Assembly (NCBI RefSeq): GCF_019795155.1
Contig: NZ_JAILYN010000011.1
Span: forward strand, 1-64,000
Direction of reading: 5' to 3'
Origin: Marinobacterium arenosum
GTDB lineage: Bacteria; Pseudomonadota; Gammaproteobacteria; Pseudomonadales; Balneatricaceae
DNA: 64,000 nt
Below the pieces are notes generated by a model. It worked only from the letters and a program-made list of their open reading frames with translations, was not told the DNA's origin and searched no databases. Position numbers and translations under genes: made by a program. Every line of letters begins with the position of its first letter. Position 1 is the first letter of the stretch. Of this stretch, positions 1 to 64,000 are shown one piece after another.

Positions 1-478
1 CTGCTACGGGGCTCTGTGGTAGCAGCCCGCTCCGAGGGCGAAATCCACGGGGCGTGCCAGACCTGTCGCGGTCGGAGCCCGCTGCTACGGGGCCTGTGGT
101 AGCAGCCCGCTCCGAGGGCGAAATCCACGTCGGTGCCAGGCCTGTTGCGGTCGGTACCCAAGGGGCATGCCAAGCCCGCTGCTACGGGGCCTGTGGTAGC
201 AGCCCGCTCCGAGGGCGAAATCCACGTCGGTGCCAGGCCTGTTGCGGTCGGTACCCAAGGGGCATGCCAAGCCCGCTGCTACGGGGTTCTGTGGTAGCAG
301 CCCGCTCCGAGGGCGATATCCACGTACGGTGCCAGGCCTGTCGCGGTCGGAGCCCGCTGCTACGGGGCTCTGTGGTAGCAGCCCGCTCCGAGGGCGATAT
401 CCACGGACCGTGCCGGAACCCTCGCGGTCAGTACCCAAGGGGCATGCCAAGCCCGCTGCTACGGGCCTGGGAGGTTTG
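1..478. repeat. REP array flanking the RAYT gene, left side
   Basis: Tandem REP palindromes in alternating orientation (BIME-like). Type R1 reads GTAG-CA, stem GCCC, loop GCTCCGA, stem GGGC, GA. The opposite-facing type R2 has stem GCGG/CCGC around the same loop. Some R2 copies carry a 19-base insert in the loop (TGGCATGCCCCTTGGGTAC). The GTAG foot is the kind of tetranucleotide that RAYT transposases are known to recognise. Open frames through the array give repeating peptides and are not genes. Confidence 0.9.
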
Positions 479-543
479 CCGCAGCAATAACCCCCTGCTA
501 CGTTTTACGCTGGTTGATGCCAGAGATAACAGGGAGGTTAGGT

Positions 544-1002
544 ATGGCGACTGCAGGCTTTCGTAGCCAGAATCTACGTAAGGGGCGCAGTTCAGTGCCC
601 CAGCAGATATACATGATCACTACCGTCACCCATCATCGGCTGCCGCTCTTCACAGATATCCAAACTGGCCGTTGTGTGGTTAAAGCACTTCAGGAGGCTA
701 GTTCCTCCGCTCGAACCCTCGCCTTTGTCGTGATGCCCGACCACCTCCACTGGCTGATGCAGTTGAACGAGGGATATTCCTTGTCCCAGAGCGTTCAGTT
801 CGTCAAAAGCACCTCCAGCCGGTTGATTAACCGATCTCTATCCAAGACGGGGCGGGTATGGAGCAAAGGTTATTATGATCAAACGTTACGTCGTGAAGAC
901 GATATTATCGGGTACGCGCGCTATATCGTGGCCAACCCGCTGCGTGCCGGTTTGTGTCGATCGGTTCGGTATTACCCATTGTGGGACGCCATCTGGTTGT
1001 AA
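544..1002 (+). CDS. rayT: REP-associated tyrosine transposase (RAYT, Y1/HUH family)
   Basis: A 152-residue single-domain Y1 transposase. The HUH motif lies at residues 64-70 (MPDHLHW, with His67 and His69). A WSKGYYDQTLR block is at about 106-116, and the ARYIVANPLRAGL block at 125-137 should carry the catalytic tyrosine (Tyr127 by analogy with E. coli TnpA-REP). The ATG at 544 is chosen over the in-frame upstream 514 because a GGAGG sits at 534-538. The gene lies between two REP arrays of the same family, the usual REPtron layout. RAYTs cleave and join single-stranded REP DNA at GTAG and are thought to spread REPs rather than themselves. The length is normal and nothing suggests decay. Family assignment is firm; activity is inferred. 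Confidence 0.92.
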   Translation: MATAGFRSQNLRKGRSSVPQQIYMITTVTHHRLPLFTDIQTGRCVVKALQEASSSARTLAFVVMPDHLHWLMQLNEGYSLSQSVQFVKSTSSRLINRSLSKTGRVWSKGYYDQTLRREDDIIGYARYIVANPLRAGLCRSVRYYPLWDAIWL

Positions 1003-1005
1003 AAT

Positions 1006-1335
1006 CCGCACCGAGGGCGAAATCCACGGGGCGTGCTAGACCTGTCGCGGTCAGTACCCAAGGGGCATGCCAAGCCCGCTGCTACGGGGGCCTGTGGTAG
1101 CAGCCCGCTCCGAGGGCGGTATCCACGGACGGTGCCAGGCCTGTTGCGGTCGGTACCCAAGGGGCATGCCAAGCCCGCTGCTACGGGGCCCTGTCGTAGC
1201 AGCCCGCTCCGAGGGCGATATCCACGGACGGTGCCAGACCTGTCGCGGTCGGTACCCAAGGGGCATGCCAAGCCCGCTGCTACGGGGCCCTGTGGTAGCA
1301 GCCCGCTCCGAGGGCGACACCCACGGCGGTGCAGG
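1006..1335. repeat. REP array flanking the RAYT gene, right side
   Basis: The same R1/R2 palindromes continue directly after the RAYT stop codon, first as a partial R1 half and then as three alternating pairs. Two or more R2 copies hold the 19-base loop insert. The array stops 15 bases short of the TAG codon of the minus-strand VWA gene. Confidence 0.9.
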
Positions 1336-1350
1336 GCCAGTCTGTAATCT

Positions 1351-2526
1351 CTACTTGGACAGGTATTTGATGCCTGCTTCCAGCCCTTCCAGCGTTAGCG
1401 GATACATATGGCCGTCGACCAGCTGGTTGATCAGCTCGATGCTCTGGGTGTACTGCCAGTAGCGTTGCTGGGCCGGGTTCAGCCAGATCACCTTGTCCCA
1501 GTTGGCCATGATCCGCTGCAGCCAGACCTGGCCAGGCTCCTCGTTCATGTGCTCGACACTGCCGTACTGGCTGACGATTTCGTAGGGCGACATCGAGGCG
1601 TCGCCGACGAAGATTACCCGGTAGTCGCGGGTATAGGTATGCAGCACGTCCAGGGTATCGATAGTGTTGTCGAAGCGGCGGCCGTTGTCCTGCCACAACT
1701 TCTCGTAGACGCAGTTGTGGAAGTAGAAATACTCCAGGTGCTTGAACTCGCTGCGGGCGGCGGAGAACAGCTCCTCGCAGGTGCGGATGTACGGGTCCAT
1801 CGAGCCGCCGACGTCCAGGAACAGCAGTACCTTGGCGGCATTGTGGCGCTCCGGCACCAGCTTCAGGTCCAGCAGGCCGGCGTTGTTGGCGGTGGAGCGG
1901 ATGGTGTCGTCCAGGTCCAGCTGGTCGGCGGCGCCGGTACGGGCGAACTTGCGCAGCTTGCGCAGTGCCACCTTGATGTTGCGGGTGCCCAGCTCGACGC
2001 TGTCGTCCAGGTTGCGGAACTGGCGTTTCTCCCACACCTTGACCGCGCGCTTGTTCTTGCTCTGGCCGCCGATGCGGATCCCTTCCGGGTTGTAGCCGCT
2101 GTGACCGAACGGCGAGGTGCCGCCGGTGCCGACCCACTTGTTGCCGCCGGCGTGGCGTTTCTGCTGCTCGTCGAGCCGTTCGCGCAGCGTCTCCAGCAGC
2201 TTCTCCAGCCCGCCCATCGCCTCTATCTGGGCTTTCTCCTCGTCGCTGAGCTGCTTGATGAAGTCGGCTTCCAGCCAGTGCTCGGGGATCAGCGCCTCGG
2301 CAAAGCCCTCAAGCGATTCCAGCCCCTTGAAGTAGTGGCCGAACGCCTGGTCGAAGCGGTCGAAGTACTTCTCGTCCTTGACCAGGCAGAGCCGCGCCAG
2401 CAGGTAGAATTCGTCGATGCTGCCGAAGGCGAGCCGCTGCTGCAGCGCTTCCAGCAGCACCAGCAGCTCCTTGATGGTGACCGGCACCTGCGCCCGGCGC
2501 AGGGTGTAGAAGAAATCGATCAGCAT
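1351..2526 (-). CDS. VWA domain protein, CoxE-like
   Basis: A protein of 391 residues. The N-terminal half is helical and charged (about 1-200). The C-terminal half is a von Willebrand A domain with a MIDAS-type start (FLDVGGSMDPY, near residue 240), so it probably binds a divalent metal. No signal peptide or membrane segment is seen, so it should be cytoplasmic. Its ATG overlaps the stop of the upstream MoxR ATPase gene (TGATG), which implies translational coupling. MoxR/VWA pairs act as chaperone-like machines in maturing or inserting cofactors into partner proteins; the client here is unknown. COG3552 (CoxE) is the best family fit, judged by reading. Confidence 0.85.
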   Translation of the reverse strand: MLIDFFYTLRRAQVPVTIKELLVLLEALQQRLAFGSIDEFYLLARLCLVKDEKYFDRFDQAFGHYFKGLESLEGFAEALIPEHWLEADFIKQLSDEEKAQIEAMGGLEKLLETLRERLDEQQKRHAGGNKWVGTGGTSPFGHSGYNPEGIRIGGQSKNKRAVKVWEKRQFRNLDDSVELGTRNIKVALRKLRKFARTGAADQLDLDDTIRSTANNAGLLDLKLVPERHNAAKVLLFLDVGGSMDPYIRTCEELFSAARSEFKHLEYFYFHNCVYEKLWQDNGRRFDNTIDTLDVLHTYTRDYRVIFVGDASMSPYEIVSQYGSVEHMNEEPGQVWLQRIMANWDKVIWLNPAQQRYWQYTQSIELINQLVDGHMYPLTLEGLEAGIKYLSK

Positions 2527-3371
2527 CAGCGCGACTCGCGGCGGGCCATGAATGCCAGCCGCTGCAGCATGTGCAGGTCCTGCTCGTTCTTCAGCAGGGC
2601 GCCGTACAGCGGTGGGATCGCCTGGCGGCTGTCGCGGTTCTGCAATACCTCGGCCGGGATGTTGTCGGCCAGCAGCAGCTTGAGCCAGTCGATCAGCTCG
2701 GAGGTGGAGGGCTTCTTCTTCAGGCTGTTGATCTCGCGGACCTGGAAGAAGATCTCCAGCGCTTCGCGTACCAGTGCCTGCTGGATATCCGGGTAGTGGA
2801 CCTGCACGATCTGCTGCATGGTCTGCTTGTCCGGGAAGTTGATGTAGTGGAAGAAACAGCGGCGCAGGAAGGCGTCCGGCAGCTCTTTCTCGTTATTACT
2901 GGTGATGATGATGATCGGCCGGTGCCTGGCCTGAATACGCTGGCCGGTCTCGTACACCGAGAACTCCATCTTATCCAGCTCGACCAGCAGATCGTTGGGG
3001 AACTCGATGTCCGCCTTGTCGATCTCGTCGATCAGCAGCACCACCTGCTCGTCGGCTTCGAACGCCTGCCACAGCATCCCCTTGCGGATGTAGTTGCCGA
3101 TGTCGTGCACCCGCTCGTCGCCGAGCTGGGAGTCGCGCAACCGCGATACCGCATCGTATTCGTACAGCCCCTGCTGGGCCTTGGTGGTGGATTTGATATG
3201 CCAGCGCAGCAGTTTCTTGCCCAGTGCGCCGGCCACCTCTTCGGCCAGCATGGTCTTGCCGGTACCGGGCTCGCCCTTCACCAGCAGCGGCCGCTGCAGG
3301 GTGATCGCGGCGTTCACCGCCATGCGCAGCTCCTCGGTGGCAACGTACTGATCGGTACCTTCAAACTTCAT
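2526..3371 (-). CDS. MoxR-family AAA+ ATPase
   Basis: A 281-residue AAA+ protein. The Walker A is GEPGTGKT, the Walker B is VVLLIDEIDKAD, and sensor-1-like ITSNNEKELPDAFLRRC follows; all are typical of the MoxR/CoxD branch. The ATG at 3371 is preferred over the longer frame from 3437 because GAGGG precedes it at normal spacing and homologues begin near this MKFEGT. It is cotranscribed and overlaps by one base with the VWA gene, and the two presumably form one ATPase-adaptor unit. The substrate cannot be read from the context. Confidence 0.88.
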   Translation of the reverse strand: MKFEGTDQYVATEELRMAVNAAITLQRPLLVKGEPGTGKTMLAEEVAGALGKKLLRWHIKSTTKAQQGLYEYDAVSRLRDSQLGDERVHDIGNYIRKGMLWQAFEADEQVVLLIDEIDKADIEFPNDLLVELDKMEFSVYETGQRIQARHRPIIIITSNNEKELPDAFLRRCFFHYINFPDKQTMQQIVQVHYPDIQQALVREALEIFFQVREINSLKKKPSTSELIDWLKLLLADNIPAEVLQNRDSRQAIPPLYGALLKNEQDLHMLQRLAFMARRESR

Positions 3372-3496
3372 TGCAATGCCCTCGGCTGAAAACGTAACAG
3401 CCTGGCAGTGTACCAGAGCAATTAGGGTATATCCCAATGCTTTGGCGCGGCTGCAACAGTGCGTTGCCGGGATGGCGTATCAGGAGGGGAAAAGGG

Positions 3497-3535
3497 TGAA
3501 GCCGGGCAGAGAGATAATCAAGATGCCCGGCTTCA
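3497..3535. repeat. Perfect 12-bp inverted repeat
   Basis: TGAAGCCGGGCA at 3497-3508 pairs perfectly with 3524-3535 across a 15-base AT-rich loop. There is no T-run on either side, so it is not a standard intrinsic terminator. It lies upstream of the divergent MoxR operon. Confidence 0.7.
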
Positions 3536-3773
3536 TGGGCTAGCTGATGAAAGCTATAGGTTTGAGGAGCTTGCTGGACGGAAGTTCCCGCGCTGTCTGA
3601 ATTTTTTGGTGCTTTGCGGATGCGGCTCTACAGAACATCATTCGTAAAACAAACAACCAGCCTTGCGGGCGATAGGCTCTGCGGTCATCGGCTCATCCGG
3701 ATGGTCGCGGATAAATCCCCTCCTACTAAGAGGCGTCAACCGCCTGTGGCGGGCGACCTGGTTCGACGATCTG

Positions 3774-3815
3774 CTTGCCGCTTGCCGCTTGCCGCTTGCC
3801 GCTTGCCGCTTGCCG
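3774..3815. repeat. Heptamer tandem repeat (CTTGCCG x6)
   Basis: Six uninterrupted copies of CTTGCCG followed by CTTTT. A 7-bp unit shifts frame with each copy gained or lost and is prone to slippage. It lies in non-coding DNA about 140 bases before the aminotransferase. Confidence 0.9.
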
Positions 3816-3956
3816 CTTTTCAGCTCGCTGAAAGCCTGAATTAGACGATTTGATAAGGGCTTCCGGCGGCCAGTCGGCACATTATGAAGTAGAGATCGAA
3901 TAGCCGTGGAGGATGGCGCTTTGGTTGCGAATGACTGGCCGATCAGCCGATTGAAT

Positions 3957-5204
3957 ATGAATCTGCAGGGCATGGAGCCTTCTGCCACTGTATCGATCAA
4001 CGAACGCAGCAATCAGCTGCGCGCCGAAGGCGTTCAGATCTACAAGTTGGGGTTGGGCCAGTCGCCGTTTCCGGTGCCGCCGTCGCTGGCCCAGGCGCTG
4101 CGCGACAACGCATCGCAAAAGGATTATCTGCCGTCGCAGGGGCTGCCGTCGCTGCGGCGGGCGATCGCCGATTACTACCATCGCGAGCTGTCGCTGAGCT
4201 ATCAGCCGGAATCGATCCTGGTCGGGCCCGGTTCCAAGGAACTGATGTTCATCCTGCAACTGGCGCTTGATGGCGAACTACTGCTGCCGAGCCCCAGCTG
4301 GGTCTCCTACGCCCCCCAGGCGAAGATCATCGGCCGACCGGTCAACTGGTTGCCGACCCGTTACGAGGATGGCCTTAAGCTGACCGCCCAGACCCTGGAA
4401 CAAAACTGCGAAAATGGGGGAGAGCGGCCGCGGCTGCTGGTGCTGAACAGCCCCAATAACCCGACCGGGGTCTGCTACCACCCCAACGAGCTGAAGGCGC
4501 TGGCCGACGTGGCGCGCCGCCACCGGTTGCTGGTGCTGTCCGACGAGATCTACGGTGCGGTGTCGTTCAGCGGCGAGCAGGACAGCATCGCCCGCTACTA
4601 TCCTGAAGGCACCATCATCAGCAACGGGGTCAGCAAGTGGTGTGGCGCCGGCGGTTGGCGGCTCGGCGCCATGCTGTTCCCGCCGCAGCTGCAACCGCTG
4701 TTGCAGGCGATGATCACCATCGCCAGCGAGACGTTTACCTCCACCTCGGCACCGGTACAGTTCGCCAGTGTCTGGGCGTTCGAGGATTCCAGTGAATTGA
4801 CCAGCTACCAGCGCGATTGCCGCGCTATCCTGAGCGGCCTGGGACGCCACTGCTGGCAGCGACTGCAGGCGGCGGGCGCCGAGTTGCCGGAGCCGAGCGG
4901 TGGTTTCTATCTGTTTCCCAGTTTCGAACCGCTAAGGGCGCAACTCGAGGCACGCGGCGTCAGCAACGGCCGCCAGTTGGCCGACCGACTGCTGGGGGAC
5001 ACTGGCGTGGCGGTCTTGCCCGGCGAGTGCTTCGGTCGGCCAGCGGAGGAGTTGTCGCTGCGATTGGCGTTCGTCGATTTCGATGGCACCCGCGCACTGG
5101 CCGGGCTGACCAACGCCAGCCGCCCTGAAGAGCACTGGCTGCGGCGCTACTGTGCGCCGGTGGTCACCGCCATCGACCTGATGGTGGACTGGCTGGGCAG
5201 TTAA
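3957..5204 (+). CDS. PLP-dependent aminotransferase, class I/II
   Basis: About 415 residues with the fold-type I aminotransferase layout. GLGQSPFPVP sits near the start, NSPNNPTGVCY carries the conserved Asn, LSDEIYGAV carries the Asp/Tyr of the cofactor pocket, and SNGVSKWCGAGGWRLG carries the Schiff-base lysine and phosphate-binding Arg. The frame is open back to a GTG at 3906, but homology seems to begin near the ATG at 3957 (MNLQGMEPS); neither has a strong ribosome site, so the start is uncertain. The amino acid substrate cannot be read from the sequence. It stands alone, with no linked pathway genes. Confidence 0.85.
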   Translation: MNLQGMEPSATVSINERSNQLRAEGVQIYKLGLGQSPFPVPPSLAQALRDNASQKDYLPSQGLPSLRRAIADYYHRELSLSYQPESILVGPGSKELMFILQLALDGELLLPSPSWVSYAPQAKIIGRPVNWLPTRYEDGLKLTAQTLEQNCENGGERPRLLVLNSPNNPTGVCYHPNELKALADVARRHRLLVLSDEIYGAVSFSGEQDSIARYYPEGTIISNGVSKWCGAGGWRLGAMLFPPQLQPLLQAMITIASETFTSTSAPVQFASVWAFEDSSELTSYQRDCRAILSGLGRHCWQRLQAAGAELPEPSGGFYLFPSFEPLRAQLEARGVSNGRQLADRLLGDTGVAVLPGECFGRPAEELSLRLAFVDFDGTRALAGLTNASRPEEHWLRRYCAPVVTAIDLMVDWLGS

Positions 5205-5300
5205 CCGCAATCCAGACTACATTGTCATAACTGCCTTCAATGACCATGGCCGGCTGTTGGGCTGGCCATTGCAATAAAAAAAACACAGGGAGCTGTGACG

Positions 5301-7205
5301 ATGAGGAAAGGGATCGCTTTCAATTCTTTCAATGGTAAACGTATTGCGTTGCTGGGTGCCGGCAGCCTGCTGCTGGTGGCCTGCTCTTCACTGCCGGACC
5401 GTGAGCCGGTGGATAAGCAGGTCTGGCTGGAGCAGAACTGGAGCGAACAGCAGCGCCAGTGGTTCCACCACACCAGCCAGGGCACGGCGACCATTCCGCT
5501 ACCCTATGAGTGGTTCGCCGCGCTGGAACAGCCCGGCCTGAGCCTGTTCGGCACGCCGAAGATGCTGCTCGATGCGGACTACATGCGCCAGCTGGGCTTT
5601 ATCCCCGGCGAGATCAACCGGTTCAACCAGGCCGGCCTGCCGGTCGGGCTCTCGGTCGATTACGGCGCCACCAACCCGGTGACCGGCGAAAGCTATAACG
5701 CTATCGGTTTCACCTGCGCCGCCTGCCATACCGGCCAGATGACCTACAACGGCACCGCCATCCGCTATGACGGCGGCCCGGCGATGACCAACCTGCCGCA
5801 GCTGACCACCGTGCTGTTTCAGTCGATGCTGGAAACCCGCTACAGCAAACGGCGCTTCAACCGCTTTGCCGAGCGGGTATTGGGCGAGCGCAATACCGAG
5901 CAGAATCGCCAGGCGCTGAAGAAACAGTTTACCAAGGTGTTCAAGGGCTTGATCGCCAGCCAGTTCGCGGTGATCCGCGCATCGGACAACAAGGTGATCG
6001 AGGCCGACATCGAGGCCGGCCGGGAGAGCAAGATCCTGCGCGATATCGCCGAGAACATCGAGGACAACCTGCGCAATATCGAGGGCTATACCCGGCTGGA
6101 CGCCCTGAACCGGATCGGCAATACGGTGTTCGCGATGGATACCGGCAAACTGGAGAACTACGTGCCGGTCAATGCGCCGGTCAACTATCCGCATATCTGG
6201 ACCGCCTCCTGGTTCGACTGGGTGCAGTACGACGGTTCGGTGATGCAGCCGATGGTGCGCAATGCCGGCGAGGCGATGGGGGTGGCGGCGCTGGTCGATC
6301 TGCGCAGCGACAGTCCGAACCAGTACGCTTCGTCAATCCCGGTCAAAAATCTGTATCGCATGGAGGAGCTGCTAGCCGGACCGCATCCGTTGTCCAGCAA
6401 GCAGTTCGAAGGGCTGCGGGCACCACGTTGGCCGGACCAGATCCTCGGCCGGATCGACCTGCAGAAAGCGCGGCAGGGCGCCGGCCTGTACCGGGATAAC
6501 TGCCAGCACTGCCACCTGCCGCCGACCGACAGCCAGGCGTTCTGGAGCGATAAGGTCTGGAGCGCCAAGGACCTCAGCGGCCAGCCGTTGCTGAAGATGC
6601 CGCTGGTCAAGCTGGACTATATCGGTACCGACCCCGGCCAGGCCGAGGTGCTGATGACGCGCAAGGTGAACACCGAGGGGTTGCAGCTGGGTACCGAGAT
6701 CTATACCGGTGGCGAATGCAACAGCACCACCATCCAGCCGAGCAATGACACCCTGTTTGCCTTTGCGCTGGGCGCAGTGGTTCAGAACACCCTGGATCAC
6801 TGGTATCGCACCCATCAGGTGCCGGCAGCGGAGCAGCGGCAGATGAACGGCGACCGGCTCAACTGCCTGCAGGCCGGTGCCGGTTACAAGGCGCGGCCGT
6901 TGAACGGCATCTGGGCCACCGCACCTTTCCTGCATAATGGCTCGGTACCGACCCTGTACCACCTGTTGTCGCCGGTCGAGGAGCGGCCCAGCGAGTTCTA
7001 TCTCGGCAACCTGGAGTTCGACCCGCAACTGGTCGGTTACCAGAGCCACGAGGAGGATGGCCTGACGCTGCTGGATACCCGGCTGAAGGGCAACTCCAAC
7101 CTTGGCCACGAGTTTGCCGACAAGCCGAAAGGTGGTGGCGTGATCGGCCGGGCATTGAGCGAACAGGAACGCTACGCGCTGGTGGAGTATCTGAAGACGC
7201 TGTAG
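5301..7205 (+). CDS. Di-heme c-type cytochrome lipoprotein, peroxidase/RoxA-like
   Basis: A 634-residue exported protein. A lipoprotein signal ends in LLVAC (Cys28), so it should be anchored to a membrane and face the periplasm or cell surface. Two haem c sites are visible, CAACH at 139-143 and CQHCH at 401-405. A C-terminal FLHNGSVPTLYHLL motif is typical of di-heme peroxidases, MauG and the rubber oxygenase RoxA family. Its length is nearer to RoxA-like proteins (about 650-700) than to classical CcpA (about 330). The ATG at 5301 follows AGGGAG; an in-frame GTG at 5295 is less likely. Whether it acts as peroxidase or oxygenase is open. A clear terminator follows. Confidence 0.85.
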   Translation: MRKGIAFNSFNGKRIALLGAGSLLLVACSSLPDREPVDKQVWLEQNWSEQQRQWFHHTSQGTATIPLPYEWFAALEQPGLSLFGTPKMLLDADYMRQLGFIPGEINRFNQAGLPVGLSVDYGATNPVTGESYNAIGFTCAACHTGQMTYNGTAIRYDGGPAMTNLPQLTTVLFQSMLETRYSKRRFNRFAERVLGERNTEQNRQALKKQFTKVFKGLIASQFAVIRASDNKVIEADIEAGRESKILRDIAENIEDNLRNIEGYTRLDALNRIGNTVFAMDTGKLENYVPVNAPVNYPHIWTASWFDWVQYDGSVMQPMVRNAGEAMGVAALVDLRSDSPNQYASSIPVKNLYRMEELLAGPHPLSSKQFEGLRAPRWPDQILGRIDLQKARQGAGLYRDNCQHCHLPPTDSQAFWSDKVWSAKDLSGQPLLKMPLVKLDYIGTDPGQAEVLMTRKVNTEGLQLGTEIYTGGECNSTTIQPSNDTLFAFALGAVVQNTLDHWYRTHQVPAAEQRQMNGDRLNCLQAGAGYKARPLNGIWATAPFLHNGSVPTLYHLLSPVEERPSEFYLGNLEFDPQLVGYQSHEEDGLTLLDTRLKGNSNLGHEFADKPKGGGVIGRALSEQERYALVEYLKTL

Positions 7206-7227
7206 TGCAGCAATTCGATTAAATCCG

Positions 7228-7267
7228 AAAACGCCGGTGGAAGCATCGCTACCATCGGCGTTTTTTT
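7228..7267 (+). terminator. Rho-independent terminator after the di-heme cytochrome
   Basis: A stem AAAACGCCGGTGG pairs with CCATCGGCGTTTT (one mismatch) around a ten-base loop and ends in seven T residues, 23 bases after the stop codon. Confidence 0.88.
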
Positions 7268-7300
7268 GCTTTCCGGTTTGTTCGTCGGTGTACGAAAAAG

Positions 7301-7900
7301 TCGCCCTCGGAGCGGGCTGCTACGGCAGGATCGCCTGTAGCAGAGGGCTTGGCATGCCCTTGGGTACCGACCGAGACCGGGGCGGCACGACGGTTCGAGG
7401 ATGTCGCCCTCAGAGCGGGCTGCTACGACAGGCACCCGTAGCAGCGGGCTTGGCATGCCCCTTGGGTACCGACCGCGACGGGTCGGCACCGACGTGGATT
7501 TCGCCCTCGGAGCGGGCTGCTACGACAGGCCCCGTAGCAGCGGGCTTGGCATGCCCCTTGGGTACCGACCGCGACAGGCCTGGCACCGTGCGAGGGTGTC
7601 GCCCTCGGAGCGGGCTGCTACCACAGGCCCCCGTAGCAGCGGGCTTGGCATGCCCCTTGGGTACCGACCGCGACAGGCCTGGCACCGTGCGAGGGTGTCG
7701 CCCTCGGAGCGGGCTGCTACGACAGGCACCCGTAGCAGCGGGCTTGGCATGCCCCTTGGGTACCGACCGCGACAGGCCTGGCACCGTGCGAGGATGTCGC
7801 CCTCGGAGCGGGCTGCTACGACAGGCACCTGTAGCAGCGGGCTCTGACCGCGACGGGTTTGGCACCGACGTGGATGTCGCCCTCGGAGCGGGCTGCTACA
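7301..7900. repeat. REP array, reverse orientation
   Basis: About six R1/R2 pairs of the same family as at 1-1335, spaced at about 115 bases. R1 faces the minus strand and R2 the plus strand. Most R2 copies carry the 19-base loop insert; the last one (near 7831) is the short form. It fills the gap between two convergent transcription units. Confidence 0.92.
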
Positions 7901-7919
7901 TACCCCGATCGACCTTAAA

Positions 7920-8492
7920 TCAACGGTCGTTGTTAACCCATTTCTCGGCTGGTGGCTGGTAGCGGGCGAAGGCGTCCAGGATCAGCTCGGGCTGATCGTG
8001 CACGGTAACCATCTCGCGATAGTGCGGCCGCATGAACTCGGCGCTGACCATATTGTCGACGAAGTCGACCAGCCGGTCGTAGTAGCCGTTGACGTTCAGG
8101 AAGGCGCAGGGCTTGCGGTGGTAGCCGAGCTGGCCCCAGGTCCAGACCTCGAAGATCTCCTCCATGGTGCCGACTCCGCCGGGCATGGCGATATAGCCGT
8201 CGGCCAGTTCCGACATCCGCGCCTTGCGGGTGTGCATGTTGTCGACGATCTCCAGGCGGGTCAGGCCGGGGTGGGCGATCTCCTTGGTCTGCAGGTCTTC
8301 GGTGATAATGCCGGTTGCCCGGCCGCCTGCTTTCAATACCGCGTCGGCCACGGTGCCCATCAAGCCGACGTTGCCGCCACCGAATACCAGCTCTATATCG
8401 CGGGCCGCCAGTGCCTGGCCCATCGCTTCGGCCGCCTGTCGGTAGGTCGGGGAAGCTCCAAAGCTGGAGCCACAGTACACGGCAATTTTCAT
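7920..8492 (-). CDS. LOG-family nucleotide 5'-monophosphate phosphoribohydrolase
   Basis: A 190-residue Rossmann-like protein of the TIGR00730/LOG family. VFGGGNVGLMG is at 37-46 and the diagnostic PGGVGTMEE is at 104-112, with the catalytic Glu and Arg region MHTRKARM at 86-93. LOG enzymes release the base from a nucleoside monophosphate; in plants and some actinobacteria this makes cytokinins, and in most bacteria the physiological role is unknown. It is monocistronic and its stop lies 20 bases from the REP array. Family is sure, substrate is not. Confidence 0.9.
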   Translation of the reverse strand: MKIAVYCGSSFGASPTYRQAAEAMGQALAARDIELVFGGGNVGLMGTVADAVLKAGGRATGIITEDLQTKEIAHPGLTRLEIVDNMHTRKARMSELADGYIAMPGGVGTMEEIFEVWTWGQLGYHRKPCAFLNVNGYYDRLVDFVDNMVSAEFMRPHYREMVTVHDQPELILDAFARYQPPAEKWVNNDR

Positions 8493-8588
8493 CGCTGTAG
8501 GTCCTTCTGCAAATGACGGAAAGGCGCCATGGAAGCGGATTTTTGGGGACTGGTCAAGTATCCAGTGTTTTCGGCCGGGGGATGGCGA

Positions 8589-9971
8589 TCAGCGCAGCTG
8601 GCGTACCTTGAACTGGCGCCCTTTGATCTTGCCGTTGCGCAGCTTGGCCAGCGCCTTGCGTACCGCGCTGCGGCGTACCGCGACATAGGCGTGGAATTCG
8701 AAGATATCGATCTTGCCGACATCGGCGCCGGCGATGCCGTCCTGGCCGGTCAGTGCTCCGAGGATATCGCCGGGCCGTACCTTGTTCTTGCGACCGCCGT
8801 CGATCGCCAGGGTGGCCATCGACGGCGTCGGCAGCAGCTCGGGAAGCTCCGGCAGGGTAGCGGCATCGGCCCAGCTGACTTCGGCCTGCTGGTACTCTTC
8901 GATGGCGTTGACCTTGTAGGCCTCCTTCGGGGTCACCAGGCTCAGCGCCAGACCCTTCTGGCCGGCGCGGCCGGTACGGCCGATCCGGTGCACGTGCACC
9001 TCGGGGTCGCGCGACAGCTCATAGTTGATCACCGCCTGCAGGTCCTTGATATCCAGCCCGCGGGCCGCCACGTCGGTGGCCACCAGGATTGAGCAGCTCT
9101 TGTTGGCGAAGCGCACCAGCACCTGGTCGCGGATCTTCTGTTCCAGGTCGCCGTGCAGTGCCTGGGCATAGAAGCCGAGCTGGCTCAGGTAATCCGCCAC
9201 CTCCTGGCAGGCTTTCTTGGTATTGCAGAACACCACTGCGGATTCCGGTTGGTGGTGGGCCAGCAGCCCGGCCAGCACCTGATTGCGCTGGTCCCGCTCG
9301 ATCTCGTAGAACTGCTGCTCGATATGGCTGTGGCTGTGGATAGACTCGACGGTCACCTCCACCGGATCGGTCTGGAACTCGGCGCTGAGCTCGGAGATGC
9401 TGTCCGGGTAGGTGGCCGAGAACAGCAGCGTCTGGTGCGGTCCTGGAATATAGCTGACCACATTGCGCATCGCATCGGCGAAGCCCATGTCCAGCATCCG
9501 GTCCGCCTCGTCCAGCACCAGGGTGTTCAGATCGTCCAGGTGCAGGGTGCCCTTGCGCAGATGCTCCTGTACCCGGCCCGGCGTGCCGACCACGATATGG
9601 GCGCCGTGCTCCAGCGAGCCGATCTGCGGCCCGAACGGCATGCCGCCGCACAGGGTCAGCACCTTGATGTTCTGAGTGAAACGGGCCAGCCGGCGCAGTT
9701 CCTTGGCAACCTGGTCGGCCAGTTCCCGGGTCGGACAGAGCACCAGTGATTGCACCCGGTAGCGCTGTACTTCCAGTCGGCTGAGCAGGCCGAGCCCGAA
9801 GGCGACGGTCTTGCCGCTGCCGGTCTTGGCCTTGGCGATCACATCGCTGCCCTCCAGCATCGACGGCAGGCTCTGCGCCTGGATCGGCGTCATCTGCTCG
9901 AAACCGAGCGTATGGAGGTTTTTCAACATTGCCGGACTCAGCGGCAGCGAAGCGAAATCAGCTGTGCTCAC
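8589..9971 (-). CDS. dbpA: ATP-dependent RNA helicase DbpA
   Basis: A DEAD-box helicase of 460 residues. The Q motif surrounds GFEQMTPIQAQ at about 23-33, Walker A is AKTGSGKT at 48-55, DEAD lies in LVLDEADRML, SAT in LLFSATYP, and HRIGRTGRAG near 335. The C-terminal ~80 residues match the DbpA RNA-binding domain, which binds hairpin 92 of 23S rRNA. The role is a late step in 50S subunit assembly. It has its own transcription unit and a normal length. Confidence 0.95.
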   Translation of the reverse strand: MSTADFASLPLSPAMLKNLHTLGFEQMTPIQAQSLPSMLEGSDVIAKAKTGSGKTVAFGLGLLSRLEVQRYRVQSLVLCPTRELADQVAKELRRLARFTQNIKVLTLCGGMPFGPQIGSLEHGAHIVVGTPGRVQEHLRKGTLHLDDLNTLVLDEADRMLDMGFADAMRNVVSYIPGPHQTLLFSATYPDSISELSAEFQTDPVEVTVESIHSHSHIEQQFYEIERDQRNQVLAGLLAHHQPESAVVFCNTKKACQEVADYLSQLGFYAQALHGDLEQKIRDQVLVRFANKSCSILVATDVAARGLDIKDLQAVINYELSRDPEVHVHRIGRTGRAGQKGLALSLVTPKEAYKVNAIEEYQQAEVSWADAATLPELPELLPTPSMATLAIDGGRKNKVRPGDILGALTGQDGIAGADVGKIDIFEFHAYVAVRRSAVRKALAKLRNGKIKGRQFKVRQLR

Positions 9972-10103
9972 AGGGGGACCAAATCAGTAGAGGGTGAAAA
10001 AGAGATGCGAAATCGAAGGCGACAATAGTAGCAGATTTAGCGCGGCAAGTTAGACGCACCCGCTATGAAGTTGTGTTACTGGTTTCTGTTAACTGGCAAC
10101 TGT

Positions 10104-10517
10104 TCAATAATCAACCTTGCGTCGCAATGCCTTGTTGCGGCCGTGCTTGGTTTTGCTATCCATCCTGCGCTTTTGGGAACCGCGGGTCGGCTTGGTGGCC
10201 TTGCGCGCCTTCTGCACCACCATCGCACTACGGATCAATTCGGCCAGTCGCTGCAGCGCATCCTCGCGATTTTTCTCCTGGGTGCGGAAACGCTGGCCCT
10301 TGATGATGATCACCCCGTCGCTGCTGATGCGGTGGTCGCGCATTGCCAGCAAGCGCTCCTTGTAGATTGCCGGCAGAGACGAGGCATTGATATCGAACCG
10401 CAGGTGGACCGCGCTGGAGACCTTGTTGACGTTCTGGCCGCCGCTGCCCTGGGCACGGATATGACTCAGCTCGATCTCCTGATCGGGAATACTGACGCTA
10501 TTGGAGATCGATAACAT
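10104..10517 (-). CDS. arfB: Alternative ribosome-rescue factor B (peptidyl-tRNA hydrolase)
   Basis: A 137-residue protein with the release-factor GGQ motif at 26-28 (GSGGQNVNK) and a basic C-terminal tail rich in Lys and Arg. This tail enters the empty mRNA channel of stalled ribosomes in ArfB/YaeJ. It hydrolyses peptidyl-tRNA on non-stop complexes. It lacks the codon-recognition domains of RF1/RF2, as expected for the family. Confidence 0.95.
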   Translation of the reverse strand: MLSISNSVSIPDQEIELSHIRAQGSGGQNVNKVSSAVHLRFDINASSLPAIYKERLLAMRDHRISSDGVIIIKGQRFRTQEKNREDALQRLAELIRSAMVVQKARKATKPTRGSQKRRMDSKTKHGRNKALRRKVDY

Positions 10518-10601
10518 GAGGGGAACTTCCGACTACTGTCCAGCGGGGATGCTGGATTTTCCGCTCATTATAGCTTGTCCGGCTCGGTTGATCAGTGCCC
10601 G

Positions 10602-10838
10602 TTAACGGGAGACTTTGCTGTTTGGCTGGGAGAAGTCGAACAACTGCTTGACCGGCACCTCGAGCACATCGGCCAGCTTTTCCAGGGTATCGAACTTGGG
10701 GCCGAAGATGCCGCGTTCGATGTTGCTGATCGATTCGGTGGTCAGTCCGGTCAGGCCCGCCAACCCTTCCTGGGTGATGCCGTGACGCTTGCGAAGTTGT
10801 TTAAGTTGTTGACCGAATTGGACTTTCAGGGTGCTCAT
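10602..10838 (-). CDS. Small XRE-family helix-turn-helix regulator
   Basis: A 78-residue protein that is almost entirely one HTH-XRE domain: GITQEGLAGLTGLTTESISNIERG is the usual helix-turn-helix and recognition helix region. No ligand-binding or toxin partner domain is present, and neither neighbour is a toxin. A short AT-rich upstream region (11000-11100) could hold its operator. The target genes are unknown. Confidence 0.85.
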   Translation of the reverse strand: MSTLKVQFGQQLKQLRKRHGITQEGLAGLTGLTTESISNIERGIFGPKFDTLEKLADVLEVPVKQLFDFSQPNSKVSR

Positions 10839-11365
10839 TTCACTTCCATCCTTAGCGTGAGTGCAGGATATTGAACCCGATCTTTATTGGTAATGAAGTA
10901 TGGCTTCGAATTTCCGCTGCCGCCAACGCCGCAATTACCGGAGCCTCCCGGATGCGTTTCAATAGCTGTGCCGATCGGTGATTCGGGTTTTGGTGATCTT
11001 TTTTGTTATTGGATAATGCTAACAGCAAGTGGTTATTGAATGATCTTTATGACGGTTCGTCAATAACGATTTTTCTATGATTTTTGTCAATATTCGGAAC
11101 ACTGCGTTGGCGATTAGTTCCTAGCCTGATTGTGATGGCGGAACGAATGGGGGGGGGCTGCTAAACAAGTTCTTCGTGGGGTAGCGGGAATCATCTACAT
11201 CAGGTAAACAAGCGCCGCGTGGGCACAAAAAACGTGCCCAACCTACAAGGTTGAACCTGACCGGCCAGAACGCCTCCTACAACGGGCCATCCTGTAGGAG
11301 GGGATTTATCCGCGACCAACAGAAGTTTGCCCTATTGCAGCGGTCTGGCAATCGCGTTGGCCGGA
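10839..11365. other. Intergenic region with several short dispersed repeats
   Basis: No gene was found. The stretch near 10990-11095 is AT-rich and probably holds the XRE promoter. At 11184-11224 lies a 40-base sequence that recurs upstream of the TonB receptor at 40172-40212. At 11214-11246 is a palindrome (GTGGGCAC ... GTGCCCA) related to elements at 30896 and 43701. At 11272-11312 is a GTAGGAGG-type palindrome. Confidence 0.65.
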
Positions 11366-12424
11366 TCAGTAGCTATAGGAAAGCGACAGCGAGCCGAAGG
11401 CGTGCCGCTTGGCCTGGCCGTGAAACTCCCGGCTGCGGTGGACCCGGGCGAAGCTGAGCTTCCAGCCACGGTAGAGCAGTGCCACACCGGTGGCCGCCTC
11501 GCCGACCAGCGAATGTTTGTTGACCGAATGGCTGTCTTCGAAGGTATTGCCGTCCAGGAAGATATCGCGCAGCACCCAGCGGCCGTCCATGGATACAAAG
11601 GCGTGTAGGCCCAGGTTGTTGTCGCGGCGGCTGGCCCGGTAGCGATCGTCCTGCAGGCCGGGTGCGCTGTTGTCGCCGCCGGTACGCAATGCGGAAGTAC
11701 CGAAATCCTGTGGTAACCGCCAACCGAGCCGCCATTCTGCACCGCCGTTGACGAAAGTGGCGATGTTGCCCAGGCTGACGCCGGCGTGGCCGATCAGGTC
11801 GCTGCCGAGCACCCCGCCCAGCCGTGCGTTCCACAGCCGGCGCTTATGTTCGTACAGCAACTGGATGCCCGGTTCGTTCTCCAGTTGGTTGTCCCAGCCG
11901 TTGAACTTGTCGAAGCCGCGCAGCGAATGGATCCAGTCCTGGGCCTGTTCGCCCATTGCCGCCGGGCCGACGATGCCGAGATTAAGTGCCAGGGTATTGA
12001 GCCGGTTGCCGGTACGGGCATGGTAGGCGATGCCGCCATACAGCCAGCCGGCATAGGGGCGGTCGTTCGGGTCCACGTCGTAGCGCTCGATATCTTCCGG
12101 GGTGTAGATCTGCTGTCCGAGCGTCAGTACCAGGTTGCGCTGGACATTGGCATCGACCGGGTCGTCGGGGTCGGCGAGCAGCAGCCAGTCGTTGAGCCGG
12201 TTCAGCCAACCGGGCAGCTGCGGGTCGTCAAGGTAGCTGTCGATATTGGGCGATACCCAGGAGACGCGGATGCCGTTGGTGTAGTTCTGGTCGGTCTCGG
12301 CGAACAGGTCGTTTTCAAAATAAAGGTTGGCGGTCCAGGGCGCCGGCTCGGCCGGGCTGGTGCTGGCCGCTGAGACGGCAGGCAATATCAGCAGTGTGAT
12401 CAGACCTGGCGCCAGCCGTATCAT
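11366..12424 (-). CDS. LpxR-like lipid A deacylase family outer-membrane protein (DUF2219)
   Basis: A 352-residue predicted beta-barrel with a cleavable signal (hydrophobic stretch 5-19). The N-terminal ENDLFAETDQNYTNGIRVSW segment is the LpxR family signature, and the protein ends in an aromatic residue (SYSY), as outer-membrane barrels do. LpxR removes the 3'-linked acyloxyacyl chain of lipid A; that this copy is catalytic is inferred. The start at 12424 overlaps the dsbB stop (TGATG), so the longer frame from 12556 is rejected. It forms an operon with dsbB. Confidence 0.85.
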   Translation of the reverse strand: MIRLAPGLITLLILPAVSAASTSPAEPAPWTANLYFENDLFAETDQNYTNGIRVSWVSPNIDSYLDDPQLPGWLNRLNDWLLLADPDDPVDANVQRNLVLTLGQQIYTPEDIERYDVDPNDRPYAGWLYGGIAYHARTGNRLNTLALNLGIVGPAAMGEQAQDWIHSLRGFDKFNGWDNQLENEPGIQLLYEHKRRLWNARLGGVLGSDLIGHAGVSLGNIATFVNGGAEWRLGWRLPQDFGTSALRTGGDNSAPGLQDDRYRASRRDNNLGLHAFVSMDGRWVLRDIFLDGNTFEDSHSVNKHSLVGEAATGVALLYRGWKLSFARVHRSREFHGQAKRHAFGSLSLSYSY

Positions 12425-12957
12425 CAGCTGAAGATCGAGCGGTTGACCGCCCTCTTGCGCAGCTGCTTCCAGACCAGCAACAGCAGTAGGGCGAAGATAA
12501 TAACCGCCTGTTGCGGCAGGCTCAGACCAAGCAGTGGCGGCGTGTTGATGGCGCACTCACTGCCGCTGTGCAGCAGTGTTTGCAGCGGATCGGCAAACGG
12601 CAACTGTTCGAGCAGTGGTTCCAGGCCGCTGATGCAGCGGGTGGCCAGCGGGTCCGGCTGCTGCTGCAGCCAGAGGTAGCGTGCCAGGCCAGCCAGGCCG
12701 GTCAGGCTTAGCAGCAGGTTGATCAGGCCGTAGAAGCGCTGGCCGGCGGTGCCGGGGTTGTGCAGAAAAGCCAGCAGAAAGACGCCGGCCATGCTCAGCA
12801 GCAGCAACCGGGTCAGCATACAGAGCGGGCAGTCGAGGGGGGTGGTGGGGGACTGCAGGTAGAGAGTGGCGGCACCGACGGCGCCCCCGCTTATCAGCAG
12901 GCCTAAAAGATTGATCCGTCGATAGTTGAGCATTTGGTGGTTGTTATTCTGGCTCAA
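12424..12957 (-). CDS. dsbB: Disulfide bond formation protein B
   Basis: A 177-residue inner-membrane protein with four hydrophobic segments. The periplasmic cysteine pairs are Cys43/Cys46 (CPLC) and Cys108/Cys135, the standard DsbB arrangement. It reoxidises DsbA and passes electrons to quinone. No dsbA is adjacent; coupling to an LpxR-like gene suggests a link to envelope function. Confidence 0.9.
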   Translation of the reverse strand: MSQNNNHQMLNYRRINLLGLLISGGAVGAATLYLQSPTTPLDCPLCMLTRLLLLSMAGVFLLAFLHNPGTAGQRFYGLINLLLSLTGLAGLARYLWLQQQPDPLATRCISGLEPLLEQLPFADPLQTLLHSGSECAINTPPLLGLSLPQQAVIIFALLLLLVWKQLRKRAVNRSIFS

Positions 12958-12983
12958 GGTCGGTCCCTACATCTCAGAGCGCG

Positions 12984-13319
12984 TTATTTTTTTATCCACC
13001 GTCCATCGGAGCCGCGGATGAACTGACCGCTGGGCGCCCGTTGTTGCAACCGTTGGCCGATCCGCAGCTCCATCACACCGAGATCGACGCCGGCGTTGGC
13101 GGCTTTATCGCTATAGGCGGCGCGGCGTTTGCGGTTGATCTCCTCGACCAGCGCCCGTACCTCGCTGTTCGGTCGGCTGTCGACGATGCCGAGGTAGCCG
13201 TCGCTCTGCTCGCCGACCAGGCCGCGGGCCTTGGCGTCATCCAGCGAAAGTGCCCAGCCCGGCAGGCTGACCAGGAGCAGGGCGAGCATCATCAGCAGTG
13301 GCTTGAGCGGATTTTTCAT
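12984..13319 (-). CDS. ydbL: YdbL-like periplasmic protein (DUF1318)
   Basis: A 111-residue exported protein. The signal peptide runs over residues 1-23 (ending GWA). The mature part contains the DUF1318 features: GLVGEQSDGYLG, then a VRALVEEINRKRRAAY segment, then a short tail. It is last in a ydbH-ynbE-ydbL set, as in E. coli, where YdbL modulates the YdbH-YnbE bridge. Confidence 0.88.
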   Translation of the reverse strand: MKNPLKPLLMMLALLLVSLPGWALSLDDAKARGLVGEQSDGYLGIVDSRPNSEVRALVEEINRKRRAAYSDKAANAGVDLGVMELRIGQRLQQRAPSGQFIRGSDGRWIKK

Positions 13320-13329
13320 GGTCGGGTCC

Positions 13330-13533
13330 CTAGAACAGATCGCTGTTTTCGTCGAACAGTGTGTCGATCTCTTTATCGACTTTCACCAGGATCTCGTGGC
13401 GGATCTTGACGTTCATATTGATCGTGATCGGCTCGTTCGGCATGGTGACCTGCACCTTCGGAGAGCAGGCCGCCAAACTGGCCGAACAGCCGAGCACGAT
13501 CAACAGGCTAATCAGTATGCGTGGCTTGACCAT
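13330..13533 (-). CDS. ynbE: YnbE-like lipoprotein
   Basis: A 67-residue lipoprotein. The lipobox is LAAC, about residue 22. The mature protein is a short beta-strand-rich chain (VQVTMPNEPITINMNVKI) followed by a VDKEIDTLF helix, typical of YnbE. The ATG at 13533 follows GGGAGAG; the longer frame from 13554 is not favoured. In E. coli YnbE multimerises at the outer membrane and docks the C-terminus of YdbH. Confidence 0.88.
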   Translation of the reverse strand: MVKPRILISLLIVLGCSASLAACSPKVQVTMPNEPITINMNVKIRHEILVKVDKEIDTLFDENSDLF

Positions 13534-13560
13534 CGCAGGCTCTCCCTTGGTCACTTGACC

Positions 13561-15879
13561 TTAACGGTAACGCTTCTCGATCGATTTCGTCAATCGATCG
13601 GTAATTTGCAGGGTTTTGATCAGCTGGGGCAGGTTTTCTTCAATATTGAGATTGAAATTGACCGGCTGCCCCGCATTCCAATCCGGGTTATGACCGCTTA
13701 GACGGGTATTGAGCAGGGTCGTTCCATCCGGTTGGTAATTGATGCCGACTTCCAGTTGTTGATATTGAAAGTTTTCCAGCGCCTGCAGTGCCAGGCCCAG
13801 GCTCGGCTGGCTGGCGGCCAGTGCGGCGACCCGCTGGTCTGGCTGAAAACGGATCCAGCCGCCGGGGGGATGGCTGCGGATCTGGCCGTCACTGACGCGG
13901 AATTTGCCCTGCTGGTAGTCGATCGGCACCGTGCCGGACAGTACCCCCTGGCCTGTGAGACCGGGCTGTTGCTCCAGGGCCAGCAAGCCCGCCAGTTGCA
14001 GTTGGTCCAGCGTCAGGGTGCTGTGGAAGCTGTCGTCGCGGCGAGTGTAGTTCAACGCCGCCAGGCTGGCCCGGCCGCCCAGCAGTTGCAGCTCGCTCGG
14101 TTGCAGCTCCAGCTGCCAGTTGCCGCTGGGTGGCCGGTAGAAACGGTAGCCGGTGCGCAGTTCTGTCAGTGGCAGACCGATATCGAGCCGGCGAGCGTTG
14201 AACCGGCCCTGGTCTATCAGGCTGCCTTTGGCCGTGAGACGGCTGCGCGATTGCCAGTGGCCCTGTTGCAATTCCATTTTGTCCCAGCGGGCCTGCAGCC
14301 GTTCGACATTCTGCCGGCTGCTGGCGTTCAAGGTGCCGGCCTGCCAGCGGGCCTGGCCGCGATGGTTCAGGGTGCCGGCCTGGATGCTCAGTTCCGCCGG
14401 CAGTGTCGGCAGGTAGTTGGCCAGCTGCTTTTCGATCCCTTTAAGGGCGCGCGGTTGTAGCTGCCAGCTGAGATCCAGTCGCTGATCGGCGGTGTGCCAG
14501 CCGGCCTTGCCATCCAGCTGCAATGCCAGGGCCGGGACTTTTAGTTGGTACTGCTGTTCGGCGTGTTCCGGGCTGGCATTGAAGTGACTGCTGAAATGCA
14601 ATTCCGGCCACTGTTTCAGTAGCGGTTTCTGGCTGGCGGCAGGGAGCAGTTGTAAACGTTCGCTGCTAAGCCGGCCATGCAGCCGCGGCTGTGTTAATTG
14701 CAGCGGTTCCGTTGCCAGCTGCCAGTCGCTGGCGGCGAGACTGATCTGGTCCAGCTTGATCGGCGGCAGTTGCAGCTGCAGCCGTGCCTCGCCAACTCTG
14801 GCCTGGTCTGGTTGGCTTAGCGGCGCCTGCAGTTCGATCGGCTGCCGGCTGGTTAGCAGCAGAGGTCCGCCCAGCTGAGAAAGAGCGGCGGATGGCGTCA
14901 GCTGCAGCTGGCTGTCTGTTGCCAGCGAGGCGCCGAACTGGCCGGCGTCGAGCGTCAGCTGACCGCTGGCGTTGAGTTTAAGCCGCTCGATTTCGGTGGC
15001 GGTCGGGCGGCCCTGTAGCTTGATCTCGAAGTGGCCGTTCGCGGTCAGTTGTTGTTGCCATTGATTCTCGGCCAGTTGCAGCCGTTCCGGCAGTTTCACC
15101 ACGCCGCTGGCCGTCAGGCTGCCGTTCAGCTCTGTGAGCGGAATGGTGTCGGTCTCCGATCGTTGCAGTGTGGCTAACCAGGGGGAGAGTTCAGCCAGGT
15201 TCAGTATCGGCGCCAGCTCCAGCTGAAAGCTGGGTGCGGTGGTTATCCGACCGTTCAATTGCAGCAGCGGCGGCTGGTCTGGACGGCGCAGCTGCCAGTG
15301 AAATTCCGATTGCCGGTTCAGGTAGAAGTCGCTCCAGCCGAGCGGCTGGTCATCGCGACTGACCAGGCTGTGGCCGATCAATTCGTCGCGGGTCAGGTCG
15401 AATGCGCCGGTGATCCGCCAGTACGGTTGCCCGGCTTGGCTGAAATGCAGGTCCAGCTGGCCAATCTGCAGCCGTTCGGCCGGTAAGCGGCCGATCAGCT
15501 CGCCGGGCAACAGCGGCAGCAGCGCCAGCTCGCCCTGTAATGGTTGGCTGCGTTCGGCGAGACTGTGCAGTTCGAGACGTGCCCGTGGGATCTGGATCTC
15601 GCTCAGGCGCCGTTCCAGCAGCAACTGCAGCGGCTGGTAGCGGATCAGGATCGGCCCGGCGTCCACCGCCAGCCGGCGCTCGTCACGTTGCCGGCTAAGT
15701 TGCAGGTGCTTGATGCGCAGTTCGTTCCAGGCCGGATGGCTGATCGAGAAGCGGGCCTGCTGGAAGCCCTGCTCGGTCAGCCAGAGTTCAACCAGCTGAC
15801 GGGCGGCGTAGGGCAGCAGGGCGTAACCGAGCGTGACCGCCAGCAGCAGGACCAGGCATCCGATCAGCAGCCGACGCAT
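13561..15879 (-). CDS. ydbH: YdbH-family intermembrane phospholipid transport protein (AsmA-like)
   Basis: A 772-residue protein. One N-terminal transmembrane helix (residues 4-24) anchors it, and a long beta-rich chain of AsmA/TamB-like repeats follows, with high Gln and Leu. The C-terminus (EENLPQLIKTLQITDRL) should contact YnbE. Such proteins form a hydrophobic groove that carries glycerophospholipids to the outer membrane and act redundantly with TamB and YhdP. The start at 15879 is inside a longer frame (15936) that would overlap the upstream gene. The complete ydbH-ynbE-ydbL order supports the call. Confidence 0.88.
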   Translation of the reverse strand: MRRLLIGCLVLLLAVTLGYALLPYAARQLVELWLTEQGFQQARFSISHPAWNELRIKHLQLSRQRDERRLAVDAGPILIRYQPLQLLLERRLSEIQIPRARLELHSLAERSQPLQGELALLPLLPGELIGRLPAERLQIGQLDLHFSQAGQPYWRITGAFDLTRDELIGHSLVSRDDQPLGWSDFYLNRQSEFHWQLRRPDQPPLLQLNGRITTAPSFQLELAPILNLAELSPWLATLQRSETDTIPLTELNGSLTASGVVKLPERLQLAENQWQQQLTANGHFEIKLQGRPTATEIERLKLNASGQLTLDAGQFGASLATDSQLQLTPSAALSQLGGPLLLTSRQPIELQAPLSQPDQARVGEARLQLQLPPIKLDQISLAASDWQLATEPLQLTQPRLHGRLSSERLQLLPAASQKPLLKQWPELHFSSHFNASPEHAEQQYQLKVPALALQLDGKAGWHTADQRLDLSWQLQPRALKGIEKQLANYLPTLPAELSIQAGTLNHRGQARWQAGTLNASSRQNVERLQARWDKMELQQGHWQSRSRLTAKGSLIDQGRFNARRLDIGLPLTELRTGYRFYRPPSGNWQLELQPSELQLLGGRASLAALNYTRRDDSFHSTLTLDQLQLAGLLALEQQPGLTGQGVLSGTVPIDYQQGKFRVSDGQIRSHPPGGWIRFQPDQRVAALAASQPSLGLALQALENFQYQQLEVGINYQPDGTTLLNTRLSGHNPDWNAGQPVNFNLNIEENLPQLIKTLQITDRLTKSIEKRYR

Positions 15880-15883
15880 CCGT

Positions 15884-16303
15884 TCAGTCCTCCCAGCCCT
15901 CCAACTCAAGGTCTTCCAGCCGCTCGATGGCGTCATTCAGATGGAAGATCAGGTTGGAGTAGCTATCGCTGTCCTGCTCCAGATCCAGCTCGCTGAGCCG
16001 ATCGGCGGTCTGCGCCAACGACTCGCCGCGGTTGTCGACGCCGTGCTCGATCAGCAGCCACATCATCAGCCCTTTGATCTCCGCCTCTCCGGCGACCTGG
16101 TTCAGGTCGTCGAGGTAGTGCTGGCGCACCTGGCGCAGCAGCGGCTGCAGGGCATCGTTCTCGTCAGTATTGAAATAGAGTTGTAGCAGATCGTCGGCGC
16201 GGCGGATCGGCCGGTCGTCGGGCTGCAGCGCCGCATCCAGCGTTGCAGCCTCGGCAAAGTAGGTCAGTTCGGGCGGATCGCCGGTACGGATCAAAAAAAA
16301 CAT
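15884..16303 (-). CDS. Hypothetical acidic protein, 139 residues
   Basis: No family was recognised. The protein is strongly acidic, predicted all-helical and cytoplasmic, with no signal or membrane segment. It contains an aspartate-rich helix pair (YFNTDENDALQPLL and ELDLEQDSDSY) and ends LELEGWED. It starts inside the stop of the methyltransferase gene (TGATG) and ends four bases before ydbH, so it is translated as part of this operon. Its tight placement suggests a real gene with an envelope- or methyltransferase-linked role, which cannot be specified. Confidence 0.75.
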   Translation of the reverse strand: MFFLIRTGDPPELTYFAEAATLDAALQPDDRPIRRADDLLQLYFNTDENDALQPLLRQVRQHYLDDLNQVAGEAEIKGLMMWLLIEHGVDNRGESLAQTADRLSELDLEQDSDSYSNLIFHLNDAIERLEDLELEGWED

Positions 16304-16944
16304 CAGCGGACCTTGCGTACCACGTTGAGGCCGTCGCGCACCGTCAGGAACACGTTCTCGACATTGTCGTCGGCGGCGATACGGCGGTTCATCTCAACCA
16401 GCACGTCGTCGATCTCCGATTCCGGCTGCAACACCTTGCCGGACCAGAGCACGTTGTCCAGCACGATCAGGCCGCCCGGGCGGGTCATCTCCAATACCTT
16501 CTCGTAGTAGTTCAGGTAGTTGCGCTTGTCGGCGTCGATAAAGCTGAAGTCCAGCTCCATATCGAGGGTTTCCAGCGTATCCAGTGCGCGGCCGAAGATC
16601 ACCTCGATCTTGTGGCCGTGCGGGCTGCGCTCGAAGAACGTCTTGGCGAACTCGATGGCACGCGGGTTGGTTTCGCAGCAGATCATCTTGCCGTCGTCCG
16701 GCATCCCCTCGGCGATCGACAGCGCCGAGTAACCGGTGAACATGCCGATCTCTAGCACGTTCTTCGGTTGGGTCAGCTTGGCCAGCATCGCCAGGGTGCG
16801 GCCCACCAGCCGGCCGGACAGTTTTTGTGGCCAGCCCATGTTCTCGTTGGTGGCGTCGATCAGCTCCTGCAGCAGTTCCGGCTCGGCGCCGGTGTTCAGG
16901 AAGGCATAATCTTCAATCGCTTCGTTAACCAGAAATTCCGCCAT
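16303..16944 (-). CDS. SAM-dependent O-methyltransferase, CCoAOMT-like
   Basis: A 213-residue class I methyltransferase of the caffeoyl-CoA/catechol O-methyltransferase family. Motif I is VLEIGMFTGYSAL, FSFIDADKRNYLNYY carries the metal-binding Asp, and GGLIVLDNVLWSGKV carries the second metal site. No membrane segment is present. The substrate is unknown. The ATG at 16944 follows GAGGTGAG; the frame open to 17076 has no support. It heads the operon that continues into ydbH. Confidence 0.88.
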   Translation of the reverse strand: MAEFLVNEAIEDYAFLNTGAEPELLQELIDATNENMGWPQKLSGRLVGRTLAMLAKLTQPKNVLEIGMFTGYSALSIAEGMPDDGKMICCETNPRAIEFAKTFFERSPHGHKIEVIFGRALDTLETLDMELDFSFIDADKRNYLNYYEKVLEMTRPGGLIVLDNVLWSGKVLQPESEIDDVLVEMNRRIAADDNVENVFLTVRDGLNVVRKVR

Positions 16945-17193
16945 GGCGTTTTCGTACTCACCTCGTTGACTGCTGTGTGCGGCGATGTTGTTTATATTCC
17001 AAGTTTTCCTGGGTCGGATTGCCGAATTGCCGGACCGCGGAGTGCCGAAACCCGGGGCACCGGACTGCCTGACCACGGACCACCGAAATAAACCGCTTGA
17101 AAGGGCGCGATCATACCATTTTTGCTGAGTTGGTGGGCTGGCTCGCCGGTCGCTGATCTTTTTCAGTGTAGCTGGCGCAGGTGGAGGAATCTG

Positions 17194-17299
17194 GATTGGA
17201 GCCCTACGGGCTCCTGGTCGGCTGAAGCCAACCCTACAATAAGGCGTTTTTGAACCTCTGTGGGCCCCTGCCCGGCCGGAGCCAACCCTACGATGCCAC
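17194..17299. repeat. GTAGGG-type palindromic repeats
   Basis: Two adjacent copies of a degenerate palindrome ending in AACCCTAC (GGCTGAAGCCAACCCTACA and CGGAGCCAACCCTACG). The same family occurs near 11272, 23285-23370, 26759-26823, 60022-60100 and 63000. It differs from the GTAGCAGC REPs but has the same GTAG foot. Confidence 0.7.
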
Positions 17300-17343
17300 C
17301 GCCGCAGGTGATTAGCGTGATATCGCGTTAATCACCTGCGGCG
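17300..17343. repeat. Perfect 15-bp inverted repeat
   Basis: CGCCGCAGGTGATTA at 17300-17314 pairs with 17329-17343 around a 14-base loop that can itself fold. It lies 14 bases past the end of the minus-strand synthase gene, so it may act as a terminator or 3' stabiliser, though no T-run follows. Confidence 0.75.
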
Positions 17344-17357
17344 ATTTCACAAAAAAC

Positions 17358-18521
17358 TCAGAGAATAATATGCGGCAGGAAGCGGGACAGGTCCTGGGTG
17401 ATCGGGCCGGTGTCCTCGCGCAGCGAGATACCGGCCGGCTGGTCGTCCACCAGCCAGGAACCGATCAACGTGTGGTTGTCGCCGAACCGGGGCAGTGGCT
17501 GGTAGGCCTGCAGGATAAAGCCCTCGGCGCCGTAGTCGCCGTCGCTGTGGGCGATCCGCCGGCCATCGCGGACGATATCGATATTGGCCCCTTCGCGGGA
17601 GTAGATCGGCTTGCGTACGTAGCTGCGTAGCGCGCCGGCGGCCGGGTCGTCCTCGAAGTAGGCCGGCAGCAGGTTGGGGTGGTTCGGGAACAGCTGCCAC
17701 AGTAGCGGCAGCAGCGCCTTGTTGGACAATACGGTCTTCCACAGCGGCTCGATAAAGCGGGTGTGGCTGTCTATCACCGACGGGCCAAACTCCTCGCGCT
17801 GCATGAACTCCCAGGGGTAGAGCTTGAACAGCCAGCTGATCGGCTGCGCGGCCAGGTCGCAGAAGCGGCCGTTGGCGAGCAGGCCGATATCGTCTATATA
17901 GACGAAGTCGCAGTCGATGCCGGCCTGTTCGGCACAGTCTTGCAGGTACTGCACGGTGCCGCGATCCTCGACGGTGTCCTTGCAGCAGGCGAAGTGCAGC
18001 CGCTGCTGCGGCATTCGTCGCTGCAATTGGCGAAAACGCAGGATCAGCCGCTCCTGCAGCGAGTTGAACTGGTCGGCTTGCGCCGGCAACTGGCCACGGT
18101 CGACCTGCTGCTGCAGCCAGAGCCACTGCCAGAATCCGGTTTCGTAGAGGCTGGTGGGGGTATCGGCGTTGTTCTCGAGCAGCTTGGCCGGCCCGTTGCC
18201 GTCGTAGGCCAGGTCGATCCGGCTGTACAGGCTCGGTTCGCGCTCGTACCAGCTGCGTGCCAGCGCATCCCAGTAGATCGGCGGGATCTGGAAACGTTGT
18301 AGCAGTTGTTCGTCGCGTACCACCCGCTCGACCACCTCCAGGCAGAGCTGGTGGATCTCGGCGGTCGGTTGCTCCAGGTCGCGCTCGATCTGCTCCAGCG
18401 TGAACTGGTAGTAGGCGCTCTCGTCCCAGTAGGGCTCGCCATACAGGGTATGGAAATGGAAACCGTACTGGCGGGCGGTCTGGCGCCAGTCCGGCCGTTC
18501 GGCGCCGCCGATCCTGAGCAT
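17358..18521 (-). CDS. Glutathionylspermidine synthase-like ATP-grasp enzyme (YgiC/YjfC)
   Basis: A 387-residue protein of the GSP synthase C-terminal domain family. Recognisable parts are RIDLAYDGNGPAKLLENNADTPTSLYE (ATP/Mg region), KLYPWEFMQREEFG, LLPLLWQLFPNHPNLLPAYFE and KPIYSREGANI. It lacks the amidase half of E. coli Gsp, like YgiC and YjfC. These enzymes are thought to ligate a peptide or glutathione-like acid to an amine; the true substrate is unknown. Its start overlaps the stop of the DUF1190 gene (TGATG). It is the last of four genes with a K+ channel. Confidence 0.88.
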   Translation of the reverse strand: MLRIGGAERPDWRQTARQYGFHFHTLYGEPYWDESAYYQFTLEQIERDLEQPTAEIHQLCLEVVERVVRDEQLLQRFQIPPIYWDALARSWYEREPSLYSRIDLAYDGNGPAKLLENNADTPTSLYETGFWQWLWLQQQVDRGQLPAQADQFNSLQERLILRFRQLQRRMPQQRLHFACCKDTVEDRGTVQYLQDCAEQAGIDCDFVYIDDIGLLANGRFCDLAAQPISWLFKLYPWEFMQREEFGPSVIDSHTRFIEPLWKTVLSNKALLPLLWQLFPNHPNLLPAYFEDDPAAGALRSYVRKPIYSREGANIDIVRDGRRIAHSDGDYGAEGFILQAYQPLPRFGDNHTLIGSWLVDDQPAGISLREDTGPITQDLSRFLPHIIL

Positions 18522-19105
18522 CAGCTGCCCCAGCTGCCGCTGGAGCGTGCCCGGCTGCTGACGGTTTGGCCGAAGCCGCCGCGGCCGAGTACCTTGGCAC
18601 CGCCTTTCAGCGGGCGCAGGGCGTCACGGCCCACTTTCAGCTGCTGCTTGCCGTAACTGCCGAACAGGGTGCCGTCGGCGCCGACCCACTTGTTGTAGGC
18701 CTGCGAGTAGCGCGACTTGCTGCGGCCCAGCGGTTTGGAGCGGCGGAAGTCGAGGTCGAAATCGTCGTCGGTGGCGAAGTTCTCGCCCAGCATGAAGCCG
18801 GCCATCAACGGGATGAACATTGCACCGAGACCGGGATGGGCTTCGCAGTTGTCGTTGCCGAAGTCGTACTCGCAGTCGCGTTCGCTGCGGTACTGCGGCG
18901 CGCTGCGCTGCCAGTCGGCCTGCGCGTTGCGATAGGCCAGCTCGCACTGCTGCGACTGGGCCGGGTTGTCCAGTTCGCACTCCAGCGGTGTCTGGTAGAC
19001 CTTGGCCAACTGGCTGGAGTCGCAGCCGCTCAGGGTGGCGGCGCCGACCGCCAGCAGACCGGGTTTGCGCATCCAGTGTAGATCGATATGGCGGGTCCGT
19101 TTCAT
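18521..19105 (-). CDS. DUF1190 family protein (YgiB/YjfM-like)
   Basis: A 194-residue exported protein. A hydrophobic N-terminal stretch ends in LSGC at about 25-28, so it may be a lipoprotein. Paired cysteines are present in the mature part (CELDN..QQCELAY, DCEYDFGNDNCEAHP), and a Ser/Gly/Arg-rich tail follows. DUF1190 proteins always sit next to YgiC-like synthases and are candidates for the protein or surface that the synthase modifies. It overlaps the synthase gene by one base and follows DUF350 by 13 bases. Confidence 0.85.
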   Translation of the reverse strand: MKRTRHIDLHWMRKPGLLAVGAATLSGCDSSQLAKVYQTPLECELDNPAQSQQCELAYRNAQADWQRSAPQYRSERDCEYDFGNDNCEAHPGLGAMFIPLMAGFMLGENFATDDDFDLDFRRSKPLGRSKSRYSQAYNKWVGADGTLFGSYGKQQLKVGRDALRPLKGGAKVLGRGGFGQTVSSRARSSGSWGS

Positions 19106-19118
19106 CGTGCCACCTCGC

Positions 19119-19529
19119 TCAGTAGGTCATGGATGCGGCGTTCAGCAGGCCGATGGCGATCGACACGCCGCCCAGCACCACGCCGGCCGGCCACTCGTCT
19201 CCCTCGATCCGCTGGCTGATCTTCGGCATGAACAGCCGTACGATCAGGTAAGCGAGGATCTGGGCGATCAGTGCCACCACCGCCCAGACCGCGAAGTCGA
19301 GTAGCGAGATCGAGTTGCTGGCGGCGCTGGCCAGGGCGATCGAGAAACCGATGATCGCACCGGTCAAGGCACAGGCGGCGGCGCCGTTGCGCTCCTTGAC
19401 CAGCTTCCACTCGTCGTACGGGGTAAACAGGGTATAGAGCAGCTTGAACAGCAGCAGGGCGATCAGCGACAGGCCGAAGTACAGCGCGAAATCAACCAGG
19501 CCGATCAGGGTGTTGGTCAGGGCGTCCAT
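19119..19529 (-). CDS. DUF350 membrane protein (YjfL-like)
   Basis: A 136-residue integral membrane protein with four predicted helices (about 12-35, 50-72, 75-98 and 112-134), in the usual DUF350 two-repeat layout. ERNGAAACALTGAIIGFSIALAS is the typical first-repeat segment. Its function is unknown. Its position between a channel and DUF1190/synthase genes matches the E. coli yjfL-yjfM-yjfC order. Confidence 0.88.
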   Translation of the reverse strand: MDALTNTLIGLVDFALYFGLSLIALLLFKLLYTLFTPYDEWKLVKERNGAAACALTGAIIGFSIALASAASNSISLLDFAVWAVVALIAQILAYLIVRLFMPKISQRIEGDEWPAGVVLGGVSIAIGLLNAASMTY

Positions 19530-19580
19530 GCGGTCTCCTCTGGATTAGACGCGTTGGGGATTGTCTCGGTACATACTCAG

Positions 19581-20621
19581 TCAGCGGGCCGCCAGGGCCT
19601 GCCAGTCGAAATTCTTGATGCGGCCCGGCGCTATATAGTAGATCAGGCTGCCCGCCTTGATCCGTTTATCCAGCGACGGATTCAGGTCGGGCCGGCCGTC
19701 ATGGTCCAGGTCGACCGCGATCAGCGTGGCGCCGTAGTGTTCCTTCAGCGGGATGAACAGGTCGCGCACCGACAGCTCCGGCAGGCCGTCCGGGTAGGTG
19801 GTGGAGTACTGGGTCATGCCGCTGCCGGCGGTCAGCAACTCCTGGTGCAGCAGGCTGGAGCCGGGGTCCATCGCCGCCTTGACCAGCATCTCGGTGGAAA
19901 CCGACGGGGCGCATTCGACGGTCGGGCAGTGCTGTTTCAGCAGCCGGCTGAGCGATTCGTCGCGGAAGTAGGCGATGATGTGGGCCTGCGGGTTGCGGCT
20001 GTAGGCGTAAAGCGCGGCGGTCAGGGTGCTGTCGTCGGTACCGGTATCGACGATCAGCGTCGAGGCGTCTGCGATGCAGGCGCGGTCCATATCCTCGTCG
20101 TCGTTGAATGCCTGGCTGCGGATGAATTCGATCTCGCCGGGCAGCGGGTTTTCCATCTCGTCGGTGACGCACAGGCAGAGATTGCGGTTACGGTACTGCC
20201 GCGCTTCCAGCTGAAGCAGCTTGAGCAGGCTGGTGGTGCGCTCCGGATTCCAGCCGATCACCAGTATATGGTCGTGCAGGTTCAGATCTTTTTGTCCCAT
20301 GATGCCCTTTCTCCACTGTAAGGCACTGAATGCGGCCAGCTTGCCGACCGTCAGGGCGAACAGACCCAGGCCGAACGGAATCACCACCAGGGCGACAATC
20401 AGCTTGCCGCCGTGACTGGCGGGCGATAGATCGCCGTATCCGACCGTCGACGCGGTGACCACCAGCCAATACAGGAAATCGTCGCCCAGCAGGGCGGTTT
20501 CGCCGGCCGCCTTGAGCAGCAGCCAGCAGAGGCTGACATAAATAGCCAGCATCACCCCCAGCGCCTGCCAGTTCATCTGTTTCAGATGGCGGTAGATCAA
20601 CCGGCGGATAAACTTGAACAT
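19581..20621 (-). CDS. Potassium channel with RCK/TrkA-N domain
   Basis: About 346 residues. Two transmembrane helices (about 20-38 and 72-97) surround a selectivity filter TVGYGD at 59-64. A cytoplasmic Rossmann-type RCK domain follows (HILVIGWNPERTTSLLKLL, TLIVDTGTDDSTLTAALYAYSRN). This is the two-helix ligand-gated K+ channel layout. A GTG at 20624 precedes the ATG at 20621. It leads the four-gene unit with DUF350, DUF1190 and the GSP-synthase-like gene. Confidence 0.9.
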   Translation of the reverse strand: MFKFIRRLIYRHLKQMNWQALGVMLAIYVSLCWLLLKAAGETALLGDDFLYWLVVTASTVGYGDLSPASHGGKLIVALVVIPFGLGLFALTVGKLAAFSALQWRKGIMGQKDLNLHDHILVIGWNPERTTSLLKLLQLEARQYRNRNLCLCVTDEMENPLPGEIEFIRSQAFNDDEDMDRACIADASTLIVDTGTDDSTLTAALYAYSRNPQAHIIAYFRDESLSRLLKQHCPTVECAPSVSTEMLVKAAMDPGSSLLHQELLTAGSGMTQYSTTYPDGLPELSVRDLFIPLKEHYGATLIAVDLDHDGRPDLNPSLDKRIKAGSLIYYIAPGRIKNFDWQALAAR

Positions 20622-20800
20622 CACTGTTGCATACCTGTCCGCGACTTGGTCAGCGATTATCTTAGCGGCTGTATCCGGCTGCTGGCAAAGATCGTTTGTA
20701 CTGCGTGCCGGGCCGTGCGCTGACAGTTGGGACGGGGCCCGGATTCCCTTACAATGCGGCTCAATTTCATCTTAAGAGCTTGCTTGAGCAGGAGTAGCGC

Positions 20801-21151
20801 GTGGATCCACTGATTCTCTTTCTGATCACCGGGTTTGTTTCCATGTCGGCGGCGTTGAGTGCCGGCGCAATCAACAAGTTGCCGGATGAGAGCAAACCGG
20901 CCTTTGCGCAGACCCGCAACGGCATGGTCACCGTTGTGATGGCCGGCAACCTGGCGGCGCTGACGCTGGTCGGCGCAATGGCGTACGGTTTCCTGAAACT
21001 GGACTGGTGGATTCCGCTGCTGTGCATGTTCCTGACCTTCCCGGTGGTGCACCTGCTGTTTTTGCAGCGCCTGCTGGGCGAGGTGCGTAGTCTGATGCTG
21101 ATGATGCCGTTTGTGCTGGCGGCGATCGGCGCACTTTACTACTACTGGTAA
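20801..21151 (+). CDS. Small integral membrane protein of unknown function
   Basis: A 116-residue protein with four hydrophobic segments covering most of the chain. It begins at a GTG preceded by AGGAG at 20790-20794. No family was recognised. It lies six bases before rmuC and is likely in the same transcript. A role in the membrane close to RmuC is possible but only by position. Confidence 0.8.
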   Translation: MDPLILFLITGFVSMSAALSAGAINKLPDESKPAFAQTRNGMVTVVMAGNLAALTLVGAMAYGFLKLDWWIPLLCMFLTFPVVHLLFLQRLLGEVRSLMLMMPFVLAAIGALYYYW

Positions 21152-21157
21152 GCCCGG

Positions 21158-22507
21158 ATGGATGCGACCTCGCTGCTGATCGGCCTGCTGCCCGGACTGC
21201 TGGGATGCGGCTTGTTGCTCTGGCGGCAGCAGCTGCTGCGTAACCGTTGGCAGCAGCAACAACATCAGCTGGAGCTGGAGCAGACCCGGCTGCAGACCGA
21301 GCTGGAACGGCTGCCGCAGCTGGAGCAGCGCCAGGCGGAACTGCAGCAGCAGCGTGACCAGTTGCAGCGGGTGTTGGCGGCGCGCAGCGAAGCGGTTGCC
21401 GAACTGGAAACCCGGTTGGCGGCGGAACGCGAGGCCCACGCCGATAAACTGGCGACGCTGCAGGAGGCGCGTGAGCAGCTGAAGGTGGAGTTCCAGCAGC
21501 TGGCCAACCGGATCTTCGAAGACAAGTCGGCCAAGTTCAGCAGCGCCAACCAGCAGCAGATCGGCCACCTGCTGACGCCGTTGCGTGAGCAACTGGGCGA
21601 GTTCAAGCGGCGGGTCGAGGACAGCTACGACAAGGAGTCCAAGGACCGGCGTGCACTCTACGAGCAGATCCAGCAGCTCAAGCAGCTCAACCAGCAGATG
21701 AGCCAGGATGCGCTGAACCTGACCAACGCCCTGAAAGGGGAGAGCAAGGCGCAGGGCAACTGGGGCGAACTGGTGCTGGAACGGGTGTTGGAGCAATCCG
21801 GCCTGCGCAAGGGCTACGAATACGAAGTGCAGGTGTCGCTCAACCAGCAGGGCCGTCGTTACCTGCCCGACGTGATCGTTCGGCTGCCGGACGACAAGGA
21901 TGTGATCGTCGATTCCAAGGTGTCGCTGACCGCTTACGAGCGTTACTGCAGCAGCGACGACGAAACCGAACGCCAGCGCTACCTGCAGGAGCATCTGCAG
22001 TCGCTGCGCGGCCATATCAAGGGGCTCGGCGACAAAGCCTACCAGCAGCTGGAGGGGATACGCTCGCTGGATTTCGTGCTGCTGTTCGTGCCGGTGGAGG
22101 GGGCCTTCCTGCTGGCGTTGGAGCAGGACAGCAACCTGTTCGGCGAGGCGTTCGAGCGCAATATCATCCTGGTCAGCCCGGCCACGCTGCTGGTGACGCT
22201 GCGCACCATCCACAATATCTGGCGCTACGAGTACCAGAACCGCAACGCCCAGGAGATTGCCCGCCGTGGTGGCGAGCTGTACGACAAGTTCGTCGGTTTT
22301 ATCGAATCGCTGGATGAGCTGGGCCGTCACCTGGATCGCACCCAGCAAGCCTACGAGACCGCGCGCAAACGGCTTAGCAGCGGGCGTGGTAATCTGGTCA
22401 ATCAGGCGGCCGCACTGCAGAAGCTTGGCGTGGCCGGTAAGAAAAAGCTGCCACGGGCGCTCAGCGAGCAGGCCCGAGACAGCGATCCGCAGGAGCTTGA
22501 ATCATGA
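21158..22507 (+). CDS. rmuC: DNA recombination protein RmuC
   Basis: A 449-residue protein. An N-terminal membrane helix (about 5-22) is followed by a long Gln/Glu/Leu coiled coil (about 30-110) and the conserved RmuC nuclease-like domain (SKAQGNWGELVLERVLEQSGLRKG, LPDVIVRLPDDKDVIVDSKVSLTAYERY, LVSPATLLVTLRTIHNIWRYE). RmuC limits inversions and DNA rearrangement at short inverted repeats, notable in a genome rich in REP palindromes. Its stop overlaps the next gene (ATGA). Confidence 0.93.
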   Translation: MDATSLLIGLLPGLLGCGLLLWRQQLLRNRWQQQQHQLELEQTRLQTELERLPQLEQRQAELQQQRDQLQRVLAARSEAVAELETRLAAEREAHADKLATLQEAREQLKVEFQQLANRIFEDKSAKFSSANQQQIGHLLTPLREQLGEFKRRVEDSYDKESKDRRALYEQIQQLKQLNQQMSQDALNLTNALKGESKAQGNWGELVLERVLEQSGLRKGYEYEVQVSLNQQGRRYLPDVIVRLPDDKDVIVDSKVSLTAYERYCSSDDETERQRYLQEHLQSLRGHIKGLGDKAYQQLEGIRSLDFVLLFVPVEGAFLLALEQDSNLFGEAFERNIILVSPATLLVTLRTIHNIWRYEYQNRNAQEIARRGGELYDKFVGFIESLDELGRHLDRTQQAYETARKRLSSGRGNLVNQAAALQKLGVAGKKKLPRALSEQARDSDPQELES

Positions 22508-23145
22508 TTTCGGTGGTGGGTTACGGTTCGTTGCTGTCAGAACGCTCGGCCCGGGAGACGGTGCCGGGGCTGATCAATTACCGGCTGGTCGAGGTGCCCG
22601 GCCACCGGCGTATCTTCAACAAGGTCGGGGTGGTGTTCTTCAGTCGTCACGGTGCCAGTGCGGACAGCCTGGAGATCGCCTCCTGCTCCACCGAACCCTC
22701 ACCGGGCAGCGCGATGATCTGCGCCCAATTCGAGCTGGATGAGGTGGATTTTGCCGCCCTCTACGAGCGCGAACACCGCTACCGCTGGATTGAGGTGGAA
22801 ACCCATGACCGCCACGGCCATGTCCGCACCGGGCGGATGTGTACCGGCTACAACGACCGCGACTACCGGTTGAACAAATGCATCACGCCGCAGGAGTACC
22901 AGCAGCGGGTCGGCCAGTATTACGGCGGCGCACTCTGGCGTGACGATATTCTGCCGTTTCCCCGTTACCTGGCGTTCTGCCTGCAGGCGGCCGCGGAAAA
23001 CGGCGCCGACGTCCTGGGCAATTTTCTCGATACCAGTTTCCTGGCCGACGGTATCACCAGCATTCGTCAGTATGTCTCCCAGCACCCGCAACTGCGCAAC
23101 TGGCGCGAGATGGATACCGGTTACAGTTATCTGAAAGTCAGGTAA
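22504..23145 (+). CDS. Gamma-glutamylcyclotransferase-like fold protein
   Basis: A 213-residue protein. VVGYGSLLSERSA at 4-16 is the substrate-pocket loop of the GGCT/ChaC/BtrG superfamily. A catalytic Glu is likely in FAALYEREHRYRWIEVE. A C-terminal extension (about 140-213) is longer than in simple GGCT proteins. It overlaps rmuC by four bases. Superfamily is fairly clear; the substrate is unknown. Confidence 0.75.
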   Translation: MISVVGYGSLLSERSARETVPGLINYRLVEVPGHRRIFNKVGVVFFSRHGASADSLEIASCSTEPSPGSAMICAQFELDEVDFAALYEREHRYRWIEVETHDRHGHVRTGRMCTGYNDRDYRLNKCITPQEYQQRVGQYYGGALWRDDILPFPRYLAFCLQAAAENGADVLGNFLDTSFLADGITSIRQYVSQHPQLRNWREMDTGYSYLKVR

Positions 23146-23801
23146 GCGGCGTACGGCCTGTTGCGCGAAGCGAACAGTCCGCACCGGGTGTGACCTCGGT
23201 CGTAGCGGCCCGCTTTTTATACGCCTTGAGTGCCGCAGGCGGCTGGCTTGGGGAGTGATCGGGTCTGAAGGTCGCGACTGAACCTGCCCGGCCGGAGCCC
23301 TCCTACAACGGTTCCGCTGCTTATTGCTAACTATCCGGCAATACCAAAGCCTGTAGGGGGCGGGCCCGGCTGACCAGAACGCCGCAGGTGTTCTGTTGCC
23401 AGCCCGAAAAATGACCAGTTTGTCATCGGAAGAAAATCAAAATTAAGTGTTGATTTTTCCGGTTTTTATCAAAATCAAGTTTTGATTATTCTGTTTCATA
23501 TCAGCATTAAATCTTGATTTTTGTTTAAATTTTGAGCAGTAACTCGCAGCTGTGCTTTAATTGCAGGGGCGGCAAACTTATGCACCCTGGATCGGCTAGC
23601 AAATTGAAATGCAACAGAATTCAGATCTAAAGGTGGCAAAGATTTGCCGATACTAATAACCAGCCGATACTGACTCCCGGCTGAATACTCCATGAGCCAA
23701 AGCGTTGCCCTTTATTTACTGCTGGCAGTGAAAGTTGGTTTGGAATTTGCTTAAATCTGCACAAAGCCCTGTGCGACATGAGAACTACAGGTCCGCAAAA
23801 G
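23146..23801. other. Intergenic region before ftsA
   Basis: No gene is supported; frames are short and have no family resemblance. The first part holds GTAGGAGG-type palindromes (23275-23370). From 23430 to 23530 composition shifts to AT-rich with four TTGATTTT/AAAATCAA octamers. No trace of ftsQ or ddlB is seen. Confidence 0.6.
23433..23521. promoter_or_regulatory. Cluster of four TTGATTTT/AAAATCAA octamers, putative operator
   Basis: Octamers occur at 23433-23440 (AAAATCAA), 23450-23457 (TTGATTTT), 23471-23478 (AAAATCAA) and 23514-23521 (TTGATTTT). A 19-bp palindrome with 7-bp arms, ATCAAAATCAAGTTTTGAT, lies at 23468-23486. The spacing resembles a multi-site operator upstream of ftsAZ. The regulator is unknown. 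Confidence 0.5.
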
Positions 23802-25052
23802 ATGCTTGCTGATAACAATATGATCGTTGCTCTCGATATAGGCACCTCGAAAGTGGTTTGCCTGGTCGGCGAAGTGACCCCCGATGGCGCCATCGAACTG
23901 GTCGGTATCGGCTCGCATCCGTCACGCGGTATGAAGCGCGGCGTGGTGGTCAATATCGAATCCACGGTCAGCTCGATCCAGCGGGCGGTGGAGGAGGCCG
24001 AACTGATGGCCGGCTGTAAGATCCACTCGGTCACGGTCGGTATTGCCGGCAGCCATATAAAGAGTATGAACTCGCACGGCATGGTGGCGGTGCGAGAGCG
24101 CGAGATCACCGAGTATGACCTGGAGCGGGTGATCGAGGCGTCCCGGGCGGTGGTGTTCCCGGCCGATCAGAAGATCCTGCATATTTTGCCGCAGGAGTAC
24201 CTGATCGATAACCAGGAGGGGATCAAAGAGCCGCTGGGCATGTCCGGCGTGCGGCTGGAAGCGCGGGTTCACCTGGTGACCGGCTCGCTCAACGCGGTGC
24301 AGAACATCGACAAGTGTATCCGTCGCTGTGGCCTGGAAGTGGATGCCATCGTGCTGGAGCAGCTGGCGTCCAGCTACGCGGTGCTGACCGAGGATGAGAA
24401 GGAGCTGGGCGTCTGCATGGTGGATATCGGTGGTGGCACCACCGATATCGCGATCTTTACCGGCGGGGCGATCCGCCATACCGGGGTGTTGCCGATTGCC
24501 GGCGACCAGGTGACCAACGATATCGCCATGGCGCTGCGCACGCCGAGCCAGCACGCCGAGGCGATCAAGACGCGCTATGCTTGCGCGTTGGCGCAGTTGG
24601 CCAGTGTCAACGAGATGATCAAGGTGCCCAGCGTCGGCGACCGGCCGCCGCGTGATCTGTCGCGCCAGGCACTGGCCGAGGTGGTCGAGCCGCGCTACGA
24701 CGAGTTGTTCAGCCTGGTACGGGCGGAGCTGCGTCGCTCCGGTTTTGAAGATCTGGTGGCGGCCGGTATCGTGCTGACCGGCGGTACCTCCAAGATGGAG
24801 GGCGCGGTCGAGCTGGCCGAGGAGATCTTCCATATGCCGGTGCGGCTGGCCAAGCCGCAGGGCGTACGGGGTATGGAGGAGGTGATGTCGAACCCGATCT
24901 ATGCCACCGGCATGGGGCTGTTGCTCTATGCCAAGCAGAATTTTGAACCATCGCAATCACCGGTACCGCTGGTGGCTGAATCGATGGAACCGAGGGAACC
25001 GGCAGATGGGCTGATGAGCCGCATGAAAGCCTGGTTCCAGGGGAATTTTTAG
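23802..25052 (+). CDS. ftsA: Cell division protein FtsA
   Basis: A 416-residue actin-fold protein. The phosphate-1 loop is MIVALDIGTSKVVCLVGEV, phosphate-2 is CMVDIGGGTTDIAIF and the adenosine motif is GIVLTGGTSKMEG; subdomain 1C lies near 85-165. The C-terminal amphipathic helix (LMSRMKAWFQGNF) is the membrane-targeting sequence. FtsA tethers FtsZ to the membrane. Starts at 23778, 23802 and 23820 are in frame; 23802 fits known FtsA N-termini best. It is followed by ftsZ as usual, but no ftsQ lies upstream. Confidence 0.95.
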   Translation: MLADNNMIVALDIGTSKVVCLVGEVTPDGAIELVGIGSHPSRGMKRGVVVNIESTVSSIQRAVEEAELMAGCKIHSVTVGIAGSHIKSMNSHGMVAVREREITEYDLERVIEASRAVVFPADQKILHILPQEYLIDNQEGIKEPLGMSGVRLEARVHLVTGSLNAVQNIDKCIRRCGLEVDAIVLEQLASSYAVLTEDEKELGVCMVDIGGGTTDIAIFTGGAIRHTGVLPIAGDQVTNDIAMALRTPSQHAEAIKTRYACALAQLASVNEMIKVPSVGDRPPRDLSRQALAEVVEPRYDELFSLVRAELRRSGFEDLVAAGIVLTGGTSKMEGAVELAEEIFHMPVRLAKPQGVRGMEEVMSNPIYATGMGLLLYAKQNFEPSQSPVPLVAESMEPREPADGLMSRMKAWFQGNF

Positions 25053-25138
25053 CGCCCGGTCCTGCCGGCGCCGCAGTAAAAGATGACGACAGGCTCCGAA
25101 GTGGTAGTTGGAGCGCTGAACCTGGAAGGAGAAGAATA

Positions 25139-26350
25139 ATGTTCGAGATGGTGGACAGTGTGCCGCAAAGCGCAGTGATCAAGGTGGTCGGCGTGGGCGG
25201 CGGCGGCGGCAACGCCGTACAGCATATGGTCAACACCTCGGTGGAAGGTGTTGAGTTCATCTGTGCCAACACCGATGCCCAGGCACTGAACAATATGGCG
25301 GCCCGTACCGTAGTCCAGATCGGCGGCGAGCTGACCAAGGGGCTGGGCGCCGGTGCCAACCCGGATGTTGGTCGCCAGGCGGCGATCGAAGACCGTGAGC
25401 GGCTGGCCGAAATGCTCGGCGGCGCCGATATGGTGTTCATCACCGCCGGCATGGGCGGTGGTACCGGCACCGGTGCCGCGCCGATCGTTGCCGAAGTGGC
25501 CAAGGAGCTGGGTATCCTGACCGTAGCGGTGGTCACCAAGCCGTTCCCGTTCGAGGGTCGCAAGCGGCTGAAGATCGCCGAGGAGGGGATCAAGGAACTG
25601 AAGGAATGCGTCGACTCGCTGATCATCATCCCGAATGAGAAGCTGCTGCCGGTACTGGGTAAGAACTGCAGCCTGCTGAACGCCTTCAACACCGCCAATG
25701 ATGTATTGAAAGGTGCGGTGCAGGGGATCGCCGATCTGATCATCCGTCCGGGTATGATCAACGTTGACTTCGCCGACGTACGTACCGTGATGTCCGAGAT
25801 GGGCATGGCGATGATGGGCACCGGCAGTGGTACTGGCGAGAGCCGCGCCGTCGAGGCGACCGAAGCGGCGATCAAGAGCCCGCTGCTGGAAGATGTCGAT
25901 CTGAAAGGCGCCAGCGGCATCCTGGTCAACATCACAGCCGGCCTGGATCTGAGCCTGGGCGAGTTCTCCGAAGTGGGGCAGATCGTCGAGGAATACGCCT
26001 CCGAGGAAGCCACCATCGTGGTGGGTACCGTTATCGATCCGGAGATGACCGATCAGCTGACCGTGACCGTGGTGGCAACCGGCCTGGGTCGCGCGGTGCA
26101 GCAGGAGGTGCGGGTGGCCAACGGCGGTACCACCAGCGCGGTGGCCGCCGGCCGCAGCAGTACCCTGACCACCGACTTCAGCCAGCTGGAACTGCCGACC
26201 GTACTGCGCAACCGGCAGAGCGAATCGGCCCGGCCGAAAGTGGTCGAAGAGGTCGAGTCCTACGATCTGCCGGAACCGGCGCTGAAAACCGGTACCGACG
26301 ATATGGAGTTCCTGGATATCCCGGCCTTCCTGCGTCGTCAGGCTGACTAA
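25139..26350 (+). CDS. ftsZ: Cell division protein FtsZ
   Basis: A 403-residue tubulin homologue. The GTP-binding signature is GMGGGTGTGAAP and the T7 loop is NVDFADVRTVMSEMG with the catalytic Asp. A short variable linker follows, and the C-terminal FtsA/ZipA-binding peptide is DIPAFLRRQ. GGAAGGAGAA precedes the ATG at 25139. A strong terminator follows within 30 bases, so ftsZ ends the transcript and lpxC is not next, unlike most proteobacteria. Confidence 0.96.
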   Translation: MFEMVDSVPQSAVIKVVGVGGGGGNAVQHMVNTSVEGVEFICANTDAQALNNMAARTVVQIGGELTKGLGAGANPDVGRQAAIEDRERLAEMLGGADMVFITAGMGGGTGTGAAPIVAEVAKELGILTVAVVTKPFPFEGRKRLKIAEEGIKELKECVDSLIIIPNEKLLPVLGKNCSLLNAFNTANDVLKGAVQGIADLIIRPGMINVDFADVRTVMSEMGMAMMGTGSGTGESRAVEATEAAIKSPLLEDVDLKGASGILVNITAGLDLSLGEFSEVGQIVEEYASEEATIVVGTVIDPEMTDQLTVTVVATGLGRAVQQEVRVANGGTTSAVAAGRSSTLTTDFSQLELPTVLRNRQSESARPKVVEEVESYDLPEPALKTGTDDMEFLDIPAFLRRQAD

Positions 26351-26376
26351 TCCAGCTAACAGAACTTCCAGGTTCG

Positions 26377-26406
26377 AGCCGCCCGCACCGTCGGGCGGCT
26401 TTTTTA
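26377..26406 (+). terminator. Rho-independent terminator after ftsZ
   Basis: AGCCGCCCG pairs perfectly with CGGGCGGCT around CACCGT, followed by TTTTTATTT. Confidence 0.93.
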
Positions 26407-26469
26407 TTTGGCAGTTTCCAGTTAACAGGATTGAGTTAACAGCGGGCCCTGAGGAGTGTCGCGGCGCTT

Positions 26470-26662
26470 AGTAGCAGCCCGCTCAGAGGGCGACCTCCGC
26501 GGACCGTGCCAAGTGCCGGTCGCGGTCGGAGCCCGCTGCTACGGGATCATCCTTTCGTAGCAGCCCGCTCAGAGGGCGATATCCGCGGACCGTGCCAAGT
26601 ACCGGTCGGGTCGGAGCCCGCTGCTTCGGGATCCTGTCGTAGCAGCCCGCTCCGCGGGCGAT
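26470..26662. repeat. REP array (GTAGCAGC family)
   Basis: Three R1 and two opposite R2 copies. Two R1 copies carry loop GCTCAGA in place of GCTCCGA, and the last has the extended 6-bp stem GCCCGC/GCGGGC. Loop inserts are absent here. Confidence 0.88.
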
Positions 26663-26758
26663 GGGGATCGCGGGGGAATCGAATCCGTAAGGTTGCGGCT
26701 GAAGCCGCTTATCTAAAGCGGCTCTTAGCGTCATCCTCCAATTTGGAGTGCCCGCTCC

Positions 26759-26823
26759 TTGTAGGGCGCCACCTGGGGCGCCACCGCCGCCGGCGGTTGG
26801 TCGGCTGAAGCCGACCCTACAGG
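26759..26823. repeat. GTAGGG-type palindromes
   Basis: TGTAGGGCGCCACCTGGGGC is a palindrome, followed by TCGGCTGAAGCCGACCCTAC, an inverted copy of the second palindrome family in this window. Confidence 0.7.
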
Positions 26824-26898
26824 TGCTGTTAGGCGTAGCAGTCCGCCTTTTATGCCCGAGTGTGCTGCGGGCGACGGGTATTTGTTCAGCCGCCCGGG

Positions 26899-28632
26899 CT
26901 ACTTCAACCAGAACGCGATCAGCGTGAACAGCGCGATCATGAACCAGACCAGCGACATCAGTTGCCAGAACAGCAGCGCGTTGGGGTTCTTCTGTTCCGC
27001 TTCGCGCGGGGTCAGGAAATCGGGGTTGGGTTCGGTCAGGTCCTGCATGAAATGGTCGAGGCTGTCATAGCGTTTGGTCGGGTCGATCGCCAGCGCCTTG
27101 GCCAGCGCGCGGTCGAACCAGATCGGGATGATCGGATTGTGACGGTCGGCCGGTATGTAGTTGAGCCGGCTCAGTTGCTGTGGTTTCTCGCAGTTCTCCA
27201 GACCGTCGCCGTAGGGCAGGTGTTGGGTGAAGATCTCGTAGGTGATCGCCGCCAATGAGAACAGGTCGCCCTTGATGCCGGTGTTCTGGCCGAGCCGGAA
27301 CACCGGGTCGGAGTAGTTCATGGTGCCGAGGATCCGGTCGCGGGTCAGCGGCACGAAGATCTCGTTGATGCCGGCCACGTAGACCGAGCCGAAATCGACG
27401 ATCTTGGCCCGGTTGTCCGGGGTGATGATGATATTGCTCGGCTTCAGGTCCTGGTGCAGGGTTTCGCGCTGGTGGAATGCCTTCAGGCCGGTGGCAATCT
27501 GCTTGACCAGCTCGATCGCCTGCGCCGGTTTCGGGTGCGGATTCTCGGCGATCCACTGCTCCAGCGTGACCCCTTCGACCTCCTCCATCAGGTAGTAGAG
27601 AAAGGTCTTGGCGCGGTTGGAGCTATGTACCTTCACCACGTGGGGGCTGTCGATCCGGCTGCCGACCCACTCCTCCATGATGAAGCGCTCGATATAGGCG
27701 GCGTCGTCGCTGAAGTTGTGCGACGGCGTCTTCATCACCCAGACGCTGTCGTCGGCCAGGTCGCGCACCCGGTACAGCTGGCTGCGGTTGCTGGCGTACA
27801 GCTCCTGCTCGATCAGGTAGCCGTCGATCTTCAGGCCCGGCTCCAGCTCCGGCGGGAACGGCAGCTCGGTGAGCCGGTCGGTTACCTCCTCCAGGCTGTG
27901 ATCGGTGAGTTGGTCGACCCGTACCAGCTGGCAGCTCAGGTTGTCGCCGCTGCCGGCCCGGTAGGCGGCGTCGGTCAGCCGCTGGCAGGCCGCCTGCAGG
28001 TCGTCGTCGGCCAGTGCCAGTTGTTTCAGCTGCGACGGTTCCAGATAGTCGTGCACCCCGTCGGTGGTCAGCAGGAACAGGTCGCCCTCCTCGATATCGA
28101 CCCGTCGGTAGTCGATCTCCAGGTGGGTATCCATCCCCATCGCCCGCGACAGGCAACTGTTGCTTTCGCTGAGTTGGGTGATGTGGTCGTCGGTCAGCAG
28201 CTCCAGGTTGTTGTTGCGGATCAGGTAGATCCGGCTGTCGCCGATATGGAACAGGTGGGCAGTGCGCGACTTGATGACCAGCACCGACAGGGTGCAGACA
28301 TGGCCGCGGCTGGTGGACAGGTATTCGTGGCTGCGCGCGTACAGCAGCCGGTTGATGGCGGTCAGCACCTTCTGGGCGGAGGTCTTGACGGTCCAGATGT
28401 CGGGGGTGTCGAAGTAGTCGTTGATAAACTCCTGTACCGCGTACTGGGCCGCTTCGGCACCGGCCTCGGCGGTGCTGACGCCGTCGGCGATCACCGCGCA
28501 GGCGCCCTTGGTGGTCAGCAGGTTACCGTCCGGCTGGTAGAAGCCCAGACAGTCCTCGTTGCGCGCCTTGCGGCCGCGAACGCTCTGTTCGGCGGCGGAA
28601 AGACGCAGATCGCTGGCAAGGTGCATTTCCAT
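26899..28632 (-). CDS. Bifunctional PP2C phosphatase / Ser-Thr protein kinase
   Basis: A 577-residue fusion. Residues about 10-240 are a PP2C phosphatase (GACAVIADGVSTAEAGAEAAQ, HIGDSRIYL, LLTTDGVHDYL). Residues about 260-530 are a Hanks-type kinase (catalytic loop HQDLKPSNIII, DFGSVYV, MEEVEGVTLEQW hinge). The C-terminus has one membrane helix (about 553-574). The gene lies 74 bases past the stop-to-start gap of a nitrate transporter, in the order of P. aeruginosa PA1783-PA1782, so it probably regulates nitrate uptake or assimilation. The start is ATG at 28632, with a second ATG two codons later. Confidence 0.9.
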   Translation of the reverse strand: MEMHLASDLRLSAAEQSVRGRKARNEDCLGFYQPDGNLLTTKGACAVIADGVSTAEAGAEAAQYAVQEFINDYFDTPDIWTVKTSAQKVLTAINRLLYARSHEYLSTSRGHVCTLSVLVIKSRTAHLFHIGDSRIYLIRNNNLELLTDDHITQLSESNSCLSRAMGMDTHLEIDYRRVDIEEGDLFLLTTDGVHDYLEPSQLKQLALADDDLQAACQRLTDAAYRAGSGDNLSCQLVRVDQLTDHSLEEVTDRLTELPFPPELEPGLKIDGYLIEQELYASNRSQLYRVRDLADDSVWVMKTPSHNFSDDAAYIERFIMEEWVGSRIDSPHVVKVHSSNRAKTFLYYLMEEVEGVTLEQWIAENPHPKPAQAIELVKQIATGLKAFHQRETLHQDLKPSNIIITPDNRAKIVDFGSVYVAGINEIFVPLTRDRILGTMNYSDPVFRLGQNTGIKGDLFSLAAITYEIFTQHLPYGDGLENCEKPQQLSRLNYIPADRHNPIIPIWFDRALAKALAIDPTKRYDSLDHFMQDLTEPNPDFLTPREAEQKNPNALLFWQLMSLVWFMIALFTLIAFWLK

Positions 28633-28706
28633 AGCGGGTATCCCAAACGGTTAACCGGGAGCTGCAGGCAGCCCCCGGTCGCTGGTCGGCCGAATTCGGC
28701 TAACCC

Positions 28707-30179
28707 TTATTCAACATCAATCAGCTGTACGGTGCCATCGGGCAGGACTTCCGCCATCTGGCCGCTCGGCTCGTCCATGAACTGGACGAACAGGAACACC
28801 ACCGCGGCGGAGGCGCTGATCACCATGAAGAAGGTGGCGTAGTCGACGAAGCTCAGTACAGTCAGGTAGCAGACCGCACCGACGTTGCCGTAGGCACCGG
28901 CCATGCCGGCGATCTGGCCGGTCATCCGGCGCTTGATCAGCGGCACCACCGCGAACACCGCGCCTTCGCCGGCCTGGACGAAGAACGAGCAGCACATGGT
29001 GGCGATCACCGCGGCCGGAATCCACCAACTGGAGTCGATCTGGCTCAGTACCAGGTAACCCACCGCCAGACCGGCGATCAGCACCGACAGCGCCTTGCGG
29101 CGGCCTATCTTGTCACTCAGGTGACCGCCGGTCGGCCGCGCCACCAGGTTCATGAAGGCGAAACCGGAGGCCAGCAGGCCGGCCTTGACCGGGTCCAGCC
29201 CGTCGAAGGTTTCCAGGAAGAACAGCGGCAGCATGGAGACCACCGCCAGCTCGGAGCCGAAGGTCACGAAGTAGGCCACGTCCAGTACCGCCACCTGCTT
29301 GAACTTGTAGCGCTGGATCTCCGGTACGCCCTCTTTAAGGTTCTCCTCGTTGACGTGGTAGATGGCGCGCAGCTGAACCACGAACAGGCCGACCAGCACC
29401 GCGTAGATGGCGTTGGTGCCGAACGCGTCCAGCAGACCCAGGTTGGTCGGCGACAGCTTCCAGGTCAGTACCGCCAGGGCGGCGTACATCGGGATGTTCA
29501 TCAGGATGTAGAACAGGAAGTCGCCCTTGCTGGTCACCTCCAGGCCACCGCTTTTCTTCGGCTTGAAGTAGGTGGAGCCTTTCGGAGTATTGCGGGCCAG
29601 TTTGTAGTACAGCAGGCCGTAGCAGATGGCGATCACGCCGGTCATGCCCAGCGCATAGCGCCAGCCGTGCTCGCCGCCGAACAGCAGTGCGATGGTCGGC
29701 AGGGTCATCGCGCCGGCGGCGGAACCGAAGTTACCCCAGCCGCCGTAGATCCCTTCGGCGACCCCAACCTGCTTGGCCGGGAACCATTCGCCCACCATCC
29801 GGATGCCGATCACGAAGCCGGCGCCGATAAAGCCGCTCAGGAAGCGCAGGATTGCCAGCTGCTCGTAGGTTTGCGCCGAGGCGAAGCCCAGACAGATCGT
29901 GCCGCCAACCACCAGCAGCATGCTGTAGATGGCACGGGGTCCGTATTTGTCGACCAGCGTGCCGATGACGATTCGCGACGGGATCGTCAGCGCCACGTTA
30001 AGAATCATCAGCGCTTTTACCTCGGCGCTGGTCAGGTCGAACACCTCCTTGATATAGGCCAGCATCGGCGCATGGCTGAACCACACCACGAAGGTGAGGA
30101 AGAAGGCGAACCAGGTGACATGGAGGGTCTTGATCTTGGGATCGCCAAAATCAAGCAACCGCAGGTTGGTGGTAGACAT
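28707..30179 (-). CDS. nasA: MFS nitrate/nitrite transporter, NasA-like
   Basis: A 490-residue member of the nitrate-nitrite porter family of MFS proteins with 12 predicted helices. Family signatures are [14 protein letters not shown] in the first helix pair, [14 protein letters not shown] and [15 protein letters not shown]. The true start is the ATG at 30179 with CAGGAG upstream, not the frame start at 30275. Its neighbour is the PP2C-kinase. An FNR box plus a NarL-like palindrome upstream points to anaerobic, nitrate-responsive control, so a respiratory role is also possible. Confidence 0.87.
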
Positions 30180-30314
30180 GTGACTGCTCCTGAATGTGTT
30201 GCAGCTGAGTTCACGGGTCGGATCTGTGGCTGGGCACAGCCGACGCAGAGGCTCCGCGACCAAGGCGTGGTTCAAGGAGGAGGGTGCCGGGTCGCGGGAG
30301 CATGCGTTAGCGCC

Positions 30315-30356
30315 AAAATAGGCTTATCCGGTTTGGCAGTTGTTGATGTGCATCAA
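30315..30356 (-). promoter_or_regulatory. FNR/Anr/Dnr box and promoter for the nasA-like gene
   Basis: TTGATGTGCATCAA at 30343-30356 is a perfect FNR-type palindrome. On the minus strand a TATTTT -10 hexamer lies at 30315-30320, exactly where a box centred at -41.5 would put it (start near 30308). The leader would be about 130 bases. Confidence 0.85.
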
Positions 30357-30393
30357 CTGCCGGCAGCGCTCGTCGGACGGCGAAAAAGCCCAC

Positions 30394-30409
30394 TACCACC
30401 ATGGGGGTA
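30394..30409. promoter_or_regulatory. Candidate NarL 7-2-7 site
   Basis: TACCACCATGGGGGTA is two inverted TACC heptamers separated by two bases, the arrangement bound by NarL/NarP. It departs from the heptamer consensus at three positions. It lies about 55 bases upstream of the FNR box. Confidence 0.55.
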
Positions 30410-30576
30410 TGTTGGGGTTTGTTATTTAACTGTTTGAATATAAAGGATTTAAAAGTTGATTTTTGAGCCCGTCAGGGAGCTTTTCAAAGCCCTGTGGATA
30501 ATAGGGGGTATCTGCGTAGCCGGGCCGGGCGCTGACAAAAAGAGCCAGAGTCTGGCGGCTGCCAGTTGGCCGGCCA

Positions 30577-30590
30577 ATGACCAAGATCAA
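30577..30590 (+). promoter_or_regulatory. Near-consensus FNR box
   Basis: ATGACCAAGATCAA differs from TTGAYNNNNRTCAA only at the first base. It could serve the candidate RNA that follows on the plus strand, although the expected -10 region is poor. Confidence 0.4.
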
Positions 30591-30609
30591 GTGGGCAGGG
30601 TTCATTGGA

Positions 30610-30844
30610 GGTAGGCGAAAGTTATGCCTTCAGAGGCATAGGCGGGGCCGGGCGAAGCGGCTATCTTGAATACCATTCTCGGCGCCATCGGCCGCACACC
30701 CCTCAGTGTCAGTCGTGTGGCGCGGGTTCAGCTCATAGCATCCCGTTGCTTCTGGTCAGGCGCGGGATGCCAGGCACCTCCTGGCACCCGGTAAGCAAGT
30801 TTAGATTCGACAGAGTCTGTTCCCGCCTACCGGGTTTTTTTTTT
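30610..30844 (+). ncRNA. Candidate structured non-coding RNA with strong terminator
   Basis: No gene on either strand explains this stretch, yet it is rich in exact hairpins. TATGCCT/AGGCATA lies at 30623-30640, GCATCCCG/CGGGATGC at 30738-30770, TGCCAGG/CCTGGCA at 30768-30786, and CCCGGTA/TACCGGG at 30787-30834 runs into ten T residues. The second and third hairpins share three bases and so compete. A near-FNR box lies just upstream. It does not match tmRNA, RNase P, 6S or SRP RNA by eye. The 5' end is a guess. Confidence 0.45.
30787..30844 (+). terminator. Intrinsic terminator with T10 run
   Basis: CCCGGTA at 30787-30793 pairs with TACCGGG at 30828-30834, with a 34-base loop, then ten T residues. 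No coding sequence on the plus strand ends here. Confidence 0.7.
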
Positions 30845-30895
30845 GAGGTTATGAGTTAACAGTTTTGAGCTGACAGAGGCCGATTTTTATAGCTT

Positions 30896-31004
30896 GGTAG
30901 GGTGGGCACGCTTTTGGTGCCCACGCGGACAGTGCCACAGCCCGGCCATGTTCGAATTGTGCAGCTTTGTCGATGGTCGGGTGGGCACCGAAGATCTGCT
31001 CACC
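30896..31004. repeat. 109-bp dispersed element with GTGGGCAC palindromes
   Basis: It begins GGTAGGGTGGGCACGCTTTT and ends with an inverted GGTGGGCACCGAAGAT half. A diverged second copy lies at 43701-43816 and a half copy at 11214-11246. It is non-coding and REP-like (GTAG foot). Confidence 0.75.
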
Positions 31005-31089
31005 AGACACGGCTGAAAGAGTGCCCTCCTTGTAGGAGAAACTCCGACCGCGACGGCTGGGTCCATGTATGCGGCTTCGTCGGGCAGCT

Positions 31090-32358
31090 TTAGCCGCGAC
31101 CTTCGGCGGCCTTTTCGAAGTCCGTGGTCTGTCGCCCGCGGAGCGGGCTGCTACGGGTGGGTGCGTCAACCGTCCGATTCAGCCGCGACCAGGCCAGCAG
31201 CAGTGCCCCCGAGGCCAGCAGGTAGCCCAGGCTGGCGCCGATAAAGCCGGCCTGGTAACCCCACTGACCCATCAACAACGCACCGCCGGCGACCCCGAAC
31301 AGGTTGCCGAAGCGGATGGTGCCCTGGGCGGTGCCGATCAGCCGGCCGTTGCGCGGGCTGTCGGCCAGCCGGATCAGCGAGGCCTGCACCATCGGCAGCA
31401 TCGCCCCCAGACAGACGCCCCAGCCGAAGCGGATCAGCAGCAACGGTAGCCAGTCGCTGTATAGATGGGCCAGGTAGCAGCCGGCCGCCGCCAGCGTGAG
31501 CCAGCTCAGCAACAGCAGGCCGCTGGCCGGCGGGCGCCGGTCGAACAGCCGTCCCCAGCGCGACGCGCTGAGCATCATACCCACTCCGGCGCTGCTGAAC
31601 AGCAGGCCGGTCAGCAGCGGCGTGGCGCCGAGTTGCTGTTCGGCGAACAGCGCGAAGAACGAGCTGGGCATCGCCTTGGCGATCTGCAATAGCAGGATCA
31701 CCGTCAGCAACAGCCCCAGCACCGGCACTGGTTTTTGCACCGCCGGTTCTGCCGGCATATCGGCGCTGGCGTTGCGGGGTGCGCTGCGGTTGTCACCGGT
31801 TAACTTCCAGGCCAGCAGTAGCGTCAGCACCAGGCAGACTGCCGCCGAACTGAGGAAGATCGCCCGGTAGTCCAGCCACTCCACCAATGCGCCGCCCGCC
31901 AGCGGACCCAGGATGGCGCCGGCGGCGGTGGCCGAGGTCAGTTTGCCGACCACCGAGGCGCGCCGCTCGGCGGGGGCGATCGCGGTGGCGAAGCAGAGCG
32001 CGGCGGTGATGATGCCGGCCAGCGCGCCCTGCAGCAGCCGGTAGATCAGCACCTCCCACAGGCTGCTGCTGAAGAACAGCAGCGCCTGGCTCAGCATCAG
32101 GCCGAGCATCGCCCGCAGCACCATCGGCTTGTGGCCGAAGCGGTCGCCGAGCCGGCCCCAGACCGGCGCTGCCAGGCCCGAGACCAACAGCGGCGCGCCG
32201 TAGATCAGCGCACTCCAGAACGCCAGCGCCTGCGGATCTTGCGCCGGCTGCAGCTGGCGCAGGAACAGCGGCCAGAACGGTTCGCTCATCTCCATCGCCG
32301 CGATGGCGATCAACTGGCTCCACCAGAGCAGTCGTACCTGTGTCTGCCAGTCAGTCAT
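31090..32358 (-). CDS. pvsC: MFS exporter of the siderophore cluster (PvsC-like)
   Basis: A 422-residue MFS protein with 12 helices (GAPLLVSGLAAPVWGRLGDRFG is the motif A loop). In vibrioferrin clusters PvsC exports the siderophore. Its ATG overlaps the end of the NIS synthetase gene by eight bases. The last ~22 residues are unusual: a REP palindrome (31131-31154) is read in frame as RSSPLRGRQ, and the frame stops only 41 bases later. The original stop has probably been replaced by REP insertion. Confidence 0.85.
   Translation of the reverse strand: MTDWQTQVRLLWWSQLIAIAAMEMSEPFWPLFLRQLQPAQDPQALAFWSALIYGAPLLVSGLAAPVWGRLGDRFGHKPMVLRAMLGLMLSQALLFFSSSLWEVLIYRLLQGALAGIITAALCFATAIAPAERRASVVGKLTSATAAGAILGPLAGGALVEWLDYRAIFLSSAAVCLVLTLLLAWKLTGDNRSAPRNASADMPAEPAVQKPVPVLGLLLTVILLLQIAKAMPSSFFALFAEQQLGATPLLTGLLFSSAGVGMMLSASRWGRLFDRRPPASGLLLLSWLTLAAAGCYLAHLYSDWLPLLLIRFGWGVCLGAMLPMVQASLIRLADSPRNGRLIGTAQGTIRFGNLFGVAGGALLMGQWGYQAGFIGASLGYLLASGALLLAWSRLNRTVDAPTRSSPLRGRQTTDFEKAAEGRG
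31131..31154. repeat. Single REP inside the 3' end of pvsC
   Basis: A minus-strand R1 copy with GTAG foot and 6-bp stem GCCCGC/GCGGGC around TCC. It is translated as part of the MFS protein tail. Confidence 0.85.
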
Positions 32359-34210
32359 CGTGGTCCATCAATGCCTTCTTCAGTGGGTTGGGGATCGGTT
32401 CGCAGACCGCCTGTTGCGACTGGTCCTGCAGCCGCATGCGGATGAAGGCGGTGCCCGGCCAGGGGGCGTCGAAGAATGCCTGCTGCTCCTGCTGGCGGGC
32501 GGAGTCGCCGTGGCGAACGCCGAACCGTTCGAGGTAACCGTCGAGCAGGCCGGCCAGATCGCGCCAGAGCTGCTCGGCGTTGAGCCCGAACTGGCCGTCC
32601 AGCAGCTCGATCAGCTCACCGAGATGGCTCTGCATCACCGCATGGGAGATGTTGACCCGTGCCTCGGCGCGGCTGTCGACCAGCGTGCTGGCGGCGCTGA
32701 AGGCGATCGGCCAGCCCTGCTCGGCCAGGCTCGACCGGTGGATGCAGACGCCGCCGACATCGCGGTTGATGAAACCGCGCGGCTGGCCGTCGGCGTCCAG
32801 CACCGCCATCAGGTTCTGCTGGTGGGCTTCCAGCGCGATACCGTAGTCCAGATAGAGCTGCAGCACGCCGGCGAACAGCAGGTCGCAGTAGCGCCGGAAC
32901 CAGTCGCGAGCCTGGCCGGCGTTGCCGACCCCGGCCTGGCGCATCAGCTCGATCAGCAGCGGCTGGCCGGACAGCGGCGAGGGCACGAACAGCGCCGCCA
33001 CCACCACCGCCTGTTCATCGTCGGCCAGCAGCCGGCAGGGGTTGCGGCGGAACAGCACCGCCAGGTAGCGGGCGTCGTCCCGGCTCTCGCTGTCGACCTG
33101 CAGATGCAGCCCCAGCTCGTCCCACTGGCAGCGCAGTGCGGTGGCGATATCCGGCCGCTGGCCAAAGATATCCTGCAATACCGCCGAGATGCGCGCGGCG
33201 TTCTCCACCGACGGGCTGGACAGGTTGCGTACCGAGCTGGTCATCTGCGCGGCGACCGGCAGTTTGATATAGGGCGCCTGCCGCGCCTCGGCCGGCGCCA
33301 GGGTGCGGAACGACAGCGTCGGCGCGGCGGCGAAGCGGGCGTCGGTCAGCCGGATCAGCCCCGCGGCCAGTTCGTCGGCGAACCGTTGCGGCAGGTCGTG
33401 CTCCAGCTGCCAGGGGTGGACCGGCAGCGGCAGGTAGTCGTCGTGGTCCGGCAGCTGCCCCTGCCACTGCTGGAACCAGGCCGGGTAGTGCCGGGCGAAC
33501 CAGGCGCGGTAGTCGAGCCCGTCGATCATCCGGCTCAGCTTGGCCAGCGAGCGGTGCACCGCGATTAACGCCAGCGGCACCCGGGCGGCGAACTCGGGGG
33601 CATAGCGCCAGACCTCGTCGAGGCTCAGCCCCAGCTTGGTCTTGCAGCCGGGGTGGTAGGGGTGGCCGACCGCCGCCCACTGCTCCAGCCGGATGCTGCC
33701 GTTGCCGCCGTCCCGGCGCGCCCAGGCCAGCAGGTTGTCGATGCCGTCGGCCTGGCACTGGCGACGGATCTCGGCGTCCTGCCGGCGGCGCCAGGCCAGG
33801 GTCAGCGCCTCGTTGCGCAGGCCGTTGTCCAGTTCGGCGGCGATCCGCTGCCAGGCCGGGTCGGCACTGTCGCCGCGCAGTTCCAGCACCCGCCGCAGCG
33901 CGGTGAGCGGTTCTTCTAAGCCTTCTGCGCCTTCTGCATCTTCTGCGTCGTCGAGCGGCTGCCAGCTCAACTGCTTGAAATCGCTCAGCGCGCCCAGCCG
34001 GTTGAATCGGGCGCCGCTCAACAATAAACGGCCGGCCGGGCTGTCCAGCCGGTATTCGCCCGGTTGCTCGGCCACCGCCTCCATGACCAGCAGCCGTTCG
34101 CGCAACAGACTGCGCAGCAGCCGGAACAGGCCGTTGCGGGCGGCTTCCTTACGGTCTTCACCGCTGACGTTGGGCAGAGGCCGTGCGCCGATGGGGAGGA
34201 TCGCGTTCAT
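32351..34210 (-). CDS. pvsD: NIS siderophore synthetase, IucA/IucC family (PvsD-like)
   Basis: A 619-residue enzyme of the NRPS-independent siderophore synthetase family. The adenylate-forming signature VGHPYHPGCK is at 181-190, PVHPWQLEHDLP is central, and the C-terminal part has an IALEAHQQNLMAVLD and FINRDVGG-type FhuF/IucA fold. These enzymes adenylate a carboxylate and join it to an amine or alcohol. The start at 34210 overlaps the decarboxylase stop (ATGA). An acidic run (DDAEDAEGAEGLEE, 87-100) comes from a nine-base micro-repeat and looks like a local expansion. The B/D assignment follows cluster comparison only. Confidence 0.85.
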   Translation of the reverse strand: MNAILPIGARPLPNVSGEDRKEAARNGLFRLLRSLLRERLLVMEAVAEQPGEYRLDSPAGRLLLSGARFNRLGALSDFKQLSWQPLDDAEDAEGAEGLEEPLTALRRVLELRGDSADPAWQRIAAELDNGLRNEALTLAWRRRQDAEIRRQCQADGIDNLLAWARRDGGNGSIRLEQWAAVGHPYHPGCKTKLGLSLDEVWRYAPEFAARVPLALIAVHRSLAKLSRMIDGLDYRAWFARHYPAWFQQWQGQLPDHDDYLPLPVHPWQLEHDLPQRFADELAAGLIRLTDARFAAAPTLSFRTLAPAEARQAPYIKLPVAAQMTSSVRNLSSPSVENAARISAVLQDIFGQRPDIATALRCQWDELGLHLQVDSESRDDARYLAVLFRRNPCRLLADDEQAVVVAALFVPSPLSGQPLLIELMRQAGVGNAGQARDWFRRYCDLLFAGVLQLYLDYGIALEAHQQNLMAVLDADGQPRGFINRDVGGVCIHRSSLAEQGWPIAFSAASTLVDSRAEARVNISHAVMQSHLGELIELLDGQFGLNAEQLWRDLAGLLDGYLERFGVRHGDSARQQEQQAFFDAPWPGTAFIRMRLQDQSQQAVCEPIPNPLKKALMDHDD

Positions 34211-35412
34211 CCGTGTGCCTCCAGGTAGTGGAAAACCGGGGCCGGGTGGCACAGGAAGTTCTGGTGCGAGATGTTCCAGGCGTAGGCGCCGGCCAGCGGG
34301 AACAGCAGCAGGTCGCCGACCGCCAGCCGCTCGACCAAGCTGTCGCTGGCCAGGATATCCTTCGGCGTGCACAGCTGGCCGGCCACGCTGATTCGCGCCT
34401 GCTGCAACTCGGGCCCGCGACGGCGTTCGCCGGTGCCGGTCAGCACCACGAACGGGTGGCTGTGGCCCTGCGCCGGCGGCAGCCGGAACTGGTGGGTGCC
34501 GCCCCGGCAGATGGCGAACTGCTGGCCGTGATTCTGTTTCAGGTCGAGCACCTCCATCAGGTAGTAGCCGCAGAAGGCGGTCAGGTAGCGGCCCATCTCG
34601 AAGCGTAGCCGCACCCCTTGCAGGCCGGGCTGAGCCACCAGTTCGTGCAGCCCTTCGGCGAAGCGCGACCAGTCGTACTGCTGCTCCGGCTGGCGGTAGT
34701 TGATGCCGATGCCGCCGCCGAGGTTGAGCGTCTTCAGCGCCAGGCCGTGCTGCTGCGCCAACTGCTGGCAGCTCTGCAGGATATGGCCCAGTAGTTGCAG
34801 ATGGCGCTCGGCATCCAGTTGGTGCGACAGCGCGTGCACATGGAAGCCCTGCAGCTCGATCCAGCGGCTGGCCTGGGCGCGCTCGATCACCGCCGGCAGC
34901 GCCTGCGGGTCGATGCCGAAAGCGGTGGCGCAGCCGGCCATGGTCAACCGGGTGCGCATGCTCTCCGGCAGGCTCAGGTTGATCCGCAGCAGTACCGGCG
35001 CCACCTGCTGGCGCGCCTCCGCCTGGGCAATCAGCCGCTCCAGCTCGCCGGCGCTCTCCACATGCAACGCCTCGACGCCCTGTTCCAGCGCCGCGGTGAT
35101 ATCGCTGTCCAACTTGCCCGGCCCGCCGAAGATGAACGGCTTGTCCGCCAGCAGCGGGGTGATCAGCTCCAGCTCGCCGCCGGAGGCGATCTCCAGGCCG
35201 TCGACCTGCGCCGCCACCCGCTGCAGGATCACCGGATTGGGGTTGGCTTTGACTGCGTAGAACAGCTCGACCTGGTTGGGCAGATCAGCCTGCAGCCGTT
35301 GCAGGTGGCTGTCCAGCGCCGGCAGGTCGTAGATGTAGGCCGCCAGCGGATCGGTTTGGGATTGCTGCAACTCAAGGGCCGCCTGTTTGACGGCCTGTGG
35401 GATCTCGATCAC
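34207..35412 (-). CDS. pvsE: PLP-dependent decarboxylase, fold type III (PvsE-like)
   Basis: A 401-residue alanine-racemase-fold decarboxylase. The Schiff-base lysine is Lys55 in FYAVKANPNP, and the phosphate loop is LNLGGGIGINY. In vibrioferrin biosynthesis the equivalent PvsE decarboxylates serine to ethanolamine. A GTG start at 35412 is chosen because AGGAG lies six bases before it; the longer frame from 35541 would overlap the preceding gene. It sits between the two NIS genes, 13 bases after pvsB. Confidence 0.85.
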   Translation of the reverse strand: MIEIPQAVKQAALELQQSQTDPLAAYIYDLPALDSHLQRLQADLPNQVELFYAVKANPNPVILQRVAAQVDGLEIASGGELELITPLLADKPFIFGGPGKLDSDITAALEQGVEALHVESAGELERLIAQAEARQQVAPVLLRINLSLPESMRTRLTMAGCATAFGIDPQALPAVIERAQASRWIELQGFHVHALSHQLDAERHLQLLGHILQSCQQLAQQHGLALKTLNLGGGIGINYRQPEQQYDWSRFAEGLHELVAQPGLQGVRLRFEMGRYLTAFCGYYLMEVLDLKQNHGQQFAICRGGTHQFRLPPAQGHSHPFVVLTGTGERRRGPELQQARISVAGQLCTPKDILASDSLVERLAVGDLLLFPLAGAYAWNISHQNFLCHPAPVFHYLEAHG

Positions 35413-35425
35413 GTTGAACTCCTGA

Positions 35426-37225
35426 TCAGCGGTTGAACGGGCTGGCGACCGGCACGTAGCCGGCCAGCCGGTCGGCGTGTTTGTGGAAACGCACCAGCAG
35501 GTTGGTCTTGCTCGGCAGCGGCTCGCCGGCCAGCAGCGCATCCAGGCTGGCGCGGGCGTTCGCCAGCGGGCACTGGTCGCGATAGCCGCGCACCACCTGT
35601 TCGATGATCCGCCACAGCTCCGCTTCCAGCCGCGGGCAGTCGTCGGCCAGGTAGTGCACCGCCTCGGCCAGGTTGTTGATGAACAGGCAGTAGCGCACCC
35701 GGTTCCAGCCCTGCTGTTCGCTGTACAGCACCGACTGACGGGCGCGCGGGCTGAGGTCGGCGGTGCGCTCGGCCGGCCAGAGCCGGTCGACCAGCTTGAC
35801 CCCTTCGTAGTCGCGTACCGCGACGCCGCTCGGGTAGCCGTCGCGCAGGCAGATCAGGGTGTTCTGCAGGTGCGGCTCGAAGATCAGGCCGTGGCGGAAG
35901 AACGCCTCCAGCATCGGCGGGATCAGCGCCTCGGCATAGCTGCGCAGCCAGAGCGCCTTGTCGGCGACCGGCAGCCAGCGGGCCAGCGGCGCGCCCTGCT
36001 GGAACATGGCGCCGGCCATAATTGCCTCCTCGTCGCCGGCCAGCACGCTACGGATATTCTGCCGCACGATCATGCCGAACCCCTCCTGCACCGCCTTGTC
36101 GCTGTCCGGATCGCAGCCGGGCAGTTCGACGGTCAGGAAGCCCGGTTCGCTCAACAGCCGGAAGCCGGGGAACTGCTGCGCCCAGTCCGCCTGCAGCGGC
36201 TGCAGCCGGCGCTGGATCGCCAGCGCGCTCTCCAGTTCGTAGATCGCGTTCTTGCGCACGCAGTTGGTGATGCGGATATTCAGCGATCCTTTCAGGAACC
36301 AGGGCCGCTCCGGGTGGTAGAGAGTGCGCACCGAGGCGGTTGGCAGGTAGTGCTCGCCGGCCGGGCCCAGGTCTTCGATCAGGCCGTCGGCGATCGCCTG
36401 GCGCACCGCCGGCAGCTCGAGCAGGTAGCGCGCCTGCATCGGGTGGACCGGCACCGCCAGCCGCTCGCTGGCCGGCGCGTCCCGGCCGATATCGGCCAGC
36501 AGTTGCTCGGCGGTCAGCGGCGCCACGGTGTCCACCCGCAGCAGCGGTTCGGCGATGGCGAACCAGTGCAGCTGCAGGCGGCTGCGGTATTCCGGCGCAT
36601 AGTCCGCCTCCTGTGCCGCGTGCCCCCACTGGCGGCACTTCGGGGTGGGGTGGAACGGGTGGCCGTAGCGCAGCGACTGTTCTGAGTAACGGTACAGGTC
36701 GTCCGGTTGCAGCGGCTCGGGCTGGCCGGCCTGGTGGGCCAGGATCTCGCCGGTGGTGGTCAGGCTGTGCTCGATCTGTTGCAGCAGCTCCAGGTTGAAC
36801 GGCAGCCCCTCTTCGAGGCTGAGGTTGGCGATCAATGCGCGGGCCAGTTGCAGCGCGCCGAGCGGTTGCCAGGCGGCCGCCCCACCGGCGGTGTGGCGTG
36901 CCAGCACCGGCAGCGCGTAACGGTAGTTACCGGTCAGCGACGGCCGGCTGACGGCGATCATCAGCTGCTGACCGGTCTGCGCCAGGCTCAGCAGCAGCCA
37001 GTGATCCTTGCCGTGGCTGTGGCGCCAGCCCAGCGGCAGCGACTGGCGCAACGCCGGTTCGGGCTGCTGGCACAGCTGGCCGCGCGGGCCGGCCACCTCG
37101 CGCAGGTAGCAGTTCAGCAGGTTGCGGATGCAGCTGTGCTCGGCGGCCCGGCGGGCCGCATCGAAGGGGGCGGTGGCGTTGAGGCCGTCCGCCAACTGGT
37201 GCAGCGAGAGAAGCGGGGCGTTCAT
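35426..37225 (-). CDS. pvsB: NIS siderophore synthetase, IucA/IucC family (PvsB-like)
   Basis: A 599-residue NIS synthetase. YGHPFHPTPK is at 187-196, AVPVHPMQARYLLELP follows, NIRITNCVRKNAIYELE is the conserved substrate/ATP region, and LIFEPHLQNTLICLRDG lies in the C-terminal domain. It is paralogous to the second NIS enzyme in the cluster but clearly different in sequence, so the two probably act on different bonds. In vibrioferrin the two join citrate, alanine-ethanolamine and 2-oxoglutarate units. TGATG overlap with pvsA indicates coupling. Confidence 0.87.
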   Translation of the reverse strand: MNAPLLSLHQLADGLNATAPFDAARRAAEHSCIRNLLNCYLREVAGPRGQLCQQPEPALRQSLPLGWRHSHGKDHWLLLSLAQTGQQLMIAVSRPSLTGNYRYALPVLARHTAGGAAAWQPLGALQLARALIANLSLEEGLPFNLELLQQIEHSLTTTGEILAHQAGQPEPLQPDDLYRYSEQSLRYGHPFHPTPKCRQWGHAAQEADYAPEYRSRLQLHWFAIAEPLLRVDTVAPLTAEQLLADIGRDAPASERLAVPVHPMQARYLLELPAVRQAIADGLIEDLGPAGEHYLPTASVRTLYHPERPWFLKGSLNIRITNCVRKNAIYELESALAIQRRLQPLQADWAQQFPGFRLLSEPGFLTVELPGCDPDSDKAVQEGFGMIVRQNIRSVLAGDEEAIMAGAMFQQGAPLARWLPVADKALWLRSYAEALIPPMLEAFFRHGLIFEPHLQNTLICLRDGYPSGVAVRDYEGVKLVDRLWPAERTADLSPRARQSVLYSEQQGWNRVRYCLFINNLAEAVHYLADDCPRLEAELWRIIEQVVRGYRDQCPLANARASLDALLAGEPLPSKTNLLVRFHKHADRLAGYVPVASPFNR

Positions 37226-38445
37226 CAGGCGGCGGCCTCCTGTCCGTTGGTCAGCGGTGCCAGGCCGATCGCCAGCTCGTCGGCCAGCTGGTTCAGGGTG
37301 TCGATCAGCACCGCCTCCGATGGGCCGGTGCCGCGCAGGATACTCAGGTAGTCACGGTTGGAGTGCTGCTGCTCGATCCGATCACCCTGTCGGCACAGCG
37401 GCGCGAACTCGACGGCGCAGCCGTTGCGTTCGATGCGGCGGGCCTCAGGCACCCGCACCACGGTGCCGCTCCGCTCGGCGGTCTGGCAGTGGATTCGGGC
37501 ACTGGCGGCGGTCTCCGGCAGGGCCGGCAGCGGCTCGCCCAGGTAGAGGCCGATCACCGCCTGGAACAGCTCGAAGCCCAGCGCCTGGGCCAGCAGGAAG
37601 TCGGACTGGTCGCCGATATTGCGGTAGTTCACCTCGATCAGCCGTGGCCCCTGTTCGGTCAGCACGAACTCGGTGTGGCAGCTGCCGAAACCGACTCCCA
37701 GCGCCCGCAACTGCTCCAGAATCCGCTGCTCGATCTCCGGTGCGGCGTGGCGCAGCAGCCGTTGGCCCAGCTCGATGAAGGCGGGCGGCTCCGACAGGAA
37801 GGTTTCGAAGCTGCCCATCACCTCCAGCCGCTCGCCGTCGCCCAGCGTCTCCAGAGTGTGCAGCGGCCCGGCCAGGTACTCCTCCAGCAGCAGTGGCGTG
37901 CCGGGATGCTGCTGCCAGTAGTCGTGGCAGGCCCGTTCCAGTTCCTGCGGGCTGCGCGCCAGGCTGACATGCTCGCTGGCCACCCCTTCGATCGGCTTGA
38001 CCACGCAGGGCAGCGGCACCTCGGCCAGCTGCTGCGGCTGGCTGACGCAACGGAACCAGAGTGTATCCAGCCCGGCGGCCTGGATGGTCTGGCGCATCAT
38101 CAGCTTGTTCTTGGCGCGCAGGCAGGCCTGCCAGGGTTTGCCGGGCAGGCCGTAGTAACCGGCCACGATGGCGGCGGCACTCTGCAGGTGGTCGCTGTTG
38201 CTGAACACCGCCAGCGGGGTGACCTGCTGCTGCGCCAGGGCGTTCAGTACCGCCAGCGGGTTGAACACGTCGGCCGGCAGGATCTCGTCGGGCGCCAGGA
38301 TGGCCTGCTCAACCAGGGCCTGATGCCGTTCCGGTTGATCGGTGACCACCAGCAGTGGCAGCTGGCGCTGGCGGAGCGCCGGGATGAATCCGGCGGTAAC
38401 GGAATCCGTGGGGACGTGGGCAAGGATGACGAAGCGTTCCTTCAT
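37225..38445 (-). CDS. pvsA: ATP-grasp ligase of siderophore biosynthesis (PvsA-like)
   Basis: A 406-residue ATP-grasp protein. CVVKPIEGVASEHVSLA is the ATP-binding lysine segment, LLLEEYLAGPLHTLETLG the hinge, and GPRLIEVNYRNIGDQSD the Mg-binding Glu/Asn region. It begins the minus-strand siderophore operon. By analogy with PvsA it should make an amide or peptide-like bond involving alanine. A Fur-type region lies directly upstream and is shared with fecI. Confidence 0.86.
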   Translation of the reverse strand: MKERFVILAHVPTDSVTAGFIPALRQRQLPLLVVTDQPERHQALVEQAILAPDEILPADVFNPLAVLNALAQQQVTPLAVFSNSDHLQSAAAIVAGYYGLPGKPWQACLRAKNKLMMRQTIQAAGLDTLWFRCVSQPQQLAEVPLPCVVKPIEGVASEHVSLARSPQELERACHDYWQQHPGTPLLLEEYLAGPLHTLETLGDGERLEVMGSFETFLSEPPAFIELGQRLLRHAAPEIEQRILEQLRALGVGFGSCHTEFVLTEQGPRLIEVNYRNIGDQSDFLLAQALGFELFQAVIGLYLGEPLPALPETAASARIHCQTAERSGTVVRVPEARRIERNGCAVEFAPLCRQGDRIEQQHSNRDYLSILRGTGPSEAVLIDTLNQLADELAIGLAPLTNGQEAAA

Positions 38446-38471
38446 GGCTGACCTCTCTAGCGGTGGGTGGA

Positions 38472-38517
38472 GATAGTGATATACAACTGCAAGCGCAATT
38501 GCGAATCACTATCATTC
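38472..38517. promoter_or_regulatory. Fur-box region between divergent pvsA and fecI
   Basis: A 23-bp stretch at 38495-38517 (begins GCAATTGCGAATCA, ends TATCATTC) closely follows the Pseudomonas-type Fur box. GATAGTGAT at 38472-38480 is an exact inverted match of ATCACTATC at 38505-38513, so a second, opposite site probably serves pvsA. Iron repression of both directions is expected. Confidence 0.75.
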
Positions 38518-38566
38518 TGTTACGCTAGACGCTCGAGAGTTCAAACACCCAACCTAAGTTGTCTTA

Positions 38567-39154
38567 ATGTCTACGAATTTTTATCAGCGGGCACTGCTTG
38601 CCAGTGATCTGACAGGGGACGATGATGGCGCCGGCAGTGCGTCCGAAGCCCAGCAGGTGCCGTCGCTGGATGCGCTCTATCAGCAGCACCGCCCGGCACT
38701 GTTGTCGCACCTGCAACGGATGGTGAAGGATCCGCATATCGCCGAGGAGTTGCTGCACGATACCTTCATCCGCCTGTCGCGGATGCCGGCATTGAGCAGC
38801 ATCCGCCAGCCGAAATCGTTCCTGCTCAAGGTGGCCAGCAACCTGGCGCTGGATCATTTGCGCCAGTGCCAGCGACAGCCGGACAGTGGCGGCGAGGAGG
38901 AGCTGGCCGAGCAGGCGTCGTCCGAACCCGGCCAGCTGGACTTGCTGCTGCAGGAGCGCCGCCAGCGGCGGCTGCGGGAGGCGATCGACCAGCTGCCGCC
39001 GCGGGCGCGGGAGACCCTGCTGCTGGTGCGCTACCGGGAGCTGACGTTGCGCGAGGCTGCCCAGGAGCTGGGCATCTCTCAGACAATGGTGGAAAAGCAC
39101 CTGAAGAATGCGTTACAGAAGTGTCGGGCGGTTTTGCAGTCGGACATGCAATAA
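38567..39154 (+). CDS. fecI: FecI-family ECF sigma factor
   Basis: A 195-residue ECF sigma factor. Region 2 is near 40-105 (LYQQHRPALLSHLQRMVKDPHIAEELLHDTFIRL) and region 4 near 135-190 (LPPRARETLLLVRYRELTLREAAQELGISQTMVEKHL). A short Ser/Asp-rich N-terminal extension is present. It should direct RNA polymerase to the receptor promoter when FecR signals siderophore uptake. It is followed by fecR after 12 bases. Confidence 0.92.
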   Translation: MSTNFYQRALLASDLTGDDDGAGSASEAQQVPSLDALYQQHRPALLSHLQRMVKDPHIAEELLHDTFIRLSRMPALSSIRQPKSFLLKVASNLALDHLRQCQRQPDSGGEEELAEQASSEPGQLDLLLQERRQRRLREAIDQLPPRARETLLLVRYRELTLREAAQELGISQTMVEKHLKNALQKCRAVLQSDMQ

Positions 39155-39166
39155 GTGGGTTGTTTG

Positions 39167-40150
39167 ATGACCAGAGAAGATTTAACGCCCGCTGATGGCC
39201 AGCGGGACTCGATCCATGAACAGGCGAGCCAGTGGTTTTTCCGCCTGCGCGAGCGGCCGGGTGATCCGGGCCTGCTGGCGCAGTTCGAGCGCTGGAAGGG
39301 CGACGATCCCGCAAAGGAGGCCTGTTACCTGGAATTGCTGCTGTTGTGGGATGAGCTGGAGCGGCTGGCGCCCGACAGCGACAAGCGGGCGCCGCCAGCG
39401 GTCGAACGCGCGGGCCCGCCGGCGGCCACCCGAACCGGTCACCGGCGCGGCCTGGCGGCGTTGCTGAGCCTGGCAATGCTCTGCCTGCTGGCCTGGCTGC
39501 TGCCGGCCCGCTACTGGCTGCCGGCGGCCGATTACGCCACCGGGGTCGGCGAGACGCGGGTAGTCGAACTGGCCGACGGCAGCCGGCTGCATCTGAATGG
39601 CCGCTCGGCGGTGACGGTCGATTTCGATAGCGCCGAGCGCCGCTTGCGGTTGCTGTACGGTGAAGCTTTCTTCGAGGTGGCCCGCGATGCAGCCCGGCCG
39701 TTCCGGGTCGCGGCGCGGGATACCACCACCGAAGCGATCGGCACCGCGTTCAATATCCGCATCACCGACGGGCGTGTCGATACCACCCTGACCGAGGGGC
39801 GGGTGAGGGTCCATCTGCCCGATCGCGCACCCCAACCGCTGCATGCCGGCCAGCGGTTGAGCTGGACCGGGGATCACTCGGTCCGGGTCAGTGATGGCCC
39901 GGGCCATTATCTGCCGGCCTGGAAGCAGGGGCTGCTCGCGCTGGACCGGCAGCCACTGGCGGAGGTGGTCGAGCTGCTGAACCGCCACTATCGGCCGATG
40001 ATTCGGGTGGTCGATCCCGCCCTGTGGCAAACCCCGGTCAGCGGCACCTTGCCGCTGGACGATCTGCCGACCCTGCTGGCGATGCTGGAGCGCTCGCTGG
40101 CGGTGCGTCACTCCGCGATCGGCGAGCAGCTGTTGCTGCTGCATCGGTAG
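39167..40150 (+). CDS. fecR: FecR-family anti-sigma/sigma regulator
   Basis: A 327-residue protein. The N-terminal cytoplasmic DUF4880-like region carries HEQASQWFFRLRE (about 16-28). One membrane helix is near 94-113, and the periplasmic FecR domain begins VGETRVVELADGSRLHLNGRS. The chain ends in a secretin/TonB short-like strand region that contacts the receptor. It relays receptor occupancy to FecI. ATG at 39167 is chosen; an in-frame GTG at 39155 abuts the fecI stop. Confidence 0.92.
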   Translation: MTREDLTPADGQRDSIHEQASQWFFRLRERPGDPGLLAQFERWKGDDPAKEACYLELLLLWDELERLAPDSDKRAPPAVERAGPPAATRTGHRRGLAALLSLAMLCLLAWLLPARYWLPAADYATGVGETRVVELADGSRLHLNGRSAVTVDFDSAERRLRLLYGEAFFEVARDAARPFRVAARDTTTEAIGTAFNIRITDGRVDTTLTEGRVRVHLPDRAPQPLHAGQRLSWTGDHSVRVSDGPGHYLPAWKQGLLALDRQPLAEVVELLNRHYRPMIRVVDPALWQTPVSGTLPLDDLPTLLAMLERSLAVRHSAIGEQLLLLHR

Positions 40151-40171
40151 TTTTTAGGTTTTTCTCGGATT

Positions 40172-40212
40172 GGCGGGAAACACCTGCATCCGGTGAACAA
40201 GCGCCGCGTGGC
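40172..40212. repeat. Dispersed 40-bp repeat, second copy
   Basis: This stretch shares the core GGT(A/G)AACAAGCGCCGCGTGG, plus about 20 upstream bases with four or five mismatches, with 11184-11224. It is non-coding in both places. Its nature is unknown. Confidence 0.6.
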
Positions 40213-40301
40213 CGCAACAAACTGGTTGGTTCTTCACTTTTTAATATTTTTTTAAAAAAGAGGGTTGGGTATTCAGCGCAGGTAAACGTCTTACTGCTGT
40301 T

Positions 40302-40324
40302 GCAAATGCAAATAATTAGCATTC
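40302..40324 (+). promoter_or_regulatory. Fur box before the TonB receptor
   Basis: A 23-bp site beginning GCAAATGCAAATAATTAG and ending CATTC closely follows the Pseudomonas-type Fur box. It is 36 bases before the receptor ATG, so the receptor is likely iron-repressed directly as well as FecI-driven. Confidence 0.7.
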
Positions 40325-40359
40325 ATAACCGCAGACGGAAGTTACCGGGAGTCGCTTGC

Positions 40360-42780
40360 ATGACAGATACTCAGCCTCGCACATCATCGCCAACCGCCAA
40401 TCCACAGCTGAAGCGCCGCCTCAAACGGGCCTTCTGCCGCAGCGCGCTCTGCGCCGCCGTGCTCGCTGGCATATCCGGCCCCGCCTGGGCCCAGGACGCG
40501 GAGCGGTTGCAGCAGCCGCTGGTGCTGAGTATTCCGGCGCAGAGTCTGGCCCGCTCGATCACCGACCTGGCTCAGCAGGCGCAGCTGGTGGTCTTGCTGC
40601 AACCGGGCCAGTTCCAGCAGCAGGCCGCGCAGCCGCTGCAGGGCCAACTGACCCTGGCCGAAGCGCTGGATCTGCTGCTGGCCGACAGCGGTTATGGCTA
40701 CAGCATCGAAGCGGGCAACCAGCTGGTGCTCAAGCCGCTCGGTCCGGTGGCGCAGGCCGAGCAGATGGCCAAGCTCGAGGTGGTCGGCAACTGGCTGGAC
40801 AAGGTGGGCGAGCAGACCCTGCATGAATTTCCCGGTGCCCGTCACCGGCTGAGCCAGCAGGATTTCGAACAGGCCGGCGCCTTCAGCCTGACCGAGGCGT
40901 TCCGCAAGATCCCCGGTATGCAGGTGCGCGTGCCGGCGGAGAGCTACGGTGCCAACCACGCGCTCAGCGTCGGCGTGCGCGGCCTGAAATCCCGCTTCTC
41001 CGAGAAATCCACCATCCTGCTGGACGGCATGCCGCTGTCGTTCGCGCCGTACGGCCAGCCGCAGCTGTCCATCGCGCCGATCTCGCTGGGCAACCTGGCG
41101 GCGATCGACGTGGTCAAAGGGGGCAGCTCGGTACGTTACGGGCCGCAGAACGTCGGCGGGATCATCAACTTCGTCACCCCGGATATCCCGGAGCAGGCGG
41201 AAGGCCGGATCACCGTGCGCGGTGAGGGGGCGACCGGCGACGCCGAAGGCAACCTGCGCGGCCAGGTCAATGCGTTCTACGGCGGCAAGGTGACTGAGGA
41301 TAGCGGCCTGGCACTGCTCTACTCCGGCAGTCACGGCGGCAACTACCGCGAGCACTCCGACGAGGATATCGACGACCTGATGGTCAAGGGCGAGACCTGG
41401 CTGAGCGACAACCAGCAGCTGGACGGTCACCTGCGCTACTTCAAGGCCAAGACTGAGATCCCCGGCGGTCTCAACGAGCAGCAGTTCGCCGAAGACCCCT
41501 ACCAGTCGCGCTACAACTTCAACCATTTCGAGGGTGACCGCAAGGAAGCGCGGCTGCGCTACACCAACTACCTCAGCGACAGCCAGGAGCTGCAGATCCA
41601 GGGCTTCTACGCCACCACCTACCGGCTGTATGGCCTGCAGTTCAACCCCGACAGCCGCCAGCGCTACGACGAGTGGGGCCGCGAATACGATGTCTACGGC
41701 ATTGAGCCGCGCTATAGCCAGCTGGTGGAGCTGGACAACAGCAGCCACGAGTTCTCGGTCGGTTACCGCTACGTCAAGGAGGATGCCAAGCTGAACCGCA
41801 CCCGCTGGAACAACTTCGCAGTCGGCAGCGATCCGGTTACGGTCGATGGCGTGTTGCGTACCCTGGACGATGCCGGCACCACCGCTCATGCGCTCTACCT
41901 GGACGACCGTATCCAGTTCGGCGACTGGACGCTGACCCCGGGCGCACGGCTGGAGAAGGTGGAGGTGTTCCGCCACAGCCTGGTGAAGAAAAACCAGCCG
42001 AACGATTTCCGCAACGAGCAGGACTACACCGAGTTTCTGCCGTCGGTCAGCCTCGGCTACCGGTTGTCGCCGACCACCCAGCTGTTCGCCAACTACAACA
42101 CCTCGTTCGGCACCCTGCAGCACCTGCAGCTGTCGGACTCCACGGAAAACGAGCTGGAACCGGAGATCGCCCGCACCGTCGAACTGGGCGGCCGTTACCG
42201 CAACGGCGGCCTGAGCGCCGACCTGACCCTGTTCAACATCAACTTCACCAACAAACTGCAGTGGGATGACAGCCTGGGCCACCACGTCAACCGCGGCAGA
42301 ACCCGCCACTACGGGGTGGAGATGGGCGCCGCCTACGACTTTGCCGGTGGTTTGAACCTGCACGGCAACCTGGCCTACACCCACGCCGAGTTCCGCGAGG
42401 GCGACCTGGCCGGCAAGGAGCTGCCGTACTACTCCAACTGGGTCGGCAATCTGGGCGCGGAATACCGCTACGGCGACTGGACCTACAACCTGGAGGGTTA
42501 CGCCCAGTCCAAGCAGTACTCCGACAACGAGAACACCGACCCGCTGACCGTGGTCAACAACACCTACTTCCGCGGCCATATGCCGGGCTACATGATCTGG
42601 AACCTGCGCGCCAGCTACCGCCTGGCCGGCCTGGCAGACGATGCCAGCATCGCCTTCGGCCTGAAGAACCTGTTCGATCAGGACTACTACACCCTGACCG
42701 GCCCGGACCAGCCGTACGGCGCCGGTATCGACGTGGGCGCGCCGCGCACCGCCTATGTCGAACTGTCGATGGGGTTCTGA
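40360..42780 (+). CDS. TonB-dependent siderophore receptor with signalling domain (FecA/PvuA-like)
   Basis: An 806-residue outer-membrane receptor. The signal peptide is cleaved after AWA (residue 44). An STN signalling domain (about 55-105), a plug (about 150-270; GGSSVRYGPQNVGGIINF) and a 22-strand barrel follow, ending in aromatic Phe (ELSMGF). ATG at 40360 has GGGAG nine bases upstream; the frame open from 40024 overlaps fecR and is rejected. The fecI-fecR-receptor order and the divergent pvs operon make this the probable receptor for the siderophore made next door. Confidence 0.92.
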   Translation: MTDTQPRTSSPTANPQLKRRLKRAFCRSALCAAVLAGISGPAWAQDAERLQQPLVLSIPAQSLARSITDLAQQAQLVVLLQPGQFQQQAAQPLQGQLTLAEALDLLLADSGYGYSIEAGNQLVLKPLGPVAQAEQMAKLEVVGNWLDKVGEQTLHEFPGARHRLSQQDFEQAGAFSLTEAFRKIPGMQVRVPAESYGANHALSVGVRGLKSRFSEKSTILLDGMPLSFAPYGQPQLSIAPISLGNLAAIDVVKGGSSVRYGPQNVGGIINFVTPDIPEQAEGRITVRGEGATGDAEGNLRGQVNAFYGGKVTEDSGLALLYSGSHGGNYREHSDEDIDDLMVKGETWLSDNQQLDGHLRYFKAKTEIPGGLNEQQFAEDPYQSRYNFNHFEGDRKEARLRYTNYLSDSQELQIQGFYATTYRLYGLQFNPDSRQRYDEWGREYDVYGIEPRYSQLVELDNSSHEFSVGYRYVKEDAKLNRTRWNNFAVGSDPVTVDGVLRTLDDAGTTAHALYLDDRIQFGDWTLTPGARLEKVEVFRHSLVKKNQPNDFRNEQDYTEFLPSVSLGYRLSPTTQLFANYNTSFGTLQHLQLSDSTENELEPEIARTVELGGRYRNGGLSADLTLFNINFTNKLQWDDSLGHHVNRGRTRHYGVEMGAAYDFAGGLNLHGNLAYTHAEFREGDLAGKELPYYSNWVGNLGAEYRYGDWTYNLEGYAQSKQYSDNENTDPLTVVNNTYFRGHMPGYMIWNLRASYRLAGLADDASIAFGLKNLFDQDYYTLTGPDQPYGAGIDVGAPRTAYVELSMGF

Positions 42781-42806
42781 GTCGCGTGCTACTGTGATCG
42801 TAAAAT

Positions 42807-42842
42807 TTGACCGCTCTTGGCAGGGATGCCAAGAGCGGTCAA
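42807..42842 (+). terminator. Hairpin after the TonB receptor, probable terminator
   Basis: A perfect 15-bp stem (TTGACCGCTCTTGGC with its complement) surrounds AGGGAT. It is flanked by AAAT and ATTTAGTTT, so the U-tract is short. Confidence 0.8.
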
Positions 42843-42934
42843 TTTAGTTTGAGGCCTTTGAGGGTGGTCCCCGTCCAGGATGGCGTCCTACAGGGCTTGG
42901 AGTACAACCCGCTACTATGGGGGGGCGGTGCTTT

Positions 42935-42958
42935 GAAGCAGCCCGCTCCGCGGGCGAC
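42935..42958. repeat. Single REP copy
   Basis: An R1 unit with stem GCCCGC/GCGGGC around TCC. The foot reads GAAG in place of GTAG, so it may be a decayed copy. Confidence 0.8.
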
Positions 42959-43100
42959 ATGGCCGTTTACCCGTTCCCAACAGGGCTCAGCCGCAGCCAA
43001 GCCGAAGCGACTTTTTTGGTGCAAAAAAGAACGCAACGATTACACGAAAAACGCGGGCTTGGATGCCGGCTGTAGCAATTTGTTATGCATTTTTTGGATC

Positions 43101-43496
43101 TTATTCGAATGGGTGCTCATCAAATTGTTTTGCCATATCGCCAATTTTGAGCCAGCTCGGCTTCTCCGAAACGAATTCGTGAAATTTATTCTCCAAGCCG
43201 ATATCCCCGTCGATACAGTTGGCTGCCAAGGGGAATGTGTCTTCTTCCGACAACACCTCACCCAGTGCTGACCCACAGACTGAGCAAAAACACCTATCGT
43301 ACTTATATGGAGGCGTAGCCTTAAAGGTCGAAATTTGATCTCGGCCTTTCGTTATATGAAAAGTGTCAGACTTGACGAATACCAGAGTACTAGCCCCAAC
43401 CTTTCGGCATCTACTGCAATGGCACGTCCCCATCATGCTGGGGGCTTCCGTCAACTCGAACTGTACGGCCCCGCAACAGCAGCTTCCTTTGATCAT
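43101..43496 (-). CDS. GFA-family zinc-binding protein (Mss4-like fold)
   Basis: A 131-residue protein. Zinc ligands are in GSCCCGAVQF at the start, CHCSRC near 25-30 and CFCSVCGSALGE near 69. This is the glutathione-dependent formaldehyde-activating (GFA) fold. Most members have unknown substrates. It is monocistronic, in somewhat lower GC DNA than its neighbours, which may hint at acquisition. Confidence 0.88.
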   Translation of the reverse strand: MIKGSCCCGAVQFELTEAPSMMGTCHCSRCRKVGASTLVFVKSDTFHITKGRDQISTFKATPPYKYDRCFCSVCGSALGEVLSEEDTFPLAANCIDGDIGLENKFHEFVSEKPSWLKIGDMAKQFDEHPFE

Positions 43497-43700
43497 GTGT
43501 CACCTCAAGTAAGTGATTGTTCCCTTCACCTGAGAATCATACGCTGATACTGTTTATATATACAGTATTTTGTTCGGCTATCTATGCCCTGAGACACAAC
43601 CTCAATTTCTGGCGTATGTAGAACGCTTGCAGCAGAGGCCGCCGAAACGAAGCGAAGCCACGAGGCGGCGATTCTTCCAGCTACATTTTTATGACAGTCT

Positions 43701-43816
43701 GGTAGGGTGGGCGCACTTTTGGTGCCCACGCGAAAAATGCCGCAGATCGGCCATTCTCGAATGGTGCTTGGTCCTCGACGGTGGTGTGGGTACCGAAGAT
43801 GTGCCCACCCTGCAGG
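43701..43816. repeat. Second copy of the GTGGGCAC element
   Basis: A diverged copy of the element at 30896-31004 (GGTAGGGTGGGCGCACTTTT at its start, GATGTGCCCACC at its end). The middle part is also alignable. Confidence 0.75.
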
Positions 43817-43950
43817 TTGTATTTGGTTACGATGGGAAAGGTAGTGGGTTGGTTCAGCCGCCGGCCCGAACAAGAGACGCCGCAGCTAACGGCCTGTCGC
43901 CCGCGGCACCCACGGGCATAAAAAGCGGGTTGCGACGGAGCACGGAACCC

Positions 43951-44274
43951 TGTAGCAGCGGGCTCCGATCGCGACGGGTTGGCACGGTCCGCGAATGTCG
44001 CCCACGGAGTGGGCTGCTACGGAGCACTGAACCCTGTAGCAGCGGGCTCCGATCGCGACGGGTTGGCACGGTCCGCGAATGTCGCCCACGGAGTGGGCTG
44101 CTACGGAGCACTGAACCCTGTAGCAGCGGGCTCCGACCGCGACAGGGTTGGTAGGGTCCGCGGATGTCGCCCTCGGAGCGGGCTGCTACGGAGCACTGAA
44201 CCCTGTAGCAGCGGGCTCCGACCGCGACAGGGTTGGTAGGGTCCGCGGATGTCGCCCTCGGAGCGGGCTGCTAC
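43951..44274. repeat. REP array (GTAGCAGC family)
   Basis: Four pairs spaced at about 83 bases. R2 copies are short-loop. Two R1 copies have stem GCCCAC/GTGGGC, and two have GCCC/GGGC. No loop inserts. The array abuts the narL stop region. Confidence 0.9.
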
Positions 44275-44296
44275 GACAAACGGGCTTACCGCTAAG

Positions 44297-44959
44297 TTAA
44301 CCCAGTCCTTCCTGCACCGCCCAGACCGCCACTTCCACCCGCGAGCGCAGGTTGAGCTTCTTCAGCAGGTGCTTGACGTGCACCTTGACGGTGCCTTCGG
44401 TGATGCTGAGTTTGCGGGCGATCAGCTTGTTCGGCAGGCCGCCGGCGATCAGTTTGATGATCTGCTTCTCGCGCGGCGTCAGTGCGCTGATATCGGGCCC
44501 CTTGTTGCTGCGGCCGCTCTGCAGCGCCTTGGCCAGCAGGGTGGTCAGCCGCTCGCTGATCACCATATTGCCGAGTGCCGCCTGGTTCAGGTTGGCCAGC
44601 AGCTCCTCCGGCTCCATATCCTTTAAGAGGTAGCCGTCGGCGCCGGCCTTCAGTGCCGCCACCACGTCCTCCTCGTTGTCGGACACGGTGAACACCACCA
44701 CCCGTGATGAGACGCCGGCGTCGCGCAGCATCTTCAGGGTTTCGATGCCGTTGATCTCCGGCATGTTGAGGTCCAGCAGGATCAGGTCCGGCTCGTGCTG
44801 CTCGGCCAACCGTACGCCGTCGCGGGCGTTGCTGGCTTCGGCGATCACCTGCAGGTCGTCGTCCAGCTCGATCAGCTGCTTGACCCCCTTGCGCAGCAGC
44901 GGGTGGTCGTCGATCAGCAGTACGCTGGCCTGGCTCTGGGATTCGATCTGCTCACTCAT
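44297..44959 (-). CDS. narL: Nitrate/nitrite response regulator NarL
   Basis: A 220-residue two-component regulator. The receiver has the acidic pair in LLIDDHP, the phospho-acceptor Asp63 in LILLDLNMP, and Lys in GYLLKDME. The LuxR-type HTH is [40 protein letters not shown]. It lies 37 bases after narX in one operon. Candidate binding sites are seen before narK1, narG and the nasA-like gene. Confidence 0.94.
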
Positions 44960-44996
44960 TGGGCACCTGTTGTTCGATCCATTGATGGTGTTGATT

Positions 44997-46817
44997 CTAC
45001 TGCTGTTTGGCGCTGAAGGTCATCAATACGCAGACGCCGCCCTCGGCCCGGTTCTGCACCGACAGGTCGCCGCCGAGGGTGTGGGCCCGGTCGCGCATGA
45101 TCACCAGTCCGTAGTGGTTGGTCAGGTCCTTGTCGTCCGGCAGGCCGACGCCGTTGTCCTCGATGCGTACCTCGATCTGGCCGCCGTTCTGCTTCAGCTG
45201 CACCGAAACCTCGCTGGCCTGGCTGTGCTTGACCACGTTGGCCAGCGCTTCGCGTACCAGCTGCAACACGTGGATCTCCTCGTTCGGGCTCAGTGTCTGG
45301 TGACGGATGCCGTAGTGCAGCGCGACCGGCAGGCCGAGTCGCTCGGAGAACTCCTTGACGGTGGTCTGCAGCGCCGGCTCCAGCCCCGGCTGGTCGAGCG
45401 ACAGCCGGAAGGTGGTCAGCAGCTCGCGCAGCTGGCGATAGGCGTTGTTGAGGCCGTCCTTCAACTCATCGACCACGCCGTCGATCTGCTCCTCGGACAC
45501 CTGCTTCTTGCGCAGCAGTTGCAACCGGCTGACCTGCATCTTCAGGTAGGAGAGCGACTGGGCCAGCGAGTCGTGCAGTTCGCGGGCGATCACCGCGCGT
45601 TCTTCCATCAACGACATCTGTTGTGCCTGCTCAGCCTTCAGTTCCAGCGACAGGACCACGCCGAGGTTTTCGACGATGGTCTTCATCAGTTTGATCTGCT
45701 CGCGGCTGGGCGGCTGATCGGCCAGGAAGTCGGCGTTGAACTCGCCGAAGTAGGCTTCGCGGGTCTGGATCGGCAGGCTGAGGGTCTCATGCGGCCGCTG
45801 ATCAAGCTTGTCGATCAGGCAGTCGTTGCAGCTGTGGTCGGTGCAGTTGGCCGGCCGTTCCAGCAGCTGGGTGTTCAGCTGGCGGTAGCTGCGGCGCTGG
45901 TTCGGATCGCGCAGGGTGACGTTGACCGGGCCGATCGGGGTCAGCTCCTCCAATTGCTTCATCACCGGGATCAGCCGGCGGCAGATATCCTCGTCGTCGC
46001 GGTTGAAGCGGCGGGTGGTGTCGTACAGCAGCTGCAACGATTGGTTGGTACTGCGCAGTTCGGCGGTCTTGCGCTGTACCCGGTTCTCCAGATCGGTGTA
46101 GATCTTGGAGAGCTCCTCGGCCATGTGGTTGAAGGTGGCGCCCAGCACCCCCAGCTCGTCCTCGCTCTGGTAGTAGACCCGCGCGTCGAGCTTGCCCTGG
46201 CTGGCCTCCTTGGCGGCCATCAGCAGCTGGGCCAGCGGCTCCACTACGTTGCACTTGATGTCGTACATGGCGATGAAGATGATCAGCACCGTCATGAACA
46301 GGCTGATCCCCTGCACCAGGCTGAGCAGCTTGATCTTCGATTCGGTGCTGCGCTCCAGCAACTGCACCATGGCGTCGATCTTCGGCACGAACTGATCGAC
46401 CCGTTGCGGATAGTCGCCGCTGCCGTGGCCGGATTTGACTACCTCCCGTAGCGCCGGCGCCAGCGAGTGTTGCCACTCGTCGATGATCGCCTGGTAGTGC
46501 TTCTGCAGTTCATGGTCGCCGCGGTCGGGGATTACGTTGGCCAGTACGCGGGAGCGGATCCGCTTGTCGAACTCGGCGATCGACTCGGCGGCCCGTTGTT
46601 GCACCTGCAGGTTACCGCTGGCCTCGTACTGCTGGGTCTGGGCGACGATCCGGTAGGACATCATCCGCAGCGAGCCGGCCAGGTTGATACCCGCCGCATC
46701 GCCCTGGGTGCTCTCGGCGACGATCACCGAACTGATCATGCTGATCAGCGCCATCAGGCTGATCGCGAACATCGCGACCCCGAGTCGGGCGATGATGGAG
46801 TGCTTGAAGAAGTTCAT
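44997..46817 (-). CDS. narX: Nitrate/nitrite sensor kinase NarX
   Basis: A 606-residue sensor. Helices at about 12-34 and 165-185 enclose a periplasmic helical domain, whose first helix region ([31 protein letters not shown]) is the nitrate-binding P-box type. A HAMP follows, then a central module with a Cys cluster (CTDHSCNDC), then the HisKA_3 box ([18 protein letters not shown], His about 404) and an HPK7 ATPase domain. It is divergently transcribed from narK1 and shares the regulatory gap. Confidence 0.94.
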
Positions 46818-46974
46818 CGATGGCTCCGCGGTCGGCTGACCGACTGGCGAGGGCTAAGCTGGGATCGCCCCCTGTACTCACAAAGATTCGCAGGCTGTAC
46901 CGATTTTTGATTCAGTGCGCTGCCTGAGTGTGAAATTACCAGCTAAAACATGTGGTTACAAAGGAAATGAGGAG

Positions 46975-46990
46975 TACCCCGAAAGGGGTA
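46975..46990. promoter_or_regulatory. NarL-like palindrome between narX and narK1
   Basis: TACCCCGAAAGGGGTA is a perfect palindrome that reads as two NarL heptamers in 7-2-7 order. It lies about 45 bases upstream of the FNR box and may serve both directions. Confidence 0.75.
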
Positions 46991-47027
46991 TATCGGTAAA
47001 ACTGTACGCTTTTCAGCAGCTTAGCGA

Positions 47028-47070
47028 TTGATTTCGATCAATAACCGGTACTCGCGTGTGGCGTTAGCTT
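47028..47070 (+). promoter_or_regulatory. FNR/Anr/Dnr box and -10 for narK1
   Basis: TTGATTTCGATCAA at 47028-47041 is a perfect FNR-type box. A TAGCTT hexamer at 47065-47070 fits a -10 element with the box centred at -41.5 (start near 47077). The leader is about 25 bases. Confidence 0.88.
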
Positions 47071-47101
47071 TAACGGCATACCGATAGCCGAGACCGATCC
47101 G

Positions 47102-48421
47102 ATGTTCGCCCAGGACAGCCAACAACAGATTTCCGCACTGATCATGAGCACGCTGCTGTTCGCCGCCTGCTTCGCGGTCTGGACGCTGGTGTCTGTCATT
47201 GGCGTGCAGATAAAGCACGAGCTGGCGCTGAGCGAGACCCAGTTCGGCATCCTGGTGGCCACGCCGATCCTGACCGGCGCGCTGGCCCGGCTGCCGATGG
47301 GGCTGCTGGCCGAACGGCTGGGCGGCCGGCCGATGATGATCGGCCTGATCCTGCTGGTCAGCGTGCCGCTCTACAGCCTGTCGCTGGCGCAGGAGTACTG
47401 GCACTACCTGCTGATCGGGCTGGGCATCGGCCTGGCCGGCAGCAGTTTTTCGGTCGGCATCCATTACGTGTCCGCCTGGGCCTCGCGCGACAACCAGGGC
47501 TTGGCGATGGGGGTATTCGGTGCCGGCAATCTGGGCGCGGCGCTGACCAACCTGATCGCGCCGCTGATCATTGTCGCCTACGGTTGGCGGATGGCACCAG
47601 TAGCATACTCGGTGGTGCTGGTGATTCTGGCGATGCTGTTCTGGTTGCTGACCCAGGACGATCCGTTGCACCAGCAGCGCCTGGAGCAAGCCGACAAGCC
47701 GACCTTGGGTCAGCTGCTGACCCCGCTGGCCGACCTGCGGGTGTGGCGCTTCGGCTTATATTATTTCTTCGTGTTCGGCGGCTACGTGGCCTTGACCCTG
47801 TGGCTGCCGGACTACTACGTGACCCATTACCAGTTGGACCTGAAAAGCGCTTCCTTCCTGACCCTGCTGTTCACCGTGCCCGGTGCGCTGACCCGCATCA
47901 TCGGTGGCTGGTGTGCCGACAAGCTCGGCGCACGGCGGGTCAACTGGACGGTGTTCTGGGTCTGTCTGGTCTGCATGTTCTTCCTGTCCTATCCACCGAC
48001 CACCATGACCATTCATGGCATCGACCAGGACCTGACCGTCCTGCTGGAGATGCCGGTCTGGCTGTTTACTGTGCTGGTGATGGTGGTGGGTATCGCGATG
48101 GGGTTCGGGAAAGCCAGCGTGTTCCGCAACGTCTACGACTACTACCCAGACAGGATGGGGATTGTCGGGGGCGCGGTGGGCTCGCTGGGCGCGATCGGTG
48201 GCTTCGTGCTGCCGGTCATGTTCGGTCTGGTGACCGATCTGTTCGGGGTTCGCAGCTCCTGCTTCATGCTGCTCTACGGTCTGCTGGCGTTGTGCATGAT
48301 CACCATGTACTTCGGCATCCGCATGGAGGACCGGCGGCGGCGGCTGCAGGACGCGATCCGCAATAACTTTCTGCACGAGCGGCCGGAGACCGGCCAGCAA
48401 TTGGAGCTGAATCGTTCCTGA
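47102..48421 (+). CDS. narK1: Nitrate/nitrite transporter NarK, type 1
   Basis: A 439-residue MFS protein, the length of NarK1-type nitrate/proton symporters. Family motifs are GSSFSVGIHYVSAWASRDNQGLAMGVFGAGNLGAALTN (reading as the nitrate signature) and FRNVYDYYPDRMGIVGGAVG in the C-terminal half. The ATG at 47102 has no strong ribosome site. Its stop is 90 bases before narK2. In Pseudomonas, NarK1 and NarK2 are both used in denitrifying growth. Confidence 0.9.
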   Translation: MFAQDSQQQISALIMSTLLFAACFAVWTLVSVIGVQIKHELALSETQFGILVATPILTGALARLPMGLLAERLGGRPMMIGLILLVSVPLYSLSLAQEYWHYLLIGLGIGLAGSSFSVGIHYVSAWASRDNQGLAMGVFGAGNLGAALTNLIAPLIIVAYGWRMAPVAYSVVLVILAMLFWLLTQDDPLHQQRLEQADKPTLGQLLTPLADLRVWRFGLYYFFVFGGYVALTLWLPDYYVTHYQLDLKSASFLTLLFTVPGALTRIIGGWCADKLGARRVNWTVFWVCLVCMFFLSYPPTTMTIHGIDQDLTVLLEMPVWLFTVLVMVVGIAMGFGKASVFRNVYDYYPDRMGIVGGAVGSLGAIGGFVLPVMFGLVTDLFGVRSSCFMLLYGLLALCMITMYFGIRMEDRRRRLQDAIRNNFLHERPETGQQLELNRS

Positions 48422-48511
48422 TCGCTCGAGTGCTGTGGAAACGATGCTTTGAAACCGTGCACACGCGCAGCGGTCCGATAGGGCCCCGGCGCGCAGCCAG
48501 GAGAATCAGTC

Positions 48512-50116
48512 ATGTCTGATCTGCAAAAGTGGGATGTCGAGGACCCGAAATTCTGGGCCTCGGAAGGCAAGTCGGTCGCCAACCGCAACCTGTGGATATC
48601 GATCCCCAGCTTGCTGTGCGGCTTCGCGGTATGGCTCTACTGGGGCATCATTACCGTACAGATGCTCAACCTGGGGTTCCCGTTCGCCAAGGCGGAGCTG
48701 TTTACCCTGGCCGGTATCGCCGGCCTGACCGGTGCCACGCTGCGTATACCCAGCAGCTTCTTTATCCGTATCGCCGGCGGCCGCAACACCATCTTCTTCA
48801 CCACCGCCTTGCTGATGTTGCCGGCGATCGGTACCGGCCTGGCGCTGCAGGACAAGGATACTCCGCTGTGGGTGTTCCAGCTGCTGGCGTTCCTGTCCGG
48901 TATCGGCGGCGGTAACTTCGCCTCCTCGATGTCCAACATCAGCTTCTTCTTCCCGAAACGTCAGCAAGGGCTGGCGCTGGGTTTGAACGCCGGGCTGGGC
49001 AACGCCGGGGTGACCACCATGCAGATCCTGGTGCCGCTGGTGATGACCTTCGGCATCTTCGGCGGCGAGCCGATGATCCTGGAGAACACCTCCGGTACCC
49101 TGATCGGCAAGATTCCAGCCGGCTCCGAGACCTATATCCACAACGCCGGTTTCGTCTGGCTGCTGCTGCTGGTACCGCTGGCGATCGCCGGCTGGTTCGG
49201 CATGAACAACATCCGCACCGAGTCGGTGTCGCCGGATATCGGCAGCCCGCTGGGGTCGATGTCCAAGGTCGGCGGCTTGCTGCTGATCGGCTTCTTCACC
49301 GCCGCCTGCGGCCTGTACATCATCCTGCCGGCGCCGACCGGGCTGGGTGCGCCGGGCTGGGCCAAGTGGCCGGTGATCGCCGGTATCCTGTTCAGCACCG
49401 TGATGCTGATGAAGCTGATTCCGGGCGATATCCGGCCTAATCTGCAGCGTCAGTTCAAGATCTTCAACAACAAGCACACCTGGATCATGAGTGTGATCTA
49501 TACCATGACCTTCGGTAGCTTCATCGGTTACTCGGCCGGCTTCGCGCTGGCGATCAAGGTGGTATTCGGTTATCAGCACATCATGGTCGATGGCGTACTG
49601 ACCCATGACACCGTCAATGCCAACGGTCCGTCGGCATTGATGTACGCCTGGATGGGACCGTTCATCGGCGCGCTGATCCGCCCGGTTGGCGGCTGGATCG
49701 CCGACAAGATGGGTGGTGCCAAGGTGACCCAGTATGTGGCCATTGTGATGATCGCCAGCGCGCTGGGCGTGGCTTACTTCCTGCAGGCGGCTTACCAGTC
49801 GGCGACCCCGGAACAGTTCTTCGTGCCCTTCCTGCTGTTGTTCCTGGTGCTGTTTGCGGCTACTGGTATCGGTAACGGTTCCACTTTCCGTACCATCGCC
49901 ATGGTGTTCCCGAAAGAGCAGGCCGGTCCGGCACTGGGCTGGACTTCCGCCGTGGCCGCCTACGGTGCCTTCCTGATCCCGAAAATCTTCGGTGAGCAGA
50001 TCAAGCTGGCCACTCCGGAGAACGCGCTGTACGGCTTTGCCGTGTTCTACGCGGTCTGCCTGCTGCTGAACTGGTGGTACTACCTGAGCCCGAAAGCGGA
50101 GTTCAAGAACCCGTAA
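48512..50116 (+). CDS. narK2: Nitrate/nitrite transporter NarK, type 2
   Basis: A 534-residue NarK-family protein, longer than type 1 because of extended loops (about 195-215 and 345-375). It carries FASSMSNISFFFPKRQQGLALGLNAGLGNAGVTT in the first half and STFRTIAMVFPKEQAGPALGWTSAVAAYG in the second, both nitrate-signature regions. CAGGAG precedes the ATG. Type 2 proteins are regarded as nitrate/nitrite antiporters. A terminator follows, so narG is not simply read through. Confidence 0.9.
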   Translation: MSDLQKWDVEDPKFWASEGKSVANRNLWISIPSLLCGFAVWLYWGIITVQMLNLGFPFAKAELFTLAGIAGLTGATLRIPSSFFIRIAGGRNTIFFTTALLMLPAIGTGLALQDKDTPLWVFQLLAFLSGIGGGNFASSMSNISFFFPKRQQGLALGLNAGLGNAGVTTMQILVPLVMTFGIFGGEPMILENTSGTLIGKIPAGSETYIHNAGFVWLLLLVPLAIAGWFGMNNIRTESVSPDIGSPLGSMSKVGGLLLIGFFTAACGLYIILPAPTGLGAPGWAKWPVIAGILFSTVMLMKLIPGDIRPNLQRQFKIFNNKHTWIMSVIYTMTFGSFIGYSAGFALAIKVVFGYQHIMVDGVLTHDTVNANGPSALMYAWMGPFIGALIRPVGGWIADKMGGAKVTQYVAIVMIASALGVAYFLQAAYQSATPEQFFVPFLLLFLVLFAATGIGNGSTFRTIAMVFPKEQAGPALGWTSAVAAYGAFLIPKIFGEQIKLATPENALYGFAVFYAVCLLLNWWYYLSPKAEFKNP

Positions 50117-50140
50117 TCGGTCGTATCAATCGATAGTCAG

Positions 50141-50167
50141 ACGGGGCCTGCGGGCCCCGTTTTTTTG
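50141..50167 (+). terminator. Rho-independent terminator after narK2
   Basis: ACGGGGCC and GGCCCCGT form a perfect 8-bp stem around TGCG, then seven T residues. Confidence 0.93.
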
Positions 50168-50259
50168 ATAATGCTTTATCCAGAGGCTGGCACAGCTATT
50201 AGAGGCTGGTTGTGTGGTATGGGTCGCGGTCGAAGTCCCTCCTACAGTAGCCGTGTTTT

Positions 50260-50800
50260 GTAGCAGCCCACTCTGTGGGCGACCATCCGCGGACTTCGAA
50301 AGAACCTATGTGGGTCGCGGCTAAACCTGCCCAGCGGAGTTACTCCTACAGGGGCCGCACTTCGTAGCAGCCCGCTTGGTATGCCCTTTGGGTGCTGAGG
50401 GCGACAGCCGCGGACTGCGGTAAAACCCATCGCGGTCGGAGCCCGCTGCTACAAGGACCGTGCTTCGTAGCAGCCCGCTTGGTATGCCCTTTGGGTGCTG
50501 AGGGCGACAGCCGCGGACCGTGGTAAAACCTATCGCGGTCGGAGCCCGCTGCTACAAGGACCGTGCTTCGTAGCAGCCCGCTTGGTATGCCCTTTGGGTG
50601 CTGAGGGCGACAGCCGCGGACTGCGGTAAAACCCATCACGGTCGGAGCCCGCTGCTACAGGGGGGGCTTCGTAGCAGCCCACTCTGTGGGCGACAGCCGC
50701 GGACTGCAGTAAAACCCATCGCGGTCGGAGCCCGCTGCTACAAGGACCGTGCTTCGTATCAGCCCGCTTGGTATGCCCTTTGGGTGCCGCGGTCGACAGC
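50260..50800. repeat. REP array with loop-inserted R1 units
   Basis: About five repeats of roughly 110 bases between narK2 and narG. Here it is R1 (stem GCCC/GGGC) that carries a 19-base loop insert (TGGTATGCCCTTTGGGTGC), whereas in the arrays near 1 and 7300 kb-scale positions the insert sits in R2. R1 with stem GCCCAC/GTGGGC is also present at both ends. Confidence 0.9.
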
Positions 50801-51056
50801 CGCGACCAGGGTCCTCCGGTAACCAAGTTACCGGCTGCGCGCGCAACGGGCCCTAATGGCCGAATCAGCCATGTCCTGGATCGGCTAAACGCCTGCCATC
50901 CATCTGCCTCGCAGCTTCCAGCTGCCCCCCCCGTTCCGCATCTCCGAAGAGGGGATACCCATAAAGAACTGCGGGGTAACAAAATCACCTGCTACTCAAC
51001 CCATTTGTCTGTTTAAACCCTTTTGTTTTCAGTGGGTTAAGGGTGTTTTTCAGAAA

Positions 51057-51072
51057 TACCCCTTTGGTGGTA
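51057..51072. promoter_or_regulatory. NarL-like 7-2-7 site before narG
   Basis: TACCCCTTTGGTGGTA. The left heptamer matches the NarL consensus fully and the right has two mismatches. It lies 38 bases upstream of the FNR box. Confidence 0.7.
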
Positions 51073-51109
51073 TTCGGCGGGATAGCGCCGTTTCAGCGCT
51101 TTTTCGGTG

Positions 51110-51150
51110 TTGATCCAGGTCAATCCCCGCCAGCCGGGACTGGCTTACTT
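51110..51150 (+). promoter_or_regulatory. FNR/Anr/Dnr box and -10 for narG
   Basis: TTGATCCAGGTCAA at 51110-51123 matches the Anr/Dnr form of the box. TTACTT at 51145-51150 is placed as a -10 element for a start near 51157. The leader would be about 180 bases. Confidence 0.82.
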
Positions 51151-51339
51151 TTGCTCTCACAGTAAGCCGCGAACAGGGCAGTCAGGGATTGATTGCAGGT
51201 TCGTGATCAGACCAGCCGACGTCCGGTTCGGTCGCTCGATCGGCTCAGCCAGGCCAGCGAGCGACCCGCCGGGCACAAACCCGGAATCCGTTGCTTCAAG
51301 CGGATCAGTCCTGACCACGAGGTTTCAGGAGATAACATA

Positions 51340-54300
51340 ATGAGCCACTTGCTTGATCGCTTAAAATTTCTCAAAAAGAAACAGGGCACCTTTGCCGAAG
51401 GTCACGGTGACACCGTTAAGGAGAAACGTGACTGGGAGGACGGTTATCGTCAGCGTTGGCAGCACGACAAGGTCGTGCGTTCAACCCACGGCGTTAACTG
51501 CACCGGTTCCTGCAGCTGGAAAATCTACGTCAAGAACGGTCTGATCACCTGGGAGACCCAGCAGACCGACTACCCGCGTACCCGGCCGGACCTGCCCAAC
51601 CACGAGCCGCGTGGCTGCCCGCGTGGCGCCAGCTACTCCTGGTACATCTACAGCGCCAACCGGCTGAAATACCCGACCATCCGCAAGCGCCTGCTGAAGC
51701 TGTGGCGTGAAGCGCGCGCCACCATGGAGCCGGTAGCAGCCTGGGCCTCCATCGTCGAGAATCAGGACAAGGCCAAATCCTACAAGTCGGTACGCGGCCA
51801 GGGCGGTTTCGTCCGCTCCAGCTGGGACGAAGTCAACGAGATCATCGCCGCGGCCAACACCTACACCATCAAGCAGTACGGCCCGGACCGGGTGATCGGC
51901 TTCTCGCCGATCCCGGCGATGTCGATGGTCTCCTACGCCGCCGGCGCCCGCTACCTGTCGCTGATCGGCGGTGCCTGCCTGAGCTTCTACGACTGGTACT
52001 GCGACCTGCCGCCGGCCTCGCCGATGACTTGGGGTGAGCAGACCGACGTGCCGGAATCGGCCGACTGGTACAACTCCAACTACATCATCGCCTGGGGCTC
52101 CAACGTCCCGCAGACCCGTACTCCGGACGCCCACTTCTTCACCGAAGTGCGCTACAAGGGCACCAAGACCGTTGCCGTGACGCCGGACTACTCCGAGGTC
52201 GCCAAGCTGTGCGACCAGTGGATGAACCCGAAACAGGGTACCGACGCCGCACTGGCGATGGCGATGGGTCACGTGATCCTGAAAGAGTTCCACGTCGACA
52301 AGCCGAGCGAGTACTTCACCGACTACTGCCGCCGCTATACCGACATGCCTAACCTGGTGCAGCTGGAGCGGCGTGAGGACGGCAGCTATGTCGCCGGTCG
52401 CTTCATCCGCGCCGCCGACTTCGACGCCAACCTGGGCCAGGACAACAACCCGGACTGGAAGACCGTCGCCTTCGACGAGATCAGCAACGGTTTCGTGGTG
52501 CCGAACGGCTCCATCGGTTTCCGCTGGGGTGAGCAGGGCAAGTGGAACATCGAGCAGAAGGAGGGCGGCGCCAGCGCCGAGACCCGCCTGAAGCTGAGCC
52601 TGATCGACGACCACGACGAGCTGGCCAGTGTCGGCCTGCCGTACTTCGGCGGGGTCGAGAACGAGTACTTCAGCAGCAACGTGTTCAAGGATGTGATCCA
52701 TCACAACCTGCCGGCCAAGAAGGTCAAGCTGGCCGACGGCAGCGAGTCGCTGGTGGTCACCGTGTTCGACCTGATGCTGGCCAACTACGGTGTCAACCGT
52801 GGCTTGGGCGGCGACTTCGTGGCCAACAGCTACGACGACAACGCGCCTTACACGCCGGCCTGGCAGGAGAAGATCACCGGCGTCGATCGCAAGGTGGTGA
52901 TCCAGATCGCCCGCGAGTTCGCCGACACCGCTCACAAGACCAAAGGTCGCTCGATGATCATCGTCGGTGCCGGTATGAACCACTGGTACCACATGGACAT
53001 GAACTACCGTGGCCTGATCAACCTGCTGGTGATGTGCGGCTGTATCGGCCAGACCGGCGGTGGCTGGGCCCACTATGTCGGCCAGGAAAAACTGCGTCCG
53101 CAGTGCGGTTGGTTGCCGCTGGCGTTCGGTCTCGACTGGCAGCGTCCGCCGCGTCATATGAACGGCACCTCGTTCTTCTACAACCACTCCAGCCAGTGGC
53201 GCTACGAGAAGCTGAATGTCGATGAGATCTTGTCGCCGCTGGCCGACAAGTCCAAGTACACCGGTAGCCTGATCGACTTCAACGTCCGTTCCGAGCGGAT
53301 GGGCTGGTTGCCGTCGGCGCCGCAGCTGGGTGCCAACCCGCTGGAGCTGACCAAGGCCGCCGCCGCCGCCGGCAAGACGCCGCAGGAATACTGTGTCGAA
53401 CAGCTGAAATCCGGCAAGCTCGGCTTCGCCGCGGAAGATCCGGACAACCCGCAGAACTTCCCGCGCAACATGTTCATCTGGCGCTCCAACCTGCTGGGCT
53501 CCTCCGGCAAGGGCCACGAGTACATGCTGAAGTACCTGCTGGGCACCAACCACGGTGTGCTCGGCAAGGACCTGGGTGAAGACGGCGGCCGCAAACCGGA
53601 AGAGGTGAAGTGGCACGACCAGGGCGCCGAAGGCAAGGTGGACCTGCTGGTGACGCTGGACTTCCGTATGTCCACTACCTGCCTGTACTCCGACATCGTG
53701 CTGCCGACCGCTACCTGGTACGAGAAGGACGACCTGAACACCTCGGATATGCACCCGTTCATCCACCCGCTGTCGGCTGCTACCGACCCGGCCTGGGAAG
53801 CGCGTTCCGACTGGGATATCTACAAGGGTATCGCCAAGAAGTTCTCCGAGGTCTGCGTCGGTCACCTGGGCGTCGAGCAGGATCTGGTCACCGTGCCGCT
53901 GCTGCATGACACCGCCGGCGAACTGGCCCAGCCGTACGACGTCAAGGACTGGAAAAAAGGCGAGTGCGATCCGGTACCGGGCAAGACCATGCCGAACCTG
54001 GCGCTGGTCGAGCGCGACTACCCGAACACCTACGCCCGCTTCACCTCGGTCGGTCCGTTGCTGGAGAAACTGGGCAACGGCGGCAAGGGGATCAACTGGG
54101 AGACTTCAGCCGAAGTCGACCTTCTGAAGAAGCTGAACTGGACGCATACCGAAGAGGGCGCCGCCGAAGGCCGTGCCAAGCTGGAAACCGCCATCGATGC
54201 GGCCGAAATGATCCTTGCACTGGCGCCGGAGACCAACGGTCAGGTGGCGGTCAAGGCCTGGCAGGAACTGGGCAAGGCGACCGGGCTGGATCACACCCAC

Positions 54301-55089
54301 CTGGCCAAGCCGAAGGAGGAGGAGAAGATCCGCTTCCGCGACGTGCAGGCCCAGCCGCGCAAGATCATCTCGTCGCCGACCTGGTCCGGCCTGGAGGACG
54401 AACACGTCTCCTACAACGCCGGCTACACCAACGTCCACGAGCTGATCCCCTGGCGCACCCTGACCGGCCGTCAGCAGTTCTACCAGGATCATGAGTGGAT
54501 GCGTGACTTCGGCGAGGCGCTGCTGGTCTACCGGCCGCCGATCAACACCAAGTCGGTCAAGCCGATCATGGACGCCAAGCCGAACGGCAACCCGGAGATC
54601 GCGCTGAACTGGATCACCCCGCACCAGAAATGGGGTATCCACTCCACCTACAGCGACAACCTGATCATGCTGACCCTGTCGCGTGGCGGGCCGATCATCT
54701 GGCTGTCCGAGGTGGACGCCCAGAAAGCCGGCATCGAAGACAACGACTGGGTGGAGGTGTTCAACACCAACGGCGCACTGGCCGCCCGTGCGGTAGTCTC
54801 CCAGCGTGTCAACGAGGGGATGACCCTGATGTATCACGCCCAGGAGCGCATCGTGAACGTGCCGGGTGCGGAAACCACCGGTACCCGCGGCGGTATCCAC
54901 AACTCGGTGACCCGTGCCTGTCCGAAGCCGACCCACATGATCGGTGGCTACGCCCAGCAGGCGTACGGCTTCAACTACTACGGCACCGTCGGCTCCAACC
55001 GCGACGAGTTCGTGGTGGTGCGCAAGATGAAGAACATCGACTGGCTGGATGGTGAAGGCAACGACTACGTTCAGGAGGCAGCCAAATGA
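51340..55089 (+). CDS. narG: Respiratory nitrate reductase alpha subunit
   Basis: A 1249-residue Mo-bis-MGD catalytic subunit. The N-terminal FS0 cluster ligands are in THGVNCTGSCSW. The conserved Asp that binds molybdenum lies in FYDWYCDLPPASP. MPT-binding blocks include GGGWAHYVGQEKLRPQCGW and the C-terminal HNSVTRACPKPTHM. AGGAG lies nine bases before the ATG at 51340; the frame open from 51193 covers the leader and is rejected. No Tat signal with cleavage is seen, consistent with a cytoplasm-facing enzyme. It overlaps narH by four bases. Confidence 0.97.
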   Translation: MSHLLDRLKFLKKKQGTFAEGHGDTVKEKRDWEDGYRQRWQHDKVVRSTHGVNCTGSCSWKIYVKNGLITWETQQTDYPRTRPDLPNHEPRGCPRGASYSWYIYSANRLKYPTIRKRLLKLWREARATMEPVAAWASIVENQDKAKSYKSVRGQGGFVRSSWDEVNEIIAAANTYTIKQYGPDRVIGFSPIPAMSMVSYAAGARYLSLIGGACLSFYDWYCDLPPASPMTWGEQTDVPESADWYNSNYIIAWGSNVPQTRTPDAHFFTEVRYKGTKTVAVTPDYSEVAKLCDQWMNPKQGTDAALAMAMGHVILKEFHVDKPSEYFTDYCRRYTDMPNLVQLERREDGSYVAGRFIRAADFDANLGQDNNPDWKTVAFDEISNGFVVPNGSIGFRWGEQGKWNIEQKEGGASAETRLKLSLIDDHDELASVGLPYFGGVENEYFSSNVFKDVIHHNLPAKKVKLADGSESLVVTVFDLMLANYGVNRGLGGDFVANSYDDNAPYTPAWQEKITGVDRKVVIQIAREFADTAHKTKGRSMIIVGAGMNHWYHMDMNYRGLINLLVMCGCIGQTGGGWAHYVGQEKLRPQCGWLPLAFGLDWQRPPRHMNGTSFFYNHSSQWRYEKLNVDEILSPLADKSKYTGSLIDFNVRSERMGWLPSAPQLGANPLELTKAAAAAGKTPQEYCVEQLKSGKLGFAAEDPDNPQNFPRNMFIWRSNLLGSSGKGHEYMLKYLLGTNHGVLGKDLGEDGGRKPEEVKWHDQGAEGKVDLLVTLDFRMSTTCLYSDIVLPTATWYEKDDLNTSDMHPFIHPLSAATDPAWEARSDWDIYKGIAKKFSEVCVGHLGVEQDLVTVPLLHDTAGELAQPYDVKDWKKGECDPVPGKTMPNLALVERDYPNTYARFTSVGPLLEKLGNGGKGINWETSAEVDLLKKLNWTHTEEGAAEGRAKLETAIDAAEMILALAPETNGQVAVKAWQELGKATGLDHTHLAKPKEEEKIRFRDVQAQPRKIISSPTWSGLEDEHVSYNAGYTNVHELIPWRTLTGRQQFYQDHEWMRDFGEALLVYRPPINTKSVKPIMDAKPNGNPEIALNWITPHQKWGIHSTYSDNLIMLTLSRGGPIIWLSEVDAQKAGIEDNDWVEVFNTNGALAARAVVSQRVNEGMTLMYHAQERIVNVPGAETTGTRGGIHNSVTRACPKPTHMIGGYAQQAYGFNYYGTVGSNRDEFVVVRKMKNIDWLDGEGNDYVQEAAK

Positions 55090-56648
55090 AAATCCGCTCT
55101 CAAGTAGGCATGGTGCTGAACCTCGATAAATGTATCGGCTGTCACACCTGCTCGATCACCTGTAAGAACGTCTGGACCTCCCGCGAGGGGATGGAGTACG
55201 CCTGGTTCAACAACGTCGAGACCAAGCCGGGCATCGGCTATCCGAAGGAGTGGGAGAACCAGGACAAGTGGAACGGCGGCTGGATCCGCAAGAGCAACGG
55301 CGAGATCGAACCGCGCATCGGCGGCAAGTGGCGGGTACTGGCGAACATCTTCGCCAACCCGGACCTGCCGGAGATCGACGACTACTACGAGCCGTTCGAC
55401 TTCGATTACCAGCATCTGCACAACGCCCCGGAAGGCAAGCACCAGCCGGTGGCCCGACCGCGCTCGCTGATCAGCGGCCAGCGGATGAAGAAGATCGAAT
55501 GGGGCCCGAACTGGGAGGAGATCCTCGGCACCGAGTTCGCCAAGCGTTCCAAGGACAAGAACTTCGACAACGTCCAGAAGGAGATCTACGGCCAGTTCGA
55601 GAACACCTTCATGATGTACCTGCCGCGCCTGTGCGAGCACTGCCTGAACCCGGCCTGTGTCGCCAGCTGCCCGTCCGGTGCGATCTACAAGCGTGAAGAG
55701 GACGGCATCGTCCTGATCGACCAGGACAAGTGCCGTGGCTGGCGGATGTGCGTCAGCGGCTGTCCGTACAAGAAGATCTACTACAACTGGAAAACCGGTA
55801 AATCCGAGAAGTGTATCTTCTGCTATCCGCGTATCGAATCCGGCATGCCGACCGTCTGCTCGGAAACCTGTGTCGGCCGTATCCGCTACCTGGGCGTGAT
55901 GCTGTACGACGCCGACCGGATCAAGGAAGTGGCCGCGTCCGGCAACGAGCAGGATCTGTACGAGAAGCAACTGGAGATCTTCCTCGACCCGCACGACCCG
56001 GCGATCATCGCCCAGGCACGCAAGGACGGGGTATCGGACAGCGTAATCAAGGCTGCCCAGCAGTCGCCGGTCTACAAGCTGGCGATGGACTGGAAACTGG
56101 CGCTGCCGCTGCACCCGGAATATCGCACCCTGCCGATGGTCTGGTACGTGCCGCCGCTGAGCCCGATCCAGTCTGCCGCCGACGCCGGCCAGATCGGCAT
56201 GAACGGCGCCATCCCGGATGTCGACAGCCTGCGGATCCCGGTCAAGTACCTGGCCAACCTGCTGACTGCCGGCGACGAGCAGCCGGTGCTGTCCGCCCTC
56301 AAGCGTCTGCTGGCGATGCGCGCCTACAAGCGTGACGAGCAGGTGGAGGGCAAGCGCAACCTGCAGGTACTGGAGGAGGCCGGTCTGACCGAGCACCAGG
56401 CCAAGGAGATGTACCGCTACCTGGCGATCGCCAACTACGAGGATCGCTTCGTGATCCCGACCAGCCACCGCGAGCTGGCCCGCGAAGCCTTCCCGGAACG
56501 TAACGGTTGCGGCTTCAGCTTCGGCAACGGCTGTGCCGGCGGCGAAACCGAGTTCAACCTGTTCGGTGCCAAGAAGCAGAACGTCACCATGGTGCAGAAG
56601 CTGGACTCGGTGAAGCAGGTCAACCCGAAGGAGCTGGAAGATGCGTAG
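55086..56648 (+). CDS. narH: Respiratory nitrate reductase beta subunit
   Basis: A 520-residue iron-sulfur subunit with four Cys clusters: CIGCHTCSITC near 16, CEHCLNPACVASC near 184, CRGWRMCVSGC near 217 (the Trp in place of Cys marks the 3Fe-4S site), and CIFCYPRIESG near 244. It carries electrons from NarI haem to NarG. It overlaps narG (ATGA) and narJ (eight bases). Confidence 0.97.
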   Translation: MKIRSQVGMVLNLDKCIGCHTCSITCKNVWTSREGMEYAWFNNVETKPGIGYPKEWENQDKWNGGWIRKSNGEIEPRIGGKWRVLANIFANPDLPEIDDYYEPFDFDYQHLHNAPEGKHQPVARPRSLISGQRMKKIEWGPNWEEILGTEFAKRSKDKNFDNVQKEIYGQFENTFMMYLPRLCEHCLNPACVASCPSGAIYKREEDGIVLIDQDKCRGWRMCVSGCPYKKIYYNWKTGKSEKCIFCYPRIESGMPTVCSETCVGRIRYLGVMLYDADRIKEVAASGNEQDLYEKQLEIFLDPHDPAIIAQARKDGVSDSVIKAAQQSPVYKLAMDWKLALPLHPEYRTLPMVWYVPPLSPIQSAADAGQIGMNGAIPDVDSLRIPVKYLANLLTAGDEQPVLSALKRLLAMRAYKRDEQVEGKRNLQVLEEAGLTEHQAKEMYRYLAIANYEDRFVIPTSHRELAREAFPERNGCGFSFGNGCAGGETEFNLFGAKKQNVTMVQKLDSVKQVNPKELEDA

Positions 56649-57375
56649 TCTGAAAGTGATCTCCGCGTTGCTGGACTACCCCGAGGCTGAACTCTTCGAG
56701 GGCCGCAAGGCCCTCGTCGAGGAGCTGCGGGCCGATCCGCTGCTGGCGCAGGAGCAGAAAGAGGCGCTGATCGAGTTTGTCGATCAGCTCTGCACCGGCG
56801 ATCTGATGGACGCTCAGGAAAACTACGTGGCGCTGTTCGACCGCGGCCGCTCGCTGTCGCTGCTGCTGTTCGAACACGTTCACGGCGAGAGCCGCGACCG
56901 CGGCCAGGCGATGGTCGACCTGATGTCGGTCTACGAGAAGCAGGGCTTCGAACTCGACGCCCGCGAACTGCCCGACTATCTGCCGCTGTTCCTGGAGTTC
57001 CTGTCGCTGCGGCCGGAGCAGGAGGTGCGCCAGTGGCTGGCCGACGTCAGCCATATCCTGGCGCTGGTGGAGACCCGACTGCACCAGCGTGGCAGCGGCT
57101 ACGCGGTGCTGTTCGAGGCGCTGCTCGCCGTGGCCGGCGTGGCGGTCGAACGGGAGGAACTGCAACAGAAAGTCGCCAACGAGGCGCGGGACGATACGCC
57201 CGAGGCGATGGACAAGGTGTGGGAAGAGGAGATGGTGCGCTTTACCGAAAACAGCGCCCAGGATTGCGGCAACAACAGCGTGGCGCAGCGACGCCGCGAA
57301 CTGGATGTGGTCAAGCCGCTGCATGTCCAGCCGGCCTCGCCGGCGGTCTCTTCTGGTACAGCAGGCTCGCACTGA
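56641..57375 (+). CDS. narJ: Nitrate reductase maturation chaperone
   Basis: A 244-residue all-helical TorD/NarJ-family chaperone. The NYVALFDRGRSLSLLLFEHVHGESRDRG segment (about 62-89) is the family signature. NarJ binds apo-NarG for cofactor insertion and membrane docking. The start lies inside narH. Confidence 0.95.
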   Translation: MRSLKVISALLDYPEAELFEGRKALVEELRADPLLAQEQKEALIEFVDQLCTGDLMDAQENYVALFDRGRSLSLLLFEHVHGESRDRGQAMVDLMSVYEKQGFELDARELPDYLPLFLEFLSLRPEQEVRQWLADVSHILALVETRLHQRGSGYAVLFEALLAVAGVAVEREELQQKVANEARDDTPEAMDKVWEEEMVRFTENSAQDCGNNSVAQRRRELDVVKPLHVQPASPAVSSGTAGSH

Positions 57376-57391
57376 GCCCGGGAGAATGACG

Positions 57392-58066
57392 ATGTCTTAT
57401 CTGAACGATCTGTTATTCGGGGTCTACCCCTACATTGCCGGCGCGATCTTCCTGATCGCCAGCTGGATCCGCTACGACCGTGAGCAGTTCACCTGGCGCG
57501 CGAGCTCCAGTCAGATGCTGCACTCGAAAGGGTTCCGCCGGGCCAGCAACCTGTTCCATGTCGGCGTGCTGGTGATCTTCTTCGGCCATCTGGTCGGCCT
57601 GCTGACGCCGCATGCGCTCTACGCGCCGTTCATGTCGGCCGGCACCAAGCAGGTGATTGCGATCATCGTCGGCGGTGCCGCCGGTGTCGCCTGCTGGATC
57701 GGCGCACTGCTGCTGCTGAAGCGCCGCCTCGGCGAGCCGCGGGTACGGGCGACCAGCACCAAGGCGGATATCTTCATCCTGGTGCTGCTGTTCGTGCAGG
57801 TATCGCTGGGACTGCTGACTATCCCGTTCGCCCTCGGCCACCTGGACGGTGGTGTGATGATCCAGCTGGCCCACTGGGCCCAGGGACTGGTGACTCTGCA
57901 GGCGGATGCCGCCAGCCATCTGACCGGAATCGGTCTGGTCTACAAGCTGCACATCTTCGTCGGCCTGACCATGTTCGTGGTGTTCCCGTTCACCCGCATG
58001 GTGCACATCTGGAGCGTGCCGGTGAAGTACTTCACCCGCAACTACCAGCTGGTGCGTACCCGTTAA
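57392..58066 (+). CDS. narI: Respiratory nitrate reductase gamma subunit (cytochrome b)
   Basis: A 224-residue membrane cytochrome with five helices and haem-ligand histidines in FRRASNLFHVGVLVIFFGHLVG and in the last two helices (VYKLHIFVGLTMFV). It oxidises quinol and passes electrons to NarH. ATG at 57392 is favoured by GGGAG at 57380-57384; 57386 is an alternative. Confidence 0.96.
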   Translation: MSYLNDLLFGVYPYIAGAIFLIASWIRYDREQFTWRASSSQMLHSKGFRRASNLFHVGVLVIFFGHLVGLLTPHALYAPFMSAGTKQVIAIIVGGAAGVACWIGALLLLKRRLGEPRVRATSTKADIFILVLLFVQVSLGLLTIPFALGHLDGGVMIQLAHWAQGLVTLQADAASHLTGIGLVYKLHIFVGLTMFVVFPFTRMVHIWSVPVKYFTRNYQLVRTR

Positions 58067-58075
58067 TGTCGCATC

Positions 58076-58190
58076 GGGGGCGCCCTCGGGCGCTCCCACT
58101 ATATACAGATGACAGAGGGCCTTCCCTATAGCGGGTGTTGGAAACAGCTGTTTTTGAAAAAGCTGCGCCCTATACGGAAGACCTTTTACG
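58076..58190. repeat. Hairpin and imperfect inverted repeat between narI and ppiC
   Basis: A GC hairpin GGGGGCGCCC/GGGCGCTCCC lies at 58076-58097. Then an imperfect inverted repeat pairs about 58115-58135 (AGGGCCTTCCCTATAGCG) with 58164-58184, enclosing a smaller CAGCTG...AGCTG hairpin. It may attenuate read-through from nar into ppiC. Confidence 0.55.
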
Positions 58191-58238
58191 AATGACAGCC
58201 AAGCCGGCAGGCCGCCGGTCCGGCGAGGAGAGACCCCC

Positions 58239-59063
58239 ATGCAGATGATCGAAGTCAAAGAGCTGCCCACCGAAGCACCGGACTTTCCGGAGGTGGTGGT
58301 CAACGGCAGGGCCATCGAAGCCCACAGCATCCTGCAGGAGATGCAGTACTATCCGTCCGACTCGCTGGACATCTCCCGCCATCAGGCCGCCCAGGCGCTG
58401 GTGGTGCGCGAACTGCTGATGCAGCGGGCCGACGAGTTGGGGCTGGAACTGGCGCCGCAACAGCCGGATGAACCGGACGACGAAGCGCTGATCCGCCAGT
58501 TGCTGGAGCAGGAGGTGGAGCTGCCGCAGGCCGACGAAACCACCTGCCAGCGCTACTACGAGGCCAACCCCGAGCGGTTCAAAACCTCGCCGCTGGTGGC
58601 GGTCAGCCATATTCTGCTGGGCGCCGATCCGGCCGACCCGGAGGAGCGTGCCCAGCGCAAGGCCGAGGCCGAGGGGGTGATCGAAAAACTGCAGCAGGCC
58701 CCGGACAATTTTGCCCGGCTGGCCCAGCAGTGTTCCGATTGTCCGTCCAAGGAGGTCGGTGGCCAGCTCGGTCAGCTCGACAAGGGCCAGACCGTGGCCG
58801 AATTCGAACGCCAGGTGTTCAGCCTGCCGGAAGGGCTGGCGGCGCGGCCGGTGGAGAGCCGCTACGGTTTCCATGTGGTGCGCATCGACAAGCGGGTCGA
58901 CGGCGAGTTACTGCCCTACGATATGGTCGCCAGCCGCATCCGCAGCTACCTGCAGGCGCGTAACTACCGCCGTGCGGTCAACCAGTACATCCAGCTGCTG
59001 GTCGGCAGTGCCGAGATCGAGGGGATCGAAATCCAGGCGGCCGACGGATTGTTGGTTCAGTAG
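58239..59063 (+). CDS. PpiC-type parvulin peptidyl-prolyl isomerase of the nar operon
   Basis: A 274-residue protein without signal peptide. The parvulin domain spans about 118-225 (VAVSHILLGAD, SDCPSKEVGGQLGQLDKGQTVAEFE, RYGFHVVRIDKR); N- and C-terminal helical parts are SurA/NifM-like. Placement after narI matches the Pseudomonas nar operon, where it is thought to aid folding of nitrate reductase. GAGGAGAG precedes the ATG. Client unproven. Confidence 0.88.
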   Translation: MQMIEVKELPTEAPDFPEVVVNGRAIEAHSILQEMQYYPSDSLDISRHQAAQALVVRELLMQRADELGLELAPQQPDEPDDEALIRQLLEQEVELPQADETTCQRYYEANPERFKTSPLVAVSHILLGADPADPEERAQRKAEAEGVIEKLQQAPDNFARLAQQCSDCPSKEVGGQLGQLDKGQTVAEFERQVFSLPEGLAARPVESRYGFHVVRIDKRVDGELLPYDMVASRIRSYLQARNYRRAVNQYIQLLVGSAEIEGIEIQAADGLLVQ

Positions 59064-59074
59064 GTGGAAGTGGT

Positions 59075-59166
59075 GAGTTAACAGTTAATGAGTTAACAGT
59101 TAATGAGTTAACAGTTAATGAGTTAACAGTTAATGAGTTAACAGTTAATGAGTTAACTGTTAACAG
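59075..59166. repeat. 15-bp tandem repeat (GAGTTAACAGTTAAT x5, plus a partial)
   Basis: Five perfect units at 59075-59149 and a diverged sixth ending GTTAACTGTTAACAG. The core GTTAACAG also occurs alone at about 26420-26440 and 30853. It lies between ppiC and the carbonic anhydrase. Confidence 0.95.
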
Positions 59167-59354
59167 AGCCTGCTTCAGACTTCGGCGCTTTCGTAGAGCA
59201 TTTTCTTATCTGGGTCAGTGGGTAGTAAACAGTGGCCGGGGGAAGTTATCGGCACCTAACCGGCAGCAAATGCGCGGCCTCGGAACTTCGACACTCCTCC
59301 GGATTATGGGGCTGTTCACTGTCCACTGGATAACTCAATACTCAGGACTTAATT

Positions 59355-59984
59355 ATGCTGTCTGATCTTCTTGCCAATAACAAACGCTGGGCCGACCGTA
59401 TGGAAACCCAGCACCCCGGTTTCTTCAAGGAGCTGGCGGCGCAGCAGAAACCGGAGTACCTGTGGATCGGCTGTTCCGACAGCCGGGTGCCGGCCAACGA
59501 GATTGTCGGGCTGATGCCGGGTGAACTGTTCGTGCACCGCAATATCGCCAATATGGTGCTGCACACCGACCTCAACTGCATCTCGGTACTGCACTATGCG
59601 GTCGAGGTGTTACAGGTGAAACACATCATCGTCTGCGGCCACTACGGTTGTGGCGGGGTACGCGCAGCGCTGGGCCGGCAGGACCTGGGGCTGATAGACA
59701 ACTGGCTGCGCCACCTGAAGGATATCGGTTTCCGCGAACGCGACCTGCTCAGCGCCGAGAGTGACCCCGACCGCCGCGTCGACCGTCTTTGCGAGCTGAA
59801 TGTGCGCTATCAGGTGGACAATATCTGCCACACCAAGGTGGTGCAGAAAGCCTGGCAGCGCGGCCAGCAGCTGGCGGTGCACGGCTGGATCTACAGTATC
59901 GAGGATGGGGTGATCAAGGATCTGAACGTGGATATCGACAGCTATCGCGATCTGCCGGAGATCTATTGCCTGGAGGAGGTTTGA
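59355..59984 (+). CDS. can: Beta-class carbonic anhydrase
   Basis: A 209-residue zinc enzyme. The zinc ligands are in WIGCSDSRVPANE (Cys39, with Asp41/Arg43 dyad) and CGHYGCGGVRAAL (His, Cys near 96-99). It interconverts CO2 and bicarbonate in the cytoplasm. Monocistronic, full length. Confidence 0.95.
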   Translation: MLSDLLANNKRWADRMETQHPGFFKELAAQQKPEYLWIGCSDSRVPANEIVGLMPGELFVHRNIANMVLHTDLNCISVLHYAVEVLQVKHIIVCGHYGCGGVRAALGRQDLGLIDNWLRHLKDIGFRERDLLSAESDPDRRVDRLCELNVRYQVDNICHTKVVQKAWQRGQQLAVHGWIYSIEDGVIKDLNVDIDSYRDLPEIYCLEEV

Positions 59985-60021
59985 TCTGTTTTCTGATGAA
60001 TAGCCCCCAAGATGTATTCCT

Positions 60022-60100
60022 GGTCGCGGCTGAAGCCCTCCTACGGAACCGCAGCATTGCTGAGCCCCTCCTGTAGGGTCGGCTTCAGCCGACCAAGCGC
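60022..60100. repeat. GTAGG-type palindromes
   Basis: GGTCGCGGCTGAAGCCCTCC and TGTAGGGTCGGCTTCAGCCG are two facing copies of the second palindrome family. Confidence 0.7.
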
Positions 60101-60140
60101 CAGAAGCGCTTAGACACCCGGTTTGGCATCACTGCCTGCT

Positions 60141-60700
60141 TTCGTCAGGGGGCTGCCCCCCGACACCCCCGTTCGCCTCCACAGAGCGCCTGATCCTGCG
60201 CGCGATTCGCTCCATCGGCTGGCGAAAAGAACTCGCTCGTGCCTCGCTCAAACAGCTTTTCGCCCTTTCGCCGCTGGATCAAACCGTGCTCGGGGCGCTC
60301 AGAGTCGGCAAAGTTACGGGTGCCACCGGATGGTCTTTCCTATTTGCTTATTTCCGTTTGAACATGCTGAAAGATCAATCTGCCCAGTTCTGCTTGTTTG
60401 GTTGCGGCTTCTCTTTGGCAAAGCTCTCAAAGATGCCTTGAATTCAGTGGCTCCAATACTCAGATAGTAGCTACGTTAGCTAGGAACTACCGGACGGCAC
60501 CGCTAGCTTCGCCGACTCGGAGTGGCCCGAGCACGACTTGGTTGGCCGGCGATCAGTCAAAAAGCTGTCTGAGCGAGGTACGAGCGAGTTCTTTTTGACA
60601 GCCGGCCAACCGGGACGCGCGCAGGAAACAGCCGCTCTGTGGAGGCATCAGGGGGTGTCGGGGGCGAAGCCCCTGACGAATACCTCCAAACTCATGAAGC
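60141..60700. repeat. 560-bp imperfect palindrome with arms near 190 bp
   Basis: The left arm (about 60141-60331) aligns to the reverse complement of the right arm (about 60489-60700). Matched blocks include CCCCCGACACCCCC, CCTCCACAGAGCG, CCTGCGCGCG, GAACTCGCTCGT, CCTCGCTCA, ACAGCTTTT, CGTGCTCGGG and GAGTCGGC. A central 155-base segment differs. No gene is supported inside. It looks like two inverted copies of an interspersed repeat or a mobile-element remnant. Confidence 0.8.
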
Positions 60701-60859
60701 GCTTTTCAGCTACCCGTTGGTCCGACCGAAAAAACTGTAGGCTCCTTAACCCCTATGAACCCCCGATCTACCACTTGGTAGGTATAGGGTCGCCCCGGCC
60801 CGGTTGCGATAATCGAAAGCCTACGAATTACCCGCTTGGCAACGAAGAGAGGCATCCGG

Positions 60860-61861
60860 ATGGCGGCTTCAGGTCCCGAACTGATCGATGGATTCGGTCG
60901 CAAGATCGACTACGTGCGGCTGTCGGTGACCGACCGTTGCGATTTCCGCTGTGTCTATTGCATGGCCGAGGATATGACCTTCCTGCCGCGGGCGCGGGTG
61001 CTGACGTTGGAGGAGCTGGCGTTGATCGGCCGGGCCTTCACCGAGCTGGGTGTGCGGCGGATCCGGCTGACCGGCGGCGAGCCGCTGGTGCGGCGCGATA
61101 TCCTGTCGCTGGTGCAGCAACTGGGCCGGCTCGACGGGCTCCATGAGCTGACCATGACTACCAACGGCTCGCAGCTGACCCGCTATGCCCGCCAGATCCG
61201 TGCCGCCGGCGTCAAGCGGCTCAATATCAGCCTGGATTCGCTCGACCCGCAACGTTTCGCCGCACTGACCCGACGCGACAAGCTCGACCAGGTGGTCGCC
61301 GGCATCGACGCGGCAATCGAGGCCGGCTTCGAGCGGATCAAGCTGAACGCGGTGATTCTCAATGGCCGTAACGATGACGAGATCCTGCCATTGGTCGGAT
61401 TCGCCCGCGAGCGGGGGATCGATATCAGCTTTATCGAGGAGATGCCGCTGGGCGCCATCTCCAGCCACAACCGCAGTGAAACCTACTGTTCCAGCGACGA
61501 GGTACAGCGTCGGATCGCCGAACGCTACTCGCTGCTGCCCAGCGCGGAAACCACCGGTGGCCCATCGCGCTACTTCCGGATGGCCGACAGCAACAGCCGG
61601 ATCGGCTTTATCTCGCCGCACAGCCACAACTTCTGCGACAGCTGCAACCGGGTGCGGGTTACCGTCGAGGGGTTGCTGCTGCTCTGTCTCGGCCGCGAGA
61701 ACGCGGTCGACCTGCGCGCCCTGTTACGGCGTCATCCGGGCGACCTGGAGCGGTTGAAAGCCACCATCTGCGATGCATTGCAGCACAAGCCGCAGCGGCA
61801 CCATTTCGCCCTCGACGATCAACCGCAGGTGCTGCGCTTTATGAATATGACTGGAGGCTGA
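60860..61861 (+). CDS. moaA: GTP 3',8-cyclase MoaA
   Basis: A 333-residue radical SAM enzyme. The N-terminal cluster ligands are Cys27, Cys31 and Cys34 (CDFRCVYC). The second cluster is in the C-terminal part ([11 protein letters not shown] ... CLG), and the C-terminal Gly-Gly tail (NMTGG) needed for activity is intact. It starts molybdopterin synthesis from GTP. ATG 60860 with GAGAGG upstream is preferred to a TTG at 60836. The next gene follows after two bases. Confidence 0.95.
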
Positions 61862-61863
61862 GG

Positions 61864-62553
61864 ATGAGTCCTAGCGAGCTGGAACAGGCACTGCAGAAAG
61901 CCCATCAACATCCGCTGTTCAATGCCTTGAATCCCGAGCAGTTCCATCGCCTGGAGGAGCGGGTGCGGGTGATCGACCTGGCCGCCGGTGAAAGCCTGTT
62001 CCGCCAGGGCGAGCAGGCCGAGCGTTTCTATATGGTGGTGCGTGGCACCATGAAGGTGTTCCGGCTGTCCAGCGATGGCCAGGAGAAGATCATCGAGGTA
62101 ATCGGCTCCGGCGAGACCCTGGCCGAGGCGGTGATGTTTCTCGATAAGCCGGCTTATCCGGCCAACGCCGACGCGGTGGAGGCCAGCCAGGTGTTGGTGT
62201 TCAGCAGCCAGGTTTACAAATCGCTGCTGGCCGAGTCCAGCGACTGCTGTTTCAAGGTGATGGCGGCGCTGGCGATCCGCCTGCACAGCCGGCTCAAGGA
62301 GATCGAGACGCTGACACTGCAGAACGCCCGCCACCGGGTGGGCCGTTTTCTATGCAGTCTGCTGCCGCCGGACTGTGGTGAGCAGAGCGAGATCCAGCTG
62401 CCGGTTGCCAAGCGGTTGATCGCCGCCCGGCTGGCGATGCAGCCGGAAACCTTCTCGCGGATCATGCATGACCTGAAGGAGCGGCAGTTGGTGGAGGTGC
62501 ATGGCCGCAAGTTGCTGATCCGCGATGTCGCCGCGCTGCAGCAGCTGACCTGA
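61864..62553 (+). CDS. dnr: Crp/Fnr-family regulator, Dnr-type
   Basis: A 229-residue regulator. A cyclic-nucleotide-type barrel (about 18-125) has FRQGEQAERFYMVVRGTMKVFRLSSDGQEKIIEVIGSGE, close to Dnr. The C-terminal HTH has PETFSRIMHDLKERQLV. The N-terminal cysteines for an iron-sulfur cluster (as in Fnr/Anr) are absent, so it is Dnr-like and may sense NO. It is the obvious candidate to act at the three FNR-type boxes, together with an Anr/Fnr elsewhere. Confidence 0.9.
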   Translation: MSPSELEQALQKAHQHPLFNALNPEQFHRLEERVRVIDLAAGESLFRQGEQAERFYMVVRGTMKVFRLSSDGQEKIIEVIGSGETLAEAVMFLDKPAYPANADAVEASQVLVFSSQVYKSLLAESSDCCFKVMAALAIRLHSRLKEIETLTLQNARHRVGRFLCSLLPPDCGEQSEIQLPVAKRLIAARLAMQPETFSRIMHDLKERQLVEVHGRKLLIRDVAALQQLT

Positions 62554-62582
62554 CCTGTGATTGAGCTAAAAGGGGGGATGCG

Positions 62583-62963
62583 ATGAACGCCACCAAGCGC
62601 TCCGAACGCCCGCTGATTTACGCCTGCTCGGGCTGCTCCAACGTGGCCCAGCTGGCCAATGACGTGGCGCTCAAGCTGGACCACGCCGGCCTTGCGGAGA
62701 TGTCCTGCATCGCCGGGGTTGGCGGTGACGTGCCGGCGCTGGTACGGGTCGCCAAATCGGGCCGACCGATGATCGGCATCGACGGCTGCCCGCTGCACTG
62801 TGTCGCCAACTGTCTGACGCGCCATGGCGTCGAGCCGGATCATCATGTGCGGTTGTACGACTACGGTCTGCGCAAACGCAACGGTTTGAAGGCGGACGAG
62901 GAAGACCTGCAGAGGGTGGTGGCCGAAGTCGAGCAGTTGATCTGCCGGCTGAGCCCGGCCTGA
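62583..62963 (+). CDS. DGC-domain putative zinc-binding protein
   Basis: A 126-residue protein with YACSGCSNVAQLAN at 13-26, MSCIAGVGG near 41-49 and IDGCPLHCVANC near 66-77, which carries the DGC motif. The many Cys residues suggest metal binding. It sits between dnr and moaB, a context shared with several denitrifiers. Function unknown. GGGGGG precedes the ATG. Confidence 0.85.
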   Translation: MNATKRSERPLIYACSGCSNVAQLANDVALKLDHAGLAEMSCIAGVGGDVPALVRVAKSGRPMIGIDGCPLHCVANCLTRHGVEPDHHVRLYDYGLRKRNGLKADEEDLQRVVAEVEQLICRLSPA

Positions 62964-63227
62964 GCTGAATTGGCCGGACGGCGTTTTTTTCGGATTTTTC
63001 ATAGATCGGTTGGCCGCCCGGGTGCGGCCCTACAGCGAGCCTGATGTGGCCGTTGGCAGGGCTGACTTTAGTCGGCTAGGTGCCATAGGGCGCCCATTCG
63101 CAGTTTTGCCTCTATCTGGCGGTATCGAGCTTAGCGTACCTCCTACAACCGTTGGTTGCCGCTAAATACCCCTTCGTCCGTTGACGCAGGGAACGAACAG
63201 TATCTAAAAGAACAGGAGTCAGCCGTT
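62964..63227. other. Short intergenic region before moaB
   Basis: It contains a GTAGGG-type palindrome at about 63004-63035 (GATCGGTTGGCCGCCC and GTGCGGCCCTAC) and no gene. No FNR box was found. Confidence 0.5.
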
Positions 63228-63776
63228 ATGGGCCATGTCACTCGCGATGTACCTTTTCAGCCGCTGAATATCGCCGTGCTGACCGTTTCCGACACCCGTA
63301 CGATGGAGAACGATACCTCCGGCGATACCCTGCAGGAGGGGCTGCTGGAGGCGGGTCATAAGGTTTGGGCGCGGCAGATCGTCAAGGACGACATCTATCA
63401 GCTGCGGGCGGTGGTGTCCGACTGGATCGCCCAGCCGGCGGTGCAGGTGGTACTGGTCACCGGCGGCACCGGCTTTACCGACCGGGATTCCACCCCGGAA
63501 GCCTTGCTGCCGCTGTTCGACAAGCAGGTGGAGGGCTACGGCGAGATGTTCCGGATGCTCTCCTTCCAGGAGATCGGCACCTCCACGGTGCAGTCGCGGG
63601 CGGTGGCCGGGGTGGCCAACCATACGGTGGTCTTCTGCATGCCGGGCTCGCCGAAGGCCTGCCGCACCGCCTGGAGCAAGATCATCCGTGAGCAGCTGGA
63701 TGCCCGCCACCGGCCCTGCAACTTCGTCGAGATGGTGATGCCGAAGGCGGAAACCGCCTGTGGAGCACGCTCATGA
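63228..63776 (+). CDS. moaB: Molybdenum cofactor biosynthesis protein MoaB
   Basis: A 182-residue MoaB/Mog-fold protein. LTVSDTRTMENDTSGDTL near 20-37 and VTGGTGFTDRDSTPEALLPLF near 84-104 form the molybdopterin/nucleotide pocket. CAGGAG precedes the ATG at 63228; the frame open from 63156 is leader. It adenylates molybdopterin or acts near that step. It overlaps moeA by four bases (ATGA). Confidence 0.93.
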   Translation: MGHVTRDVPFQPLNIAVLTVSDTRTMENDTSGDTLQEGLLEAGHKVWARQIVKDDIYQLRAVVSDWIAQPAVQVVLVTGGTGFTDRDSTPEALLPLFDKQVEGYGEMFRMLSFQEIGTSTVQSRAVAGVANHTVVFCMPGSPKACRTAWSKIIREQLDARHRPCNFVEMVMPKAETACGARS

Positions 63777-64000
63777 GCTGCAGTTGCGACAGCGGCCGGC
63801 TGATGCCGTTCGAGCAGGCGCTGGAGACCCTGCTGCAGGCGGCGAGACCGGTCGGCGAAACCGAGTGGGTGGCGCTGGACGAAGCACAGAACCGGGTGCT
63901 GGCCGAGCCGGTGATCTCGAAGATCGACGTGCCGCCGGCCGACAACAGTGCGATGGATGGCTATGCGGTCAACACCGGCTCGCTGCCCGAGTCACTGATT
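63773..64000 (+). CDS. moeA: Molybdopterin molybdenumtransferase MoeA, N-terminal part
   Basis: Only the first 76 codons lie in the window. LDEAQNRVLAEPVISKIDVPPADNSAMDGYAV is the N-terminal MoeA signature. A CSC near the start is a small family variation. It inserts molybdate into adenylated molybdopterin. The truncation is the window edge, not a mutation. Confidence 0.93.
   Translation, partial: MSCSCDSGRLMPFEQALETLLQAARPVGETEWVALDEAQNRVLAEPVISKIDVPPADNSAMDGYAVNTGSLPESLI

Follow-up and report, generated by a model that had tools for sequence, protein, structure and literature searches.

A Loop Insert in Common Between Two Stem Types of a REP Family in Marinobacterium arenosum

Two different REP stems of Marinobacterium arenosum, termed R1 and R2, carry the same insert at one fixed position of their hairpin loops, and three of the resulting 21-nt loops are identical on both stems. 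Since the same 18 nt at the same place would hardly result from two insertions, the sequences suggest that one long loop passed between the two stems at least once. In our preferred reading, to which we give a probability of roughly 0.7, a single GTAG-tagged REP family comprises both R1 and R2 as stem types, and an insert that appeared on R1 in one form (class B) gave rise to a second form (class A), reached R2 and was amplified there in arrays.

Layout and Copy Number of the REP Family

The genome of M. arenosum (4.8 Mb in 115 contigs) contains a family of GTAG-tagged REPs that is also present in the window, i.e., the whole analyzed stretch of 64,000 nt at the start of contig NZ_JAILYN010000011.1. 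The short form is a 23-mer composed of GTAGCA, a 6-bp stem, a loop (TCC or TCT in most copies) and the tail GA(C), and the fifth of the six pairs is usually a G.A mismatch. Two main stems were distinguished, R1 (GCCCGC/GAGGGC) and R2 (GCGGGC/GACCGC). The order GTAG-CA-stem-loop-stem-GAC, that is, a head, two unpaired bases, a palindrome and an unpaired 3-base tail, resembles the GTAG-dinucleotide-stem-tail layout of the GTAG-1 type as outlined in passages of Di Nocera et al. (2013, PMC3733652). The short pattern matches at least 510 times genome-wide, and at least 83 strict short-short pairs are arranged head to head. In about 0.41 Mb of genome plus the window, 162 head-to-head R1-R2 doublets of the REPIN/BIME kind were found, 82 of them with a 24-nt spacer, by a search whose output also contains matches due to chance (among them 21 'RX long' rows). 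An Rfam scan of the window gave no family at the gathering score.

The long form is a 41-mer in which 18 nt are added after T13 of the 23-mer, and the two lengths are discrete, with no continuum between them. The insert common to both stems had been recognized in a preliminary description of this DNA, where its length was overstated by one base (19 nt). Exact matches to TGGYATGCCCNTTGGGTNC number 100 in the 4.8-Mb genome, far more than expected by chance; a reversed control pattern gave none. The loops fall into class A, with the motif TGG[T/C]ATGCCC.., and class B, a T-rich insert of the form T..TTTATGCCCG[CT]GGGTGCC, for which 26 matches, with at most 3 mismatches each, were obtained in a search that set no condition on the stem.

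The counts below, the loop network and the folding analysis are confined to loops of class A or B that sit on an R1 or R2 stem. On this basis, 130 long REPs at 65 loci (53 on R1 and 77 on R2) were counted in about 0.41 Mb of genome plus the window, a sample including most places of the class B matches. Class A was found on R1 in 33 copies at 15 loci and on R2 in 77 copies at 40 loci; class B was represented on R1 by 20 copies at 15 loci and on R2 by none. A second parser arrived at 137 long REPs after 11 of 148 parsed rows with unclear class had been dropped, and this set was used for the locus statistics.

REP Arrays in the Window

The array between narK and narG occupies a gap flanked by a NarK/NarU-like transporter gene (48512-50116) and narG (ORF to 55089). 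Three long R1 REPs on the forward strand (50364..50404, 50467..50507 and 50570..50610) have the same class A loop TTGGTATGCCCTTTGGGTGCT, which holds TGGTATGCCCTTTGGGTGC. A fourth long REP of R1 type, with the head altered to GTATCAG and the 3' arm GCGGTC, is located at 50756..50796 (+), just beyond the range covered by the preliminary description. The R2 partners in this array are short and lie on the reverse strand: 50430..50452 pairs with 50364..50404, 50533..50555 with 50467..50507, and 50719..50741 with a short REP of R1 type at 50671..50693 (+). The latter has the stem and loop GCCCAC-TCT-GTGGGC, which is also found in a short REP of R1 type upstream of the array (50260..50282, +).

In the arrays of regions 1-1335 and 7301-7900, it is the R2 loops that hold the insert (TGGCATGCCCCTTGGGTAC), whereas the R1 loops are short, and a few short R2 copies are mixed among the long ones. 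The former array (19..1317) consists of short R1 REPs on the forward strand and R2 REPs on the reverse strand; long R2 copies have heads starting at 185, 282, 462, 1085, 1184 and 1283 (-), and short R2 copies are located at 66-88 and 341-363 (-). A RAYT gene lies inside this array at 544..1002 (+; NF047646 140 bits at a cut-off of 80, Y1_Tnp 46.7 bits). The latter array (7301..7899) has short R1 REPs on the reverse strand and R2 REPs on the forward strand, the R2 copies being long at 7438-7478, 7534-7574, 7633-7673 and 7732-7772, long and degenerate at 7337-7376, and short at 7831-7853 (all +). The division proposed earlier, with the insert on R1 at narK-narG and on R2 elsewhere, thus describes these arrays correctly but is incomplete, as both stems carry the insert at many loci and R1 additionally carries class B.

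Two further copies in the window have a loop of class B or similar to it. An R1-type long REP with the class B loop TTTTTATGCCCGTGGGTGCC and a decayed head (GTCGCA) is located at 43897..43936 (-), and at 26835..26874 (+) lies what is probably the relic of another such REP of R1 type, which was excluded from the counts as its class-B-like loop begins with C. Elsewhere in the genome, long-REP arrays were found at the contig ends of C1, C22, C23, C55, C66, C67, C74, C101 and C113, so the assembly breaks there and the array sizes seen may differ from the true ones.

Exchange of the Loop Between R1 and R2

The 48 distinct loops form one network of 72 changes over 47 edges, mostly single-base steps. 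This single sequence family and the loops found unchanged on both stems argue for exchange of the insert as a module rather than for independent insertion, the two options between which the preliminary description had left the choice. Differences among the three shared loops are confined to C/T sites, so that a single transfer followed by parallel changes would also fit. Stem labels are clustered in the network, with 16 mixed edges versus 25.5 expected (p = 0.0045; this and the following p-values on loops and loci are optimistic, since related copies are not independent), yet they are interleaved.

The classes are distributed unevenly. Class B is confined to R1 (p = 1.9e-7 by locus), and loop position 5 is more often T on R1 and more often C on R2 (A_T4 versus A_C4 by stem, p = 2.4e-4 by locus). 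The heads of long R1 REPs are more decayed: intact GTAGCAG was found at 39 of 44 loci of class A on R2, compared with 12 of 19 for class A and 6 of 16 for class B on R1. Class A on R2 differed from both R1 groups (p = 1.8e-4 versus class B, p = 0.033 versus class A), while no significant difference in head decay was observed by locus between the two classes on R1 (p = 0.18). This pattern suggests that class B is the older form and that the insert was present first on R1 and then on R2, although some A_C4 loops on R1 may be back-transfers from R2.

The proposal that a pair contains at most one long REP was rejected. The strict finder yielded no pair with both partners long among 162 doublets (56 loci, p = 3.2e-4, in a test biased by the fact that the stretches had been picked for containing long REPs), but a laxer search found five among 77 long R2 copies. 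In these pairs (C23:43319, C28:11189, C28:62052, C31:13747 and C31:13958), the R1 head GTAGCAG is altered in all five cases, as judged by eye.

Most likely, the RAYT of 544-1002 mobilizes R1 and R2 REPs in the form of inverted pairs (REPINs/BIMEs). The insert, a variant in loop length, most probably had a single origin as the T-rich class B, behind base 13 of an R1-type hairpin. From class B, class A would have evolved, and class A would have moved into R2 loops by recombination or template switching. Such a transplant is plausible because both stems have the flanks GTAGCAGC..GCT and YGA in common; candidate routes are gene conversion between these common flanks and template switching in an inverted pair. 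Once on R2, the loop would have been amplified in arrays.

Origin of the Long Loop

A parasitic or modular element inside the REPs, as envisaged in the preliminary description, would account for the constant position of the insert on two stems and at many loci if a separate mobile element had repeatedly entered the REP tip. However, each of the 103 insert matches obtained with a slightly wider pattern in 40 sampled stretches is bordered by REP-like sequence on one or both sides, as judged by eye, so that no copy stands free of it. Moreover, no gene and no duplicated target were seen, and the graded sequence change of the insert, tied to stem type, resembles descent. A scan with the long-REP patterns of genome_contigs and viral_contigs, where records of this or very near genomes may be absent, gave no matches. 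A parasite strictly specific to the REP loop may also fit these data; overall we consider a mobile element very unlikely. Even less credible is that R1 and R2 gained similar inserts independently, e.g., each from the neighboring spacer. Class A loops show a weak similarity to the spacer in one register (p = 0.037 for the consensus and 0.01 for the best single spacer), but this comparison is post hoc, and the corresponding values are 0.74 and 0.365 for the intermediate loop of 50364 and 0.066 and 0.125 for class B. With no increase towards the older class B, copying of the insert from the REP-pair spacer was rejected as its source, and the identical loops on both stems likewise speak against such parallel gains. 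The GCCCG of the R1 5' arm recurs in class B and is too short to test a partial duplication of the arm.

A different order of events, in which the long form is ancestral and short REPs are deletions of it, draws on the mixed arrays at 19-1317 and 7301-7899, where single units may lose or gain the insert, and on class B, whose diversity and decay indicate that it is old. Relatives point the other way. Across 56 further genomes from the genus, family and order of M. arenosum, none of the matches listed was to the long patterns, searched as exact patterns, while the short pattern is present at least 63 times in genome G024, at least 8 times in G010 and once each in G002 and G003; relatives with the REP family thus matched the short pattern only. 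The sequence in G024 that best matches the window RAYT (64% identity) has short R1/R2 copies on both sides, and short copies, here with perfect 6-bp stems, likewise surround the RAYT of Pontibacterium sinense (60% identical). Because relatives have short REPs beside a related RAYT and none matches the long patterns, the short forms probably predate the long ones; a general derivation of short REPs from long ones by deletion, the outcome that the preliminary description had named as decisive against its view, is not supported, and we regard it as quite unlikely. Slightly less so, though still unlikely, is that long REPs constitute a distinct functional class for another RAYT or DNA-binding protein, an idea also raised in the preliminary description. 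It is in keeping with the two discrete lengths and with the presence of several RAYTs in the genome, where seven RAYT-like ORFs were identified (an eighth match is a 25-residue fragment). However, long REPs occur within about 1.5 kb only at the window RAYT (544-1002), which also has short ones, and none of the seven is flanked by long REPs alone. Four other RAYTs adjoin different short REPs, namely GCCCAC-TCT-GTGGGC at the RAYT of contig C36, GTAGGAGGGGCTTCAGC at that of C26 and GTAGGAGGCGCGCC at those of C32 and C42, and no REPs were found beside the remaining two (C63 and C24).

Predicted Folding of Short and Long REPs

In predicted folding of the single-stranded DNA, the median probability of the four GTAG-adjacent pairs, determined after exclusion of 40 rows with a broken outer stem, was 0.87 for short R1 and 0.92 for short R2. 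It was 0.60 and 0.88 for two sub-classes of long R2, 0.04 and 0.19 for long R1 with class A, and 0.007 for R1 with class B. The predicted GTAG-adjacent stem differed between long R1 and long R2 with p = 4e-5 (31 versus 26 distinct sequences). When class A loops were swapped between the stems in the predictions, probabilities ranged from 0.035 to 0.55 on R1 and from 0.55 to 0.92 on R2, indicating that the stem makes most of the difference. Shuffled inserts displayed a weaker trend in the same direction (0.215 on R1 versus 0.379 on R2; real versus shuffled, p = 0.002), and class B is predicted to fold poorly on R1 and R2 stems alike, which makes the folding argument a partial one. Selection of the insert hairpin as such was rejected, as neither long R2 (z 0.54) nor class A on R1 (z -0.36) folds better than shuffles; one class B sequence does (z -2.91).

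These predictions suggest that, on R1 more than on R2, the stem next to GTAG is weakened by inserts of class A, which could explain the success of this commoner class on R2. With low confidence, long R1 REPs may be seen as poor substrates that decay, and transfer to R2 as the event that allowed amplification. A more specific and rather doubtful idea sees the loop as a structural switch. In the R1 context, the inner GCCC/GGG arms would take the partner strands of the GTAG-adjacent stem and thereby silence the REP for the RAYT, while on R2, where these arms would pair less well, the loop would be tolerated as a passenger and amplification of the long REP would become possible. If this were true, REP mobility would be set by hairpin tips acting as recombining modules, and a small hairpin of the group-3 kind would become a longer one of the group-2 kind through the insertion.

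Comparison With Known REP Systems

Several loop lengths within one REP family, as found here, have been described before. According to passages of PMC3733652, GTAG-3 REPs of enterobacteria have several loop lengths in one family and form dimers exclusively of elements differing in loop length, and GTAG-14 REPs of Bradyrhizobium/Rhodopseudomonas have long loops with a self-complementary interior of up to 27 bp. In these passages loop types are catalogued by family and species, whereas here one loop is found on two stems of one genome, together with intermediates.

For E. coli, sections of PMC8266576 describe the y, z1 and z2 REPs (35, 29 and 37 nt), which differ in loop and upper-stem length, are combined in BIMEs and are all processed by one TnpA-REP (TnpA-Ec) without a loop sequence requirement. 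TnpA-REP systems are stated there to require the hairpin adjoining GTAG and, in group 3, certain loop bases as well. The same sections assign E. coli REPs to group 2, with palindromes that are imperfect and bulged, in contrast to the small group-3-like hairpin of the short form here; an upper stem-loop occurs here only in the long form. These sections further report REPtrons of Marinomonas: Ma REPs measure 42 and 38 nt, and in Mb REPs a small perfect hairpin follows GTAG at a distance of two bases. In layout (GTAG, two bases, a short stem) the short REP of M. arenosum corresponds to Mb, and the long one is near Ma in length, a likeness of layout and length alone; Ma and Mb are presented as separate systems with their own transposases, whereas both lengths have head, stem and tail in common here.

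The inverted doublets near a RAYT are also reminiscent of REPINs, which in Pseudomonas fluorescens SBW25 consist of inverted REP doublets close to specific RAYTs. The main text of Bertels and Rainey (2011, PMC3116915), where the word 'loop' is absent, proposes them as the replicating unit; in M. arenosum, by contrast, the partners differ in stem and loop length. In the orthoswitch model (Nunvar et al., 2013, PMC3686654), presented in a main text from which the words 'loop' and 'stem' are absent, new REP variants spread while older ones remain and decay; there the variant spreads from the RAYT-flanking copy, whereas here the loop would move between stems. Our literature search, with subscription papers mostly outside it, found no report of a genome in which two REP stems have one loop in common. 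Variation of REPs in loop length is already known, and the traceable transfer of one loop between two stems would be new.

The loop length and palindrome type of REP families vary with the species, which raises the question of how these layouts arise from one another; whether the two REPtron groups have a common ancestor is asked in sections of PMC8266576. As both layouts, short and long, exist on identical stems in the present genome, with hundreds of copies and with intermediates, loop transfer and its effect on RAYT cleavage are directly testable. As a caution, long and short REPs should not be treated as separate families.

Further REP and RAYT Observations

The congeners G001, G002 and G003 have zero to one match each to the short REP pattern among the matches listed and none to the long patterns, and their best RAYT matches are 39%, 59% (over 93 residues only) and 51% identical, respectively. 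Genus g8 of the same family has REPs together with RAYTs at 60-64% identity. This patchy distribution between congeners and g8 suggests transfer or loss.

The genome contains at least three further RAYT/REP systems (at C36, C26, C32 and C42, corresponding to loci L140, L005, L003 and L004), whose REPs are GTAGCAGCCCACTCTGTGGGCGA at C36, GTAGGAGGGGCTTCAGC(C/T)GCGA at C26 and GTAGGAGGCGCGCCCCGCGGCGA at C32 and C42. In addition, a third REP type (GTAGGAGGGGATTTATCCGCGA or ..CTTCAGCC..) pairs head to head with some R1 REPs (C20:83443, C23:43105 and C75 (L040)); it was the partner of 4 of 20 class B, 1 of 16 A_C4 and 6 of 203 short R1 REPs.
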